NCBI GenBank assembly: GCA_015179125.1
Contig: WHVA01000210.1
Span: 62,001-126,000, forward strand
Length of the DNA stretch: 64,000 bases
Reading direction: 5' to 3'
DNA from: Gautieria morchelliformis
Taxonomy: Eukaryota > Basidiomycota > Agaricomycetes > Gomphales > Gomphaceae
Part shown: piece by piece, positions 1 through 64,000 of the stretch
Position numbering within the stretch: the first letter of the stretch is position 1
How the letters are laid out: every line of letters starts with the position of its first letter
Program-made: the position numbers and the translations under genes
The notes under the pieces: model-generated
Database searches by the model: none
The model's input: the letters and a program-made list of their open reading frames with translations, nothing else
Told to the model about the DNA's origin: nothing

Positions 1-908
1 TGTAGCTTGCATCCTGATGGGTAGCCTGTGGTCTTACCCCTCAGCATCTAGCGTTCGGCGTTCTCGCAGCATTGCTGGATAAGAATGGGAAGGATGGGAA
101 TACGCTCGTCATGGGCACGCATCCCACATTCTCCGACTTTGTCATTGCCGCGTTCCTGGAAATGCATTTCCTCCTTTGTCCCGAGGAATGGCAGAGAATG
201 CGGACCTGGAATGGTGGAAGATGGGAGCGACTGAGACCAGTGTGCGAAGTGGAGGAGCGTACACTAAGAGGATGAACTTAGGCTCGGGAGTCGCAACTAG
301 TACGAAGGATCTATTGTGATGGATTACACAATTGAAGTTCGTTCGAGTTTTCCCACCCCAATTTTTCTCCATTGCTGGCAGATACGGGGTTCAGGTTGTA
401 TCTCAGTAAACTTCGGCTAACTCTTCCGTGGAAGAGGTTTGGAGCAAAGTAGTACCTTGGATCTGGAATTAGGTCTGGCGCGTATAGTCCTGCTGTACAA
501 AGTATTCGAAACTAATTCCAAAACGTACCTACCCCGCTTCATTCGGGGTGCGCAGCCTCCGGTCCTTGCGAGTTCTAAAAGCGGCAGTGGCCCATAAGCT
601 GAACGAGGGCTTTCCGAGAATACGAGGCACCGACATAAGAAATGTAACATGCATTCTCGCACGCTTCGTACTCTTTCATTAGTTCTTCCACCGTTGCTCT
701 AGAAAATCCAACAATAGAATTGGTCAATCCCAGCAACCGAGAGGACACACCGTGAATCATCAAAATCCTCCAGCTCGCTTTCGAACATCTTCTCCTTGTT
801 ACACTGCTCGCTCCAGGAAGGTATTCAGCTTCCGTAGCCGATCATACTGGTCTAGCATGCGTGTGAAGAGCTGTTTCGGCGTTAGAAGAGTCAGTGGATT
901 GATTAACC
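1..908. other. No recognised gene
   Basis: Only short open frames are present, the longest about 80 codons. A minus-strand frame at 575-763 is slightly gene-like in composition but resembles no family I know. No repeat shared with the rest of the window was seen here. Confidence 0.4.
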
Positions 909-3203
909 CTAGCAGATATACTCATAAGGCAGTAAGGGAAACAAGCATACCGAAGCAATGCTGGTATGGTTGGCCAACATCAGTCCGCTCACGCGATGGC
1001 TCGTGGTGAGGTAAGGCGATTTGTGGGTTGGAGCGACTTGGATCGAACCGGGGAGCCAGGAAAGGAAGGAGGCGAGCTGGCGGTCGCGGATGCAAGGGGG
1101 AATGTAGACTTCAATTCCCCACACGTGTATGTCTTTCAGGTTCGGTTTCTCGTGATGGATCATTTCAAAAGGGGTTTTGTCTGGCAAAGCTCTTGTGTGT
1201 GTCCGATTCCTAAGATAGTTGGCATGCAAAATTGCATGCCCCCATAGAGTCTTAGGAAGACTTGATTCCAATAGCATGGCACGAGCTCTTTCAACTAGAG
1301 TTCGGTTTAAACGTTCAGCAACACCATTTGACTCTGGGGTGTCGTGCACGGTTAACCGATGCTTCGTGCCTTGCTTGGCCAAATGCTGTTCAAATTCTGA
1401 GCTTGTGTATTCGCCCCCTCTGTCGGAAACAAGTGCTTTGATGTGCATATTCCTCTGTCGAAGCATCAAGGCCTCGTAGAGTTTGTATTTTGAAAATGCT
1501 TCCGATTTGTTTGCCATCAAATAGATAACCGATTCTCTTGAGTAGTCGTCAATGAAAGACACATAATAGGATTTCTTGTCAATTGTGGAGTGTCTCGCTG
1601 GTCCCCAGACATCAGAATAAATTCTGTCACCGAATTTTGATGATCGGCTTCTGGGTTCCTGAGGAAGTGATTTGCGTGCAATCTTCGCCTGAATGCACGC
1701 ATCGCAAACAACCTTGTCACCTTTTGAGCTCAATTCAATGCCTAATATCATGCCACGGTTGAGCAAGTGCTGTAGGGACTTTTGTGAAATGTGCCCCATT
1801 TTTTGATGTATTTCCATGGCTGATGCGCATACATGCGCTTCGGCACTTGTGTGTTGTAAATCAAATCGATATAAGCCATTCAGCTTCGGTGCTTGCATCA
1901 ATATCCTGCCTTTACGATTGGATATTGTGCATTTCTGATCAGCTATTTGTGTGTTATAGCCTGCATCATCGCACCGGCCGATCGAGATGAGGGTAACAGC
2001 CATTTTTGGCGCGTAGAACGTATCCTTCAATGTAATGTTCACAGTCTTATCTCCAACCTTGTTAGATAGCACGAGTGAGCCTGAACCGAAGGCATCAAAA
2101 GTGCCTTTGTTGGCTGCACGAATTGTGCGCGGCTGTGAGAATGGACTGTAATCCCTCAATAAATTCTTGTGAGGGGTCATATGTGCGGTCGTTCCAGTGT
2201 CGAGGATAACAACAGTGTCCAGAGATAAACTACTCAAATTAGAGCAGTCGAAGTTGGCGAAAGCGGCTGGACTGCCACTCTCATCCTCCTCAGAGGACAC
2301 TTCTTCGGCAACATTCGCCTTGGCTTTGCCCTTCTTCTTTTTGGCTTTCGCTTTCTTCTTCTGACGTGGCCCCTGGCCTTCTTTACCACCTCCTTTAGCC
2401 CAGCAACTCTCTATAGCATGTCCAGGCTTGTGGCAATTAGTGCATGTAGACACCTTCGGGTCTTTCCGGCCCTTCTGCCCTTTCGTAGATGAACCAATAA
2501 ATGCCTGCTCTTCTTGTGAAATATTGAGAGTCTTTCTCCTGTCGTATTGAGCCTTTAGTACTCTGATAATATCATCAGGCACTAAGGGCATTCCACATTC
2601 TTCGAGCGACGTGGTAAGGGCATTCATAACTGCCTCATAGGAGGGTGGAAGTGATGCAAGGATAATGTCGGTGAACTCTCCTTCAGAAATTCTGGCTCCC
2701 ATCTCATTGAGACGAGCATAGAGGTCTTGGGCCTTGTCCAAGTGATCTCTCAAGTCTCCATCCTCAGGACACCTCATACTGCGAAGCTGTCTCTGTAGGT
2801 TGGTGAGGACCATCTTGGGCTTTTTGGTCATCTCATTGACCAATGCATCCCAGACTTCTTTTGCTGTGTGTCTCTTCTGTAGCATCAGGGCTAGTGACTC
2901 TGACACTGAGACGATTATTTGGGTTTTTGCCTGTCCTTCTCTGGCAAGATATTTCTCCAGCTTCTCCTCAGCCTTCTCTATCTGAGTTTCCTCAGCTTCT
3001 GTGAGAATATGGCCTGGGGGCATGACTGGAGGATCAGGAGGTCGAATGGCTCTCCCTTCTATATGCCTGAGTAGATTTTTGGACTCAAAATAACTTGTGA
3101 GAGTAGCTCGCCACAGAGGCCAATTACTTCCATCTGTTGCAAGCTTCTCCACACCCAAAAGCTTCTGCGAAGTGTCTGCGGGGCCCATAACCCTTGTTAG
3201 CAA
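909..3203 (-). CDS. Copia gag-protease-integrase polyprotein, C-terminally truncated
   Basis: Domains in order. An N-terminal UBN2-like gag (W-x2-W near residue 30, then the helical region that includes EVWDALV) is followed by a CCHC zinc knuckle (C-x2-C-x4-H-x4-[16 protein letters not shown]) near residue 260. A lysine-rich stretch leads to an aspartic protease with the DTG active-site triad (LDTGTTAHM) near residue 335. The GAG-pre-integrase HHCC module and the integrase core follow, with the DVWGP, DRGGEY and [12 protein letters not shown] motifs expected of the D,D,E catalytic core. Reverse transcriptase and RNase H are absent. The likely initiator is the ATG near 3188, just inside the LTR. 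Gag order and the DTG form are typical of Ty1/Copia. Confidence 0.9.
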
Positions 3204-3574
3204 CTAGGGGCTATGGCAGGGAAGGTTCGGTAGAGTTCTTAGAAAGCTAGAATCAAATATACTCTCTCAGTGAATTTATTGTCACTGAGAGAGGAGTGTA
3301 ATCCTGTCTCAGAAGGCATATACTTGCACCCGGCCCTTTAGCGCCCAAGGGCTCGCGCGTCGAAGTCATTTCAAACTCCGCTGTGTGCAGCCGCCTGTGA
3401 AAATAGAAATAACAGAATGGAATGGAGAGATAGGGAGTGGCTAGAAAATTTCGAAAATAAGCAGAGAAATGGATGCATGGTACAAGAACAGTATGAGAAA
3501 ATATTGAAACACCACACAATAAATTGAATATATTATGCTTGATTTTGGTGCAGGAGCATAAATGCACCCAACAT
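3196..3574 (-). repeat. Putative 5' LTR of the Copia element
   Basis: On the minus strand the segment begins TGTTGGGTGC and ends CTAACA, just before the gag start. It contains a clean hairpin at 3262-3293 (12-bp stem CTCTCTCAGTGA, 8-nt loop). No second LTR exists in the window to confirm the boundaries. Confidence 0.5.
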
Positions 3575-3581
3575 CAGGTAT

Positions 3582-3750
3582 CAACGTTTTTGACACGTTT
3601 TAGATTCTATAATGCCGTTCTCACGGTATCGGACTCAACGCAGTCGTGCATTAGGATAACTATTCGTGGAATGACCCAAGTAGATATATGAAGGACATGC
3701 GTTCATTTCCCTTTGCAACATACTATGATTCCAGATGGCGTCCCATACTG
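3582..3750 (+). promoter_or_regulatory. Duplicated promoter and first codons of the zinc-finger gene
   Basis: This segment matches 46962-47130 almost base for base, including the AGTAGATATAT TATA-like region (about 3676-3687), the leader, and the start codon context AGATGGCGTCCCA (ATG at 3735). After the ATG the copy diverges and reaches a stop within about 13 codons, so it is a 5' stub that lacks a gene. A third partial copy lies inverted at 45675-45777. Confidence 0.75.
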
Positions 3751-3969
3751 TCGGAGCTAGTGTCGGTACTTGGTAGGTCACGTAGCTGACTCTGGGTTCA
3801 ACGTAGCTCCACAGATGATTCTGTGGCGCGTTGCCCACGCTAGGTAGACCTACTGCTTTCTACTTTGCCTCTAGTACCCCTCCACCTTTCCCAACCTTGA
3901 CAAGCCCGAGCCTCCACCTCGCTCACTGGCCAGCTCGTTTCAGGATCTTTCAACCACACTTGGACTGTC

Positions 3970-4300
3970 TACTCTATGGCGTTCTGTCAAGACGGCAAAT
4001 GCATCATCTGACATGATCATTGGTGAGGGCTATCACAACCGGCGAGGTCGTTTCTGGACCATTCGAGGGCCACACCCACGCAGTCAGCTCTGTCGCAGTG
4101 TCGTGAGACGGCTAGCGGATCGTGTCGGGATCGTATGAATGGGATGTAACGACCGGCGATGTCATTGCAGGGCCATTCAAAGGTCACCGCGAGTGGATCT
4201 ACTCTGTTGCGTTGCCGCGGGATGGCAAGCGGTTGGGTCGGGCTCTAGGGACAATGCGATCCACGTGTGGGATGCGGATTCAAAACCGCTTCTTCGAACA
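3970..4300 (+). pseudogene. WD40-repeat fragment of a NACHT/WD40-type protein
   Basis: Two consecutive WD40 repeat units are readable. One reads TGEVVSGPFEGHTHAVSSVAVS, split here by stops near 4108 and 4117, and the next reads TTGDVIAGPFKGHREWIYSVAL with RDGKR. The GPFEGH/GPFKGH signature is typical of the long WD40 tails of basidiomycete NACHT proteins. The closing strand of the second unit is out of frame. No NTPase part is present, so it is a relic of a much larger gene. Flanking sequence is repeat-derived. Confidence 0.75.
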
Positions 4301-4429
4301 AACTTATAAGTTAACTTGACTCAGACGAAAATCAAAGTATTGGAGTGCAAGCGGATGATCCAGAATACATACATATACCATGGCTGACACTCTAGTCTGA
4401 ACGTGCTTGCTGGTGAATCAGTAAACTCG

Positions 4430-4521
4430 CCGGACTGTGTGAAATGACTATGCGCTTCTGGCACATCGACCTCTTGCGTTCAAATCCCATGCAAGGCTGC
4501 CGTTCATTTTTTATCATTTTT
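4430..4521 (+). repeat. Short dispersed repeat with tRNA B-box-like motif
   Basis: The stretch beginning CGGACTGTGTGAAATGACTA recurs inverted at 45590-45672 with about 90% identity. It contains GTTCAAATCCC here and GTTCGAATCCC in the other copy, which resemble a pol III B box. The flanking bases cannot pair as a T arm, so it is at best a decayed tRNA-derived sequence. Confidence 0.5.
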
Positions 4522-5099
4522 GTTTCTTATTTCATATGTGTGCTAAAACGTGAGAGCCATAGGAAACATGACGGTGGGAACATCCATGGTAGTCCTATCT
4601 CGGACCCGTAAGTCTTGTACAGTACTAGCCTTTGTCGGACATAACTTATTTATTGGTCACATTTCAGTAGCGTTATCAGGAGGATTTGCAGGAAAGTCAA
4701 CTATTTAAGGCTCACAGCGTGCTTATGGCTGAAACGCATCAAGTCGTATTTCGGGCTCATCACCGACGAGCGCAGATGGTGAGAACCTGTGCGGGAGTCT
4801 TAGACAACGCTACAACGGTCGCCTACCGCCAAGAATCACGCACGAACTGAACGGTCCAGCCAACTTGAACGAACAGCCCCACATGCACACTCACACTGAT
4901 CCTGGACGGGACCGTACCATGACCGTCCTCTACTATCATTCCTCAGTTCTCAATCCATGTCCACGCATTGACGATAGTAACTCACACATCTCCGCTTGTC
5001 CAGCTCATCACAGCACCGCCTGGGACACAGGCCGCGTGCATGGACATACAAAGGGCATACCGGAACTCACCGGTGCTTCCCGCCCATAAGCGTTACATC

Positions 5100-5420
5100 A
5101 CTCTCCACTAGAGAGGCCTTTACTACATAGACCATGTGCTCCCATTCGGTCTGGCGACCGCAGGCGGCATTCAGGGCCATGTAGCCAATGCCATTGCAGA
5201 CATACTCAAAGTAAACGGCATCGGCCCCACATGGAACCGCCCCACAGTTTACATATACTTGTATGATCTCGACATTATAATCGCAATCACTTACCGCTTG
5301 GCGTGCGGTGGCACCCAGTGACAGTCAAAGGCAGCATATATTCCTTCATCTCCGATTATGTCGGTTTCCTCCGGGACTTGCAAGTACGCTCTGTGGCCAT
5401 ACCCAAACACAAGTGACTGA
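5100..5420 (+). pseudogene. YR retroelement reverse-transcriptase remnant
   Basis: The readable piece LPFGLATAGGIQGHVANAI corresponds to the conserved pfGl...G.q..vad.i..il block that precedes the catalytic aspartates in DIRS-type RTs. It is followed by a degenerate catalytic strand (YLYDLDIII). The family assignment rests on this block plus the downstream recombinase. The same block is present in the minus-strand copy at 42739-43005. Confidence 0.6.
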
Positions 5421-5651
5421 AGTATCTTGCACACATTATCACCTTCCTCACTGTACCCAAATCAACCATGGAGATTGCCATGAAACTCCTTGCTTGTCAG
5501 ACCCCATGTATCTCTGCGAGTTGGGCCTGGCTGCAGAAGGCTGCCCGTCTGATTCAAGCACCCAAGTGAGTTCCAACATTTCCTTACCCAAGTCTAGCTC
5601 CTCATTCTTGCATGCCACACTAGAGGTGCTGGCTCTTCATCAGCAAGTGGG

Positions 5652-6833
5652 GTGGGCCAGGCAAACCCTCCCCAGCCACAGCTTGCTCACTGTCATAAGC
5701 CTTGTGTTTCCAAATATCCAAAGAATTTTCTTACACCTTCTGTATTCCATCCTCACATCCTAGTCTGTGACTGCATTACCGCATGGGTTTCTCCACACTC
5801 GATTGCCAGCTGTGCAGCACTCCAAGGGGTGATCCCACCAACCCACATCTCTCACCTTGATGAGGTATTCATGAATGCCATTGTCAAAAAGACATGGAAG
5901 AACTGGGGGGAAGGCCTTCTCCACTTCCATCAGTACTGTGATTCTACTTCATTACCTGAACTCAATCATATTCCCACATCAGAGCGGCTCCTGTGTTTGT
6001 TTGTTGCCAATTATGGCACAGGGAAAGTGAGTGAGCCTTGCATCGCGAATTGGCTGGCAGGCCTGCACCACTATCACATCTTACAAGACACTTCATTCCA
6101 TGGCGGTGAGGCCCTTGCCCTAGCTAAGAGGGGTGTGGCGAACCTCATGCCCATGGAGGCCAGGTGTCCTCACCAAGAACCTGTGACCCAGAAGCACTTA
6201 CTTGCACTGAGAGACAGCCTCAACCTGTCCAATGCCTTTGATGCAGCTGTCTATGCCACTGCCGCTACAGCCTTCTGGGCATGCTACCGTCTTGCTGAGC
6301 CCATTATCCCATCCTGCAAGGTGTTTGACCCTGTGTATCACATCTCCTGATCCTCCATCATATCATGTGGCATGGCCAAGCAGGGCCATAAATTCACAAT
6401 GTTTCACATTCCTTATTCAAAGACCAAGCACCATGTGGGTGATGACATCAACCTGATAGAGGTAGATGACTCTACAAGCCTGATCATTGCCCTCGAACAG
6501 CACTTAGCTTGTAATGCTCTTATACCTTTTCATGTGCCACTCTTTGCATTTGAGATGGCTGACATGGGCTGGGCACCAATGACACAGGACTGGTTCTTGA
6601 ACCACTGCAATGATATCTGGGCTAAGAATGGCCTTGGCAGCTTACAGGGTCACGGTTTGAGGATTGGAGGGACTACTCACATGCTCATGCTGGGCATCGA
6701 CCCATGGATTGTCATGGTAATCGGCCAGTGGTCATCTGGCCCATTCCTGCTGTATTGGAGGGAAATTGAGCAGATACTCCCGGATTTCATAGGCAAGGCA
6801 TTCATTCATCACTTACATCACACATGCCCATAG
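5652..6833 (+). pseudogene. Tyrosine recombinase of the YR retroelement
   Basis: The N-terminal part is an all-helical core-binding region (HLDEVFMNAIVKKTWKNWGE ... SERLLCLFVANYG). The C-terminal part carries the catalytic signature GHGLRIGGTTHMLMLG, whose arginine belongs to the H-x-x-R box, followed by GQWSSGPFLLYWR, the strand that holds the nucleophilic tyrosine region in agaricomycete YR elements. Recombination of a circular intermediate into the genome is the known role of this enzyme class. The element is broken; only domain content is claimed. Confidence 0.75.
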
Positions 6834-6840
6834 TGTGTAG

Positions 6841-7640
6841 AAGTCTACAAACCTTCTAGTTCACTCTTGCTGCATGGTTTGGAGTGTAAGTTTGGAGTGG
6901 AACTTACATCCTGTCACTCCTCTGTGGAATGACGGAGTGTGAAATTTTTTGTTATGCATACTTCTTCATGATTAATACCTCCCCCCCTATCCCCTTGCAA
7001 TTACAACCTCCATAGCCAGGGAGACGTATCAATCAATGTGGAAGGTGGGACCTTGATGAAGAAGTCGATGTGACAGGGACACATGTGCCAGTGGATTTTG
7101 GGCTGCTGGTCTAACAGGGGGTGCAGCAGGGCAGGAACCTGTGGGATTTTGTGACTGCACCATTGCAGATGGGGGAAGGATGCTTCATGGGGTAGATGTT
7201 TTTTTTTTTTTTTTCTTCTCATTATTTTATTGACAGCAGGCTATGCTTATGATTTGAAAATTAAAGTTATTACATTATAAAATTTATATATTTTTTTTTC
7301 CTTTTATGTCATTGCATTGTATCTACCTTGGTGATGCCCTCATTCTCCTGTGTGTGTATTATTCTGCCTGTGTGTAAGTACTCAATGGCAAAGCGGCAAG
7401 CATGACAGGTATGATCCAGGTTTCGAGATCCAAGGGGCCTCAGGTCTATTGTTGATCGCTGTGTAGGGGCTGGACATCAGTTGTGTGAGTGTTGTGATGT
7501 TTTATTTCTTGTTATAATGGGTATCATGCCTCTGAAACACCAATATTGTTATGAAATTAGGATCATCTGGTATTTTTCCCATTATTTCTACTATTTTTCC
7601 TAGCCTTCTGGGATTCTTCTTTCAGATTGATGGAGGGACT
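6841..7640. other. Non-coding, AT-rich sequence with poly-T
   Basis: The segment contains a CT-rich run (about 6975-7000), a T14 tract at 7201-7214 and AT-rich sequence to about 7320. No open frame with recognisable similarity was found. It may include the 3' part of the YR element. Confidence 0.4.
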
Positions 7641-7647
7641 GTATCAT

Positions 7648-7735
7648 GGAGTTGCCAGAAACAATCCATTGTAGCCCTCTCTCATCAACAGAAGCCAAAT
7701 TTATTGCCTTAACTCTTGCAAGCAAAGAGGTCTAT
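7648..7735 (+). pseudogene. Copia RNase H fragment
   Basis: The plus-strand translation contains QKQSIVALSSTEAKFIALT, the highly conserved Copia RNase H block (sKKQ..valSSTEAEyial). It stands alone and is opposite in strand to the Copia piece at 8260-10000. Confidence 0.7.
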
Positions 7736-8259
7736 GGATGTGGTAGCTTAGTGGTAAGCCCTCCCTGGGGGTTGAGTGTGTAAGCTGAGGATGAACGTTC
7801 AGTCCTGGCCCCTCTGGAAATAACATCGTAGACACTCCGAGAAATTTTGACCACACTGATTGCCAATAACATCCAATTGCCTGCCCCAAATATGAATGGT
7901 GATATACTCAACTATCTCTTCCAATTCACAACCGACCCTTTAGGAACATGATAACACCTACTCCAATTATCTAATCCATCCAACCAACACATTGGAGTAC
8001 CAGGTACCTGTACTATCATCATTTGTCACACCAACAGCTGGAGGCTGGGACAAAACATTGGCAGTAGCCTGCAGCTGCTTGTCATGATTTGTTTATTCTA
8101 AAATCAGCCATCCATATTGAGCGAAGGAACATCCCCGCTATCGGACCTTTGAACTCTTTGCTGAAGTATTCTTCACAGAACCCCGTTTGCATTTGCCAAT
8201 CCATCATTCACATCAGGACCCTGGCCCATGGAGCCATCATCGATCATAGAGCCCATCAC

Positions 8260-10000
8260 CTCTGAAACTCCCACTCCATAAATGACCCTCATGCTCAGGA
8301 TGCATTCGGCCAGTGTTGGTTGCAGCCCCCGTGCAGGTTAGCATCAATGGGCTTGATACCGCTGGAGGACAGGACAGTAGGAGCTGCCAAGGTACAGAAT
8401 CTCGGCACCCACGAGTGAGTGTGTGCAAGCGTGAGTGGCTGTGTCTGTTGGAAGTGTCTGAGTCATGCAACTTACACACTGTCGTCCACTGCACTTTGGT
8501 GCCTTCCAACTTGCCCTGCACAGCACTGAGTCCAGAGAGCACCCTGGCCATTGACACTCCATGGAGGACTAACCCTAAAAAATCATAGCTGAATATGAAT
8601 GTGTTACGACCATGCATTCCCGAATTCCGACACTCAGTTCTGCTCACATTCCGACCCTCTGAAAATTCTGACAAACCCACCCCTTGTTATATCCTTTGTT
8701 CTTTCAGCTCTATTACTTGGACCCACCAGACTTGACTCGCAGCACAGCAAGACCATATGTCTGTCCCCCTTTGGAGTCTCGTTGTTCCATTATGTCAGAT
8801 ATACTTTCTGACCCCTTGTTCTTTTGCCATTGTTCTTTACACTACCCTGCACCCCCTTGTAGTCCTTTGTTCGCAATTAGTTACTTACCCCGTATGTCTA
8901 TCTGACTTCCGCTTTCCCCAGAATTGGCTTAGTACTACCCCATTACCTGTTGTCTCAGCTCTTTGTATATAAGCCCATCATACATGCTCACTATCCTGCA
9001 ATCAGATAATCGCCTTCGATACATGATTTCCTTTGCTCTATCTCCTGTTCTTAGCACAGCGAGTTTTTCATGACCTCTGTCTCTCCGCCTTCTGCCTTTG
9101 GACCCAACTTCCGACCTCTGTTTAGTTCAATACTTTCCGACTTCCAACTTGCGATCTGAAATACTTAGGAGGATAGTTCATCAGGGATGCAACATATAAG
9201 TTGAAGCCATTGTCCTTTCTAGATCTGACTTGCGGAAATCTTGATACGTAACAGAATGCCTATGCTCTTGCGAAGCCCAATCAGCATTGGCATAACCAAC
9301 CAGTCCTTCTCGATTCTTTCCAAGTGTTAATTTGTAGTCTTTTGTAGGCTTCAAATATTCAAAGACTTGTTTGACTGCATTCCAATGTGTTCCACCTGGC
9401 AAGGAATTGAGATGTAATGACACTGCAAATGCAATGTCTGGTTGGGTGGCTAGTGCTGCCAAAATGAGTGATCCGATTGCTTGCCTATATGGCATTTTCA
9501 CTATGGAATTCTTTCCTTTCTCACTTTGAGGGCATTGGCATTTTGATAGTTTTCTATTTGAGTCCAGAGGCATACGGCATACTTTAGCGTCTTCTAGATT
9601 GAAACACTTAAGGATTCTTTCAATATATGCATGCAGGTTGAGAGATTGTGATCATCTTGTGTTTCCAGTCTCTTTCAATTTTGAGGTTGAGTAACCAATG
9701 TATCTCACCCAGATCTTTCATACTAAAGACCGGTTTGAGACTATCTTGTACTCCATCGAGAGTTGACTGGTTTTCAGCAGTGATAGTCAGGTCATCAACT
9801 GCTGTCACAATAATTGCATGGCCTCTGGCACCTTGTGTATAAAATACAGCTGCATCAGAAGCTGATTTTGTGAATCCTAGCTTCATAAATTCGCTGCTTA
9901 GACATTTATACCATTTCCTTCCAGATTGGTTTAGCCCATGTATGGCTTTCTTGACCAGGAGCACATTGTCTTTATTCTCACTCTCATATCTATACAGCTA
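8260..10000 (-). mobile_element. Copia RT/RNase H relic, split by a solo LTR
   Basis: The minus strand carries a Copia reverse transcriptase: KKAIHGLNQSGRKWYK at the start, then the catalytic VTAVDDLTI strand and the KDLGEIHWLLNLKI block. The connection region (YRQAIGSLILAALATQPDIA) and the start of RNase H (VGYANADWASQEHRHS) follow. A 652-bp solo LTR sits inside the RNase H part at 8602-9253. The fragment has lost gag, integrase and its own LTRs and is broken. Confidence 0.75.
8602..9253 (+). repeat. Solo LTR, family S, copy 1
   Basis: It begins TGTTACGACCATG and ends GATACGTAACA, giving matched TGTTAC/GTAACA ends. It is flanked by the 5-bp target duplication GAATG (8597-8601 and 9254-9258). 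A TATA box (TATATAAG, about 8966-8973) follows CAGCTCTTTG, as in the other copies at 11895, 56836 and 60087. It lies within the Copia RNase H fragment and is therefore younger than it. Confidence 0.85.
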
Positions 10001-10244
10001 CTTCATATAGATTGGTTAGGGAAGCCTTGACTCATCTCCTTGATTACTAACATGAATAACCTCCCAAGCAGCAGTGGCGCTTGTCAGCATAGTGGCCAGA
10101 TCATGAAGGGGTTTGGCCTTGTGCTTGCCTTGCAAGCTCAAGTTAGTGACATGACCATTGAGGTTTGAAGTCATGAGTCACTGCAGGTGCTGCACTTGTT
10201 TCCATACCATCCCCCTGTTAAATCCAACTGAGAATGCACCAAGG

Positions 10245-10600
10245 AAGGCTGAATCGGCCAATGCTAGCACCAAAGCCAAGTGGACTGCAGCAGCAGAAGA
10301 ACCCCTGATTGGTGTTCTACTCACGCAAGTTGCTGTGGGGAACACAGCCAACAATGGCTTCAAGGCTGTGGTGTGGTCTTTCATCCTGTAAGAATTATGA
10401 GACATTACTGAGGACAAGAACAAGAAGAATGCCAAGCAAATTAAGGCTAGGTTTCAGCAGGTGAGTTGCTGCATATTTTACCAACCTATTGCTAGCCTGA
10501 TTGATATCCAACTGAAAATTGAATACAAAATCATCAAGGAATTGTGAGAACAGTCTGGATTTGGGATGAGGGTACACAAGAGTTACAGCACCTAGTAGCA
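10245..10600 (+). pseudogene. Myb/SANT-like DNA-binding domain relic
   Basis: The translation reads AKWTAAAEEPLIGVLLTQVA ... NGFKAVVW, then KNAKQIKARFQQ, and after a probable short intron (donor GTGAGT at about 10461) resumes EYKIIKEL with EQSGFGWDEGTQ. This is the Myb_DNA-bind_3 pattern: W-T, a helix, NGFK..W, and a K-x3-Q-x-K-x-R-[FW]-x2-LK helix. In fungi these domains are common next to PIF/Harbinger-type transposases and in host expansions. Stops near 10389, 10398 and 10545 show decay. No transposase lies beside it. Confidence 0.55.
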
Positions 10601-10609
10601 TCTAGGATC

Positions 10610-11679
10610 CCTACCTTTGCCGATGGTTGAAACTTTTTATTACATGTAGCTTCACCCATTTTATTCTCAGATTATAGAAAAGAAGACGGTGAAAGTATAT
10701 GGCAATTTGATTGTTGGGATATAAATAATTCTATTTTTGTCCCTCCCAAGTGGCCGCTCCGCTGATGAGAACACCTCTTCTTACTTTTATGTGTCTTCTT
10801 ATTTTTTCTATCAACTTTTAATATACACTATATCATTATAACTATTCATACTAATACTCCTACTCATATCTGTTACAAATATCTATCCAAGTACTATTAC
10901 TTCATATTGTAGTCTATGGGCACGTTTGGTAACCAGCCCACAAAAATCTGATCTGGAGAAGTTACAAAATCTGCAACCCACAGGAGGTTAATCAAAAAGG
11001 TCATGTGATACAGTATATATGAATTATGGAGGGTGTTTGGAATTACTATAATATCAGAGGTTTACTAATAAAACTGACATTCTCATAAAACTCCATCTTT
11101 AAATAGTGATATCTTTTCTGAAACTATTCTATGATTAAAAGGCAATTCTGGGAAATAGTTCTCCATGTTACATGCTAAACAATTAAAGGTCATTTAATAG
11201 AATCCATTGTATATGATTTCCTGCTGTTTCTAGATATCTGTTAATACTTTGGTTGGTACTCCATTTTTTAAAACTAAACTGCAGTTCTTTCCATGTAAAA
11301 TATATAAGATACTATTGGAGATTTTTCATCCTACAGCCTTTCTAATTAAGCAAACCTGCCCAGGTATTCTTAGTACGTTGAATCAAATAGAAATATCTTC
11401 TAGTTAACTCACCCATTCCGAGGTAACACATATGTATTTAAAGGTGCCAATGGCATACATGTGTATGGAATGTACTATTTAAGGGAGTATACCTTTTAAA
11501 ATTCTTAAAGTTCTAACTCACCAGAGTGTTTCATAATCTATTCAGCTCTTAACAGAAGCTTTGTTTCATGATGTACAAATAAGTCTTAAAAATTCGAAAA
11601 GTTTTAAAATCCAAATTATGTTTAGAATAGATTCCAAGTATTTAAATGATCTTAAGGAAATATTAGAGTTTGGTACTTC
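10610..11679. other. AT-rich non-coding sequence with a dispersed repeat
   Basis: No gene was seen. The stretch about 10850-10925 resembles 23206-23275 in direct orientation, and 10990-11035 resembles 23415-23455 in inverted orientation (the GTCATGTGATACAG segment), so part of it is an AT-rich repeat. Confidence 0.4.
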
Positions 11680-14301
11680 TTATAGTTTCTGAACAACCTC
11701 CTTAGAACTGATCAGTGAAATACGCACCTTCTGAAGGACAAGACTACACTCTATTATCAGGTAGGTTGACCCCCATTGCAGTGGGCTGTCATGTATAAGG
11801 CATAGGTCTGGTATCTCATAAGCATTACCGTTCACATCCAACCATCGCTGTGGCCGATTCTCACACATAATGACTTCCTTGAACTCTTCTCGACTGTTAT
11901 GACCGTTCCAGTCAACCATCCCCACCACCTCCGGAACACCTTCGCAGCACCTTCGACTCTATTCTGCAACATCTGCAACCCACAACCTCGACCCCTTGTT
12001 CTTCAGTACCCTTGGTCGACTCTACCCACCGGCCTCCGTACTCGACCCTGAACACAGCAAGATACCATTTCCATATTTCCGTTGGTTCCGATGCCTATTG
12101 TACTTACACACCTTTGTTCTTTTGCCATTATACTTACTCTACCCTGCACACCCTTGTCATCCCCTTGTTCCGCATTAGATACCTACCCCGTATGTCTATC
12201 CAATTCCCGCCCCCTCCGGAATTTGCTTAGTACTACACTATTACTTGTTGCTTCAGCTCTTTGTATAAAAACCCCCACATGTATGTCTCCGTTTCTGCAA
12301 TCAGATAATCGACTTCTATACGTGAATCCCTTCACACTATCTCCTGTTCTTAGCACCGCGAGTCTTGCAAGTTTTGTCTCTCTCTCCACCCTCGACACTC
12401 TGTCTTCCGCCTCTTCCTCCGCCTCCGACCTTTGTCCTCCGACCCTTTGACTCTTGGTACTTTCTTCCCAACTTCCACCTCCTCTGACATCCGGAAGTCA
12501 AATCCGAAATACTTAGGACGGTAGTTCATCAGGGGTGCAACATATAAGTTGAAGCCATTGTCCTTTCTAGTTCCGACCTCTGGGATTTCCGATATGTAAC
12601 ACCGACGCAACTGTGATGATTGTATAGAATTTGTAATATTCTGGATGATGGCAATCGGATAATGCTGCAGTGTCTGTGCAGGTGTTTGCACTTGAGAGTT
12701 GATCACTACTGGCACTTTGCAGTTCATTGTACTGTTTTCAAGGGCGTCAATGATTGTCATTTCGCAGAGCATCCCATGACAGTCAGATGGAGTCGGTGTG
12801 GAAGGCAGCTGCAACATGTTAAAAAGTAAGGGAACATCATGCCAGATTAACTGTCAGGCACAGTACGTGTTGCTCTAAGCTATCAAAGCTAATTGAGTGA
12901 TCAAGGAGTAGATGCTCAAAGTCATGCATCATTGCGCTATTGTTTGAAGCACCATTGGTGGTCACAAATCTGATCTATACAAACTTGAAAATAAATCTGG
13001 TTGTACAAGTGCAGAAAGCGGCTCACCTTGTTGGTTATATTTACACGGTCCATTACATATAACAACCCTTTTGTGAGTGTTTGACCATAGTATCGGCCAG
13101 GCAGAGGGAGGAATCTGATCAGTGATGACCTCAGTGTTAGACAGCGATGATTGCTGAATGAGGACCGGTCTCCTCACACTGTAGTGAGCTGTAACTGCAC
13201 TGAAGGCATGCATGCCTTTGTTGTCCTATAAATCTGTGGTAAGCAATATTTTGCCAGCAGTGTGCTTAATGCAAAGGCCGTCAATTAACTTATCTATAGA
13301 GCATAGTCAATTGTATAGTGCTTACCTCCAGTTCAGACTTAAGCTCTGCAAAATGACAGTTCCAGGCCGATGTCACCAGGTTCCAAATAGCTGTGCAATG
13401 GGGAAGATCCTTTTCTGATAATGATTCTTGAAGGGTAAAGACCAAGTGTCGAAATTCAGGACATTCGACAACATTGATTGACTATATCATTATGTCAGGT
13501 TATGTAGAAATTGATATTAAGAAGTATGTACCTGATCATCATTAAGAAGTATGTACCTGATCATCAGCAACGATCCAGTTGACAAGAGCAGCTTTACACG
13601 CGGCCACAGAAAATGGAGGTCGGGGCAATGAAGACATTATCGGAGCATTGTCATCATTCACTGCCCTTACCAGGGATTTGATCTTTACCTTCCATCCATG
13701 AGACTTACAAGCATCCATATACTCGTGAAACCTTTCGAGATGACTACGAAGAACACCTGTGGTTGTGGTGACTGCGTATTCTACTGAGGGATCACTAAAT
13801 GGACGTGTATTAGTAAGTTGTGTTGAAAACATAAAGCAAGAGAAAAATATTACAAGCACAGTTTACACCGCCTTTTTGTTCCCTTGGTCAAATGTCCAGG
13901 TTCAAAGAAGTACGATACATTGACAGCACCTTTCCGAACTACTGGTTTCTGTGTGGGAAGCCGACTAGGTGCATGGGATGCTGGTGCTGCTGGAGTGTGG
14001 GTCAAGGTCTACCAAATGGTGATGGAGAACCAATGGCACACAAAGTGATGAAAACATGATGCAAAGCTATATGAGAGTCTGGAGCGGGTGTTGGATGACT
14101 AGGAGGTGTAGCAGGCTGTGACTCAGGCAATGGTATATGAGAGCTGTCAGAGTTGTCAGGTGAGGCTTCTGAATTTGGGAGAAAGGTGTTCATATCATGT
14201 GCCATGCATTCTTCCTCATTCTGAGCCAGTCTATCCTCATGTTGCTTTTCCCGTATAGCATGCAACCTCTCCTTGGCTACTTCTGTGGGTGGTCTAGGCA
14301 C
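11680..14301 (-). mobile_element. hAT DNA transposon relic, split by a solo LTR
   Basis: Minus-strand pieces follow the order of a fungal hAT transposase. An N-terminal disordered part starts at the ATG near 14301. A degenerate BED-type finger (VSYFFEPGHLTKGTKRRCKLC) lies near 13870-13950 and a helical part (PFSVAACKAALVNWIVADDQ) near 13560. EFRHLVFTLQESLSEKDLPH is near 13420. The RNase H-like core includes TAHYSV near 13190 and VTNNGASNNSAM with HVLCLTVNLA near 12960-12860. The strand-end block DSPLQWGSTYLIIE, equivalent to the conserved TRWdStY...eR motif, is at about 11760. Several frame changes and stops separate these pieces and the C-terminal dimerisation block was not found. Terminal inverted repeats were not identified. 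Confidence 0.65.
11895..12601 (+). repeat. Solo LTR, family S, copy 2
   Basis: It begins TGTTATGACCGTTCC and ends GATATGTAACA, matching copy 1 over most of its length (CTTGTTCTTTTGCC, CAATCAGATAATCG, AGTTGAAGCCATTGTCC). Flanks read TCGAC on the left and CCGAC on the right, a 5-bp target duplication with one mismatch. TATA box about 12264. It separates two parts of the hAT transposase. Confidence 0.8.
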
Positions 14302-15060
14302 ATGTCCCCCATGACCTTAAGATAAGCCTCTACCATTATGAGTGACAACTCTGCTAGCTGGTCTTCATGGACCAGTCCCTCAGGATGGGTGTGACCGGAG
14401 TACACCATCTTCATCTTCCTGGGCTATACAAAGGAGAGCATCCTCATATATTGGACATGGCTGCCTCTCATGAAGGGTGGGGCCCATACGTGGTGGCTGC
14501 TATGGAAGACGTAATTTTAGACAAGCTCTGGAGTGTTGAAGCGATATACTTTAATACTTACAAGACCTAAGATATTATTTTTTGTATTTATACTGCTCGC
14601 TGTCCTGTAAAATTGAATGATGTCATGGTTAAAAGGGTCAAATGTATTTTGTGGACAATTGTGAAGGATGATCGGACACCTAGCCTACATACGCAAGTCA
14701 GCATTTACAAGTTTATAACCATAGATATGCCAAGAGCGTACCATACAGTCAAAGAAAGTGGTTTCCTGGAGCTTGCCTAGATGGTCTATTATGGCATCCA
14801 GTGAATGGTGGGTTATGTCTTCAGTTATGGAACGATTCACAAATACAATTTCACCTTCCCACGCTTCCAGCTCGAGCCGGCTTCAACCGGTTTTTAACCG
14901 GCTTACAAACCAACCGCATTCAAAGAAACCATAACCGAACAAGACACTCCGCTTAGCTAAATCCAGGCTCGGCTGACAGCTTAGCTGGAGCTGAGCTAAG
15001 GCGGCGGCAACACTAACATAGCCTACATAGGGCTGCATATGACTGTGTATCACCATGCCT
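14302..15060. other. No recognised gene
   Basis: A 67-codon plus-strand frame at 14367-14570 resembles no known family. A short motif, AACCGG, recurs three times around 14878-14905. It may include the 5' end of the hAT element. Confidence 0.35.
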
Positions 15061-15099
15061 TTTTCCTGATGCAGGTCTACATATCAGTAAAATATAAAC

Positions 15100-15560
15100 T
15101 GAGCACCTCACGGGGCCTGTTGCCACAGGGTTTGAAGGGATCTGGTTGATACGACTTGCCAAGGATTTCAAAATCAATTTCACTCCAATCCCTTTATTCA
15201 CCGACAATCAATCCTTCATCGCGCACTCCGAGAATGACGTCAGTAACACTCGAACGAAGCATATTGACATTCACTATCACTACACAGGAGATCAGATCGC
15301 CAGTGGAAACATTAAGTTCCATTATATCTCCACGCTCCATAACCTCGCTGATATCTTAATGAAAGCTCTATCACCACGCAAACATGTCTCTACCCTCGAT
15401 CATCTCGGGATCACACATGTTTGAGGGGGTGTGTTGTGACGAACGCAATTATTTCATCTCAAATCATTTATATATAAAAGGAAACTAATAAAGAAAGAAA
15501 AGAAAAACAAAAGAAAAATCAAAAGAAACAGAAATTATATTCATGATAGACGTCGGCGCA
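15100..15560 (+). mobile_element. 3' end of a Copia element with start of its LTR
   Basis: The plus strand encodes the end of a Copia RNase H (FTDNQSFIAHSENDVSNTRT, then KHIDIHYHY and HNLADILMKALSP) to 15424. It is followed by a purine tract (GAGGGGG, 15423-15429) and a TGTTGTGACG LTR-like start at about 15432. The A/G-rich sequence after it runs to the LINE boundary near 15585, so the LTR appears cut short. It is fragmentary and old. Confidence 0.75.
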
Positions 15561-15584
15561 GACGACGATCACACGAAATTTATG

Positions 15585-16215
15585 TCATGCTATATTACTC
15601 ACAAATCGGGTGATATACAGGAGTTCGAGCATCGACCATGTGCGGTTGATCAGGGACGGCGCGCCTATCGGGTGATGGCATCGGTCAGCACGTGTAACAT
15701 CTTTGCGCCTCGTGAGTCTTAGGCATTGAAACTTAGACAGCTCTGCATGGGAGTTATGTGCCGCCGACCAGGCCGTCTGCTTGTCAAGCATGTCGTTGAG
15801 CATCGCGTCACAGTCCTCGAAGGAGTCCCCAATTGCCATGAAAAAGTTGTCATCGACGTAGGCACCGCCATCCTCCTCTTCGCCTCTGGGGATCGCAACC
15901 AAGCCATAGCTGTATATAAGGTAGAGGATCATGGAAGCGGTCTCCCCCTGACCGATGCCATTATCAATGTCAATGGGTAAGGAGGAATAGTCATCAAAGC
16001 TTAGCGTAGTTTTCCTCTGCTCAAGCATGGCCTCGAAGAAGGTAATGATCTCCATGGGGTATCCCAGTTTGGCCATGTTCTTGAGGACCCTGGCTGTCAC
16101 TGCATTGGGGAAAGCACTCGCTATGTCAAGAAAGATGATGGTGACAACCTTGCACTTTCGCCAGGCTGATTTCACCCGATGCGTGAGGTGGAGAAGGGAA
16201 TCGACCATTGTTGTG
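15585..16215 (-). pseudogene. Second, foreign LINE RT fragment fused behind RNase H
   Basis: After the RNase H domain of the main LINE, the same open frame continues as a separate reverse transcriptase. It shows SLLHLTHRVKSAWRKCKV, then IIFLDIASAFPN (RT motif A), GQGETASMILYLIYSYGL (motif B) and GAYVDDNFFM (motif C), and then the thumb-side KFQCLRLTRR. The main LINE has the corresponding blocks at 17302-17700 with different sequence (LFLDIKGAFPS, VGFVDDTTMV), so this is a 5'-truncated piece of another LINE family. The junction lies near 16205-16220, just after the third RNase H aspartate (IATD). It is unclear whether it arose by insertion or template switching. Confidence 0.7.
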
Positions 16216-17444
16216 TCTGTGGCTATTGCATATCTCGACCCTCTCTCAGTGCGCAGCATCTTGGCTCCGATAGCTGCTCCTACTAGTTCCGCTTCAAACA
16301 CCGTGTGTTCCCGGTCTGTCCCCATATAAAGCCTTGCTGATCGCTGCTCTATGCCGTTTCTGTATAGCACTGCGGCGGCCCCTACCCCCCTGTCTATGCA
16401 GGATCCATCTGAGTACACCACCACGTCCGCCTCTTCTGCTGCGATCTCTTCCGCTGCTTGTGTTTTATTTTGCGGGATCCTTGCGTGGAAGGCTGGCGAC
16501 CATTTGGGTCCATGTACCACTGTCTCGACCTTTTCCATCCTGTCTGGTTCAAGCCCATTAGCATGTAGAATCTCGTGAAGCGGTGAGCGATGTCTTTTCA
16601 CGTATCTTCCAGCTGCTTTCCTCACTTTGGTTGCTAGTGGATGGGTGTGTGGCAGACATGCAAGCCTTACTGTGGCTCTATGTACTATCCTTGAGACCAG
16701 CAGCGGGAACGGGAGCAAGTCGGCGTGCGCATCTAAGGTGTCATTTGCGGTGGTTCTGAGGGCCCCGGTTATGTCTAACGCTGCCTGTCTCTGTATTCGC
16801 GCTAGCTTGGTTATGTAGCCTTTAGTCCCTTTTCTTTTTCCAGTGTCTGGTATAAGAAAAATGTCAGCTGCGTATAAGATCTTCGGCACTGCCACCATGA
16901 GGTAGTAATTTCTCATGTGATTAGCTGTTACCCCCTGCGTCGGTTTTGCGAGCCTTCTGCACTGCGCGATGTACGCCTCTCCCTTCCTAAGTGCATAGTT
17001 TGTGTGCTCTTTGAATCTCAGCTCCTGGTCTATAATTACCCCCAGTAATTTGTGCGTCGCTGTGGGCTTTATGGTGTGCTGTCCAATTTTTATTGATGGC
17101 CTTGCGACTGGTCTGGTCTTGCTTGGCCTGTCTGGTTCCTTCTCCCGTCGCCTGGTAAGTCCCATCAAGCCGAACTTTTCCACGGCGAACTGACAGTCAT
17201 GCGTCTCGGCCCAGCTCCTTGCACCTTCGATCCTGGTCATGATGTTGGACAGCTTCCCAAATGCCTCCTGAAAATCTTCCCCTTCTGCCACCATCGTAGT
17301 GTCATCCACAAAGCCTACACTGTCCTCTCCGTTCTCTCGCCGAACCCCGTCTATCAGATCTCCATTGTAAAATTGGTACGCTATCGCGGACAATGGGCAC
17401 CCTTGGTCCATCCCCCGCCCTATTGGCCTTGTGGTTGTAGTCAT
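16216..17444 (-). pseudogene. LINE ORF2, distal RT (motifs B-C) and RNase H
   Basis: The frame starts inside RT motif B (GMDQGCPLSAIAYQFYNGDL), continues through the catalytic VGFVDDTTMV strand and the HKLLGVIIDQELRFKEH thumb block, and reaches RNase H. The RNase H triad is visible as VVYSDGS (D), VFEAELVGA (E) and YAIATD (D), spaced as in type I RNase H. It is separated from the proximal RT by a frame change near 17440. Confidence 0.8.
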
Positions 17445-18370
17445 TGAAGCTAATCGTGGTGAGTCGTCCCTTGACTTTCCTTTTTATCCAGTCCATGTAT
17501 TCGGGTGGGACCCCCCTTCTGTGCATATTGTGAGTGAGTCTATCCAACATTATGCTCGGGAAAGCCCCCTTGATATCTAGGAAAAGCACCCCTAACACTC
17601 TTCCCTTCCTCCATGCATCTTTCGCCGCTGCTACCACGTAGTGAATTGTGTCCGTTGTCGTGCGCCCCGGTCGACAGCCCAAGTGGTTTTCTGGCAAAAG
17701 GTGATGTCTCTCTGCCATTTTTACCAGGTCTTCCGGTACGCATGCTGATAACACTTTCCTACCGTGTCCAAGAGCGCGATAGGCCTATACGCTCCAGGCA
17801 CTGTATAATCGGCTTTCCCCGGCTTGCGAAGGACTCTCGTTATCGAGTCCCTCCATTCGGGCGGGTATATTTTGAGCTCAAAAGTCGCGCGGAAAAGCGG
17901 GCCTAGGTAGGGCATCAAAATGTCAGTGCACTGTATTAGAAGCACATTTGGGATACCGCTGTCTCCCGGGGCCTTAAACGGGTTCAGTCTGTCTATGGCC
18001 CTTCGTATTTGGTTGTCCGTTATTGGTTGGTACTCGAAGGCCGGTCTTGGATACTCGTAGTCCGTTGGTGCTTGCTCATAGCCCTCGCTTGGATGCGGGA
18101 AGAAAGCATTGAACAGCATGTCGTCTTTTTGCTCGTTTGTTCTTGCAATTGCGTGTGTCCCATTTTCCCGTGCCATTGTCAGCGTTGGTACTCGTGTTCG
18201 ACCCCCGTCAGATGCATCTGCTGAGGCGTACTTGTGTGCCGTCCAGATCGTCTTCTGGTTGATATTGTCCAGGAAGTCTCTCCAGTGGTCCTTTTTTGAT
18301 TTCTCTATGGCACTTGGGTACTTGTTTCTAGCGATCCTATATTCCTCATGAGCTGCATCCGATGGGTCGT
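17302..18370 (-). pseudogene. LINE ORF2, proximal reverse transcriptase
   Basis: Two overlapping minus-strand frames (17721-18176 extended upstream to about 18370, and 17302-17754) hold the fingers and palm entry. The first has LNPFKAPGDSGIPNVLL, then PPEWRDSITRVLRKPGK and YRPIALLDTVGK. The second has LLPENHLGCRPGRTTTDTI and VLFLDIKGAFPSI (motif A aspartate). Frame changes fall near 18370, 17745 and 17440. Confidence 0.8.
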
Positions 18371-18371
18371 T

Positions 18372-19424
18372 TCACCTTGCGTAGGATCGTCTGCCTGCTG
18401 GCCACGTCTCTGCTCTTGTTTGTGTGAGCTGCCGTGACCACCACCGCTTCATGTATGGTGATGGCCTGCTCCTTGGAACTACTTCGTCGGTCGTATCTGC
18501 GATAGCAGTCATCAGCGCACGTAGATGTGCATTAAATTGTTGTGGTGTGAGGGGATTTGGCTCGCCGATGTCTGCTTTGAGCCTGGCTTCTAGTTTTTCG
18601 TTATACAGCTTCCAGTCTACTTGTCTGTAGTTCAGTTTTGGCTGTTGCGCGCTTGCCCGTAGACTTACGTCAAAAATGGTGTCCACTGGGAAGTGGTCAC
18701 TTTTGGGCAGTTGCTCTTCTGGTTTCAGTCTGCAGCTGGTCAAGCTCTCTTCTAAACTAGTAGAAACAAAGACGTTATCTGTGCGAGTAAGGTTCCCTGT
18801 TGCCATCGCCCTAAGCGTGGGTGCCCCTTTGGGGAGCGCCATCTGCAGGTCATGTTCGGCTACTGCATCCAATAATGTTTGTGCGGCATCCAAATTGGCC
18901 CTAGTGAACAGGTGCGTGTTCTGCAGCTCATCCCATAGTGGGTGGTGTCTGGTGAAGTCACCAACCCATATCATTCCCTCTACATTGTTCTGCTGGCCAT
19001 CGCCTCCCTCGGCTCTGTTCTGTAAAAACTTCCTTGTGGCCCTCAAGCTATCTGAGTGTGTGCAGTCACAATATAGATTGAGGAGGAGCACGTTACCCAT
19101 GTTCGTCTTTATTTCTATCGCTGTAACGTCTGGTGTTCCTACATCCACGGCCGCCCATGTGTTCGTGGCTATTTTCTTGTTTACCAGTATCATCGACCTC
19201 GTTCTCTTCTCTCTTTCCTGGTAATGCGTTTTCGGGTATATTGAGTACCAACTATTTGTAGCCCTGGCGTTTCCCAAGAAGTCAATATGCGGTTCTTGTA
19301 TTGCTAATATATCGCAACAGTCGGGTGAGCACTTAGCTAGCATTTCAGCCGTGGCTGTGAGCGATTTATTGACGTTCTGTGGTTGGATCCTCAATTTTTT
19401 TAACTGTTCGGTTTCTTCGCTCAT
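18372..19424 (-). pseudogene. LINE ORF2 start with APE-type endonuclease
   Basis: ORF2 most likely starts at the ATG at 19424-19422 (MSEETEQLKKLRIQPQNVNK), which overlaps the ORF1 stop. The endonuclease shows QPQNVNKS (N), CDILAIQEPH (the catalytic E), the MIWVGDFTRHHPLWD block (D and H-H) and LPKSDHFPVDT (SDH), the standard AP-endonuclease-like signature. It nicks target DNA to prime reverse transcription. A longer open frame extends upstream to 19739 but overlaps ORF1 and is probably not translated. Confidence 0.8.
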
Positions 19425-21112
19425 TCTTGGCGTAGGTTGTTGTCCCTGTTCTCCTCTATTTGCGTCTGCTGTCGGTTGCCTGTGAAGTCGTATTCGTCCA
19501 GCCGTCTCTGTCGGACATCTCCCGCTTCTCTTGTTGTCCACCCTTGGTCTCTGTGCCCCACCCGAGGGTTCGCTGCGCCCCTTCCTCCCCACTCGCTCCT
19601 CTCGTACTCCGTGCGCCCTCCGCCTCTTGCTTCTGCCTCCGCCTCCTGTCTCTTTTTGTTCCCTTGCGCGCCGACCCTTTTGAGCAGATCCCCAGCGTCT
19701 TCCATCTCTTCCTGGGCTCCTTGCTGCTCCCAGGTCCACGGGTTCTCGTCAGGGAAATATTTATAGGTATGCTCTGGGTCTTTTTTCTCCATCACTTGAC
19801 ATGCCTCTACGAACCTTGGGCACGTCCTGTCCCACGATGTGTGCCCGTGTGTGTCACAATTGACGCATTTGAATCTTTTTGGATCAGTTTCCTCGCACTC
19901 TGCCGTCCTGTGTTCTCCTCCACAGATGCCGCATTTGTTGGCGCTGTCGCACTCTGCGGCAACGTGTCTCACGTTGTATTTCTGGCATTTGAGACAGCGC
20001 CGCGGTTCCCTTCTCATTCTTCTTGCCCAGGTTCGTTTTCCTGCTATAATTATTCCATCTCTAGTACTTTGATTCGCTGATTCTGTACTGGCGAACTTAG
20101 CTATAATGTGTGCCGATCTCTGTCCTGCAGTTCTCCTGTGGACTGGTTTGATCCATCGGGTTTCTAGGAGGGACTCGGCGGGTAACCTCGAGTCTCGTTC
20201 TATTCTTCTCAACTCTGAAAGCGCTTCTGGTGAGTGACTTAATGGGACATATTCGACTATCACTGATAGTGCCCGGTCTTTTATCACGGCCGTTCCACTA
20301 AACTTGTTGAGGAACGTTCGTCTGTTTGTTTGGACCCACTTCGCCGCTTCTGATGTGTCCAGTTCGAGGATTATCCCACCGTTTTCTAACCTCTTGGCGC
20401 CAATGAAGACTATATCATTGAGGTCATGGTCGTCTCCCAGCTGATCGATAGCCTCATTCGCCTTCGCGCCTAATTCCTGCTCTGTCAGTTCTTTGAGCGT
20501 GTCTTGTTCCCCTCGTGGGTCCCTGTCTATCATTATTTGCTTTTCTCTTGCTCTTGCCTTTGCTAGGTTGTTTGGATGTGAGAGGGGTACATTACCCTTT
20601 AGTGCTGCCACATAACTCAGCCCTCCTGCTCCGCTGTCTGTTCTCTGTCATCCCTGCCAGTCTATTTTTCCGACATGCTCTATGAGGTTATGGGCCTCTT
20701 CTGCTGTTTCCTTTGCGACCGTAACCACATCTCTCGCCGTGTCTATAGCCGCTGTTATCTTTTCTATGACCGGACTGAGTTTCTGTTTGACCTGGCGCAG
20801 GACCGCCACCGCTACGTTTTTCGCTGCCTCCTCCGACATCAGTCTCGCAATTGCTCTGGCCCCTTCCTGCAGTGTCTTCCCAGTGGTGTTGTGTGCGAGT
20901 GAGTAGCTTAGCTGCTCCGCCGACAGCTGGTCGTCTTTCGCTAGGTAACCGTGCCTGTCTAGGTAGCTTCTCGCCTGCTCTCTGGTATGCACTGCTGCTG
21001 TCGGTTCTGTCAGGAGCTCCAGCCTGGTTCTATTGGTGGTCAAATGCTGGTTGCTCGAATTCGTCCGGCTTTGTGACGTGGCGGGCGCCTGGGAGTCGAC
21101 GCTCGGTGGCAT
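19421..21112 (-). pseudogene. LINE ORF1 (gag-like, CCHC knuckles), one in-frame stop
   Basis: It starts at the ATG at 21112 (MPPSVDSQAPATSQ). A helical region (AARDVVTVAKETAEEAHN-like, about residues 95-150) is followed by an in-frame TGA at 20648-20650, after which the same frame continues to 19421. The C-terminal half carries a row of Cys/His knuckles (CLKCQKYNVRHVAAEC, CGICGGEHRTAEC, CVNCDTHGHTSWDRTC), the nucleic-acid-binding part of LINE ORF1 proteins. Its TGA stop overlaps the ORF2 start, suggesting coupled re-initiation. Without the stop it would be about 563 residues. Confidence 0.8.
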
Positions 21113-22240
21113 CGTCTTTTCTTTTGCTTCTTTTTGTGGAAGCTATGGCTGTACTGCTGTCTACTGTCAGCAGTACGCTAGTGAGGTGTGTGGTCGCTGT
21201 GTGTTTGTGTGGATGGTTTTTGGGTATTTTGGTGGTGGTGGTTAGCGTGAGAAAAGCTCTCTGTCTGTCTTGACTATCACCGTCATTCTTGCTGATCAAG
21301 TGCATCACCATCCTTTGTTTGTGAATTTCATGTGCACATACCTCTTATATACCACTGTAATGGTGTTTAAGTGCGTACTCAGGTACTTTTTCTCAACCCA
21401 CTGATATTAATATGATTCAGAGAAAGGGATGTGGTGTTTTGCGCATTGACTCAAACCCAATACACGTTGGGTGTGTCCCTGGTATTAAGCACTATGGTTG
21501 ATTCTATGAGGTTGATGTGAGCATCCAGATAATTGCATAGTCATCTGCACACACCGTGGACTACTGATGGTAATATGGGCTTCCAGCGGCTTAACAGATA
21601 CCTTGAACCTTGTCTTACATCTGCACTTCATCGGCAGTGACAGTATCCCGCTAATACTTGATCCAGCTGTGGTTTCAAATGAGGACAGCATTCCATAATG
21701 AAAACACATGAACAGCAAAGCTGCGGACATTCGCTGTGAGTTCACAGTCGACTATTGTACTGAAGCTGCTTTGAAATAGGATTAATAGCTTCTAGTTACT
21801 CCTTATTTCATAGGAATAGTACCTGTTGTGGGTACATCTGCCATCTGTATACTGCACATCTTAGCTTACTGTTCTGTTCTGTTTTAATGTGAGCTCATAT
21901 ACGTCAACCCGGCACAGTATAACGGCCTGGCCCAAGGGGTATATTACTTAGAGCTTGCTATAATTATCCTCATGTCCATTTGGAATGGTCAGATGCTCCC
22001 CCTTTTCATCTTTCATATTCCATGTATGTCATCAACATGTCTCTAGTCCTTTATTGGTCAGGTTTTGTCGCTATCGCCGCATCTTTTGACGAGCCGATAT
22101 GGGTGGAGTAATGTCGGTTTCTTTGCTGACATGCCTTTCTATTTTCTGTCTCTTTCGACTCATTTTGACTATGTACGTTTCTCGGATAGTTCTCAGAATA
22201 AGGCTAACTGTACTGTGGTATTTTTTGAAGCACCATCACT
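21113..22240. other. LINE upstream region and unassigned sequence
   Basis: The first roughly 200 bases upstream of ORF1 on the minus strand probably hold the LINE 5' UTR. The rest has only short open frames with no recognised similarity. Confidence 0.35.
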
Positions 22241-22860
22241 GTGGATATCACCTTGAGGAATAGTGACCCCACATCATATGAATCTCTGATCGCTGGAGAT
22301 GCAACTAGTGTTGGAGAGTCTCTTTGTAAGCTGCGCAAACTAAGATTCCCAAACATGTTCCCCATCAATGAGCTATCCCCTCCCCACAAGTTGCCCTTCT
22401 CGCATTCTTGTCACTTGGATTACTATGTTCATTTGGGCTACCTCACATGTGTGGAAACAGTGATCAAGGTTGTAGCTTGTTTTTGAACTGCACTCACTTG
22501 TGACTGACTCCAAATGTTTAATGTTGTACATGGCGTTGAGTTTGCTTGTCAAGCAGACAAGCAAGAGCTCTGAGATGCAAAAGAAGACATGAATGCTGTG
22601 AAACTTACTTTGGTATTTCTCCCCTCCCCGCCTACGACATCACCGGACAACTAACCATTCCATCCCAATACGAGAGGTTGCTAAAAGGTGCTAATGTTGA
22701 TGTTCTTTTCGGGAGCTAGCTGTTTCCATGGAAGACCCCAAAGGTGAGGAGCATACCCACTATCTGGGAGATGCTGGTTACATCGCCACCTCTGCCTTTT
22801 CTGGTAGCATCGCCTATGCAAAGGAAAAATTGAAGGGATGGCCCATCAACAAGTCCTAAG
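22241..22860 (+). pseudogene. Unrecognised decayed coding remnant
   Basis: Plus-strand pieces with protein-like composition are seen (MDITLRNSDPTSYESLIAGD at 22241, YDITGQLTIPSQYERLLKGA near 22635, EEHTHYLGDAGYIATSAFSG near 22745). They lie in different frames and do not match a family I can name. Confidence 0.3.
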
Positions 22861-23451
22861 AAGCATATGCGCTTCTGACTTCTGGCATCTTGCTACGTAA
22901 GGACTATAGCGAGTAAGACAGATTATTGTGGAGAGACGCACCCAAACCTTGACTTGGTGATAAGACAACCCCGAGATGTCTGCGAGGTGCTTTTTGTCTT
23001 CGCAGCTTGGGTGGCCATTTCTTTTGAGTGCGAACTGAAGCAAAGGTACATACTCCTGCAAGACATGTCAGCGTGAAGTGAGACATTTTACCTAAAATTG
23101 GACTGGAGACTATGCACTAGTGTGTGTAGAGAAACTGATCTAAGTACTATAGTGGAATTTCAAAAGTTCAAAATCGCGTTTTTCAGCCTGCCGCTTTAGG
23201 TACATGATACTCCTACTCAGATCTATTAGAAGTATCTATCCAAGTATCTGTTATTCTATCTTGTAGTCAGATACTCTCACATATGTATATATATCTCCGA
23301 GATGTTTAAACATATACCGAATATTCTAATAACATCTGTTATTCTCCTTATAAATACTACTATATATTCCTATATGTTGTTATTAATAGTCTTATAATAT
23401 ATATTATATACTCATATATGCTGTATCACATGACCATTTTGATTATCCTCC
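22861..23451. other. AT-rich non-coding sequence
   Basis: It becomes strongly AT-rich from about 23200 (runs of TATATA, 23285-23420). It shares the AT-rich dispersed repeat also seen at 10850-11035. No gene was seen. Confidence 0.4.
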
Positions 23452-23795
23452 AATGGCATTCCTGAATACCTCATGAAGGTGAGAGATGTGGGTTGGTGGG
23501 ATCACCCCTTGGAGTGCTGCACAGCTGGCAATCTAGTGGGGAGAAACCCATGTGGTAATGCAGTCACAGACTAGGATGTGAGGATGGAAGACAGAAGGTG
23601 CAAGAAAATTCTTTGGATTTTTGGAAACATGAGGCTTATGACAGTGAGCAAGCTGCAGCTGGTGAGGGTTTGCCTGGCCCACCCCACTTGCTGATGAAGA
23701 GCCAGCACCTGCTAGTGTGGCACACAAGAATGAGGAAGTAGACTTGGGTAAGGCTGGAGCTCACTTGGGAGATTGAATCAGATGGGCAGCCTTCT
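23452..23795 (-). mobile_element. YR retroelement copy 2, part left of the chromovirus
   Basis: The minus strand matches 5545-5885 of copy 1, including the piece that spells HKPHVSKNPKNFL. It stops at 23795, where the chromovirus LTR begins. The remainder of the same copy resumes at 42616, so both parts are one element divided by the insertion. It is truncated on the left at 23452. A broken fossil. Confidence 0.75.
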
Positions 23796-24008
23796 TGTAA
23801 ATGACCTGTGTATCTACATGTACATTAGTTATTACATAATCCCAGTGGGCCCCTTAGGGACCCACTGTATAGTTTATCCCTGGGAACCGGCTAGCGGTCC
23901 ACATCGCATCTTACCCTTACACTGTCACTACGTAGCATCAGAATACCACACATTGGTCAAGTTCTGTCATGCTCTTGTGACCTAAGGCTTAAGATAGACA
24001 TCTTTACA
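23796..24008 (+). repeat. Chromovirus 5' LTR
   Basis: It begins TGTAAATGACCTG and ends CTTTACA; 213 bp, equal in length to the 3' LTR with about 10 substitutions and no indel. The primer-binding site after it was not recognised. Confidence 0.9.
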
Positions 24009-24146
24009 CCTTTTTGAACTATCCTGCGGTTGATCGCCACGCGACCAACCGATAGTGGATTCGAAGCAATCTTGAAAAAGATCGCTGCGTCGACGACTAA
24101 CAATCGTTGAGACCCTCCAGTAGACCTTCTACTGTCGGCTGCAAGC

Positions 24147-26460
24147 ATGATGATTCCACGCAGTCGAAGACGGACACGAGCGACGAGCTCGAGGTCCACG
24201 CCCCCGGCGCAGCCCAGCGACACGACGGCTGACGCTATCCTGGACCAAGAGACCAGGACGATAGAAGACGGAGAGATCGTAGATCTCACCGCCCTCGTCC
24301 CCTCAGTAGAGGACGAGGAAAATCCCGACCACGTCTCATCGAGCGTGGCCAAAGAAGAGACGACGCCAGGCAACGAGCCAGCGCCGCCCCCCCATCTCTC
24401 TCTGCCCAAAGACAAAGGCAAGGGCAGAGAAGTCTCGCCGTCGTCAGACGGTAGAGCAACAACGTCGAGGCGGGCACAAAGCCACGACTCAAACCGACGC
24501 TCACGAAGTAGAGCGACGACAATCGTCCCTGAAGGAGGACGACGGCAAAAGAGGCGAGCTCTGGATGATGGTCAGGACTCGGAATACTCGAGCTCTAGTT
24601 GCAAGAGCTCGAGGGCTCATGCCATCGACCACGAGACGGCAGAGGCCCTGAACAAACAGGTGCAGGCTGCGCTGCACCGAAGTATGCTGACGCGCCACAA
24701 GCACGATCTGCTGGCATCGCAGCTTGACAACGCCGCCGCCGCCCTAATGGCAATCGGCAAGGAACTCCACCAGGCGGAGGAGGTCAGGCTGCAAGACGCA
24801 GCCACACTGGAGGACGTCCAGAAAGCACTCCACCCACGCAGGGAATGTGACGCAACTCGTCCGAGCTCGCGACAGTCCGCAGCCAACGAACGCAGTCGCG
24901 ACGTAGAAGACCCGCGCCGAAAGGAGCGAGACAAGCAGCGAATGCCGTCGCCAGCCGTCCCGGTCGAACAGGACGTAAGGTTCGGGAACGAACCTCAGGA
25001 ACAACCGGCTGCCCCAACGGACAGCCGTAAAACGATCCAACAGATCGTTAGGGATCAGGTCGCCTCAGAGCCTGACTCTGAAACGACGACCGAGAGGTTA
25101 GAGCTCGAAGTCGCACACTGGCAGCGTAAAGAAGCCACAGCCCCGCGCCACCACACACGGGCACTCGAGCTATTAGTGAAGAACCCTGAAGAGACAGTGG
25201 CCCACAGCCACACCGCTCAGCTGCCTGACGAGCAGCTCACGCAAGCCGTACAAGACGCACGGCAAGCGCGCGCAGCCTACAACAGCAGGCTACGGATCCA
25301 CAACGTGGGACTGACCGGGAACATCAGGCACAAAACGCCCCCGGAACCGAGAGCACAAAACGCTCCCGATCCCGAGCCCGATCCGGGCCTGGGGCCCGTT
25401 AGGGCATATAACAGCTTGCCCCACGTGGCGTCACAACTGCGCGAGCGATCCATGGCCCCAATGGAAGGCCAGGGAATCCCTGACCAAGCCGACGTCGTAC
25501 CAATGGAGCCGTACGACGGGATCACACGGATGATCCGCGTGGCGTTAGCAGACGCCGCGGACACAGACCCGGAGAAGTCTGTGCTAGCGAAGGCCAGCGT
25601 AAAATTGGCCCACCCCAAGCCATATGCAGGGGGATTGGACCTCGAAGAGTTTGAAATATTCGTGGAAGCCATCCTACAATGGCTAAAAATGAATTGCCTC
25701 CTAGGGCCAACCAGCATTGACACGCAGGTCGGCTACGTGGGCACTCGCCTCACCGGCGAAGCCCAGGAGTGGTTCCTTTGAAACGTTGAACGCTTCGATC
25801 GCCAGGTCCGCAGCTGGACGCTGGAATCAGTGATGCAAGGCCTTCAAAAGAGGGGTTCCTGCACACACTGACATACCATCACACATCGAATAAATTCGAC
25901 GTGGTCATGCAAGGCATGAAAACCGTTCAGGAGATGCTGAACGAGCTCACGAAATACGCGGCATGTAGGATACAGCCGCCAGACGAGTACACGTTCTGGA
26001 GACGGTTCGTATCGGCGCTGCGTGAAACGCTGCGCAATGAGGTCCTCAAAAAGGGCTATAATGCCGAGAGCAGCTCAATAGACCAACTCTGCGAGACGGC
26101 CCGGATGATCGAGGAGGCATCCTGATATAACATGGGGATGCGCCGCGCAGAAAGCGCAGCTGCAATGGCAAGTGCTGCCCGGCTCACAGGGAGCAAGCCG
26201 TTGACACAAACGGGCCTGACCAGGCCCAGCCTGTTCGCGAGAAGCAGAACAGGGCTACAGCTACCGCCCTCATGCCCAGCACAAGCTGGACGCCCGCCTG
26301 AAGTTAAACAGCCTCAAGTGTCAGGGTCGTCCCCACGACCTGCCCCACCGACGAAAACGTCAGGCCGGCCCAACGACAGGCCCTGCGGCAGCCAAAGCAA
26401 CACCACATGCTTTGAGTGCAGCCAACCTGGCCACAAGAACACGGCCGCTGTCCTCATACC
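24147..26460 (+). pseudogene. Chromovirus gag region
   Basis: It starts with a basic, disordered N-terminus (MIPRSRRRTRATSSRS) and a long charged region. The retrotransposon-gag core follows: EEFEIFVEAILQWLKMN, then GTRLTGEAQEWFL and EYTFWRRFVSALRETLRNEV. A CCHC knuckle start (TTCFECSQPGHKN) lies at about 26400-26440. The gag assembles the particle and binds the element RNA. The region is GC-rich relative to its surroundings. It is broken; only domain order is given. Confidence 0.8.
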
Positions 26461-26507
26461 GGACCTAGTGCCCCCGGCTTAGGTCCGGTATGAGGACAGC
26501 GGCCGTG
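26440..26507 (+). repeat. Perfect 28-bp hairpin at the gag/protease boundary
   Basis: Bases 26440-26467 and 26480-26507 are exact inverted repeats with a 12-nt loop, GC-rich and without a mismatch. It lies just after the zinc-knuckle start. Confidence 0.95.
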
Positions 26508-27308
26508 AGGCACGACAATGAAGCCGAGGATCCGGAAATGGATCTCGGTCAAAACTCTCTTCAACAAATTGACGAAGAGGGGGAGGGTGATCCCCAACCC
26601 AACGACACTCCGGACAACAGAGAGGCGCCCACTGAAGAGTGGGACCCGGAGCCATCCCAATACTATGAATGGTACGAGGAGGTGGAAAATACCACCTACA
26701 AGTCCAGTGCGATCAGATTCGCACTGGAAGATGGGACCGCCACGAATATTATGACGGCACGCACATCGATCACGCCAGACAAGGCGGCCGAACCGGTGTA
26801 TCACCACCGAAGCAAACACAGGACACGGCCAACGCATCCGCGCAGTGAGAACCGTACCCTATCGGGGTACTGGGAAATACACGGCGTAAAATCCCACTGC
26901 CTGCTAGATAGCGGCAGCGAAGGGGTACTGCTGTCCCCCGAGTTCACGCGAGCTACAGGGATGACGACGTTCTCCCTGGAGAAACCAATCGTGCTGCAGC
27001 TAGCCTGCATAGGCAGCCATTCCATGATCAACTACGGAACGAACACGGCCATCACGTTTGGTCGTGGGACATATGACGAATATTTCGACGCAGCAAACAT
27101 CGAATATTACGATGCTATCTTAGGGACACTGTTCCTAAGGAGATTCGGCATAACCCTGGACTTCTCGAGCCCAGGGACGATTCGCAAGGGAAACGAGGTG
27201 ATCCCCACGGGCAAGGTCTCATTCGACGACGACAAATCGAAGAACGAGGACAAAGGGCCACGGGTGAGCATGATCACCCAGGTGCCAAAGCCAAACCTGG
27301 CTCATTGA
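26490..27308 (+). pseudogene. Chromovirus protease region
   Basis: The segment encodes the retropepsin-type strand HCLLDSGSEGVLLSPEF, with the DSG form of the active-site triad, and later YDAILGTLFLRRFGITLDF, equivalent to the ILG..fl block of Ty3/Gypsy proteases. It sits between gag and RT as expected. Confidence 0.75.
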
Positions 27309-27383
27309 AGCCAGGAGGACGAGTCGCGGAAAGACTCATCCTCGAACTCACCCTACGGTCGTAGGGAGAGACGCTCTCACCTA

Positions 27384-28351
27384 ATGGTGAAAGCGATGGG
27401 ACAGAGGAAAGCGGGCCCGCGCGTCGCAGGACCTAATAGACGCCAAAAGCGCCTAATGGCATCTAAGCCAACCACTACCATCATCCTCACGGATGATGAC
27501 CTTCCTCGCCTCCGCGAGGAATGCATGGAAAGAATCACTGACCTAGTCAGTGGAATTCCATTAGAACTCCCGCCACTGCGGGAGATCAACCATGAGATCA
27601 ACCTCATCGATCCCAACAAGCCCATGCGGTATCGACTACTGAAATGCCCCAAACACTTCCGAGAGGAACTGTCGGCAGAGATAGAACGATACACCACTGC
27701 AAAGTGGTGGATTCCGGCAGTAGCGCAGCAGGCCGTGCCCATGCTGTGTGTGCCGAAGAAGAACGGTACGTTGAGAACCATCTTCGATCTGCGCCAGCAG
27801 AACGAGAACACGGTGAAGGACGTCACGCCCTTCCCGGATCAGGATATCATACGCAGCGACATGGCCCACTGCCAATATCGAACAAAACTCGATATGTCAG
27901 AAGCATACGAGCAGATCTGGATTCATCCGGATCACGTAGCAAAGACAGCCTTTGCCACAATCCTCGGCACCTTCAGGAGCCAGGTGATACAGAGGGGGGA
28001 CTGTAATGCCCCATCAACATTCCAACGGCAGATGACAACCATTTTCCACGACTGCATAGGTCGCTTCGTCCATGTATACATGGACGACATCTTCATATTC
28101 TCGCAATCAATACAAGAGCATGAAGAGCACCTCTACATCATCTTTGACAGACTGAGGAAGAACCACCTCTTTCTGAGCAAGAAAAAGGTGGACCTCTACT
28201 CCATCCGAATGGAGTGCCTCAGCCATATGATCGATGGCCGAGGGGTACATGCCGACGAGGATAAGATGCAACACATCCGCGAATGGCGCAGGCCACGGAC
28301 GTTCAACGACGTCCAGCATTTCCTCGGGCTGGTACAGTATCTGGCACACTA
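27384..28351 (+). pseudogene. Chromovirus reverse transcriptase
   Basis: RT blocks are clear: VPKKNGTLRTIFDLRQQN, KLDMSEAYEQIWIHPD (motif A aspartate), NAPSTFQRQMTTIF (motif B) and FVHVYMDDIFIFS (YMDD, motif C). The thumb HFLGLVQYLAHY runs up to the TA at 28350 where the Tc1-like transposon begins. RNase H resumes after it at 31583. Part of a broken fossil. Confidence 0.9.
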
Positions 28352-31300
28352 CAGTCGCGGACAACCAAAGTCCACTAAAAAAATTAACCAGTTATGGGCA
28401 CCCCACCCGCATTAGAATATCGTTTTTAAGCCTAGATAGAGTCTATTTAGGTCCTTACGGGCAGGTTTACACGAGCCGATTCCTCAGAACATGCTATTTG
28501 AAAATTTGGCCCTTCAAAATTTGGCCGGACACCAAAAAAATAGCTACAAATATAGAAAATAGCGGAATCGATAGCTTTCTTCAAGCTGAATCTGATTCTG
28601 AAGAAATAAAAAAATTTCCACGACGGATGCAGGCGAAATAATTATTTTAATATTACATAACATACTCACGTGATTTGGCCAGCTTGACGCATGCGAGGCA
28701 AGAAACAAAAGCATAATATCACTGGGCTTCGAAACCAAGCCCAGCATGTTGTCTCACCTGTGGATGCACCCTCCCAGGTGTCCCTGCTTCATTCAGCAGC
28801 TGCTCTTTCTACTGATCCCAGCAGCACAGAGGAAGATGACCCAGCCTGGGAACCTCACCAGAACGACAGTTTGTGGTCAAACTGGGAGGAATCGGAGGAG
28901 TCGAACGATGAAGACGACGGGTCAGTGGATTCTGACACTGGATGGCTGGGTTTGGGGGAGGAGGAGCATGTTTTGCATGCGAGACCCCTGAAATTTGCCG
29001 TGGCAAATGGTGATGATCCGAGTGATGAGGATTGGATGCCAGAAGCATCGAAGAGAAAGAGGATGAAGCAATTGATGGATAAAAAAGGTGAGTTATAAGT
29101 TTCTGCCGCACTGAAAAATAGGCCAACCTTTGTTGCGCAGCTCATCCCAAACAATATGTCAAAGGCCCAGATGTCGGCAGTAAATCTGAACGCACTCAGC
29201 GTCGTTATTGTTCCATGTTAGAGGGTCAGCAAACTCTTGATACTTATGTGACGTGCCTGCCTGTTGTGGACCGCTCTAAAGTACCTGCCACAGCTCCTAT
29301 CCAGATTCACCAAGAGTCCCTTACTCCTCCACCACTTTCCTTTGAAGACCTTACTCTTATTGCAACGTCTCGAAAGCGAAAGGAGAGAAGCACAGAGGAT
29401 GGAAGTGGCAGCGATGGTGAGGCTGAAGAAGGGGACGCTGGTGGAGAAGGAGGTGAAGGGGACACAGCTGGAGAAGGAGGCGAAGAAGGAGGTGAAGGGG
29501 ACACAGCTGGAGAGGGAGGCGAAGAAGGAGGTGAAGGGGACACAGCTGGAGAAGAAGAGCCATGGGAAGATGAGGTTACAGACATGGTGAGGCCATTGGT
29601 GAATATTCGTGGCTGGAAGGACTTGCGAGATCAAGTCAAAGATGATTTGAAAAAAAAGCATGCACATATGCCACTGAAGGACATCAACCAGCTAATGATC
29701 CTTCGTAATTTTGCCACACTTCGGTTGAAGGGTCATGGCTGGACCACTTCAAGCAGGGAGGTTGCAGCACAGTGGCATGAAAAGCAGGGTGGATCCAGTG
29801 AACATTTTGCACACTGTATCAGAGGTCTTGCACACCATTATCAAGTATTTGAGCAGCTCCCTATTGACTCCAGGGGTGGCAGCAAGAACTCACAGTCTCT
29901 ATTAAAAGATGAGGCTGTCAAAGTTGCGGCAAGAACATGGCTTACAGAACAGCGCATTGGCTCAATCACCCCTCAGCTCTTCTGCCATGCCCTCAACTCA
30001 CAGATTCTCCCCTCCCTGAATATTACCTTGAAGAAACCACTCTGCGAGAGGACTGCACGGAGGTGGTTGGTGAAGCTTGGCTGGACACGCACCATCTTGC
30101 GAAAAGGGGTGTATATGGATGGCCATGAGAGGGCTGACGTTGTCAAGTATCAGAATGAGGTTTTTCTCCCAATGATGGAGAAATATGAACAACGGATGAT
30201 TAAATTTGAGGGGCCTGAGCTGAAGCAAGTTGAACCCAAACTTCAGCCAGGTGAAAGGCTTCTCATTGCTGAGTTTCACGATGAGAGCTGCTGTCAACAA
30301 AATGACTTCAAAGGTTCTACCTGGTATGTATGTATATTTAATTCTTATACTTGAATCTAATCAACCATGTCAGGCTACAGAAGGGTGAACAAATCCTCCA
30401 GAAAAAAGGAAATGGTCGGCTGATTCACATCTCAGACTTCATAGAGGAGGTGAACGGACAGTTGGTTTCTTTCAATGATGATGGCAGCATTTCCTCCAGT
30501 GCACGCAAGGTCATCTTTCCTGGTTCAAATGCAGATCCATACTGGGATTGTGCTCAACTCATTGAGCAAGTGAAATCTTCAGCAATTCCAACATTCGAAG
30601 CGGCACACCCTGGCTGTCAAGCCCTTTTTATATTTGATCAGTCATCTGCACATGTGGCGCTGCCACCAGATGCACTCAAGGCATTCGAAATGAATAAAAG
30701 CAATGGTGGCAAGCAACAGCATCAGAAGGATACAATTATTCCACACAACAATCCCACACCTGAACTCCGTGGCAAAGTGCAGAGAATGACCACTGATGAT
30801 GGCCAACAGAAAGGCCTGGAACAGACTCTTACAGAACGTGGGTTTAATATTAAAGGTCTCAAGGCAAAGTGTTCCCCTGTCTGTCCATTTGAGAGTCAAC
30901 GGTGCTGCATGGCTCGACTGCTTATCCAGCAAGATGACTTTGTAAACCAGGTGTCTATGCTTGAAACACTCATAAAAGAGGCTGGGCATGAATGCATATT
31001 CCTCCCAAAGTTCCACTGTGAACCCAATCCCATTGAAATGGTAATATTTACTTTTACTTCAATGGGTAATTTGTCAACTCATTCACATTGTCTAAGTATT
31101 GGGGGTGGGTGAAGTACAGATATCGGCAAGTGCCCAAGAGAACCTTCGATGATGCCAAAAAAGCAGCATTTGCTGCTCTCAATGCTTTCCCGGTGGATGT
31201 CATCCAACGTTTTATAAGCAGAGCCTGGCGGTTCATGAGTGCTTACAGTATTGGCCTGACAGGGCAGGCAACGGCATGGGCCGTTAGAAAACAAAAGGGC

Positions 31301-31580
31301 CATTGTACAGTCTCACGCAGTGCTATGATGCATCTTGATGCAATTGTCAGCCACAACTGACACGTACCTACTTTAGACACCGAATAAATGACCCTTTATA
31401 TGTTAAATTTTTGAAATTTTTGTCCAAAAATTTGGCCGGCTGAAATCCTTGTGGGAAAAATTCCAAAGGAGTGTTTTTCGATGTATTTTGCATTCCTGAG
31501 TCTGAATCTGAAGTCAGATTACCCCCCAAATCTCTCAGTCACTGGCTACTAAGTTGGTGGACTTTGGTTGTCCGCGACTG
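28352..31580 (+). mobile_element. IS630/Tc1-like DNA transposon, apparently intact
   Basis: It is flanked by TA on both sides (28350-28351 and 31581-31582). The ends are a 24-bp perfect terminal inverted repeat that starts CAGTCGCGGACAACCAAAGT. The 3,229-bp element carries one four-exon transposase gene without stops or frame changes in the coding path, so this copy could be competent. AT-rich subterminal sequence containing AAATTTGGCC appears near both ends (about 28500-28530 and 31425-31440). It sits between the RT and RNase H of the chromovirus and is younger than it. Confidence 0.92.
28691..31360 (+). CDS. DDE transposase, four exons, 836 residues
   Basis: Exons are 28691-29087, 29141-30323, 30374-31040 and 31097-31360. 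The introns of 53, 50 and 56 nt have GTGAGT, GTATGT and GTAATA donors and CAG, CAG and AAG acceptors, and the phases join cleanly. The N-terminus is acidic and disordered, with a 14-residue GEGGEEGGEGDTA-type tandem repeat at about residues 225-275. A helix-turn-helix-like helical region follows (KDINQLMILRNFATLRLKG, then CERTARRWLVKLGW). The DDE core has D513 (AEFHDES), D615 (LFIFDQSSAH) and E748 (FLPKFHCEPNPIE). The second D and the E are 132 residues apart, much more than the 34-41 usual in Tc1/mariner, because of an insert containing the QRCCMARLLIQQDDF block. As far as I recall, this insert is shared by many basidiomycete DDE proteins. Confidence 0.88.
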
Positions 31581-31582
31581 TA

Positions 31583-32119
31583 CATGCCGGATGTTAGCGC
31601 ATATACCACCCCACTATCGGGCTGTGCGCATAATAACCGTCCATTCGAGTGGACACCACTGCTCGACAAATGCTGGCAAAGCATTAAGGCATTGGCCTGT
31701 AAGGCCCCGATCCTGCGTCCAGTAGACGCAAGGTGCCCAGAGCCGATCTGGGTTATCACCGATGGATAAAAAGCCAGCGTCGGTGCGGTCTACGGCCAAG
31801 GTCCTGACTGGAAAACTTGTCGACCAGCCGGCTCCTTGTCAAAGAAGTTCAGCGTTGCTCAGCAACACTACCGGACTCACGAGCACGAGACGATCGCGGT
31901 GCTCGAGGCTCTCATGAAATGGGAGGACAAACTGCTGGGGCGAAGGTTCACCCTCGTCACAGACCACAAGGGGCTTGAGTACTTCGAGACCCAAAAGAAG
32001 GCTTATCTGACCGACAGGTCAGATGGTGGGAGTTTCTATCCCGGTTCAACTTCAACACCGTTCATGTAGATGGTGTAGAGAACAAGGTAGCGGACTGCCT
32101 GTCGCACTACTACGAGAGC
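31583..32119 (+). pseudogene. Chromovirus RNase H
   Basis: The pieces include WTPLLDKCWQSIKALACKAP, IWVITDG (RNase H aspartate), FSVAQQHYRTHEHETIAVLE (glutamate) and TLVTDHKGLEYF (aspartate), the standard Ty3/Gypsy RNase H order. It ends at the target site of the 1,480-bp solo LTR. Confidence 0.8.
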
Positions 32120-32124
32120 GACAC

Positions 32125-33604
32125 TGTTAGGGATCGTCCACAAAGTAGCTACCTATTTATGAACATTTACTAGGTAGTTAATTAGTTTCAAACGTCCTCA
32201 AGGAAGGTTGTATTAATATTTCTATGCTACACTCACATTGGGTCCACAAGATACAACAATCTCTTGATAGTTTAGCTAAGAATCCCCACGGTCACCTGAC
32301 TATCACATGACCTCAAAAACAGCTCAAAGTCACCTGATCATCCACAGTCACCTGACAATCACCTGACCTCATAGTCACCTGATTATCTACAGTCACCTGA
32401 CAATCACCTGACCTCAAAGTCACTTGATTATCTATGGTCACCTGACAATCACATGACACAGTCACATGACCTCAATCCAGCATGAAGTCACATGACTTTC
32501 CTTCGTCACATGATAATCACATGAGCGTGGGAGTTTCTTACATACTCTTAGCTTTACTGTCACAGCGCTGTGACTTTAACCCAATATAGCAATAGAACCT
32601 TCCACAGCCTTCCAATAGTTTCCAAACCTTTCCTGAAGCTTCTCTAAGCTTCCACAAGGTTCTTCACAGTAGTAGAAGCCTCTACAAGGTTCCTGGCAGT
32701 AGTTACATAAGCTAGATAGATGCAGTATAAATAGCCTGCAGTTTTAGCAGTGAAGCAATCAATCATCTTTCACCCAAACCACTCATACCTTGAGTAACTG
32801 AAGTGTGACTTCAACACAGCCTTGTACCGAAGTACTGGCTCACTGACTTGGCTACAGTCTAAGATTGCAGCAACTCTGATTGGCTCTGAGAAGTACAAGA
32901 GTGCTCTATTTTAATTGCAGCAGGCTCTGACTAATCGCGCTGTGAACAGCAACATTACTAAGAGTAACTGATTAGTAATCCTGTACCATTAGACGCCACT
33001 CTGAGCAGTGATCTAATAGACTTGGTTATTAGTTATTCAATTCACACAATAGATTATTAACTTAACTCTGAGTTAAGTGGGTTAATAGCCTTTTGAGTAA
33101 TTGATCTTTCTTGATCAATCAACGCACTACAGATATTAACCTAACTCAGGGTAAGTGAGTTAATATCCTACGTTTGTTGAGTTGGAAAACCAGAAAAGCC
33201 ACAAGAATAGTGACATACTTGAACTGAGGAAGAGTTCAAGCGCAGAACTATCTTTTCACGTCTTGGGGATTATTGTTGTCTTTAATTCACTCGACCCGCG
33301 GTCCTAAGACTCTAGGTAGCTTTCCCCCTTAAAGTATCTGGACCCTTGGACGCCTATAAACATTCTTTGACCTCACAAAGTATTGCACAATCTAAGAACT
33401 ACACGTGTTCAGTTAAATCTCTATTGCTACACTTCCTGTACCAATACTGATTCTGATTGTTCACCGGAGTATAATTTCTTAATTGGGTTCTCCGTTAAAA
33501 TAGTTTCGAAGCTTGCGTGTGCTTGTAAAGTCAAATCTCTGATTGAACTTTAGAATTGTGTTTAACACCACAGTTTTACGTTTAGTTCAACGGGTTCCAA
33601 AACA
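32125..33604 (+). repeat. Large solo LTR inserted in the chromovirus
   Basis: It begins TGTTAGGGATCG and ends TTCCAAAACA, flanked by the 5-bp duplication GACAC (32120-32124 and 33605-33609). No coding capacity was seen. A TATA box (TATAAATA, 32726-32733) lies downstream of an array of 15 TCAC(C/A/T)TGA motifs (32292-32525). It is unrelated in sequence to the S-family LTRs. A short non-autonomous element of TRIM or LARD type is the alternative, but no internal repeat pair was seen. Confidence 0.85.
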
Positions 33605-33945
33605 GACACGAGTGATGATAATCACCCGGACCACGTCTTCGTGAACGCGGATGCGCGTTTAGACCCGGACGGTGAGTTATTGCCCACCGACCGGTATGTC
33701 GAGTAATTGCGAACAGCGGCGACAAGATGCTCTAAACGCCTCGCTGAGAAGACAGAGGCGAGAGTAACGGAAGCCGCCGCATTAAATGAGGGCTCACCAG
33801 AGCCTGCGAACGTCGCCACGTCCCGGATGACGACGATGACGTCAGAGCCATCGCCGCAGGAAATGACGGCGCACCCCTGAGCCGGATTGTCGAGCAAGGC
33901 GTAGACCTGGCCAAGGTCCTACGAGATGCGTACCACAGGGACACC

Positions 33946-35391
33946 ATGTTCACAAAGATCATGGCGCACCCGGACGCGCACCCGAGATTCGGGATCCGGG
34001 ACGGGCTGATCTGGATTAAGAATCAGCTCAAGAGCGACGTCATTGCCGTCCCCCGCTCTGTTCTTCAATGGGGAAGGAAGCTGATCGAAATTATCATCGA
34101 TCGGGCACATCAGATAGTCGGCCACTACGGCCATCTGAAGACTTCGAACGTAGTTCGAAGAGCATATTGGTGGCCGGGCATGAACCCAGACATAGAAGCA
34201 TTCAGCACATCGTGCGCGAGGTGCCAGATGACGAAAACTGGGCCACAACGGCCCAAAGGCCTACTACACAGTCTACCCATTCCAGATAGGCCGTGGCAGT
34301 CGATTGGCATCGACTTCATGGGGCCCCTGCCCAAATCCAATCACTGTGACTACCTGATGGTAGTCATCGACCGACTAACGTCGCTCGTACACCTCGTACC
34401 AACCACGATGAGCGTGTCAGCCAAGGGAGTAGCCTGGCTGTTTCTGAAAGAGGTCATCCGACTGCACGGAGTTCCCGACTCCATCGTCTCGGACAGGGAC
34501 TCAAAGTTCACGTCGATCTTCTGGCGTGAACTCCAGCGACTCCTAGGGACTAAGCTCCTCATGTCAACTGCCTTCCATCCCCAAACGGATGGAGCAGCTG
34601 AGCGGGCAAACCGCTCGATCAGCCAGATATTGCGTGCGGTCGTCAGAGACGATCAGAAGGATTGGGCAGTGAAATTCCCAATGGTTGAGGTCGCCCTCAA
34701 CAGCAACGTCAGTGCGACCACAGGGTTCGCACCTTTCGAGCTGAACCACAGCTATATGCCGCAGATAGACCTCCCCATAGCCGCGGACACCCCGTTCAAG
34801 GGGGTGGCCCGGTTCGCACATCAGGCAAAATGGAACCTGATGGCGGCACACGATGCAATCATAGAGCATCGAGTGACGCAAACGTTTCACTCAAGTAAGA
34901 AACGTATGGCGAGCGACAGGGACGTGGCCAATGACCGCGTCTACCTTTCGACACAAAACCTAACTCTCCCGAAAGGAAGAGCCAGAAAACCAGTCCTGCG
35001 GTACATCGGACCGTACCGCATCGTCAAGGCTCACAACGATGCCTCGACGGTGACCCTCGATCTTCCCGACGAACTGAAAAGCCATCGCATTTCACCGGTC
35101 TTCCATTCCAGCCTCGTACGGCGATACGAGGCTAACAACGACAAATTGTTCCCTCGTCGTGAGGCCAAGTCATTTTATGACTTCAGAGCAAATGACGACG
35201 AGGAGTGGCTCGTCGACGAGATTATCGCACATCGATGGACAAACTCGGCGGACCTGGAATTCCAGGTCCGTTGGACCCTAGGCGACGTGACATGGGAAAC
35301 CATGTCGTCCTGCAAGGACCTTGAAGCCCTAGATAGCGATCTAGAGCTTCAGGGGGTGGGAAAGCCACGCGACCTCCCCAGACACCGCTAG
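33946..35391 (+). pseudogene. Chromovirus integrase with C-terminal chromodomain
   Basis: The zinc-binding H-H-C-C module (HQIVGHYGHLKTSNVVRRAY ... STSCARCQ) is followed by the DDE core: GIDFMGPLPKSNHCDYLMVV (D), GVPDSIVSDRDSKFTSIFW (D) and FHPQTDGAAERANRSI (E). A GPY-like block (RYIGPYRIVKAHNDAS, then HPVFHSS-like ISPVFHSSLV) follows. The C-terminal chromodomain runs from about 35205 to 35370 (WLVDEIIAHRW ... EFQVRWTLGDVTWETM), which places the element in the chromovirus branch. This domain is known to direct integration to modified chromatin. It is the best preserved part of the element. Confidence 0.92.
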
Positions 35392-35514
35392 ACGCGTCTG
35401 TCACGTGCAGACCACATGATATGCCGGCCACGGTGCGGTTAAATTTTCGCCTCGGATCTTTCCGAGGGTGCATCGCTTCTTGGAAGCAACCACCATCATC
35501 ATCTACCCACGAAG

Positions 35515-36868
35515 ATGATGCCCCCCAAAGATGGGATGGACGTTGACCCGTCAACATCCACAACGCGAACAACGGCCCCGAGACAAGGGGCCGCAGACAT
35601 TCTCCATGCTCCAGTAGACCAGGAGCACTGGATGATCGTGGGATGGGAGGACGCCCTCGCCATCGTCCACCCGGACGATTGTGCAACATGCGCGGACTAT
35701 GCCGCGCACCTGAGGGCCGCGACCGGCACCCACAAGGTCAAATTGCGGGATGAAGACATCGGCGACGCTGTCAATGCAGCTTGGGGATGGCTCCCAAGGG
35801 GCATCGTGCATGACGCGTGAGAAGAGCCCCTCCGGGACGTCCACGACCTTAAAAAAGAGGTCAAGGAGCTGGAACACGTGGTCAAGGACCGCGACGACGC
35901 ACTCGCAACCAAGTGCGCCAAGATCAAGGAACTGGAGCAGCAGCTGAGTGCAGCCCAGCTCCAGGTTACCCTGGTCCACGCTGCCTCAAAAAGGCCGCGA
36001 CATGACCTGGCCACGGACCCAGTGGCCGGGCCATCTTCACCTCGCGCGACGGTGCCGTTGCCGGTGCGCGCAACATCGGGGCTAGCATCCCAATTGTCGG
36101 CGCCGACTCCGACCACGACGACGACGGAAGGGCAGAGCGCACCTTCCAACTCTGCATATGGGGTCCCAGATGGATGGGAGTCTGACTCGTCCGTCTGGAA
36201 GACGTACGACCCCGAAGGGGCACAGCGGCTGGCAGAGCAGCCAAAGAAAAAGTGCAAGAAATTGCTCGGCTCCCCCACACCGTCAATGGGCTAGCCATTG
36301 CGAAGCAAAGCGCAATCAGCGCTTACCTAGCGGCGTCATCGTCACACACCATCAATGACCCCGCCCTTCAGCGGCGGGTAGCACAGGTCGAGGCCCAGTA
36401 CATCGGGCCTGGCGTGGCCCTGCCTCCGCCGGCGGGGACAGTTCACCCTCCCTACCTGGGGGAGGGACTGATCATCCCACTCGGAGATCCACCGATCTCC
36501 GAGATGGGCCTCCTACCACGACCAGTAGGAAAGGCCCAACAGCTTCTTACTCAATGGTACGACGTCTGCCCGCTCAACGACCCACGCTTCGTTGAACTCA
36601 TAGCGCGGGCAAAAGAAACGCTGCAGCTCGCGCGTACGCGTGAGATGATCGGCGTATTCAAACGCATCGAGCGCGAACAACGCGCTTGCAATCCCAAAAG
36701 GGATTGTCTCGTGATAGCGGGCGATACCCCGCACGACATCGCGGCCATTCTAAAGGGTTCACAACCCTGAAGGAATCCCCTCTGCCATCCATGACAACGT
36801 GGATGGCACCTTCAACCTAGACGACATGGACGTCTGGATGTGGTTGAAGGCCCTTGCGCCCCGGGTCA
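35515..36868 (+). pseudogene. Extra coding region 3' of pol, first part
   Basis: Between the chromodomain and the 3' LTR lies about 2 kb of plus-strand, GC-rich, coding-like sequence that is not part of the usual Ty3/Gypsy plan. It starts at the ATG near 35515 (MMPPKDGMDVDPSTSTT). It then shows a strongly charged heptad-like helix, probably a coiled coil (LKKEVKELEHVVKDRDDALA, then KIKELEQQLSAAQLQ), a Ser/Pro/Thr-rich linker, and a conserved-looking block with YDVCPLNDPRFVELIARAK and RTREMIGVFKRIEREQRACN. No envelope-like membrane segment is visible. Function unknown. It is interrupted by the palindrome at 36872 and is otherwise broken. Confidence 0.6.
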
Positions 36869-36871
36869 AAG

Positions 36872-39240
36872 CACTGGAGGCATGGCAAAATTTCTCAAGT
36901 CAGGAAACCCCTTGAAAATTCTATGGAAATTCCACGTTTCTTGAGAGTTTCCTAGGATGAGAAATTTAGAGGAAATTTAATGTTTTACAAGGGTTTCCAA
37001 AGTTCAGGAAATTGTATAAAAATTGTAAAAATATGGTCCAGGAAATCGTGAGGAAACTGAGTCCAGAAACTGACAGTTTAACCATGATTTCCTGTCTAAA
37101 GAAATCATGTGGAAATTCTAAATTTCCTCAGAGTTTTTTGGTACAGGAAAATATTAGGAAATTCTGCAAATCTTGGCAGGAAATCTTGTGAAAATTTTAT
37201 ATTTCTCTATGATTTCCTGACTCTGGAAATTATAGTAAATATTCAGTTTCTAGGAGGAGGAAATTCACAATATCTCAAAGATTTCCTGAGGATTTCCTGG
37301 GTTGGGGAATTGTCTAGAAATTGGAATAGTGTGTTGACCACAGTCACGTGACCTGGCCTCGTCTTAAATCATGGTTTGCTAGCCTTTGAAGGCATGGAAT
37401 TGTATTTTTTTTGGCTAGTATGATGGATGGGTTCTGACCATCATTATTTTCAACATTCGAATGGTCGATCGGTTGTAGCTGCGCAGGATGAGTCACCCTT
37501 TCCCAGGCTGAGGTGCAGTGAACTGCGGAGGTCATGTGATGTGTCTACAACCACCCATGCTTTGTAAGTATTTCCCAGGCTGAGTTACGGTGAAAGCCGA
37601 ATGGAAGTCCGCCAGAACTCAGCATGGGAAATCGAAGCCCAGCGTGGGAAAGGTTACTCATCTTTCGGAGTTACATGCGATTGGCGACTGTGAAAATTAT
37701 GGCGGTCAAAATGCACAAATATTATTTTGCGCGTGAAAATGGAACCGCGCGCCCCCTGGGTATGGGTGTCTATGGGTGGTTGTAGGCCACGAGTGACAAA
37801 TACGTCGTTCGGCCGTGCGCTTGCCATGTCGGCATGACGCACGAGTTAGCCAAAGCTTGCAAGCTTTTGGCTGGGTCGTGCGTTGTGCGTCATGCCGACC
37901 CGCCGAGCATCTGTCAAGGACAGTCTCACATTACTATTCTGTATAGTCGTGATTTCAATTTTCCATCACTACGCAAGTGTGCTCATGGAAGGCTAGCCAG
38001 CTAGCCAGGTGAATTGCAAAAAAGTCACTCATCTGATGAAATCCTATCGCTCAAGTTTCGACAGAGTAGATATGGGGATGCAGAGGTACAGTAATGGATA
38101 TGCAAGTGTGGATGTACGAAAGGGATAAGACAGCGTTGAGGTATGGCGCTGTACACTAATCTTGCGCCGGTCTTCGCGAGTCGCAGGAAGACATCGTAAT
38201 CGGACTGCAAGGAGATTTCATGTAAGGATGACTGGGACTTGTTCCACGTCCTCGTTTATTTCTTCATCACCTTTCCATGAACTGGAGGTATTGACCTTCC
38301 TCTTACTCGTGCACTGCCCGGATCTCTTCTAGAAAATCTGTGGGAAGAAGGGAGTGGGGTTGACCCCAGTTCGCCAAGTCTCGACGACACTCTGACTTTG
38401 GGGAGCTGTTGCCGGTGTACTTGTTCTCTGCTTCGCAACGTGCATTCCTTATTATTCTGGGGGATCCACACCAATGACAAGGGTGTCGGGCATCCCAACG
38501 GCTTCCACGTGCTCGTCCATTCTGGAAAAATAAAGCTTGTACGTGTAGATCCGTATGTTCTGCTGAGTGGGGAAGCGTCGAAAGCTAGCACAGTTATCCT
38601 TGCGACCGGATATACACCATCATAGAGCAACCTATTTGATGGTGCGTGAAAGCATTGACTTGTTCCGAAATGCAGCTGGGCTGTACTGTACTAATAGAGC
38701 AAACAGCGGAAGAGCTTGGTATAGGCCGACATCCCCACAAGGGAATCGCGCAGGGTACTCGGTGCACTGTTAGCTTTTCTTCTCCCGTTTTAAACGCGCG
38801 CGGTGTCCAATTTTCGTCGCGCGCGCGCAAAATAATATTTGTGCATTTTGACCATCGTAGAAAATCAAGGATGACCAGAATCTTATGTAGCGCCAGAAAA
38901 TCTCCTTACAATCATTTGTAAAGGTCCCATCCATCATTCTAGCCAAAAAAAAAAAATTCCATATGTACAAAGGGTAGCAAAACATTATTTATGAGGCGGC
39001 AAGGTCGTGTGTCTGTGTCAGAAAGCACCAGCGCGCGCGGGAACAAGTTGCGGTGGATCGCGCGCGCGCGCAAAATGCAACCGCGCGCGATCAGGATTTT
39101 TTGACTTGGGGCGCGGGCGTGGCCTAATTTTTGTGCACTTGGACTGCCATAGGTACCCGGCGCTGTGCTGTCAGCGCACACGTGCTCTGGTGCACATCGC
39201 TGTCAGCGCAGGCTTGCACTTGTACCGGCGCTGTCAGCGC
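36872..39240 (+). repeat. Left arm of the giant palindrome
   Basis: It has three zones: an outer 450 bp packed with AGGAAA/TTTCCT motifs (36890-37325), a middle of mixed sequence, and an inner part rich in GCGCGC runs (38805-39090). Within the arm, 37346-37430 is a diverged inverted copy of 38926-39010, and 37704-37733 of 38824-38853. Confidence 0.9.
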
Positions 39241-39374
39241 ACGCGTGCGTTGACAGCGCCGAGTACCAGCGCACGCCTGCGTTGACAGCGCCGGGTACCA
39301 GCGCACGCCTGCGTTGACAGCGCCGAGTACCAGCGCACGCCTGCGTTGACAGCGCCGGGTACCAGCGCACGCCT
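39241..39374 (+). repeat. 32-bp tandem repeats forming the palindrome centre
   Basis: Four units of 32 bp (39241-39272, 39273-39304, 39305-39336, 39337-39368; consensus start ACGCCTGCGTTGACAGCGCC) plus a partial unit. They are head-to-tail, not inverted, and form the only asymmetric part of the element. Confidence 0.9.
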
Positions 39375-41743
39375 GCGCTGGCAGCGCCGGTACAAGTGCA
39401 AGCCTGCGCTGACAGCGATGTGCACCAGAGCACGTGTGCGCTGACAGCACAGCGCCGGGTACCTATGGCAGTCCAAGTGCACAAAAATTAGGCCACGCCC
39501 GCGCCCCAAGTCAAAAAATCCTGATCGCGCGCGGTTGCATTTTGCGCGCGCGCGCGATCCACCGCAACTTGTTCCCGCGCGCGCTGGTGCTTTCTGACAC
39601 AGACACACGACCTTGCCGCCTCATAAATAATGTTTTGCTACCCTTTGTACATATGGAATTTTTTTTTTTTGGCTAGAATGATGGATGGGACCTTTACAAA
39701 TGATTGTAAGGAGATTTTCTGGCGCTACATAAGATTCTGGTCATCCTTGATTTTCTACGATGGTCAAAATGCACAAATATTATTTTGCGCGCGCGCGACG
39801 AAAATTGGACACCGCGCGCGTTTAAAACGGGAGAAGAAAAGCTAACAGTGCACCGAGTACCCTGCGCGATTCCCTTGTGGGGATGTCGGCCTATACCAAG
39901 CTCTTCCGCTGTTTGCTCTATTAGTACAGTACAGCCCAGCTGCATTTCGGAACAAGTCAATGCTTTCACGCACCATCAAATAGGTTGCTCTATGATGGTG
40001 TATATCCGGTCGCAAGGATAACTGTGCTAGCTTTCGACGCTTCCCCACTCAGCAGAACATACGGATCTACACGTACAAGCTTTATTTTTCCAGAATGGAC
40101 GAGCACGTGGAAGCCGTTGGGATGCCCGACACCCTTGTCATTGGTGTGGATCCCCCAGAATAATAAGGAATGCACGTTGCGAAGCAGAGAACAAGTACAC
40201 CGGCAACAGCTCCCCAAAGTCAGAGTGTCGTCGAGACTTGGCGAACTGGGGTCAACCCCACTCCCTTCTTCCCACAGATTTTCTAGAAGAGATCCGGGCA
40301 GTGCACGAGTAAGAGGAAGGTCAATACCTCCAGTTCATGGAAAGGTGATGAAGAAATAAACGAGGACGTGGAACAAGTCCCAGTCATCCTTACATGAAAT
40401 CTCCTTGCAGTCCGATTACGATGTCTTCCTGCGACTCGCGAAGACCGGCGCAAGATTAGTGTACAGCGCCATACCTCAACGCTGTCTTATCCCTTTCGTA
40501 CATCCACACTTGCATATCCATTACTGTACCTCTGCATCCCCATATCTACTCTGTCGAAACTTGAGCGATAGGATTTCATCAGATGAGTGACTTTTTTGCA
40601 ATTCACCTGGCTAGCTGGCTAGCCTTCCATGAGCACACTTGCGTAGTGATGGAAAATTGAAATCACGACTATACAGAATAGTAATGTGAGACTGTCCTTG
40701 ACAGATGCTCGGCGGGTCGGCATGACGCACAACGCACGACCCAGCCAAAAGCTTGCAAGCTTTGGCTAACTCGTGCGTCATGCCGACATGGCAAGCGCAC
40801 GGCCGAACGACGTATTTGTCACTCGTGGCCTACAACCACCCATAGACACCCATACCCAGGGGGCGCGCGGTTCCATTTTCACGCGCAAAATAATATTTGT
40901 GCATTTTGACCGCCATAATTTTCACAGTCGCCAATCGCATGTAACTCCGAAAGATGAGTAACCTTTCCCACGCTGGGCTTCGATTTCCCATGCTGAGTTC
41001 TGGCGGACTTCCATTCGGCTTTCACCGTAACTCAGCCTGGGAAATACTTACAAAGCATGGGTGGTTGTAGACACATCACATGACCTCCGCAGTTCACTGC
41101 ACCTCAGCCTGGGAAAGGGTGACTCATCCTGCGCAGCTACAACCGATCGACCATTCGAATGTTGAAAATAATGATGGTCAGAACCCATCCATCATACTAG
41201 CCAAAAAAAATACAATTCCATGCCTTCAAAGGCTAGCAAACCATGATTTAAGACGAGGCCAGGTCACGTGACTGTGGTCAACACACTATTCCAATTTCTA
41301 GACAATTCCCCAACCCAGGAAATCCTCAGGAAATCTTTGAGATATTGTGAATTTCCTCCTCCTAGAAACTGAATATTTACTATAATTTCCAGAGTCAGGA
41401 AATCATAGAGAAATATAAAATTTTCACAAGATTTCCTGCCAAGATTTGCAGAATTTCCTAATATTTTCCTGTACCAAAAAACTCTGAGGAAATTTAGAAT
41501 TTCCACATGATTTCTTTAGACAGGAAATCATGGTTAAACTGTCAGTTTCTGGACTCAGTTTCCTCACGATTTCCTGGACCATATTTTTACAATTTTTATA
41601 CAATTTCCTGAACTTTGGAAACCCTTGTAAAACATTAAATTTCCTCTAAATTTCTCATCCTAGGAAACTCTCAAGAAACGTGGAATTTCCATAGAATTTT
41701 CAAGGGGTTTCCTGACTTGAGAAATTTTGCCATGCCTCCAGTG
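39375..41743 (-). repeat. Right arm of the giant palindrome
   Basis: The mirror image of 36872-39240. One A/G difference was seen near 39381 at the inner edge; the remaining positions compared by eye were identical. Confidence 0.9.
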
Positions 41744-41746
41744 AAG

Positions 41747-42366
41747 GGGTCACATCACCACTCAGGGCAAGGCTACTCGACCTCTTCGGCTCGACGGACC
41801 AATGGTCAAGCCTCGTCGACGCCAGGGAGGTGCTGACGCCTCAGAGCACCACCCTGCGGCTCTCAATCACAGGCCCATTCCCTGTGGAGGGCCGAGCCGG
41901 CCCAGACATCCCACTTGCGGAGATCGCGAGATGGCTGGCCCGCTACGCGGGAGTCACTCGCGAGTGAGCGGCGTGCATTGAACATTATGTTCAACGCAGC
42001 ATCACCGGCGCAGTATTCAGTGCCGCCGCCCGCGAGGGCCAACAAAAGGTCATCGAGACCAGCCATGTGAGGGCTGCGGTGCCGCGACCCCTCACTCACG
42101 CCCAGCTCGACCAAGAGCTGGCGTGCTTTCGGCCCCCTCCTCAAACTGAGGACCCGGCCGTTGAGGCCATGCTCCGCGAGGACACAGGCCCCAGCACCCA
42201 AGCGGAGACCGCCGCTAGTGGTGAGGCTGACCAGCCTCACCCAATCACCACCGATGACGCGGAGGTGCCCCCGGAGGAGTCACGTGCTCCACCGGCTCCG
42301 TACGACGACAACGTCATCGTATTGGCCACTCTAGAGGACTCCCTCATGGACGACCTCTATGAGTAG
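41747..42366 (+). pseudogene. Extra coding region 3' of pol, part after the palindrome
   Basis: Plus-strand coding-like sequence resumes on the far side of the palindrome and ends at the stop codon near 42366. The final open stretch from 42067 includes PRPLTHAQLDQELACFRPPP and an acidic, proline-rich tail ending DNVIVLATLEDSLMDDLYE. It precedes the purine tract of the chromovirus directly. Function unknown; part of the same broken element. Confidence 0.5.
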
Positions 42367-42390
42367 TAGTTAACCCCTATAGTTGTCTAT

Positions 42391-42402
42391 AGAGGGGGAG
42401 GG
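42391..42402 (+). promoter_or_regulatory. Polypurine tract of the chromovirus
   Basis: AGAGGGGGAGGG lies immediately 5' of the 3' LTR, the standard position for the plus-strand primer of LTR retrotransposons. Confidence 0.9.
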
Positions 42403-42615
42403 TGTAAATGACCCGTGTATCTACATGTACATTAGTTATTACGTAATCCCAGTGGGCCCCTTAGGGACCCACTGTATAGTTTATGCGTGGGAACTGGCTA
42501 GTGGTCCAGATCGCATCTTACCCTTACACTGTCACTACGTAGCATCAGAATACCACACATTGGTCAAGTTCTGTCGTGCTCTTGTGACCTAAGGCTTAAG
42601 ATAGACATCTCTTCA
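42403..42615 (+). repeat. Chromovirus 3' LTR
   Basis: 213 bp, beginning TGTAAATGACCCG and ending CTCTTCA. It is followed by the CTTCT target duplication and then the right part of the YR retroelement. Confidence 0.9.
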
Positions 42616-43632
42616 CTTCTGCAGCTAGGCCCAACTTGCAACGATACATGGGGGCTGACAAGCAAGGAGTTTCATGGCAATCTCCATGGTTGATTTGGGT
42701 ACAGTGAGGAAGGTGATTATGTGCACAAGGTACTTCAGTCACTTGTGTTCGGGTATGGCCACAGAGCGTACTTGCAAGTCCCAGAGGAAACTGACATAAT
42801 TGGAGATAAAGGAATATATGCTGCCTTTGAGTGTCGCTGGGTGCCACGGCATGCCAAGTGGTAAGGTGATTGTGATTATAGTGTCGAGATTGTACAAGTA
42901 TATGTAAACTGTGGTGCAGTTCCATGTGGGGCCGATGCCGTGTGCTTTGAGTATGTCTGAAATGGCATTGGCTACATGGCCCTGAATGCCTCCTCCGGTC
43001 GCCACACCAAATGGGAGTCCATGGTCTATGTAGTAAAGGCCTCTCTAGTGGAGAATGATGTAACACTTATGGGCGGGAAGCACTGGTGAGTCCCAGTATG
43101 CCCTTTGTATGTCCATGCATGCAGCCCGTGTGCCAGGCGGTGCTGTGATGAGCTGGACAAGTGGAGATGTGTGAGCTACTATCGTCAATGCGTGGACATG
43201 AAGTGAGAAGTGAGGAATGATAGAAGAGGATGGTCATGGTATGGTCCTGTTCAGGATCATTGTGAGTGTGCATGTGGGGCTGCTTGTTCAAGTTGGCTGG
43301 ACCATTCAGTTTGTGTGTGATTCTTGGTGGTAGGTGACGGTTGTGGCGTTGTCTAAGGCTCCCTCACAGGTTTTCACTGTCTGCACTCATTGGTGATGAG
43401 CGCGAAATATGACTTGATGTGTTTCAGCCATAAGCATGCTGTGAGCCTGAAATAGTTGACTTGCCTGCAAATCCTCCTGATAGCGCTCCTGAAATGTGAC
43501 CAATAAATAATTTATGTCCGACGAAGGCTAGTACTGTACAAGACTTACGGGTCCAACATAGGACTACCATGGATGTTCCCACCGTCATGTTTCCTATGGC
43601 TCCCACATTTTAGCACACATATGAAGTAAGAA
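42616..43632 (-). mobile_element. YR retroelement copy 2, part right of the chromovirus
   Basis: The minus strand matches 4522-5550 of copy 1, including the RT block (GGGIQGHVANAISDILKAHG) and the region upstream. Together with 23452-23795 it is one YR element opened by the chromovirus. The recombinase end is missing. A broken fossil, older than the chromovirus. Confidence 0.75.
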
Positions 43633-44330
43633 AGCATGTAGGAAGAATAAGCACTATATTTCAGTTCTGCTTGCACTACAGCTAAATTACAGTACCAACT
43701 TGTACTGAAATTTATTCCCCCAAAAATAATTTCACAGGACTAAAAATCAGTACTATACAAGTACTGAAATTTAGTTACATGACAAAATGCAAAGTCAAAC
43801 AGTACCAATGACAAATTAACTTTTTTTTACCTAACCATGATCAATCTCCAGGTCCATGAACACCTTCTGTCGACGCCCCATGGTCTGTGGGAGTTTCATC
43901 TCGATGTAGCACCTCACTCATAAATTTGTGAAAAAGTAAGAATTCATTTGATACTCCGCCACCTTCCCACACCTCTTGCGTCTACCACCCTACCACCACC
44001 ACAACACCGACAGCACAACACTGTGAAGCTAAGTGGTAACAGGTATAACAGGCACTGGAGTTCCCACCATGGGAGAGCTAGCATAGCACAAGGCGATTCT
44101 TCTTGAGTGTCTCCAGAGGTTCATGGTTTTTTTACAGGTCATTTGTCTTCCTCATCTTCCGTCAGCTTGGGTTCAGTTCTCCAGACTAAGGAATTCCACT
44201 GATTGTTCCAAATTCTTACAATCTCTTGGCTGTACTTTGTCTGCTGTTTGGATGTTGTATCGGTGTTGAGACTTGGGGTCGATTCTCAGCTTTGGCTACA
44301 TGATGATGAGTGACCAAGTCTAGTTGAATG
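43633..44330. other. Non-coding sequence, possible diverged MITE
   Basis: The stretch 43673-43830 starts CACTACAGCTAAATTACAG and contains several AGTACTGAAATTTAG-like motifs that resemble the 266-bp MITEs at 45308 and 54151. It is too diverged to bound. No gene was seen. Confidence 0.35.
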
Positions 44331-44842
44331 CTACATGAGCATACCTAATTTCGCTTTGTAGTCCTCATCGGCTCTCATGAACATCACCTTCATGGAGACT
44401 TGAATACTGCTGAAAGTCTCATCATCGCCTGTCAGATCACCCTCACCATATAACTGCAATATAGCTTTGCCCTGTGTCACAAGTAAGAAATTCTTCATTG
44501 TGATCCACTGAGCTAGCTGTTGTTCAATAACCAGCTGTGATTCTTTGCCCTTACCTCCCACCTCAGCACCAGCATAGCAGGAGCCCTGCAAATGATGCTG
44601 GCTGACAGTCCTGCCATGTGATAAAGAGGGATACAGTGCCGCCAGTAAGCACAACTTGCATTGGTATGAGCGTCTTCAACTGTTTATTCATGGAGGGGTT
44701 GATATATGCGCTTGTGCAGACGATGCTGTCAAATGCACCGCTCACTATATCCGGGGCATCACTAGAATTGACACAGCTTGTGCAGATTGAGCCTATATCT
44801 CTGCGGCCAAATGTCCTCCACGTGGTGTCGTTGGCAATATAG
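44331..44842 (-). pseudogene. Unrecognised coding remnant
   Basis: Two minus-strand frames have protein-like composition (SGAFDSIVCTSAYINPSMNK, then KQLKTLIPMQVVLTGGTVSL at about 44590-44760, and ITMKNFLLVTQGKAILQLYG near 44450-44520). A possible intron lies between them. The family was not identified. Confidence 0.3.
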
Positions 44843-44899
44843 GTATGTGCTCATATCACCATTACAATATTTATATCATGAGCCACAAGTGTGCTGATG

Positions 44900-45030
44900 C
44901 AACGTCCAGTCTATATGGGTTTTGTGCCTCTGTAATACCTTATCACGTACCAGAACTATTCAACGTCAAGACCCGCAGCACACTAGATGAAAAGGTTGAC
45001 ATTTGGGTGCACATAGAGGTGTTACACTGT
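44900..45030 (+). pseudogene. Protein-kinase fragment, ENV7/STK16-like
   Basis: The plus-strand translation PYHVPELFNVKTRSTLDEKV followed by DIW matches the activation-segment end and helix F of a protein kinase (yrAPELf...DeKvDIWslG). The LFDVKTG..LDEKVDIW wording is characteristic of the ENV7/STK16 group. Only about 40 residues remain, the APE motif reads VPE, and the rest of the kinase is absent. Confidence 0.55.
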
Positions 45031-45307
45031 TCCTTCTGTCAATCTGATCATGTTTGCTCCCACTTTATTCCTTAGGATGTATGCTCTAGTCAAACTCATC
45101 ATTCCGAATGCGCTGAGTGTAGTGGTCGTTGAGGCCTCTTCCATATCCTGCACGGGAAACAGACTCCCTGACTTTGTTCAGGCTGGCGTGTCTGACTGAG
45201 TTTTAATCATTGATGTCGCTTCTTCGGCATGTCGAGTGAATTTTCCTTGTGGCCACATACTTCTCTATTTCCCTCCTGTTTCTGTCCAGTACCGGTTCAC
45301 ATATGCT

Positions 45308-45573
45308 CGCTAGGCAATGATGTGTGTACCTAAAAATTAGTACTGAATGTACTTTTTATTAGTGCTAAATAAGCTAGAATTAAGTTCTTTTTGAGCTAAA
45401 AAAACAGTACAAAGTGGGACATTTTCACTACTAGAAATCAGTTCATGGTCGAAGGGGCTGGGAATGCTTCGGGAGCTAAAAATCAGTGCTCAAGTACTGA
45501 TCTTTAGCTGTTTTTGTACTGAAACTCACGTTCCGTTTCATCTGATTTTTAGGTGCCCGCGTGTTCTGCAGTG
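45308..45573. mobile_element. CACTA-like MITE, copy 1 (266 bp)
   Basis: It starts CGCTAGGCAATGATG and ends TTCTGCAGTG. It is about 90% identical to 54151-54416, with exactly the same length. The ends read CACTAGGCAA and, inverted, CACTGCAGAA, hence CACTA-like. Internal AGTACTGA motifs recur in both orientations. No coding capacity and no clear target duplication. Confidence 0.7.
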
Positions 45574-45589
45574 AAAGAAAGATGATAAA

Positions 45590-45672
45590 AAATGAACGCC
45601 AGCCTTGCATGGGATTCGAACAGAAGAGGTCGATGTGCCAGAAGCGCATAGTCATTTCACACAGTCCGATGA
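45590..45672 (-). repeat. Second copy of the B-box-containing short repeat
   Basis: On the minus strand it matches 4430-4521. Here it is directly fused to the promoter fragment 45675-45777, whereas at 4430 it lies about 740 bp away from it. Confidence 0.6.
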
Positions 45673-45674
45673 CT

Positions 45675-45777
45675 TGGGTCATTCACGAATAGTTATCCTA
45701 ATGCACGACTGCGTTGAGTCCGATACCCTGAGAACGGCATTATAGAGTCAAAAACGTGTCAAAAACGTTGATACCTG
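45675..45777 (-). promoter_or_regulatory. Inverted partial copy of the zinc-finger gene promoter
   Basis: On the minus strand this matches 3574-3676 and 46962-47060 (TTTTTGACACG, CGGACTCAACGCAGTCGTG, ATTAGGATAACTATTCGTG). It breaks off before the TATA region, so it is a promoter fragment without a gene. Confidence 0.7.
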
Positions 45778-46961
45778 ATGGCATCCAAGGCACACCTGTT
45801 CAGCAAATGCGTCTGAGAAGCACGAACCAACACCTCACGGATCACAGGAAAAGAAGCCTGGGGTAAGCGGTTAGATTTCAAATACAACGGTTGTGCTCTC
45901 GCTCTCCACAATCCAAATAGATACGATAGAATCGGAGAGGAGGAAGGAAGTGACGCACTTGATCCACTCCTATTCGGTAGAATCACACCCATCTTTCCAT
46001 TCCATCGATTGCGCGATCCCTGGTGTCATTATGCAAACTCAGTATTTTATGTAAGTCACTTTTCTGTGCCCAGCTTGAAGGCGTCAGGCCTTCAGGGAGC
46101 AGTCAAATGTTGACCACTGTTGTGCCCGATCGCTCCACGTACACATTCCATGGCCCGTAATGATTGTAACAATGTTTCCGAGTAGCTAGCAGCATCTCCG
46201 CTCACGTCCGTGGTGGGGGGGGGGCGCGGGGGGGGGCAGAGGATCGAGGGAATGTGGGTGTGGTTGAATTGCACGGCAGAGCTCACCGATAATCACTGGA
46301 CGAGAGCCTGGAGAAAGGCAATTGGCTGATAAACTATTGGGTTCCGAGAAGGTCCCTGGTCACGCTCGGGCTCGCTGGCGGAAACATTTCGAAATGGGTG
46401 CGTTGGAATGCAACAGACACGTGCTAATTACAACCTTCACAGGTCGAAGCTGTCCTCAGCAGTGCCATCCTTCCAGGTCCATAGATAGAGGCACTGCCAG
46501 GAAACGTTTTTAAACCCCGATGGCACTTTGGCACTCATGTACAACGGAATATTTTCTCGTGCTTCTGTGATTGCTCAAACCATGGTTAGATATTCTTGGC
46601 TAGAAACTAGCGTTTACACCTCGTGGTTAGAGTGTCAGGCACGGCTTATTATTGCGACTCGACTGGATCGATCCGAACTTGGTCAACGTTTGACTGCTCC
46701 CTGACTCGGAGGCCTTGAGCACCGGGACGTGACTTAAATCGAGAATAAAGAGTTCACAATGAACTGAGCCATACCACAATCTATTGCATAGGAAGATGGG
46801 TGATTCCCCAGGATACTGGACCAAGTGCGTCATTGCCCGTCCTTTCCCCTGATTCTATCGTATTCAAATTTGTATCATTGGGATCGTGAGCACAGCCATT
46901 ATATTTGAAATGCTTAACCCATGCTTCTTGTCGTGTGATCTGCGAGGCGTTGATGCATGTT
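45778..46961. other. No recognised gene; contains poly-G tract
   Basis: Only short frames are present. The segment 46211-46237 is a near-continuous G run broken by T and CGC, with quadruplex potential. A TGGTTAGAGTG motif at 46623 resembles a pol III A box but no tRNA folds. Confidence 0.4.
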
Positions 46962-47116
46962 TCAACGTTTTTGACACGTTGTAAACTCTATAACGCCGTT
47001 CTCAGCGTATCGGACTCAACGCAGTCGTGGATTAGGATGACTATTCGTGGAATTCTCCAAGTAGATATATAAAGGGCTTGCGTTCGTTTTCTTACCGCAA
47101 CATACTCTGATCCCAG
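46962..47116 (+). promoter_or_regulatory. Promoter and leader of the zinc-finger gene
   Basis: The region carries a TATA box (ATATATAAAG, about 47065-47074) some 45 bp upstream of the ATG at 47117, a CT-rich leader and the context CCCAGATGGCG. Near-copies at 3582-3750 and 45675-45777 show that it has been duplicated. Confidence 0.7.
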
Positions 47117-49401
47117 ATGGCGTCCCACACCATGTACACGCACTACTCTACTAGTACGACGTCCCCGGTAACTGCCCCCGCGCCATCTTTTCCCTCGCAG
47201 CAATCCCCTGTCCCGATCGAGTACAACAGTCCCCAGGATGATTTGTATGAGCCACAACCATCAGTGGCAGGTCCGAGTGAATATGCTTGGACTAACCGGC
47301 CCTTTACACAGGAAAAAAGAGTTAGCATTCTTCTCAAGCTTGAGATGTACGCCACTAACAATGTTTCAGGGTGATGTAGGCGCGTCAGAACACTGGAGTG
47401 ACGAGGTTTCGGCCGCATACGCCACCCCATATTATGCGGCTGTAGATCACGTCCAGCAGGACGCACCTGTCGTCGACCCACAAGCATGTCTTTTCGAGTA
47501 TCCGCTAGAGCAGCTTGTTGGAGATGTGTCAGCTGGCTCCTCGGTCACCCCAGGTTGGACTGACAACGCCGGTCAACATTCTGAGTATGTTTCGCCACAT
47601 TCTATCAGAATGAAGACAAAAAAGCTCACTGGCTGACACACAGAGATGCGCCGCTTCTGACGGCAGATGACTTTTTTCCGCAGTTTCCACCATGTGTTGC
47701 CGTTGGACCAGTCGCCGATGCAGAGTTTCAACCAGGGACGGAACATGTGCCATATTACTCGGCTGGTCAGATAGAGTATAGGTAGGTACAAGCATTCTAC
47801 AGCATGCTAGAACAGTACTCACCTTTTTCTCAAGCAGCCAACAGGGATGGCGGCATTGCGCACCCCGGATAGACAATGTTCCGCATGTTTACGGCGAGCG
47901 GACACTCCAGAACAGCGCAGCAGTGAGCGGTGCTCGCTCAGAGTACTTTCAGTTCCGTTCCGTCCGGCAGGACATACCCTACACCGGTTATGACCACGTA
48001 GGCAACCAAGAGCCTGTGGCAAACATTATGCCGTACCGCGCGGCTCATCACCCTGGCTCGACAAGCTCACCTGTCGGTTATCGTGTGGAGGAGTATGCTT
48101 TCGGGTAAGCACGTGGCCGTTATACGTGACAATATAAAATTAATCATTTTGTCCTAAGCCGGCAGCCGGAAGGATTTTATCACCCATGGCCCATTAACAG
48201 TTATCCATCTCAACCTCCGAATGGCATACCATTCTCTGAGACCCGCTCTGAGTATCCGCAATTTGTGAGGCAAGAATTCCCCCCCAGTGGACAGATAGAT
48301 GGGACATTCGCTGAGGATTCAAGGCATTACTTGGGGTAGGCGCAAACCTTTTTGTGCAATAGCGCATATCTGACGTGTTTATAAGCGGTCAAGACACAGG
48401 ACCCAGTTTTCTACCGCAAGCTGCGTATGCCGACAGTGCTTCTGAGGGCGCGGAAGAGCTAGGGCCGATCTCATGCCACGCAGCTCCCAGTCAGACAGAC
48501 CGGACCTTCAGCTCATATTCAGCCTTGATGGAATATCCCGGGTAGGCAAATATTTTATGGGTGAAATAACACATATCTGATCTAGTTCTCAAGCGGTCAA
48601 GACATTAGAGGCCTTTACCTACCACAGGAAAATGTGCCATACAGTGACAATGGTGCACCACCATATCACGGAATGTCCTTCTCCTATGATAGCGGAAGGA
48701 CAAACCATACAGATGGTGGGCAGAACATGTGCGTGGCTTCGCGTGTGTTCGACAGACAGAGACATAACCCTGACGCATGCTACAGGCCCACCATCAAAAA
48801 CACAGATCTATATTACAACCAGAGGGTGGCGTGGACCACCACGGCCACCCCACCGGCAGCAAATGCTGCCAGTTTGGAGATGGTGGGATCCCTGGCAATG
48901 CAGTCGTCAGATCCAGTACCTTCCTCTCCAAGCCCGCACCCCGGGCCATCAAATAACGTCGACGGCGATGGGCAGCATGTGGAGACGGCACAGCACTCAA
49001 ACCAGTGCCGTTTGGACAGTGGATGCGGCAAGACATGCGGCGCAGATGTATCCGTAAACGGCAAACGGCACTTCAAGTCCCACCTCATGCGTGAGCTTAG
49101 GCGCATTAAGAATGGGTCGATGGACCTATCTGATGCCAAGATCATCAAATCCGAGGCTGACCTTCGCCGTGCGGAGGAGCTGGAGGTGCCGTGCCCCTAC
49201 AAGTGCACAAGATATGGTGTGCCGACGACGTACGCCCGGAAAACTCATCTCCGGAGACATCTGGAGGAGACGTGCTGGAAGCCGCTCGACGACAACGAGA
49301 TAGATGCCGTGGCCACAAAAGCCTTTTCATGCAGAGGCAAGACAGTCGCGGAGATCATGAGGGTTTTCAACGAGAGACAGTCGGCCCATGTGAAACTGTA
49401 A
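47117..49401 (+). CDS. Zinc-finger protein, seven exons, 655 residues
   Basis: Proposed exons: 47117-47320, 47370-47584, 47644-47781, 47835-48104, 48159-48335, 48386-48541 and 48594-49401. Introns are 49-59 nt with GTTAGC, GTATGT, GTAGGT, GTAAGC, GTAGGC and GTAGGC donors; the joined frame is open to TAA at 49399. The first 500 residues are low in charge and rich in Ser, Pro, Gln and Tyr, with recurring SEY/EEY/MEYPG motifs at exon ends. Two C2H2-type fingers follow: C531-x3-C535-x10-H546-x3-H550 and C587-x3-C591-x14-H605-x3-H609. The tail reads KAFSCRGKTVAEIMRVFNER. It is probably a nuclear DNA-binding protein with a disordered region. I do not recognise an orthologue. Introns 3-6 end in AAG rather than the usual CAG/TAG. 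Confidence 0.75.
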
Positions 49402-51080
49402 TTTTAAAATCATGTGCTCGTAGAAGGCACGCATCCCATACTTACCAAGGTACTCATCGAAATTTGACAACCTGACACAAGTTGCCTCAATGGATCGTAT
49501 GATGAGCGACGCACATGCATCACGTGACGCCTACGCGTTCCGGCCCAAGGTATCTCACCGCTGCTTACTCCGTCTTGCTCCGTGCAGCATATCCTTATTC
49601 CCATACAAAACTGGTCGTATTTGCCCTGAATGGACTCTCCCTATCTGTCTTACTGTAAGCCCCGCGTCGCGGGAACATGTTCAATTCCTGTGCGACCTTA
49701 ATAACTGTGCGTACTTGACTTTCTACGGATGTCTACTTATAACACGGTCCTCATTGATGATTCGACCCGAAAGGCACACTTAATTTCCGTACCTGAATAC
49801 ATGCGGAACGCAATAGAGACTTGAGTACGATGGTAAATATCGCACAATTACCGAAGGAAGCACAACAGCGCAGTCGTTCCCCAACTGACACCTATAATTC
49901 GTCCATCCCTGCTAAATGCCGACACGTGGATACCTGGTGGCTGTCCAAGAATTCCAATTTGCTTGGAAACATTGTAGGAGAGACATCTACCAACAACATT
50001 TTCCTCCATTACGGGGATACTAAGCTGATGAAGACTATCTCACACGGTAGAAACTCGTCGTGTATGACGCTTCTGCTTGATTTGCAAGTCGGTCCAAACA
50101 GTGGACTGGATTTCATTATTATCAGCTCCCGATCGCTGCTCGCATTGCGGCACGCCCTGTCAATGATCACGGCCATGACAACTTGAAGCGGCGCGGTGCG
50201 TTGGTTACGCATGTCGCCTTCAAACGCTAATTTCTCAGACACATACGTTTGCCACTGCTTCCCCAGCCTTTCACAGAACCTATCCCATCGGCCGTTCAAA
50301 GTTTGACTGAGTACCCGTAAGCAGTTGGGGGTCTCAATGGGACTGACCGCGCGATATCCATTCCAATCAGTCTGCGACTTTCCGTTTGGCCGGCTCTCAT
50401 TTGATCATGCGCTGTAGCATCATTCCCCCAGCTTTCTCTTATACATCGACATGTAATGTTGCAAGGCTGTCGAAGAGTGCTGTTGGGTCAAAAGTCGCTT
50501 TCACACTTCCGAGTCTAACAACAAACATACAACACCAGAGATAGACACGACCCAATGGTATAGATGAGAGACAAGCAGGTTGCAAAGCAGAGGACGGAGC
50601 AATGGAAAAGAAGAGGAAAATATTCATAGTCAATATTGGACGAAATAGTAGATGGCCAGAGCACGTTAACTACCTTCGACACCTTCGCTCTTCTGTTGCG
50701 GTGTCCCAGCACGTCCTGGAGTACCCTGACCGTTGTTAACCGGCGTGAGCTTGTAGCTGCGCCGCCAGCTGATTGTCTCCCGGGAGTGGCGCTTACCCGC
50801 TGCACGTAAAGGGACTTCCCCCGCGTTTGTGGCTTGCGTTCTCTTTACATCGACGGGCCAGCTGTGCGCCCTGAAATTCACGCTCATATAGCGGGTCAGA
50901 TGTATTCAGTCTAGGGAGATCTCGTTGTGTTGTTGCTGTCGGGAAAGAGCATCGTCACGGTACTCGCTTGGCGGGTATTATATAACTGGATCACGGACTC
51001 CCCGCGTCATCCTCCCTCTTACACCTGCAGTAAAATAAGTAACAGCTTAGCACGAAGGAGAACAGAGACTGACCAATCAA
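49402..51080. other. No firmly supported gene
   Basis: A plus-strand frame at 49821-50186 and a minus-strand frame at 50666-50887 (MSVNFRAHSWPVDVKRTQAT) are the best candidates. The latter could be a first exon with a GTAGTT donor, but neither has a recognised domain. TATTATATAAC at about 50975 is TATA-like. Confidence 0.35.
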
Positions 51081-51081
51081 T

Positions 51082-52100
51082 ATGTCGGAAGAAGTCATCT
51101 TCACGCTCGGGATGCCTGGGTCTGTTCCGTGCTGCCCGTGTGGTTGTCTGCGCACGATCTACTGGGCCGATACTGGGCCACAGGGCACTAGGAGAAACAA
51201 GGACATGATACATACCGTGCACATCGCGTGCGGCCACCCTCGGCGTCTCGGACCTCATCCTCGCCCTCTGCACACGCACAATGTCGCATTCCTACCATAC
51301 AACACACCAACACCCGCTTCCTCTCTCACAACACCAGCATCCACACACACAGCCCACCAGCACCCCCATCAACACCCAAGCTCACACACTCTCGCGACGC
51401 ATCTCCTCCACTCGTAACAGCTCCCTCCCCTGCCACAAACCCACCTTTCCACACTCTCGCCGCCTCTACATGCACACCCCACCGTGCACCCCTCTCCCCA
51501 GCGTGGGCGTCCGCTTCAGCACCCACAGTGGAGTCTGGGCCGCCGCCTCCCTCCTCGCGCAGCCTGAACTTTGCGTATCCGCCGGTTGGGGGGATGGTGC
51601 GGGTGCCGGCGCAGGGAATAACGCCGCCGCCGCCGCCGGCGTCCACGCAGCAGGCCCAGCAACAGCTCGCGAGTTCGGGGTGCAGGCACAAGCGCATAGG
51701 GACAGGGCGGCCAGCACCAGGCGCAGTCGCAGAGCCAGAGTCACCCGCACCCGCAGCAGGTGCAGCACCCTGCCCACACATGCACGGCGCGCCGCATTCC
51801 AGATCGACGAGTACTACACGAGTGCGCGGGGATGGGGTGCTATGACGGTGGGTCGTGCACGCTCTTGGCGCCCGCGCAACATTCCTCAAGCGCCGGACCC
51901 TATGTCCCGGATCCGGCGCATGCCGACGCACATGCTCGACGGGGCGGTTGGCGTTGACGAGTGCCGGAGCGCCGGCGCGCGCGCGTTACGTAAGCCATGT
52001 CCCGGACAAGCGGGGTTCGAACCGTGGGAGCGTGGACCTCGCGCACCGGCGGGTATGGTGGAAGGCGTCCTAAATACCACCGTGCAGGTGCGGGCGTCCC
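51082..52100 (+). other. GC-rich low-complexity coding-like region
   Basis: Overlapping plus-strand frames at 51228-51845 and 51281-52123 encode His/Pro/Ser/Thr/Gln-rich sequence (for example HPLPLSQHQHPHTQP and PPPPPASTQQAQQQLAS). This is typical of a disordered part of a fungal regulator. The better frame appears to change around 51420, so it is either a decayed exon or two exons. No domain was seen, and the opposite-strand frame at 51326-51931 is probably a shadow. Confidence 0.3.
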
Positions 52101-52987
52101 ATGTTTGCGAACGCGTCAGCTGACAGCGACCAGAGCATCATAATTCTCCATCCCGGACATCCAGTGGACGACTCCCTCTTCCTTTCAAGCATTGGACTCG
52201 CTCTTTACACACCCATTATCGTCGACTGCATTCTTATCCTCAGACTCAGCGCGGTCTACCCCGCTAGTGTCACACCACGCACCTACAGAATCCCCATCCT
52301 GGCCGTTCCCCAACTCTGCACTATTGCCCGAGTCATCTGCGTATCTTCATTTGTACGCCAGTGGGCTATTGCTGGCCTTCAATCCAGCGCTTTGATGGTG
52401 AGCGATGTCGTCTGGCCCCAGAACCCTCTCATTATTGCAGATTGGTCCATCCAGCTCTTCGAGAACTTTTATTGCTCCACTCTCTTCCTCAGTCATTTGC
52501 GGGGTCACAAAGTCTTCTCTTCTCGCATGTATCGTCAACGTGCGTGTATTACGTCCTTCATGTGCAGTTCCACCTAATGTCCCCTCAGAATCTATCGCTG
52601 CCCGTCTTCGTGCAGTGTTTTACATCGCTACATCTAATTTTTGCATCCCTGCATTTCTTGGCATCTTTCAGCTCACCTTTGTTCTGCACGATCGCGATGC
52701 CATGCATAGTGCGATGGTATTGACGGTAAACAATTATATCAGTATTATCGGAATCGTTTTTTGTACCCTTGTGAGTCCTTCTCCCCATCTAACCATATTG
52801 TTATTCTAATTATCGCTCGTAGTGGTGTGCCAGCGACGTGTGGAAGGACACACATAACCACGGCTCTTCGTTTGGACCCAACTACCCCAAAGTGATCTTC
52901 TGGACTGAGCTCACCTCGGTTGATATCAGGATACTGGCAAAGAGTAAGAATGATCATGATAGCATATGCGTATGTAATCTTCACTAA
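52101..52987 (+). CDS. Multi-pass membrane protein of a basidiomycete family, three exons
   Basis: Exons are 52101-52539, 52589-52770 and 52823-52987, with introns of 49 and 52 nt (GTGCGT...CAG and GTGAGT...TAG). The joined frame gives 261 residues without a stop. Hydrophobic segments: LFLSSIGLALYTPIIVDCIL, AVPQLCTIARVICVSSF, FYIATSNFCIPAFLGIFQLT and NNYISIIGIVFCTLW. The wording YTPIIVDCILILRLSAVYP, the NxYCS motif and the WCAS after the last helix recall a large uncharacterised agaricomycete membrane family that I know as about seven helices. The first two helices are not visible upstream, so the gene is either 5' truncated or has an upstream exon I could not see. The start at 52101 is the first in-frame ATG, not a confirmed one. 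Confidence 0.6.
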
Positions 52988-53149
52988 CGCCGCCCCTCGT
53001 GACTTGCGTCCAGGTAGGCAATCGCCAGCGCGCCAGAATCGACTACGAAAGCCTATGTACGTATGTTTGTCTTTGAATAAGGTTTAGTGGATTAAATTGT
53101 TTTCTTTCTGATCGGGTTTTTTGTGTGTTGTTTGGACTGATCTGTGTAG

Positions 53150-53990
53150 ATGCTTGGCGGTATATCATGGTTCTCAGTACCATGGGCATTCGCGAGCTGT
53201 CTTGGCCTGGCTGCCCGTGCATTGATTACCAACGTATGTAGCAGTCCTTCATCACATCATAGAGTGGAAAGTTGATAAAGAACTCATTGCTTATCTGACT
53301 GTTATGTTCAGCCACTATTCCCCACTTAACCCCAGCCGCTCTCCGCATCCCAGGTATGCACTTTTGTGCATCTTTAGCTTACCGTCGACCTATTGACTTC
53401 ATTCCACAGACTAGTGCCGGACTGGCTGCACTGGCCGCTGCTGCTGTCCTGATGGGCAAAGGGGTACAGTGGCAGTTCTCCTCGTCGTCTTGTACGTACC
53501 GTGGCCCACCATATCCCTTAGATATGCGTAAGATATGAGGCCTGGCGGCTTCCACCCGATCCTCTGCAGCATGGCTGTCACGTCAGCCGCCAGCGCCGAG
53601 CTCATAGCTGTCTCCAGTATATTGTAAGGTTCTCTCTCCGTACGTACGTAAGGCTTTCCCGGACTGACTGAATTGCCTGCAGCTCCTACGAGTGAGCCTT
53701 ACTCATCGAATCGGCCCTCGTGGCGGTTCGTTTACCCCTGGTTTGCATTTGATCAGTATATATCGTACTTACTGGCGTAAGAATGCGTCCGGGAAGGAAA
53801 TTGTGCGTGTGTCTCATTATTTCATCGGGGTTGGGCCGTTTGGATGGGAGCATGGGCAGTTATTGTCAGTAAGATCAACCCTGGAGTCTTATTCCCCTTG
53901 CTTACTGGCCCCTCCTTAGCCGGCACCGCCTTGCACCCGCCGTCATCCTTGTACCTCCTTAATATTTACCACAGATCCGCGCCTCGCTGC
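53150..53990 (+). pseudogene. DUR3-like: DUR3-like urea transporter fragment
   Basis: Exon-like pieces of a sodium/solute-symporter family urea permease follow in order. These are MLGGISWFSVPWAFASCLGL to ALITN (53150-53233), PLFPT..PQPLSASQ (53312-53353), TSAGLAALAAAAVLMGKG (from 53410), MAVTSAASAELIAVSSIL (about 53573-53626), and a weak later piece with FGWEHGQLL near 53835. Donor and acceptor sites (GTATGT, GTAAGG, CAG) remain between them. A TAA lies within the second piece (about 53324) and a frame change follows MGKG. Only the middle helices of the roughly 650-residue transporter are present, so it is a decayed fragment. Confidence 0.7.
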
Positions 53991-54150
53991 TTTCGGTTTC
54001 AGTCTACGGTGCGTCGCGAGACATCTATCACACCCAATTACGGGTACATCGCCTGATACATTATGATGCAGAATGTGTCTGGGGCGCTTCATGGCGGACA
54101 CGGAGCTCGTAATTATGTTCGACTCTGGCGATACGCATACCCCGAGTTCT

Positions 54151-54416
54151 CACTAGGCAATGATGTCTGTACTTAAAAAGTAGTTCTGAATGTACTTTTT
54201 ATTAGTCCTAAACAAGCTAGAATTCAGTTCATTTTGAGCTAAAAAAACAGTGCAAAGTGGGACATTTTCACTACTAGAAATCAGTTCATGGTCAAAGGGG
54301 CCGAGAATGCTTCGGGAGCTAAAAATCAGTGCTCAAGTACTGATTTTTAGCTGGTTTTGTACTGAAACTCAAGTTCCGTTTCATCTGATTTTTAGGTGCC
54401 GGCGCTTTCTGCAGTG
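54151..54416. mobile_element. CACTA-like MITE, copy 2 (266 bp)
   Basis: It starts CACTAGGCAATGATG and ends TTCTGCAGTG, equal in length to copy 1 at 45308. The CACTA start is intact in this copy. Non-coding. Confidence 0.7.
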
Positions 54417-56250
54417 TGTATATACTAACACTGGGAGCCGAACCCGGAGAGATGCCGCGGTAGCAAGAGCAAGCACCGCGCGAGTTATTTTGAACAGTGG
54501 TCCTGGGGGACTTGTGCTGACAACGACTCGGTCGCCCGAGCGCTGGAGGGCAAGCGCTGGTGATCCCATCGCAGGCACCCGAACCGTACCAATCGACTGA
54601 TCACTGAGATTTAGCAGGCCCGAGCCTGACCCTTAAGCCCGAGGCTTTTGGGTGCGAAGCTCGATCGTTGCCGCCATCGACGATCGCCGTCCAAACATAG
54701 ATTTATATGTACTTTATGTATCCAAATATGTACTGTATCCACCTTTTTTTCCTTTCGTCCACCACACCCAGTCTCCAATGCGTCACATCGTCGTAGATAG
54801 CACCGATGATTTTTGCTTGGACGGTGACGACGAGGGAGCCTCCGGAGACTATGACGATGATGCCCGTGAATACGCCGAGCAACTGGGCTTGTGGCGCCTG
54901 GGATGGCCATGGGGTGAGCGGGGCGGAGTGGGGCGAATGGATGGCGGACTCACGTTTACGCTGAGCATGATGCGGAGGATGAGGCACAGCAGGAGGGGAC
55001 CCCACAGGTCCTAGTCCCTAGCTGGAGAATAAGGCATATTGGCTTAACTTCACGGCTCAGAGGTGGCTTGTCTGGCCCCACTGTGCTGGAGGTGATCCGG
55101 TAGCGGGCGGGGTACTTGCACCAGGAGTATGGGCAGCGTAAAGCATCCTCGCCTGGCACATCTCTAACTCCCTTTCGTCTATTTTTCCCACCTCCAATGC
55201 TTTGCAATGTCACAATTTCGATAGCTCGAAATCTCGCCGCAGACCACTCCTTCCGGAGAAACTGCCAGCTTTGACAAATTATCGATGGCAAATGTAAGTA
55301 TGTGGCAAAATACGCGGATTGGAGTGAGATGCCGGCTGTTGGAGACATGTACATACATACAACCTGTTGCAAATAACATGTACGACGTGTTGCAAAATAC
55401 ATGCGTATTCGATTCAGACGCCGGCACTGTCCTACGCCCCGGTGACCGCCGACCGTCCTGACGCCTCTACATACGGTGCACGTGCATGAGAGCTATGAGC
55501 CTGGACGGACGTATTAGGTCTGGTGTACATCTTACTGTAATCGAGTTACATAAATACAAAAGTAGATTTGTGAGATCCCCTCAGATAAGTGTACACCCCC
55601 GATATATACACCTTCTGACGGCAGCTGGCGCAAGTCCAACCTCCGGCGGGTTTGTCTGGCCTGTGCGACTGCGCCGTACGTCCCGCCGGGACATATATAT
55701 GAATGGACTGTGCCGCAGCCACCGTCACAGAGGACGGGGGGCGCATAGCTGGTATTTACTGCGCTGAAACAGAGGTGCGCGAAAGAGCCCCTAGCAAATA
55801 GCGCGCTACACCTGACTCGCACGTGACCAAAAGGCGAGTCGCGGGCGTAAAAATGTGCGACGACGAACAACGAACACAATCTCGGACCAGAACCCTTTAC
55901 GCATGGTAAAGCGATTCAGTCTTCGGGCGCGCGCTGGCACCCCCCGGGCAGTAAGAACTTGAACTTGTCCGCGTTTCGTATGAGGTGCTGCGGTAAGCCG
56001 ACGGCACTCTGCGACCTGCTGGACTGGTCATAAAGACGAGTCTCGGAATGTGGTGTTGGGGCTTACGCATCGGGATGCATCAGAGAGAGCATGTCTTTGT
56101 ACTGGATAAGCGGTTGGCGGGGTCAGTTGGGTCGAGGACGTTAAGCGAACACTTGGCGGGACGTACGGAATATGCCTGAAGGTCGAGATGATGAATGAGT
56201 ATTGAGTGCGTAGAATGGGAGTAACGACGGACCTTGGGCAACATGTTAAA
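54417..56250. other. No recognised gene
   Basis: A plus-strand frame at 54652-55014 contains an acidic stretch (CLDGDDEGASGDYDDDAREY) but no known domain. Other frames are short. Confidence 0.35.
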
Positions 56251-56589
56251 CTAGCCAATAGACCCGTGCTTCGCACCGGGTTAGTTAAGTAAGGTTAACA
56301 TCGCACAGGGGTAGTCAATAGTATTACAGAATTATATTTGGTGAAATGAAACTACATAATTAATCAGGCTTTAGCAGCACCTGTTTGTATACAATATTAC
56401 ATGTTGTGTTCCCTTCCCTAAAGAACATGGACTCTGTTACAATTAGTGCAACATAAAACTGTCCATGTGAAAATGCTGCATATCGCAAGTCAATTCCTAC
56501 CGTGGCCCTGTGCTGCACACCAGGATGTGGCACAGCACTGGGTAGGGACTTCCGGGGACCCATTGGATGTGAATGCACTGGGACCACTG
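56251..56589 (-). mobile_element. Helitron 3' end, family D
   Basis: Read on the minus strand, the segment ends with the hairpin CCCGGTGCGAAGCACGGG, eight bases, then CTAG directly followed by T (56254-56250). This is the canonical Helitron 3' terminus (hairpin, CTRR, insertion before T). The 5' side appears to be replaced by the next element at 56590. Confidence 0.65.
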
Positions 56590-56835
56590 CTAGGGTGGAT
56601 ACCCATGGTTAGGTCAAACACATTGGGTAAATAAAACTTGGGATAAGTAAAATTATTCAGATAAGTAAAACACATCTTATCACAATTGAAAGTAGCTCTA
56701 AGTAATGCATCAGGGTAGGTAATGTCTCCACCCATTTCTCCCATGTCTGTGTGCCCCTCATGGGTAGCATGTCCCTATGTATGGCATGTGTTCCCGGAGT
56801 GTAGTGTGTCCTGCAAGTATAGTGTGCGTAGCATG

Positions 56836-57505
56836 TGTTAGGACCATGCATTTCCGACTTCCGACACTCAGTTCCACTCACATTCTGACCCTCCGATAAT
56901 TCCAACATTCCACCCATTGTTTTATTCCTTTGTTCTTTTGACTCTATTACTCGGACCCACCAGACTCGCCTCACAGCACAGCAAGACCACCTGTCCAGCC
57001 CCTTTGGAGTCTCGTTGTTTCTTTATGTCAGATATACTTTCCGACCCCTTGTTCTTTTGCCATCGTTATACCCTACCCTGCACCCCCCTTGTAGTCCCCT
57101 TGTTCCCAATTAGTTAATTATCCCGCATGTCTATCCGACTTCAGCTCCCTCCAGAATTTGCTTAGTACTACACCATTACATGTTGTCTCAGCTCTTTGTA
57201 TAAAAGCCCCTCATGTATGCTCGTTATTCTGCAATCAGATAATCACCTTCGATACGTGATTTCCTTTGCTCTATCTCCTGTTCTTAGCATAGCGAGTTTT
57301 GCAAGACCTCTGTCTCTCCACCTCCTGCCTTCCACCTTCCGACTCAGTTTCCAACGCAAGCTCTGACTTCTGTTTAGTTCGATATGTTCCAACTTCCGAC
57401 TCGTGATCCGAAATACTTAGGACGATAGTTCATTGGGGGTGCAACATATAAGTTGAAGCCATTGTCCTTTCTAGTTCCGACTTGCCAAAATCTTGATATG
57501 TAACA
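56836..57505 (+). repeat. Solo LTR, family S, copy 3
   Basis: It begins TGTTAGGACCATGC and ends GATATGTAACA, with the target duplication GCATG (56831-56835 and 57506-57510). It inserted into the TAGCATG minisatellite of Helitron A. TATA box TATAAAAG at about 57199. Confidence 0.85.
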
Positions 57506-57690
57506 GCATGTCACCATGCATAGCATGTCCCCCAAGTGTAGCATGTTCCCCATGTGTAGCATGTTTCCCATGTGTAGTGTGTTCCCCATGTGTAGTGTGT
57601 CTCCCAAGTATATCATATGTATTATGTCCCTTGTGTGTAGCATGTCCCCATGTGTAGCGTATCCCCCATGCATAGCATGTCTGTCAGGGG
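57506..57690 (+). repeat. TAGCATGTCCCC minisatellite in Helitron A
   Basis: About nine imperfect units of 17-19 bp built on GTAGCATGTCCCCCAAGT. Related units continue at 58150-58300. Confidence 0.8.
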
Positions 57691-58662
57691 ACACCCTGTT
57701 TTCCATTTCCAGTTCCGACTCCATTTCCAACTCCTCTTACGGTTCCGATTCCATCTCCACCTCTGCTTTCGGAAATGATTCCGCTTCTGGGAGACCTTCC
57801 ACCAGTTCTGTTTGCTTTGCCAGTTCCACTCCAATTTCCGATGTCCGCTCTCGGAACAGTGTCGGAAATCAAGCGACTCACGTAATAGGTGGCATCAAGG
57901 GTCAATCAAGGGTCAGGGAGGTCAGGGCAATGCAGGGTTGATGGCGGGTGCCAAGTGTTGTCCCTGGCTGCGCAGCGTAGTATAATACGGGCTCGCTGAC
58001 ATTGGGGGTCCTTAGACTTTTCTCTTTGGATTTCCCCTTGTCAGGTGAGAATCCCCTCTCTTGTATACTCTGTTCATTTATACATACTTTGGATTTCCCC
58101 CTTGTCAGTTGTGTGGTAGTGTGATCTCCACAACCAGCCAGGGTTGCCCTTACAATGTACCCCAAGTATATCATGTGTAGCATGTCTCTTGTTTGTACTG
58201 TGTCCCCCATGTGTAGCATGTCCCCTGAGTGTAGCATGTCACCCAAGTATAGTGTGCATAGCATGTCCCTTGTTTGTAGTATGTCCCCATATGTAGCATA
58301 ACTCTAAGAGCCTAAAAGTGAACTTATTGTAGGTGCAGAGAAAATAAATAAATGTCAGAGGGTTTACAATGGATAATAGACTTACATTTTGCAAGCAGAG
58401 GCTGTTGTCATTAATTTTTAGCAAAGTCAAGGCAATTTTTTGGTATCTATTTTGACAAATATACAGTATATATATACATGAAAAAATAAAATAAAACAAA
58501 TACATAACAATTAAAAAAAAAAACAGAAACTGTTCCTAATAAATATCAAAAAAGAAGCAGATATGAGAGCAAGAAACATACCACTTGCAGCCATGACACA
58601 CAGGAATGGTGGGAGCTCTGAACCTGTGCTAGAAAAAAAAAAAAAGAAAAAAAAAAGAGGGT

Positions 58663-59420
58663 AAAAAAGCGAAATCTTATTGCAAGAAATGTCAGAAAAA
58701 ACACACCACAGGCTATGATGATGATCAAGAAAGGTGGGAGGCAATAAGAGGAGCAGGCCAGGCTGAAAAGCAGTCAAAAAGTGGTTAAAGAAGCGAAAAT
58801 TTTAGAAGAAATACCATGGAGAGAAGCTGATCCTACTAAATGTCAAAACAACACAAATATGATAGCATGACACACACCAGATGCAGCAATGGCAGACAGG
58901 AAAGGTGGGAAACACTAAGAGGAGGAACCTGGGCTGAAAAGATGGCAAAAAGAGGATAAAAAAGCGAAAATTAGGGGAAGAAATGACAGATATGATAAGG
59001 AAAGAGCACACAGGAGGCAGTAGTGATGACCAAGAAAGGTGGAGGCAATGAGAGGAGCAACCTAAGCTGAAAAGAAGTCAAACAGAGATTAAAAAAGCGA
59101 AAATTATACCAAGAAATAGCAATATTTACCATGGAGAGAAGCTGATTCTAATAAATATCAAACATGATAGCAATATCAAACATGATAGCAAGACACACAC
59201 CAGATGCACCAATATCAGACAGGCAAGGTGAGAGGCATTGAGAGAGGTGGCTGAAAAGAAGACAAAAAGAGGATAAAAAAGCGAAAATTATTGGAAGAAA
59301 TGATAGATATTACAGGAAAAAACACACCAGAGCCAGTAATAACCATCAAGAAAGGTGGGAGGCAATGAGAGGAGCAGCCTAGGGTGAAAAGAAGTCAAAA
59401 GAGATAAAAAAGCGAAAATA
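58663..59420 (+). repeat. Alternating long tandem repeats in Helitron A
   Basis: The anchor AAGCGAAA recurs at about 58667, 58791, 58963, 59096, 59281 and 59411. Intervals alternate between 124-133 and 172-185 bp, that is a dimeric unit of about 300-315 bp, two and a half copies. Confidence 0.7.
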
Positions 59421-59439
59421 TTAACAAAATTTACCTGAG

Positions 59440-59640
59440 GGGACTGTAGAGAGACAGAGAGCCCCAGTAAGAGACACAGAAAGAGCCACACACAGAGAAA
59501 TCCAGTAGCAGACACAGAGAGAGCCAGACAGAGAGCCAGACAGAGAGCCAGACAGAGAGACAGCCAGCAACAGACAGAGAGCCAGCAGCATAGACAGAGA
59601 GCCAGCAGCAGACAGACAGATCCAGCAGGCACAGACACAG
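59440..59640 (+). repeat. GAGAGCCAGACAGA microsatellite-like array
   Basis: Imperfect units of 10-14 bp containing GAGAGCCAG and GACAGA. A similar CAGACAG array lies at the same relative place in element B2 (62580-62650). Confidence 0.75.
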
Positions 59641-59910
59641 TGGGCAGGAGAGCCAGAGGTTGCCAGTTTGACCAGAGGAAATGGCAGCAGGAGGGTTGAG
59701 GGAAGGTGGGTGCGCGCGCGCAGCAACGTTGGACGCGAACGGGTCACGTGACCAGGAGCGCTGTTGGTCACTCGCGGCTGCGCCGCTCGCATTCAAACTC
59801 CGCCACAGTGCGTGGTTTGTTTGCATCTTAGTCAGGATTATGTCAGCGGAGCGTGCTGTTTTCATATAGCAAGGCCCACAACCGCCCCCCCTAGAACTTT
59901 ATACTATAGA

Positions 59911-60086
59911 CTAGGTGGATACCCGCGCTTCGCGCAGGGGTGCAAGTCAAACGCCTCGGTAAGGTCAAACACATCAGCAAGGTCAAACACCTTGCGTAAA
60001 TCAAACTTGGGATAAGTCAAACACATTCTGATAAGAAAATTTCTTTCAGATAAGTAAAAAACATCTTATTGATTGAAGGTAGGTAA
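59911..60086 (-). mobile_element. Helitron-like element B1, 3' part only
   Basis: Its minus-strand 3' end has a GC hairpin (59922-59940) followed by TATCCACCTAG, and the CTAG (59914-59911) is immediately followed by the TC start of element A. It is cut off by the S-family LTR at 60087. Confidence 0.65.
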
Positions 60087-60632
60087 TGTTATGACCATGC
60101 TGCTTGACCAACTCCGGTACCTCCATGCCTCCTCTGGCTCTATTCCGCAACGTCCACACATTGACCTTTTGATCCCCTTGTTCCTTACTATTCACATACT
60201 TCCCCTTTTGACTCTATTCACCGGCCTTCCCTACTTGACCCTTAGCATAGCAAGTCTGGAGCATCAGGAGATCCATTTGTTCCACTATCAATTAGACCCA
60301 CATTCCCCTTGTTCTTTTGCCTATTGATTGTTCTTAGTTCTACCCGGCGCCCCCTTGTAGTTCCTCTTGTTCCATATTAGTTACTTCCTCCATTTATCCT
60401 AGTTACTTTTGCTTGCACTGGAATTGCTTACCTCTATCTTCTGACATGTTGTCTCAGCTCTTTGTATAAAGCCCAGTCATGTGTGCCTCTGTTCTGCAAT
60501 CAAATAATTGACTTTGATATGTGACTCCCTTTGCACTGTTTTCTGTTCTTACCACAGCAAGTACTTCCAAGGCCTCTGTCTCTCTGACCTCTGCCTTCCA
60601 ACTCGATTTCTGATATTCTTGAACCCTTACCT
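60087..60632 (+). repeat. Solo LTR, family S, diverged and truncated copy 4
   Basis: It begins TGTTATGACCATGC and shares CTTGTTCTTTTGCC, CAGCTCTTTGTATAAA (TATA about 60464) and CAATCAAATAATTGAC with the other copies. It lacks their last part and stops at the CTAG of element B2. Confidence 0.7.
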
Positions 60633-60769
60633 CTAGGTGGATACCCATGCTTCGCAGGGGGGTGTAGGTCAAACACATTGGGTAAATCAAACTTGGGGAT
60701 AAGTAAAACACATCTCATTGCAATTGAAAGTAGCTATAAGCAACATATCAAGATAGGTAATGTCTCTAC

Positions 60770-61735
60770 ACATGTTTGCATGTGCCCAAGTATAGTGTGC
60801 ATAGCATGTCCCCAAGTATAGTGTGCGTAGGATGTCCTCCATGCATAGTGTGTCTCCACATGTAGTGTGTCCCCAACTACAGTGTGCATAGCGTGTCCCA
60901 GATGCATAGCATGTCCCTGGTTTGTAGCATGTCCCCAAACGTAGCGTGTCCCTAAATTATAGCATGTGTGTCCCCATGCATAGCATGTCCACACATGTAG
61001 CATGTCCCTACATGTAGTGTGTGTAGCATCTCCCTCAAGTATAGTGTGCAAAGTGTGTCCCCCATGCATAACATGTCCCCCAAGTATAGTGTGCATAGCA
61101 TGTCCTTTGTTTGTAGTGTGTCCCCCAAGTATAGCATGTGTAGAATGTCCCTTGTTTGTAGTGTTTTCCCCTGTAGTGTGTCCCTTGTTTGTACCGTGTC
61201 CCCCAAGCATAGTGTGTCCCCACATATAGTGTGCACATCTCCATGCATAACATGCGTGTCTCCACGCATAACATGGGTGTCCCCAAGCATAGCGTGTGTG
61301 TCCCCATGGATAGCATGCTTGTCCCCATGGATAGCATGCTTGTCCCCACGCATAACATGCGTGTCCATGCATAGCATGTGTGTCCCTATGCATAGCCTGT
61401 CTGTCCCCAAGGATAGTGTGTCCCCACATGTGGCATGCATGTCCCCATGCATAGCATACATGTCCCCAAGCATAGGGTGCATGTCCCCATGCATAACATG
61501 AGTGTCCCCATGCATAGCATGCGTGTCCCCAAGCATAGCGTGTGTCCCCACGCATAACATGTGTGTCTCCATGCATAACATGAGTGTCTCCACACATAGC
61601 ATGCATGTCCCCAAGCATAGCGTGCGTGTCTCCACACATAACATGCATGTCTCCACGCATAACATGTGTGTCCCCATGCATAGTGTGTGTAGCATGCCCC
61701 TCAAGTATAGCATGTGTAGCATATCCCCAAGGGCC
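60770..61735 (+). repeat. Long TAGCATGTCCCC minisatellite in Helitron B2
   Basis: About 50 imperfect units of 17-21 bp (CATAGCATGTCCCCAAG, CATAACATGTGTGTCCC and variants). Two long minus-strand frames run through it only because the unit lacks stops. Confidence 0.85.
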
Positions 61736-61862
61736 TCAAAGTGAAGCAAGCAGAGGCTGTTACTACTTATTAAATTTTAGCAAACTCAGGGACATGTATC
61801 AATATCTATTTTGTGACATATACAGACATAAATAAAATAGTCAAGGAAACCATATTTAAGCA

Positions 61863-62110
61863 GCTGCTGTCATTAATTTTTAGCAAAGTCAGGATTATCT
61901 ATTTTGCGAAGAAATGTCAAGAAAATGTCCAGTACATGTAAGCTGAAGCTGTTATTAATTTTAGCAAAGTTAGGATTATCTATTTTTCGAAAAATGTCAA
62001 AAAAATGCACTGTACATTTAACCTGGAGCTGTTGTCAATTTTGACAAAGTCAGGATAATTTATTGATATCTATTTGCGAAAAAATGTCAAAAAGTACAGT
62101 ACATTGAAGC
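61863..62110 (+). repeat. 83-95-bp tandem repeats, AT-rich
   Basis: Three units sharing CTGTTATTAATTTTAGCAAA, GTCAGGATTATCTATTTT and CGAAAAAATGTCAAAAA. A single related unit occurs in element A at about 58395-58480. Confidence 0.7.
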
Positions 62111-62579
62111 AGAAGCTGTGATTAATGCCCAGCCAAAGCCAGAGAAGCCCAGAGACTGACAGAGAAACCCAGAGCCCAGCCAAAGCCATAGTAAGCCAGC
62201 CACCAGTATAGCCAGAGAGGAGTGCCTGGTAAGCAGCTTTACAGTAAATAAAACAATAAAACAAACCACATTTAAAAGCAGAATCTATTGTCATTAATTT
62301 TAGAGGAAACTTATTGATGTCAATTTTCGAAAAAAACGTGAAAAATATTGATATTAAAACATTTTTTTCAGCAGTCTTTGGATGTTATTTAAATCTATTT
62401 TCGAAAAAAATCACAAAAATATAATACACATGTGACAATACTATATGATGAAAAAAAAAAGAACCAATAAAATTACCAACACAAATAAAATACATGGCAA
62501 TGCATTAACAAAAAGATATTACCTACCAATAGATAGCCAGCCTTCCAAAGCAATAGACATCCCAGCCAGCTAAAGGAGG

Positions 62580-62650
62580 AGACAGCAGACAAAGCAGACA
62601 GCAGACAGCAGACAGCAGACAGCAGACAGCAGACAGAGCAGACAGCAGAG
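62580..62650 (+). repeat. GACAGCA 7-bp microsatellite
   Basis: About eight consecutive CAGACAG units between 62583 and 62648, with two interruptions (AAAG, AGAG). Confidence 0.9.
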
Positions 62651-62982
62651 AGAGGAATCGCCGGTTGGGCAGGTTCCTGGTGTTCCCTCCTTACCGTTCG
62701 GCCTTTATACCGCGTGCGCGTGTCGTGCACGGACCACGCTCGCATATGCGCGCTCTGGTCGCGAACGGGTCACGTGACCGCTGCGCAGCGTTCTATGCTC
62801 GCGGCTGCGCCGCTCGACGCTGACCTAATTTGGAACGCAAACGGTCACGTGACCATGCTGCGCAGCGTTCTTGGCTCGCGGCTGCGCCGCTCGCGTCCGA
62901 TTGGCCAGCTGACTAAGGCTGACCTAAAACCTGACATAAGCTCGACGCCCACAACCCACTGAGCTGTTTTCATATAGTGTAA

Positions 62983-64000
62983 CTAGGTGGGTACCCGCGC
63001 GAAGCGCGGGGGTGTAGGTCAAGCGCCTTGGTAAGGTCAAATGCATAAGTAAGGTCAAGTGAATCAGTAAGGTCAAGTGAATCAGTAAGGTCAAGTGAAT
63101 CAGTAAGTTCAAGTGCATTGGGGTAAATAGGATCATGCAAAATATATCCCTGATCACATAGTATCATGAATCATGTATGCACCCATGGAACAGCCGAACA
63201 TGCAGAGCTCTCTCTCGACCTCTGGGATGGGCCTCCCAGCGACTCTAGACATGAAAGTGGTAATAGTCTTGACTGAATCATCAGAGATTATAAGATTGCG
63301 CCAATTGTCATAATCAACAGGTTTCAAAGCTTGTGCATTGTGAAATAGATCCAATAGTGATCTTGGGGATCCTGAATGTTGACAATGTGGTTACATCAAT
63401 ATGCCAGCTGATCCTCCGGTGACACTCTCACAGAACCAGAAACAATACCAAAATCAGAAATGGGGGAAGACCCAAAGTGCAGTTGGATAGCATGTCCTCA
63501 CACGTAACGTGTCCTCACAGGTAGCGTGTCCCCACACGTAACGTGTCCTCACAGGTAGCGTGTCCCCACACGTAACGTGTCCTCACAGGTAGCGTGTCCC
63601 CACACGTAACGTGTCCTCACAGGTAGCATGTCCCCACAGGTAGCGTGTCCTCACAGGTAGCATGTCCTCACAGGTAGCATGTCCCCACACGTAACGTGTC
63701 CTCACAGGTAGCGTGTCCCCAAACGTAGCGTGTCCTCACAGGTAATGTGTCCCCACAGGTAGCATGTCCTCACAGGTAGCGTGTCCTCACAGGTAGCGTG
63801 TCCTCACAGGTAGCGTGTCCTCACAGGTAGCGTGTCCCCACACGTAACATGTCCTCACAGGTAGTGTGTCCCCAAACGTAGCGTGTCCTCACAGGTAATG
63901 TGTCCCCACAGGTAGCGTGTCCCCGCACATAACGTGTCCTCACAGGTAGCGTGTCCCCACACATAACATGTCCTCACAGGTAGCGTGTCCCCACACGTAA
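62983..64000 (-). mobile_element. Helitron-like element C, continues past the window
   Basis: The minus-strand 3' terminus is canonical: hairpin CCCCGCGCTTCGCGCGGG, TACCCAC, CTAG (62986-62983), then T. Inside it are GGTCAAGTGAATCAGTAA tandem units (63035-63115) and the minisatellite at 63486-64000. A 66-codon minus-strand frame at 63154-63354 (LKPVDYDNWRNLIISDDSVK) looks protein-like but was not recognised. Confidence 0.65.
63486..64000 (+). repeat. TAGCGTGTCCTCACAGG minisatellite in Helitron C
   Basis: About 30 units of 17 bp, alternating GTAGCGTGTCCTCACAG and GTAACGTGTCCCCACAC types, running to the end of the window. Much more homogeneous than the arrays in A and B2. Confidence 0.9.

Follow-up and report, generated by a model that had tools for sequence, protein, structure and literature searches.

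A 4,872-bp palindrome in Gautieria morchelliformis as a probable foldback derivative of a long-armed EnSpm/CACTA element

It is often unclear how foldback elements, a class defined by structure, have arisen. The locus described here, a 4,872-bp palindrome of two mirror-image arms at positions 36872-41743 of the window (the whole 64,000-nucleotide stretch of Gautieria morchelliformis DNA that was analysed), raises the question of what kind of element can carry kilobase-scale inverted repeats and how such arms have stayed identical.

The palindrome and its insertion site

Pairing about an axis at which coordinates sum to 78,615 is complete from 36872 to 39233, giving arms of 2,362 bp each with no mismatch and no indel. 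The original prediction had the axis and the indel-free mirror right, while its arm length of 2,369 bp was longer than the exact pairing. Pairing first fails at 39234 and then at 39242, 39250 and 39253, and under looser limits which include the first three mismatches (36872-39252 and 39363-41743) the arms are 2,381 nt long with a spacer of 110 nt. The element runs from CACTGGAGGC to GCCTCCAGTG, with termini CACTGG...CCAGTG, and on recheck the coordinates, CACTA-like ends and flanking AAG duplication first reported were all correct. The length of the arms rules out a chance palindrome. No open reading frame of at least 200 aa (ATG/GTG/TTG start to stop, both strands) overlapped the palindrome, and Rfam at gathering scores gave no match within the window. 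The features are as follows.

23796-24009, plus strand: 5' LTR of the host Ty3/gypsy-type retroelement, TTCT at 23792-23795
36869-36871, no strand: left copy of the AAG target-site duplication (empty sites below)
36872-39233, plus strand: left arm, mirrored exactly by the right arm over 2,362 bp, 0 mismatches
36872-37311, plus strand: subterminal zone, first 440 bp, with 11 AGGAAAT copies in both orientations
38795-38800, plus strand: deletion breakpoint in the left arm, where 1,983 bp carried by the arms of the relative C575 are missing
39167-39448: 32-bp minisatellite arrays, minus to about 39220 and plus from about 39228
39222-39266, no strand: 45-bp near-perfect hairpin unit where array orientation changes (-22.3 kcal/mol as DNA, z -6.9)
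39253-39362, no strand: 110-bp spacer between the arms, minisatellite units in right-arm orientation
39382-41743, minus strand: right arm, mirrors the left arm exactly, 2,362 bp
39815-39820, minus strand: breakpoint of that 1,983-bp deletion in the right arm, at the mirror position of 38795-38800
41744-41746, no strand: right copy of the AAG target-site duplication, from empty-site comparison
42403-42616, plus strand: 3' LTR of the same retroelement, TTCT at 42617-42620

The palindrome is an insertion into a copy of a Ty3/gypsy-type retroelement. All 40 empty sites that were scored, out of 742 first-look candidates, agreed at 95-97% with the joined flank of 200 bp along its length, and a single AAG was present in each of the six that were read. 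One LTR pair, 95.3% identical (10 mismatches in 214 positions) and surrounded by a TTCT duplication, encloses both flanks of the palindrome.

Fold-over-like structures occur elsewhere in the assembly. In the family copy C1102 the inverted repeat continues into 56 bp of flanking sequence, up to where the contig ends; in C264 a flanking tract of 1,527 bp is duplicated in inverted orientation at 100%; and C1010 has the left flank of C264 together with the right flank and right arm of C415. These contigs look folded or chimeric, which is a warning for work at the repeats of this family; C1102 and C1010 were left out as support for that reason, and the identical arms of C1102 were not counted as independent support because its contig looks folded.

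Since contigs around the family can be wrong, the perfect arms in the window might reflect an assembly artefact, either one arm folded over or two differing arms collapsed with an interior dropped in the minisatellite. Against this, the differing flanks join at one site of a single retroelement copy with its LTRs and TTCT, and the AAG is duplicated. A plain fold-over was set aside on the unlike flanks, the AAG and the one enclosing LTR pair; the original prediction had already judged it unlikely from the first two, and the LTR pair with its own TTCT duplication adds to that judgement. Two properties of the arms described below also speak against an artefact of either sort, which we regard as improbable.

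A dispersed family and a relative with a transposase gene fragment

The genome search for further ends proposed with the original prediction returned 137 forward and 132 reverse matches with at most two mismatches (269 together; control 0 and 0), the first 100 of them listed with their places. Among 27 copies compared at both ends, which were the fetched nearest convergent end pairs rather than every pair in the genome, 3-bp duplications were found in 16 and none in 11; in the longest of these copies the two ends may come from different insertions. Arm-only relatives with a duplication and unlike flanks were C1 (2,201 bp, AAC) and C311 (3,846 bp, CTA). The halves of C143 and C628 could not be aligned over 440 bp (193/376 and 199/389), so only their ends match. 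Copies of approximately 0.5 kb which bear a variant of the same end also exist.

Subterminal repeats are a hallmark of EnSpm/CACTA elements, and in the palindrome they take the form of the AGGAAAT repeats in the first 440 bp, where 11 copies were counted; any 7-mer reached that number in 1 of 300 dinucleotide shuffles. The termini have the 5'-CAC...GTG-3' form of the same superfamily, and the 3-bp duplications (AAG here; 16 of the 27 copies compared, 11 without) are also of its type. As in foldback elements, long inverted arms make up nearly the whole non-coding element (2 x 2,381 of 4,872 bp) and contain internal tandem repeats, the 32-bp minisatellite at their inner ends. A MITE is a short non-coding copy, well under 1 kb, and at 4,872 bp the palindrome is too long to be one.

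One relative, C575, has arms of approximately 4.7 kb which flank an interior of approximately 6.5 kb holding a truncated tnp2/Transposase_21-type gene. Its arms are 98.3% identical over 4,446 aligned positions, and the right arm is without its outer 306 bp. The gene was found in part, over residues 199-459 of P0002 and 233-340 of P0003, and its ORF, P0001, scored 12.3 with Transposase_21, below the cut-off of 28.6. All seven relatives of the gene that were scanned exceeded this cut-off, including P0002 (51%) and P0003 (81%). The second-D, C(2)C and MH..H stretches are kept while a first-D stretch was not found, the labels for these motifs partly following PMC12730594.

When 20 ORFs were scanned with hmmscan (18 from family loci, some of which extend inward from one end and may overrun the copy), the scan gave retroelement and Helitron-type genes and the weak Transposase_21 match of C575, and several ORFs were unmatched or sub-threshold. 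With stops masked, the three forward frames of the C575 interior produced no match with an E value of 1 or lower, a search of the genome for a second copy of the C575 gene found none, and a PDB sequence search with P0002 returned 10 sequences, none convincing (best E 0.11). No working transposase source was found, since the C575 gene is partial and below cut-off, the right arm is incomplete and there is no second gene copy. In place of the autonomous CMC transposase that had been suggested as a target for searching, a tnp2-type gene was recovered in truncated form.

The passages of PMC12730594 on fungal EnSpm (CACTA) elements of the CMCT group give termini CAC..GTG, 3-bp duplications and transposases that are akin to Plavaka/EnSpm and carry C(2)C and H motifs. 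Our family has these termini and these duplications in common with the group, and the truncated C575 gene has putative stretches of the C(2)C and H type, whereas kilobase-scale arms or foldback derivatives are not mentioned in those passages. It was also considered whether the palindrome belongs to the foldback elements of another superfamily, Mutator or Plavaka, and acquired CACT ends by convergence. P0009, one of the relatives of the C575 gene, passes the Plavaka model (28.7, cut-off 26.3), but all seven relatives scanned pass Transposase_21. Plavaka membership was rejected on the ends, which in the passages of PMC12730594 are TGT..ACA or CATCA..TGATG for that group and CACTGG..CCAGTG here, and Mutator-type membership on the 3-bp duplications, set against 8-10 bp as given for the putatively Mutator-type Tetris in passages of PMC4079207. 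We consider convergence from another superfamily very improbable. The proposal of a non-autonomous CACTA-type foldback element fits the empty site, the family ends, the duplications and the tnp2-type fragment in C575. The graded series, from arms with a transposase fragment through arms with an array to arms only, ties the foldback form to the EnSpm/CACTA group.

Matching of arms within and between copies

In many copies the first 440 bp is too conserved to separate differences within a copy from those between copies, so arm positions 307-1929 were used, a comparison which covers few copies. Over this region the arms of the window palindrome differed at 0 of 1623 sites and those of C575 at 1 of 1612, as against 25-36 mismatches between copies. 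At positions 307-860 the arms of C311 differed at 0 of 559 sites (5-10 mismatches to other copies) and those of C1 at 4 of 562 (6-11 to other copies). The arms of C793 had 0 mismatches in 470 positions. In their inner part, long-armed copies have arms that match within the copy and are 1.6-4.5% apart between copies; set against six long-armed relatives, the inner arm of the window palindrome differed by approximately 2-5%. Between-arm mismatches over the first 440 bp numbered 12 in C604, 6 in C226, 50 in C239:27051-43972, 2 in C382 and 4 in C415, and in these copies the arms were no closer to each other than to some other copy. Nine short copies (approximately 0.5 kb) had 32-46 mismatches between halves over 201-287 sites, and in eight of them the nearest other copy was at most 12 mismatches away. 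Homogenised halves are not general in the family, as the short copies show none.

Substitutions private to a copy were present in both arms at 19 of 19 sites in the window palindrome and 10 of 11 in C575; with three more copies added, over 801 bp, the counts were 11 of 11 and 4 of 4. A 1,983-bp stretch is missing from both window arms and present in both C575 arms (window arm 1-1929 and 1924-2377 align to C575 1-1918 and 3902-4354), and C311 carries the stretch in its first ~1 kb. These common private variants and the common deletion imply that copying from arm to arm has happened. Of the two options first put forward, a very young element or conversion, they favour copying, to which youth may contribute. 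The arm variants are absent from all other copies compared, so the arms were not overwritten from those copies; this, and the same matched-arm pattern in C575 despite the interior between its arms, are the two further points against an assembly artefact. How inverted repeats of kilobase length remain identical can be tested directly in this genome, because the private substitutions and the deletion are common to the arms of one copy and absent from the other copies compared.

Matched arms might also arise in a single step, if a DNA end had turned back on itself at the minisatellite unit that forms the hairpin and taken its own arm as template, which would give a palindrome perfect from birth and not yet diverged. 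The change of array orientation on the near-perfect 45-bp hairpin would be expected from such an event, as would a deletion and private variants common to both arms, and the inverted repeats of C264 and C1102 continue into the flank in the way that over-extended copying would produce, although these two may be assembly errors. The right end is, however, exact at the element end, with the correct AAG and a different flank, and a later transposition of the palindrome would have to be assumed. Fold-back copying cannot explain the whole pattern, because the arms of C575 are equally matched across an interior of approximately 6.5 kb. We hold it to be an unlikely origin for the palindrome.

Proposed origin and comparison with known foldback elements

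We favour, with a probability of roughly 65%, the reading that the palindrome is a mobile non-autonomous foldback derivative of a long-armed EnSpm/CACTA element, whose movement is predicted to depend on a tnp2-type transposase acting in trans, and in which one arm has probably replaced the other by copying since the element diverged from its relatives. The arrays of C575 lie minus on the left and plus on the right, approximately 6.5 kb apart; in the window the left and right arrays meet head-to-head at one hairpin-forming 45-bp unit, and the array of C510 has one minus step and is plus throughout thereafter. The interior would have been lost when two arrays of opposite orientation joined at a common near-palindromic unit, the simplest occasion being the repair that follows a cut or a stall in copying. 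The arms would then be homogenised by gene conversion, one arm serving as template for repair of the other, and transposition would depend on a trans-acting EnSpm/CACTA transposase predicted to bind the repeat-rich subterminal zone. A more speculative extension, which we advance with low confidence, is that in each cycle of transposition or repair one arm templates the other with the minisatellite hairpin as turn-around, so that all long-armed copies would become clonal palindromes with private matched arms and gutted copies perfect palindromes.

The maize Mu killer locus is reportedly transcribed as a hairpin which is diced into small RNAs that silence its family. By analogy, a read-through transcript of the palindrome could form a 2.4-kb RNA hairpin, whose dicing would yield small RNAs against all members of the family. 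The anatomy, a long perfect inverted repeat with a short spacer within a retroelement that may be transcribed, is suitable, but deletion and copying produce the same form with no need of a function, and we give a silencing role the lowest credence of the readings considered.

Foldback derivatives are already known in other superfamilies, as in Galileo and Tetris. A literature search for foldback elements together with basidiomycete transposons gave no match, which does not establish absence from print. Galileo, Newton and Kepler are foldback-like elements of Drosophila in the P superfamily which have been implicated in ectopic recombination (passages of PMC2775673 and PMC4168063). Like our family they have long, internally repetitive, non-coding inverted repeats derived from a cut-and-paste transposon, and form a gradient from near-complete to arms-only copies; they differ in their P-type transposase and 7-bp duplications, whereas the fungal family has ends of the EnSpm/CACTA type and duplications of 3 bp. 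Homogenisation of arms within a copy, proposed for the window copy, is not stated for Galileo in those passages. Tetris of Drosophila virilis, a foldback transposon with 220-bp repeats and 8-10-bp duplications for which a Mutator affiliation has been suggested (passages of PMC4079207), is likewise non-autonomous with internal tandem repeats in its foldback arms. No autonomous partner of Tetris was found there, whereas our family has C575 with its tnp2-type gene fragment. The authors of that study suspect homogenisation of the tandem repeats in two of three complete copies of Tetris; in the palindrome family the homogenised tract is instead the non-repetitive arm.

The palindrome and its site of insertion

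The window is C239:62001-126000 in an assembly that comprises 122 Mb in 1,113 contigs. The giant palindrome with mirror arms described in the original prediction was recovered, 36872-39233 pairing without exception with 39382-41743 (axis sum 78,615); with three mismatches the arms extend to 2,381 bp and leave a spacer of 110 bp. The ends CACTGGAGGCATGGC...GCCATGCCTCCAGTG and the AAG on both sides, also reported there, were both seen. ORFs of at least 200 aa overlapping the palindrome numbered zero. The features of the window are as follows.

36872-41743: palindrome of 4,872 bp, two mirror arms and a spacer
23796-24009 and 42403-42616: LTRs of the host retroelement, differing at 10/214 positions, with TTCT outside both
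15585-19739 (-): genes of the non-LTR retrotransposon type, namely endonuclease, reverse transcriptase and an RNase H below threshold
63386-63999: 17-bp tandem array reaching the window end

An empty-site query, in which 100 bp from each flank were joined with one AAG, was searched against the genome. All 40 sites scored (of 742 first-look candidates) matched the whole 200 bp at 95-97%, and a single AAG was present in each of the six that were cut out. The palindrome is an insertion. Its flanks belong to one Ty3/gypsy-type retroelement, with reverse transcriptase, Integrase_H2C2 and SH3_Tf2-1 above cut-offs. They had been called chromovirus flanks; that narrower name is plausible rather than established because in this copy neither rve nor the chromodomain reaches its cut-off. 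Since one LTR pair with TTCT surrounds the palindrome, its two flanks represent a single locus, and the retroelement was in place before the palindrome arrived; the host LTRs diverge by 4.7% versus 0/2,362 for the palindrome arms. That an assembly artefact lies behind the palindrome appears very improbable. In the accessible part of PMC7550596, Gautieria morchelliformis is treated as ectomycorrhizal and JGI sequencing by Illumina and/or PacBio is stated generally, rather than for this species.

Long-armed copies and probable copying between arms

The inner arm (window 37900-38700) gave 22 rows when searched in the genome and was nearly whole at ten places, namely both arms of the window copy and of the copies on contigs C575 and C1102, and one each in C311, C615, C154 and C133. 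The other rows were a partial one on C1 and 11 short ones of 72-95% identity. Within this long-armed subfamily the window copy is the symmetric one. Three further copies are described here, with arm positions counted inward from the element end.

C575 copy, beginning at C575:5148: arms 98.3% identical over 4,446 aligned positions, interior about 6.5 kb, right arm without its outer 306 bp
C1 copy: arm positions 1-862 joined directly to 1324-1, duplication AAC
C311 copy: left arm of about 2.9 kb versus right arm of 0.9 kb, duplication CTA

The C1 and C311 copies hold nothing but arm sequence, with unequal left and right arms and unlike flanks.

Our preferred reading, to which we give a probability of roughly 0.65, is that the window copy would be an EnSpm/CACTA-type copy that underwent internal deletion, is predicted to have been mobilised in trans, and had its two arms evened out by gene conversion. 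The inner arm ends are a 32-bp minisatellite. In C575 the left array is entirely minus and the right entirely plus, and the window copy switches from minus to plus at a single unit (39222-39266) which folds into an almost perfect hairpin (-22.3 kcal/mol, z -6.9). As this unit and its reverse complement are almost identical, the inverted arrays have local direct homology, and the interior may have been lost by the joining of left and right arrays, the simplest path. An array in C510, with one minus step and then plus throughout, hints at the same type of flip. The main rival, snap-back copying at the hairpin, may have produced the window palindrome in one step but leaves C575 unexplained, and we consider it unlikely.

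Arms were compared within and between copies. Within a copy, the stretch at arm positions 307-1929 differs between the two arms at 0/1,623 (window) and 1/1,612 (C575) sites, and different copies differ there at 25 to 36; over positions 307-860 the arms are 0/559 apart in C311 (5-10 to other copies) and 4/562 apart in C1 (6-11). Substitutions private to the window copy, relative to C575, C1102 and C311, lie in both arms in 19/19 cases, and those private to C575 in 10/11. When three further copies were included, in a comparison of 801 bp in which copies differ by 1.6 to 4.5%, both arms carry 11/11 (window) and 4/4 (C575). Between the C575 arms a run of about 4.0 kb has 3 mismatches; within the minisatellite the match is lost, at 36 mismatches in about 412 sites. 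A stretch of 1,983 bp is absent from both window arms with identical breakpoints, present in both C575 arms, whole in the C1102 left arm, and partial in the C1102 right arm and in C311. A single ancestral arm duplication predicts left-right differences at least as large as those between copies, which were not seen; the pattern argues that sequence was copied arm to arm after the long-armed copies split. The matched arms of C1102 were left out of this support because its repeat continues into the flank at the contig end.

Nine copies of about 0.5 kb show the opposite pattern, their halves differing at 32-46 of 201-287 sites while the nearest other copy lies at no more than 12 mismatches for eight of them. 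In the outermost 440 bp, which are almost the same throughout the family, the arms of C604, C226, C239:27051-43972, C382 and C415 are no closer mutually than to another copy. Since the short copies and several longer ones go against a general rule, the case for copying holds for a few long-armed copies only.

The foldback form as such is already known, and the window element is a variant of it. As far as the accessible text of the sources goes, it works like the foldback-like Galileo (PMC2775673, PMC4168063) and Tetris (PMC4079207), each of another superfamily; the same portion of PMC4079207 cites the view that this form can arise in different lineages via transposase loss and repeat elongation. 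By ends and duplications it groups with fungal EnSpm, and not with Plavaka, as these are set out in the available part of PMC12730594.

The family of ends and a putative transposase

The palindrome end (first 23 bases, up to 2 mismatches), which the original prediction had assigned to a mobile element, was found 137 times forward and 132 times in reverse, against 0 and 0 for a reversed control; individual places are given for the first 100 of these matches. A variant of the end, GAGACATGG, is present 40 + 38 times in the genome, often paired about 0.5 kb apart. Both ends of 27 convergent pairs (spacing 0.5 to 25.6 kb) were compared for duplications: a 3-bp duplication is present in 16 and absent from the other 11, a group that includes C1102, C264 and C1010, all with folded- or chimeric-looking flanks.

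Within the C575 interior lies an ORF of 285 aa that matches Transposase_21 weakly and falls mostly within the annotated protein P0001. An ORF of C575 matches hypothetical protein JB92DRAFT_3265622 (Gautieria morchelliformis) at 100% over 93% of the ORF. The relatives P0002 (51%) and P0003 (81% over 38% of the ORF) are above the Transposase_21 cut-off, as are 5/5 further relatives scanned; a search with P0003 returned 31 proteins, itself and P0001 included, with PF02992 precomputed for 29. In the alignment, the stretches labelled second-D, C(2)C and MH...H are still present in P0001, some of these labels following PMC12730594. The first-D stretch was looked for in C575 and not found, and P0001 is for that reason read as a probable relic. 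Genome searches gave no second copy of the C575 transposase gene, matches elsewhere being at 28-42% identity, and no complete transposase together with palindrome-type ends.

Contigs with folded- or chimeric-looking flanks

In C1102 (locus L013, C1102:1-8742) a 3,610-bp inverted repeat runs through 56 bp of flank up to the contig end, and the flank is 98.5% identical to the C311 right flank (L010/L042) over 2,942 bp; C1102 is likely a folded haplotype contig. At the C264 copy (L015, L016, L039, L040; C264:40817-60000) 1,527 bp of flank are repeated inverted at 100%, either by assembly fold-over or by a real fold-back duplication. The left flank of C1010 (L014) equals that of C264 (99.6% over 502 positions), its right flank and right arm resemble C415 (arm 0/439), and it has no target duplication; it is either an assembly chimera or a product of Galileo-type ectopic recombination. 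An ORF common to C1010 (369 aa, L014:3891-4997 (-)) and C264 (cut, L015:9260-10000 (+)), without a Pfam match, is possibly cargo, the two loci not being independent. The 20.6-kb C1026 copy has Helitron-type genes (Helitron_like_N, PIF1) between its ends (L020:6468-10000 (-)), probably nested or captured.
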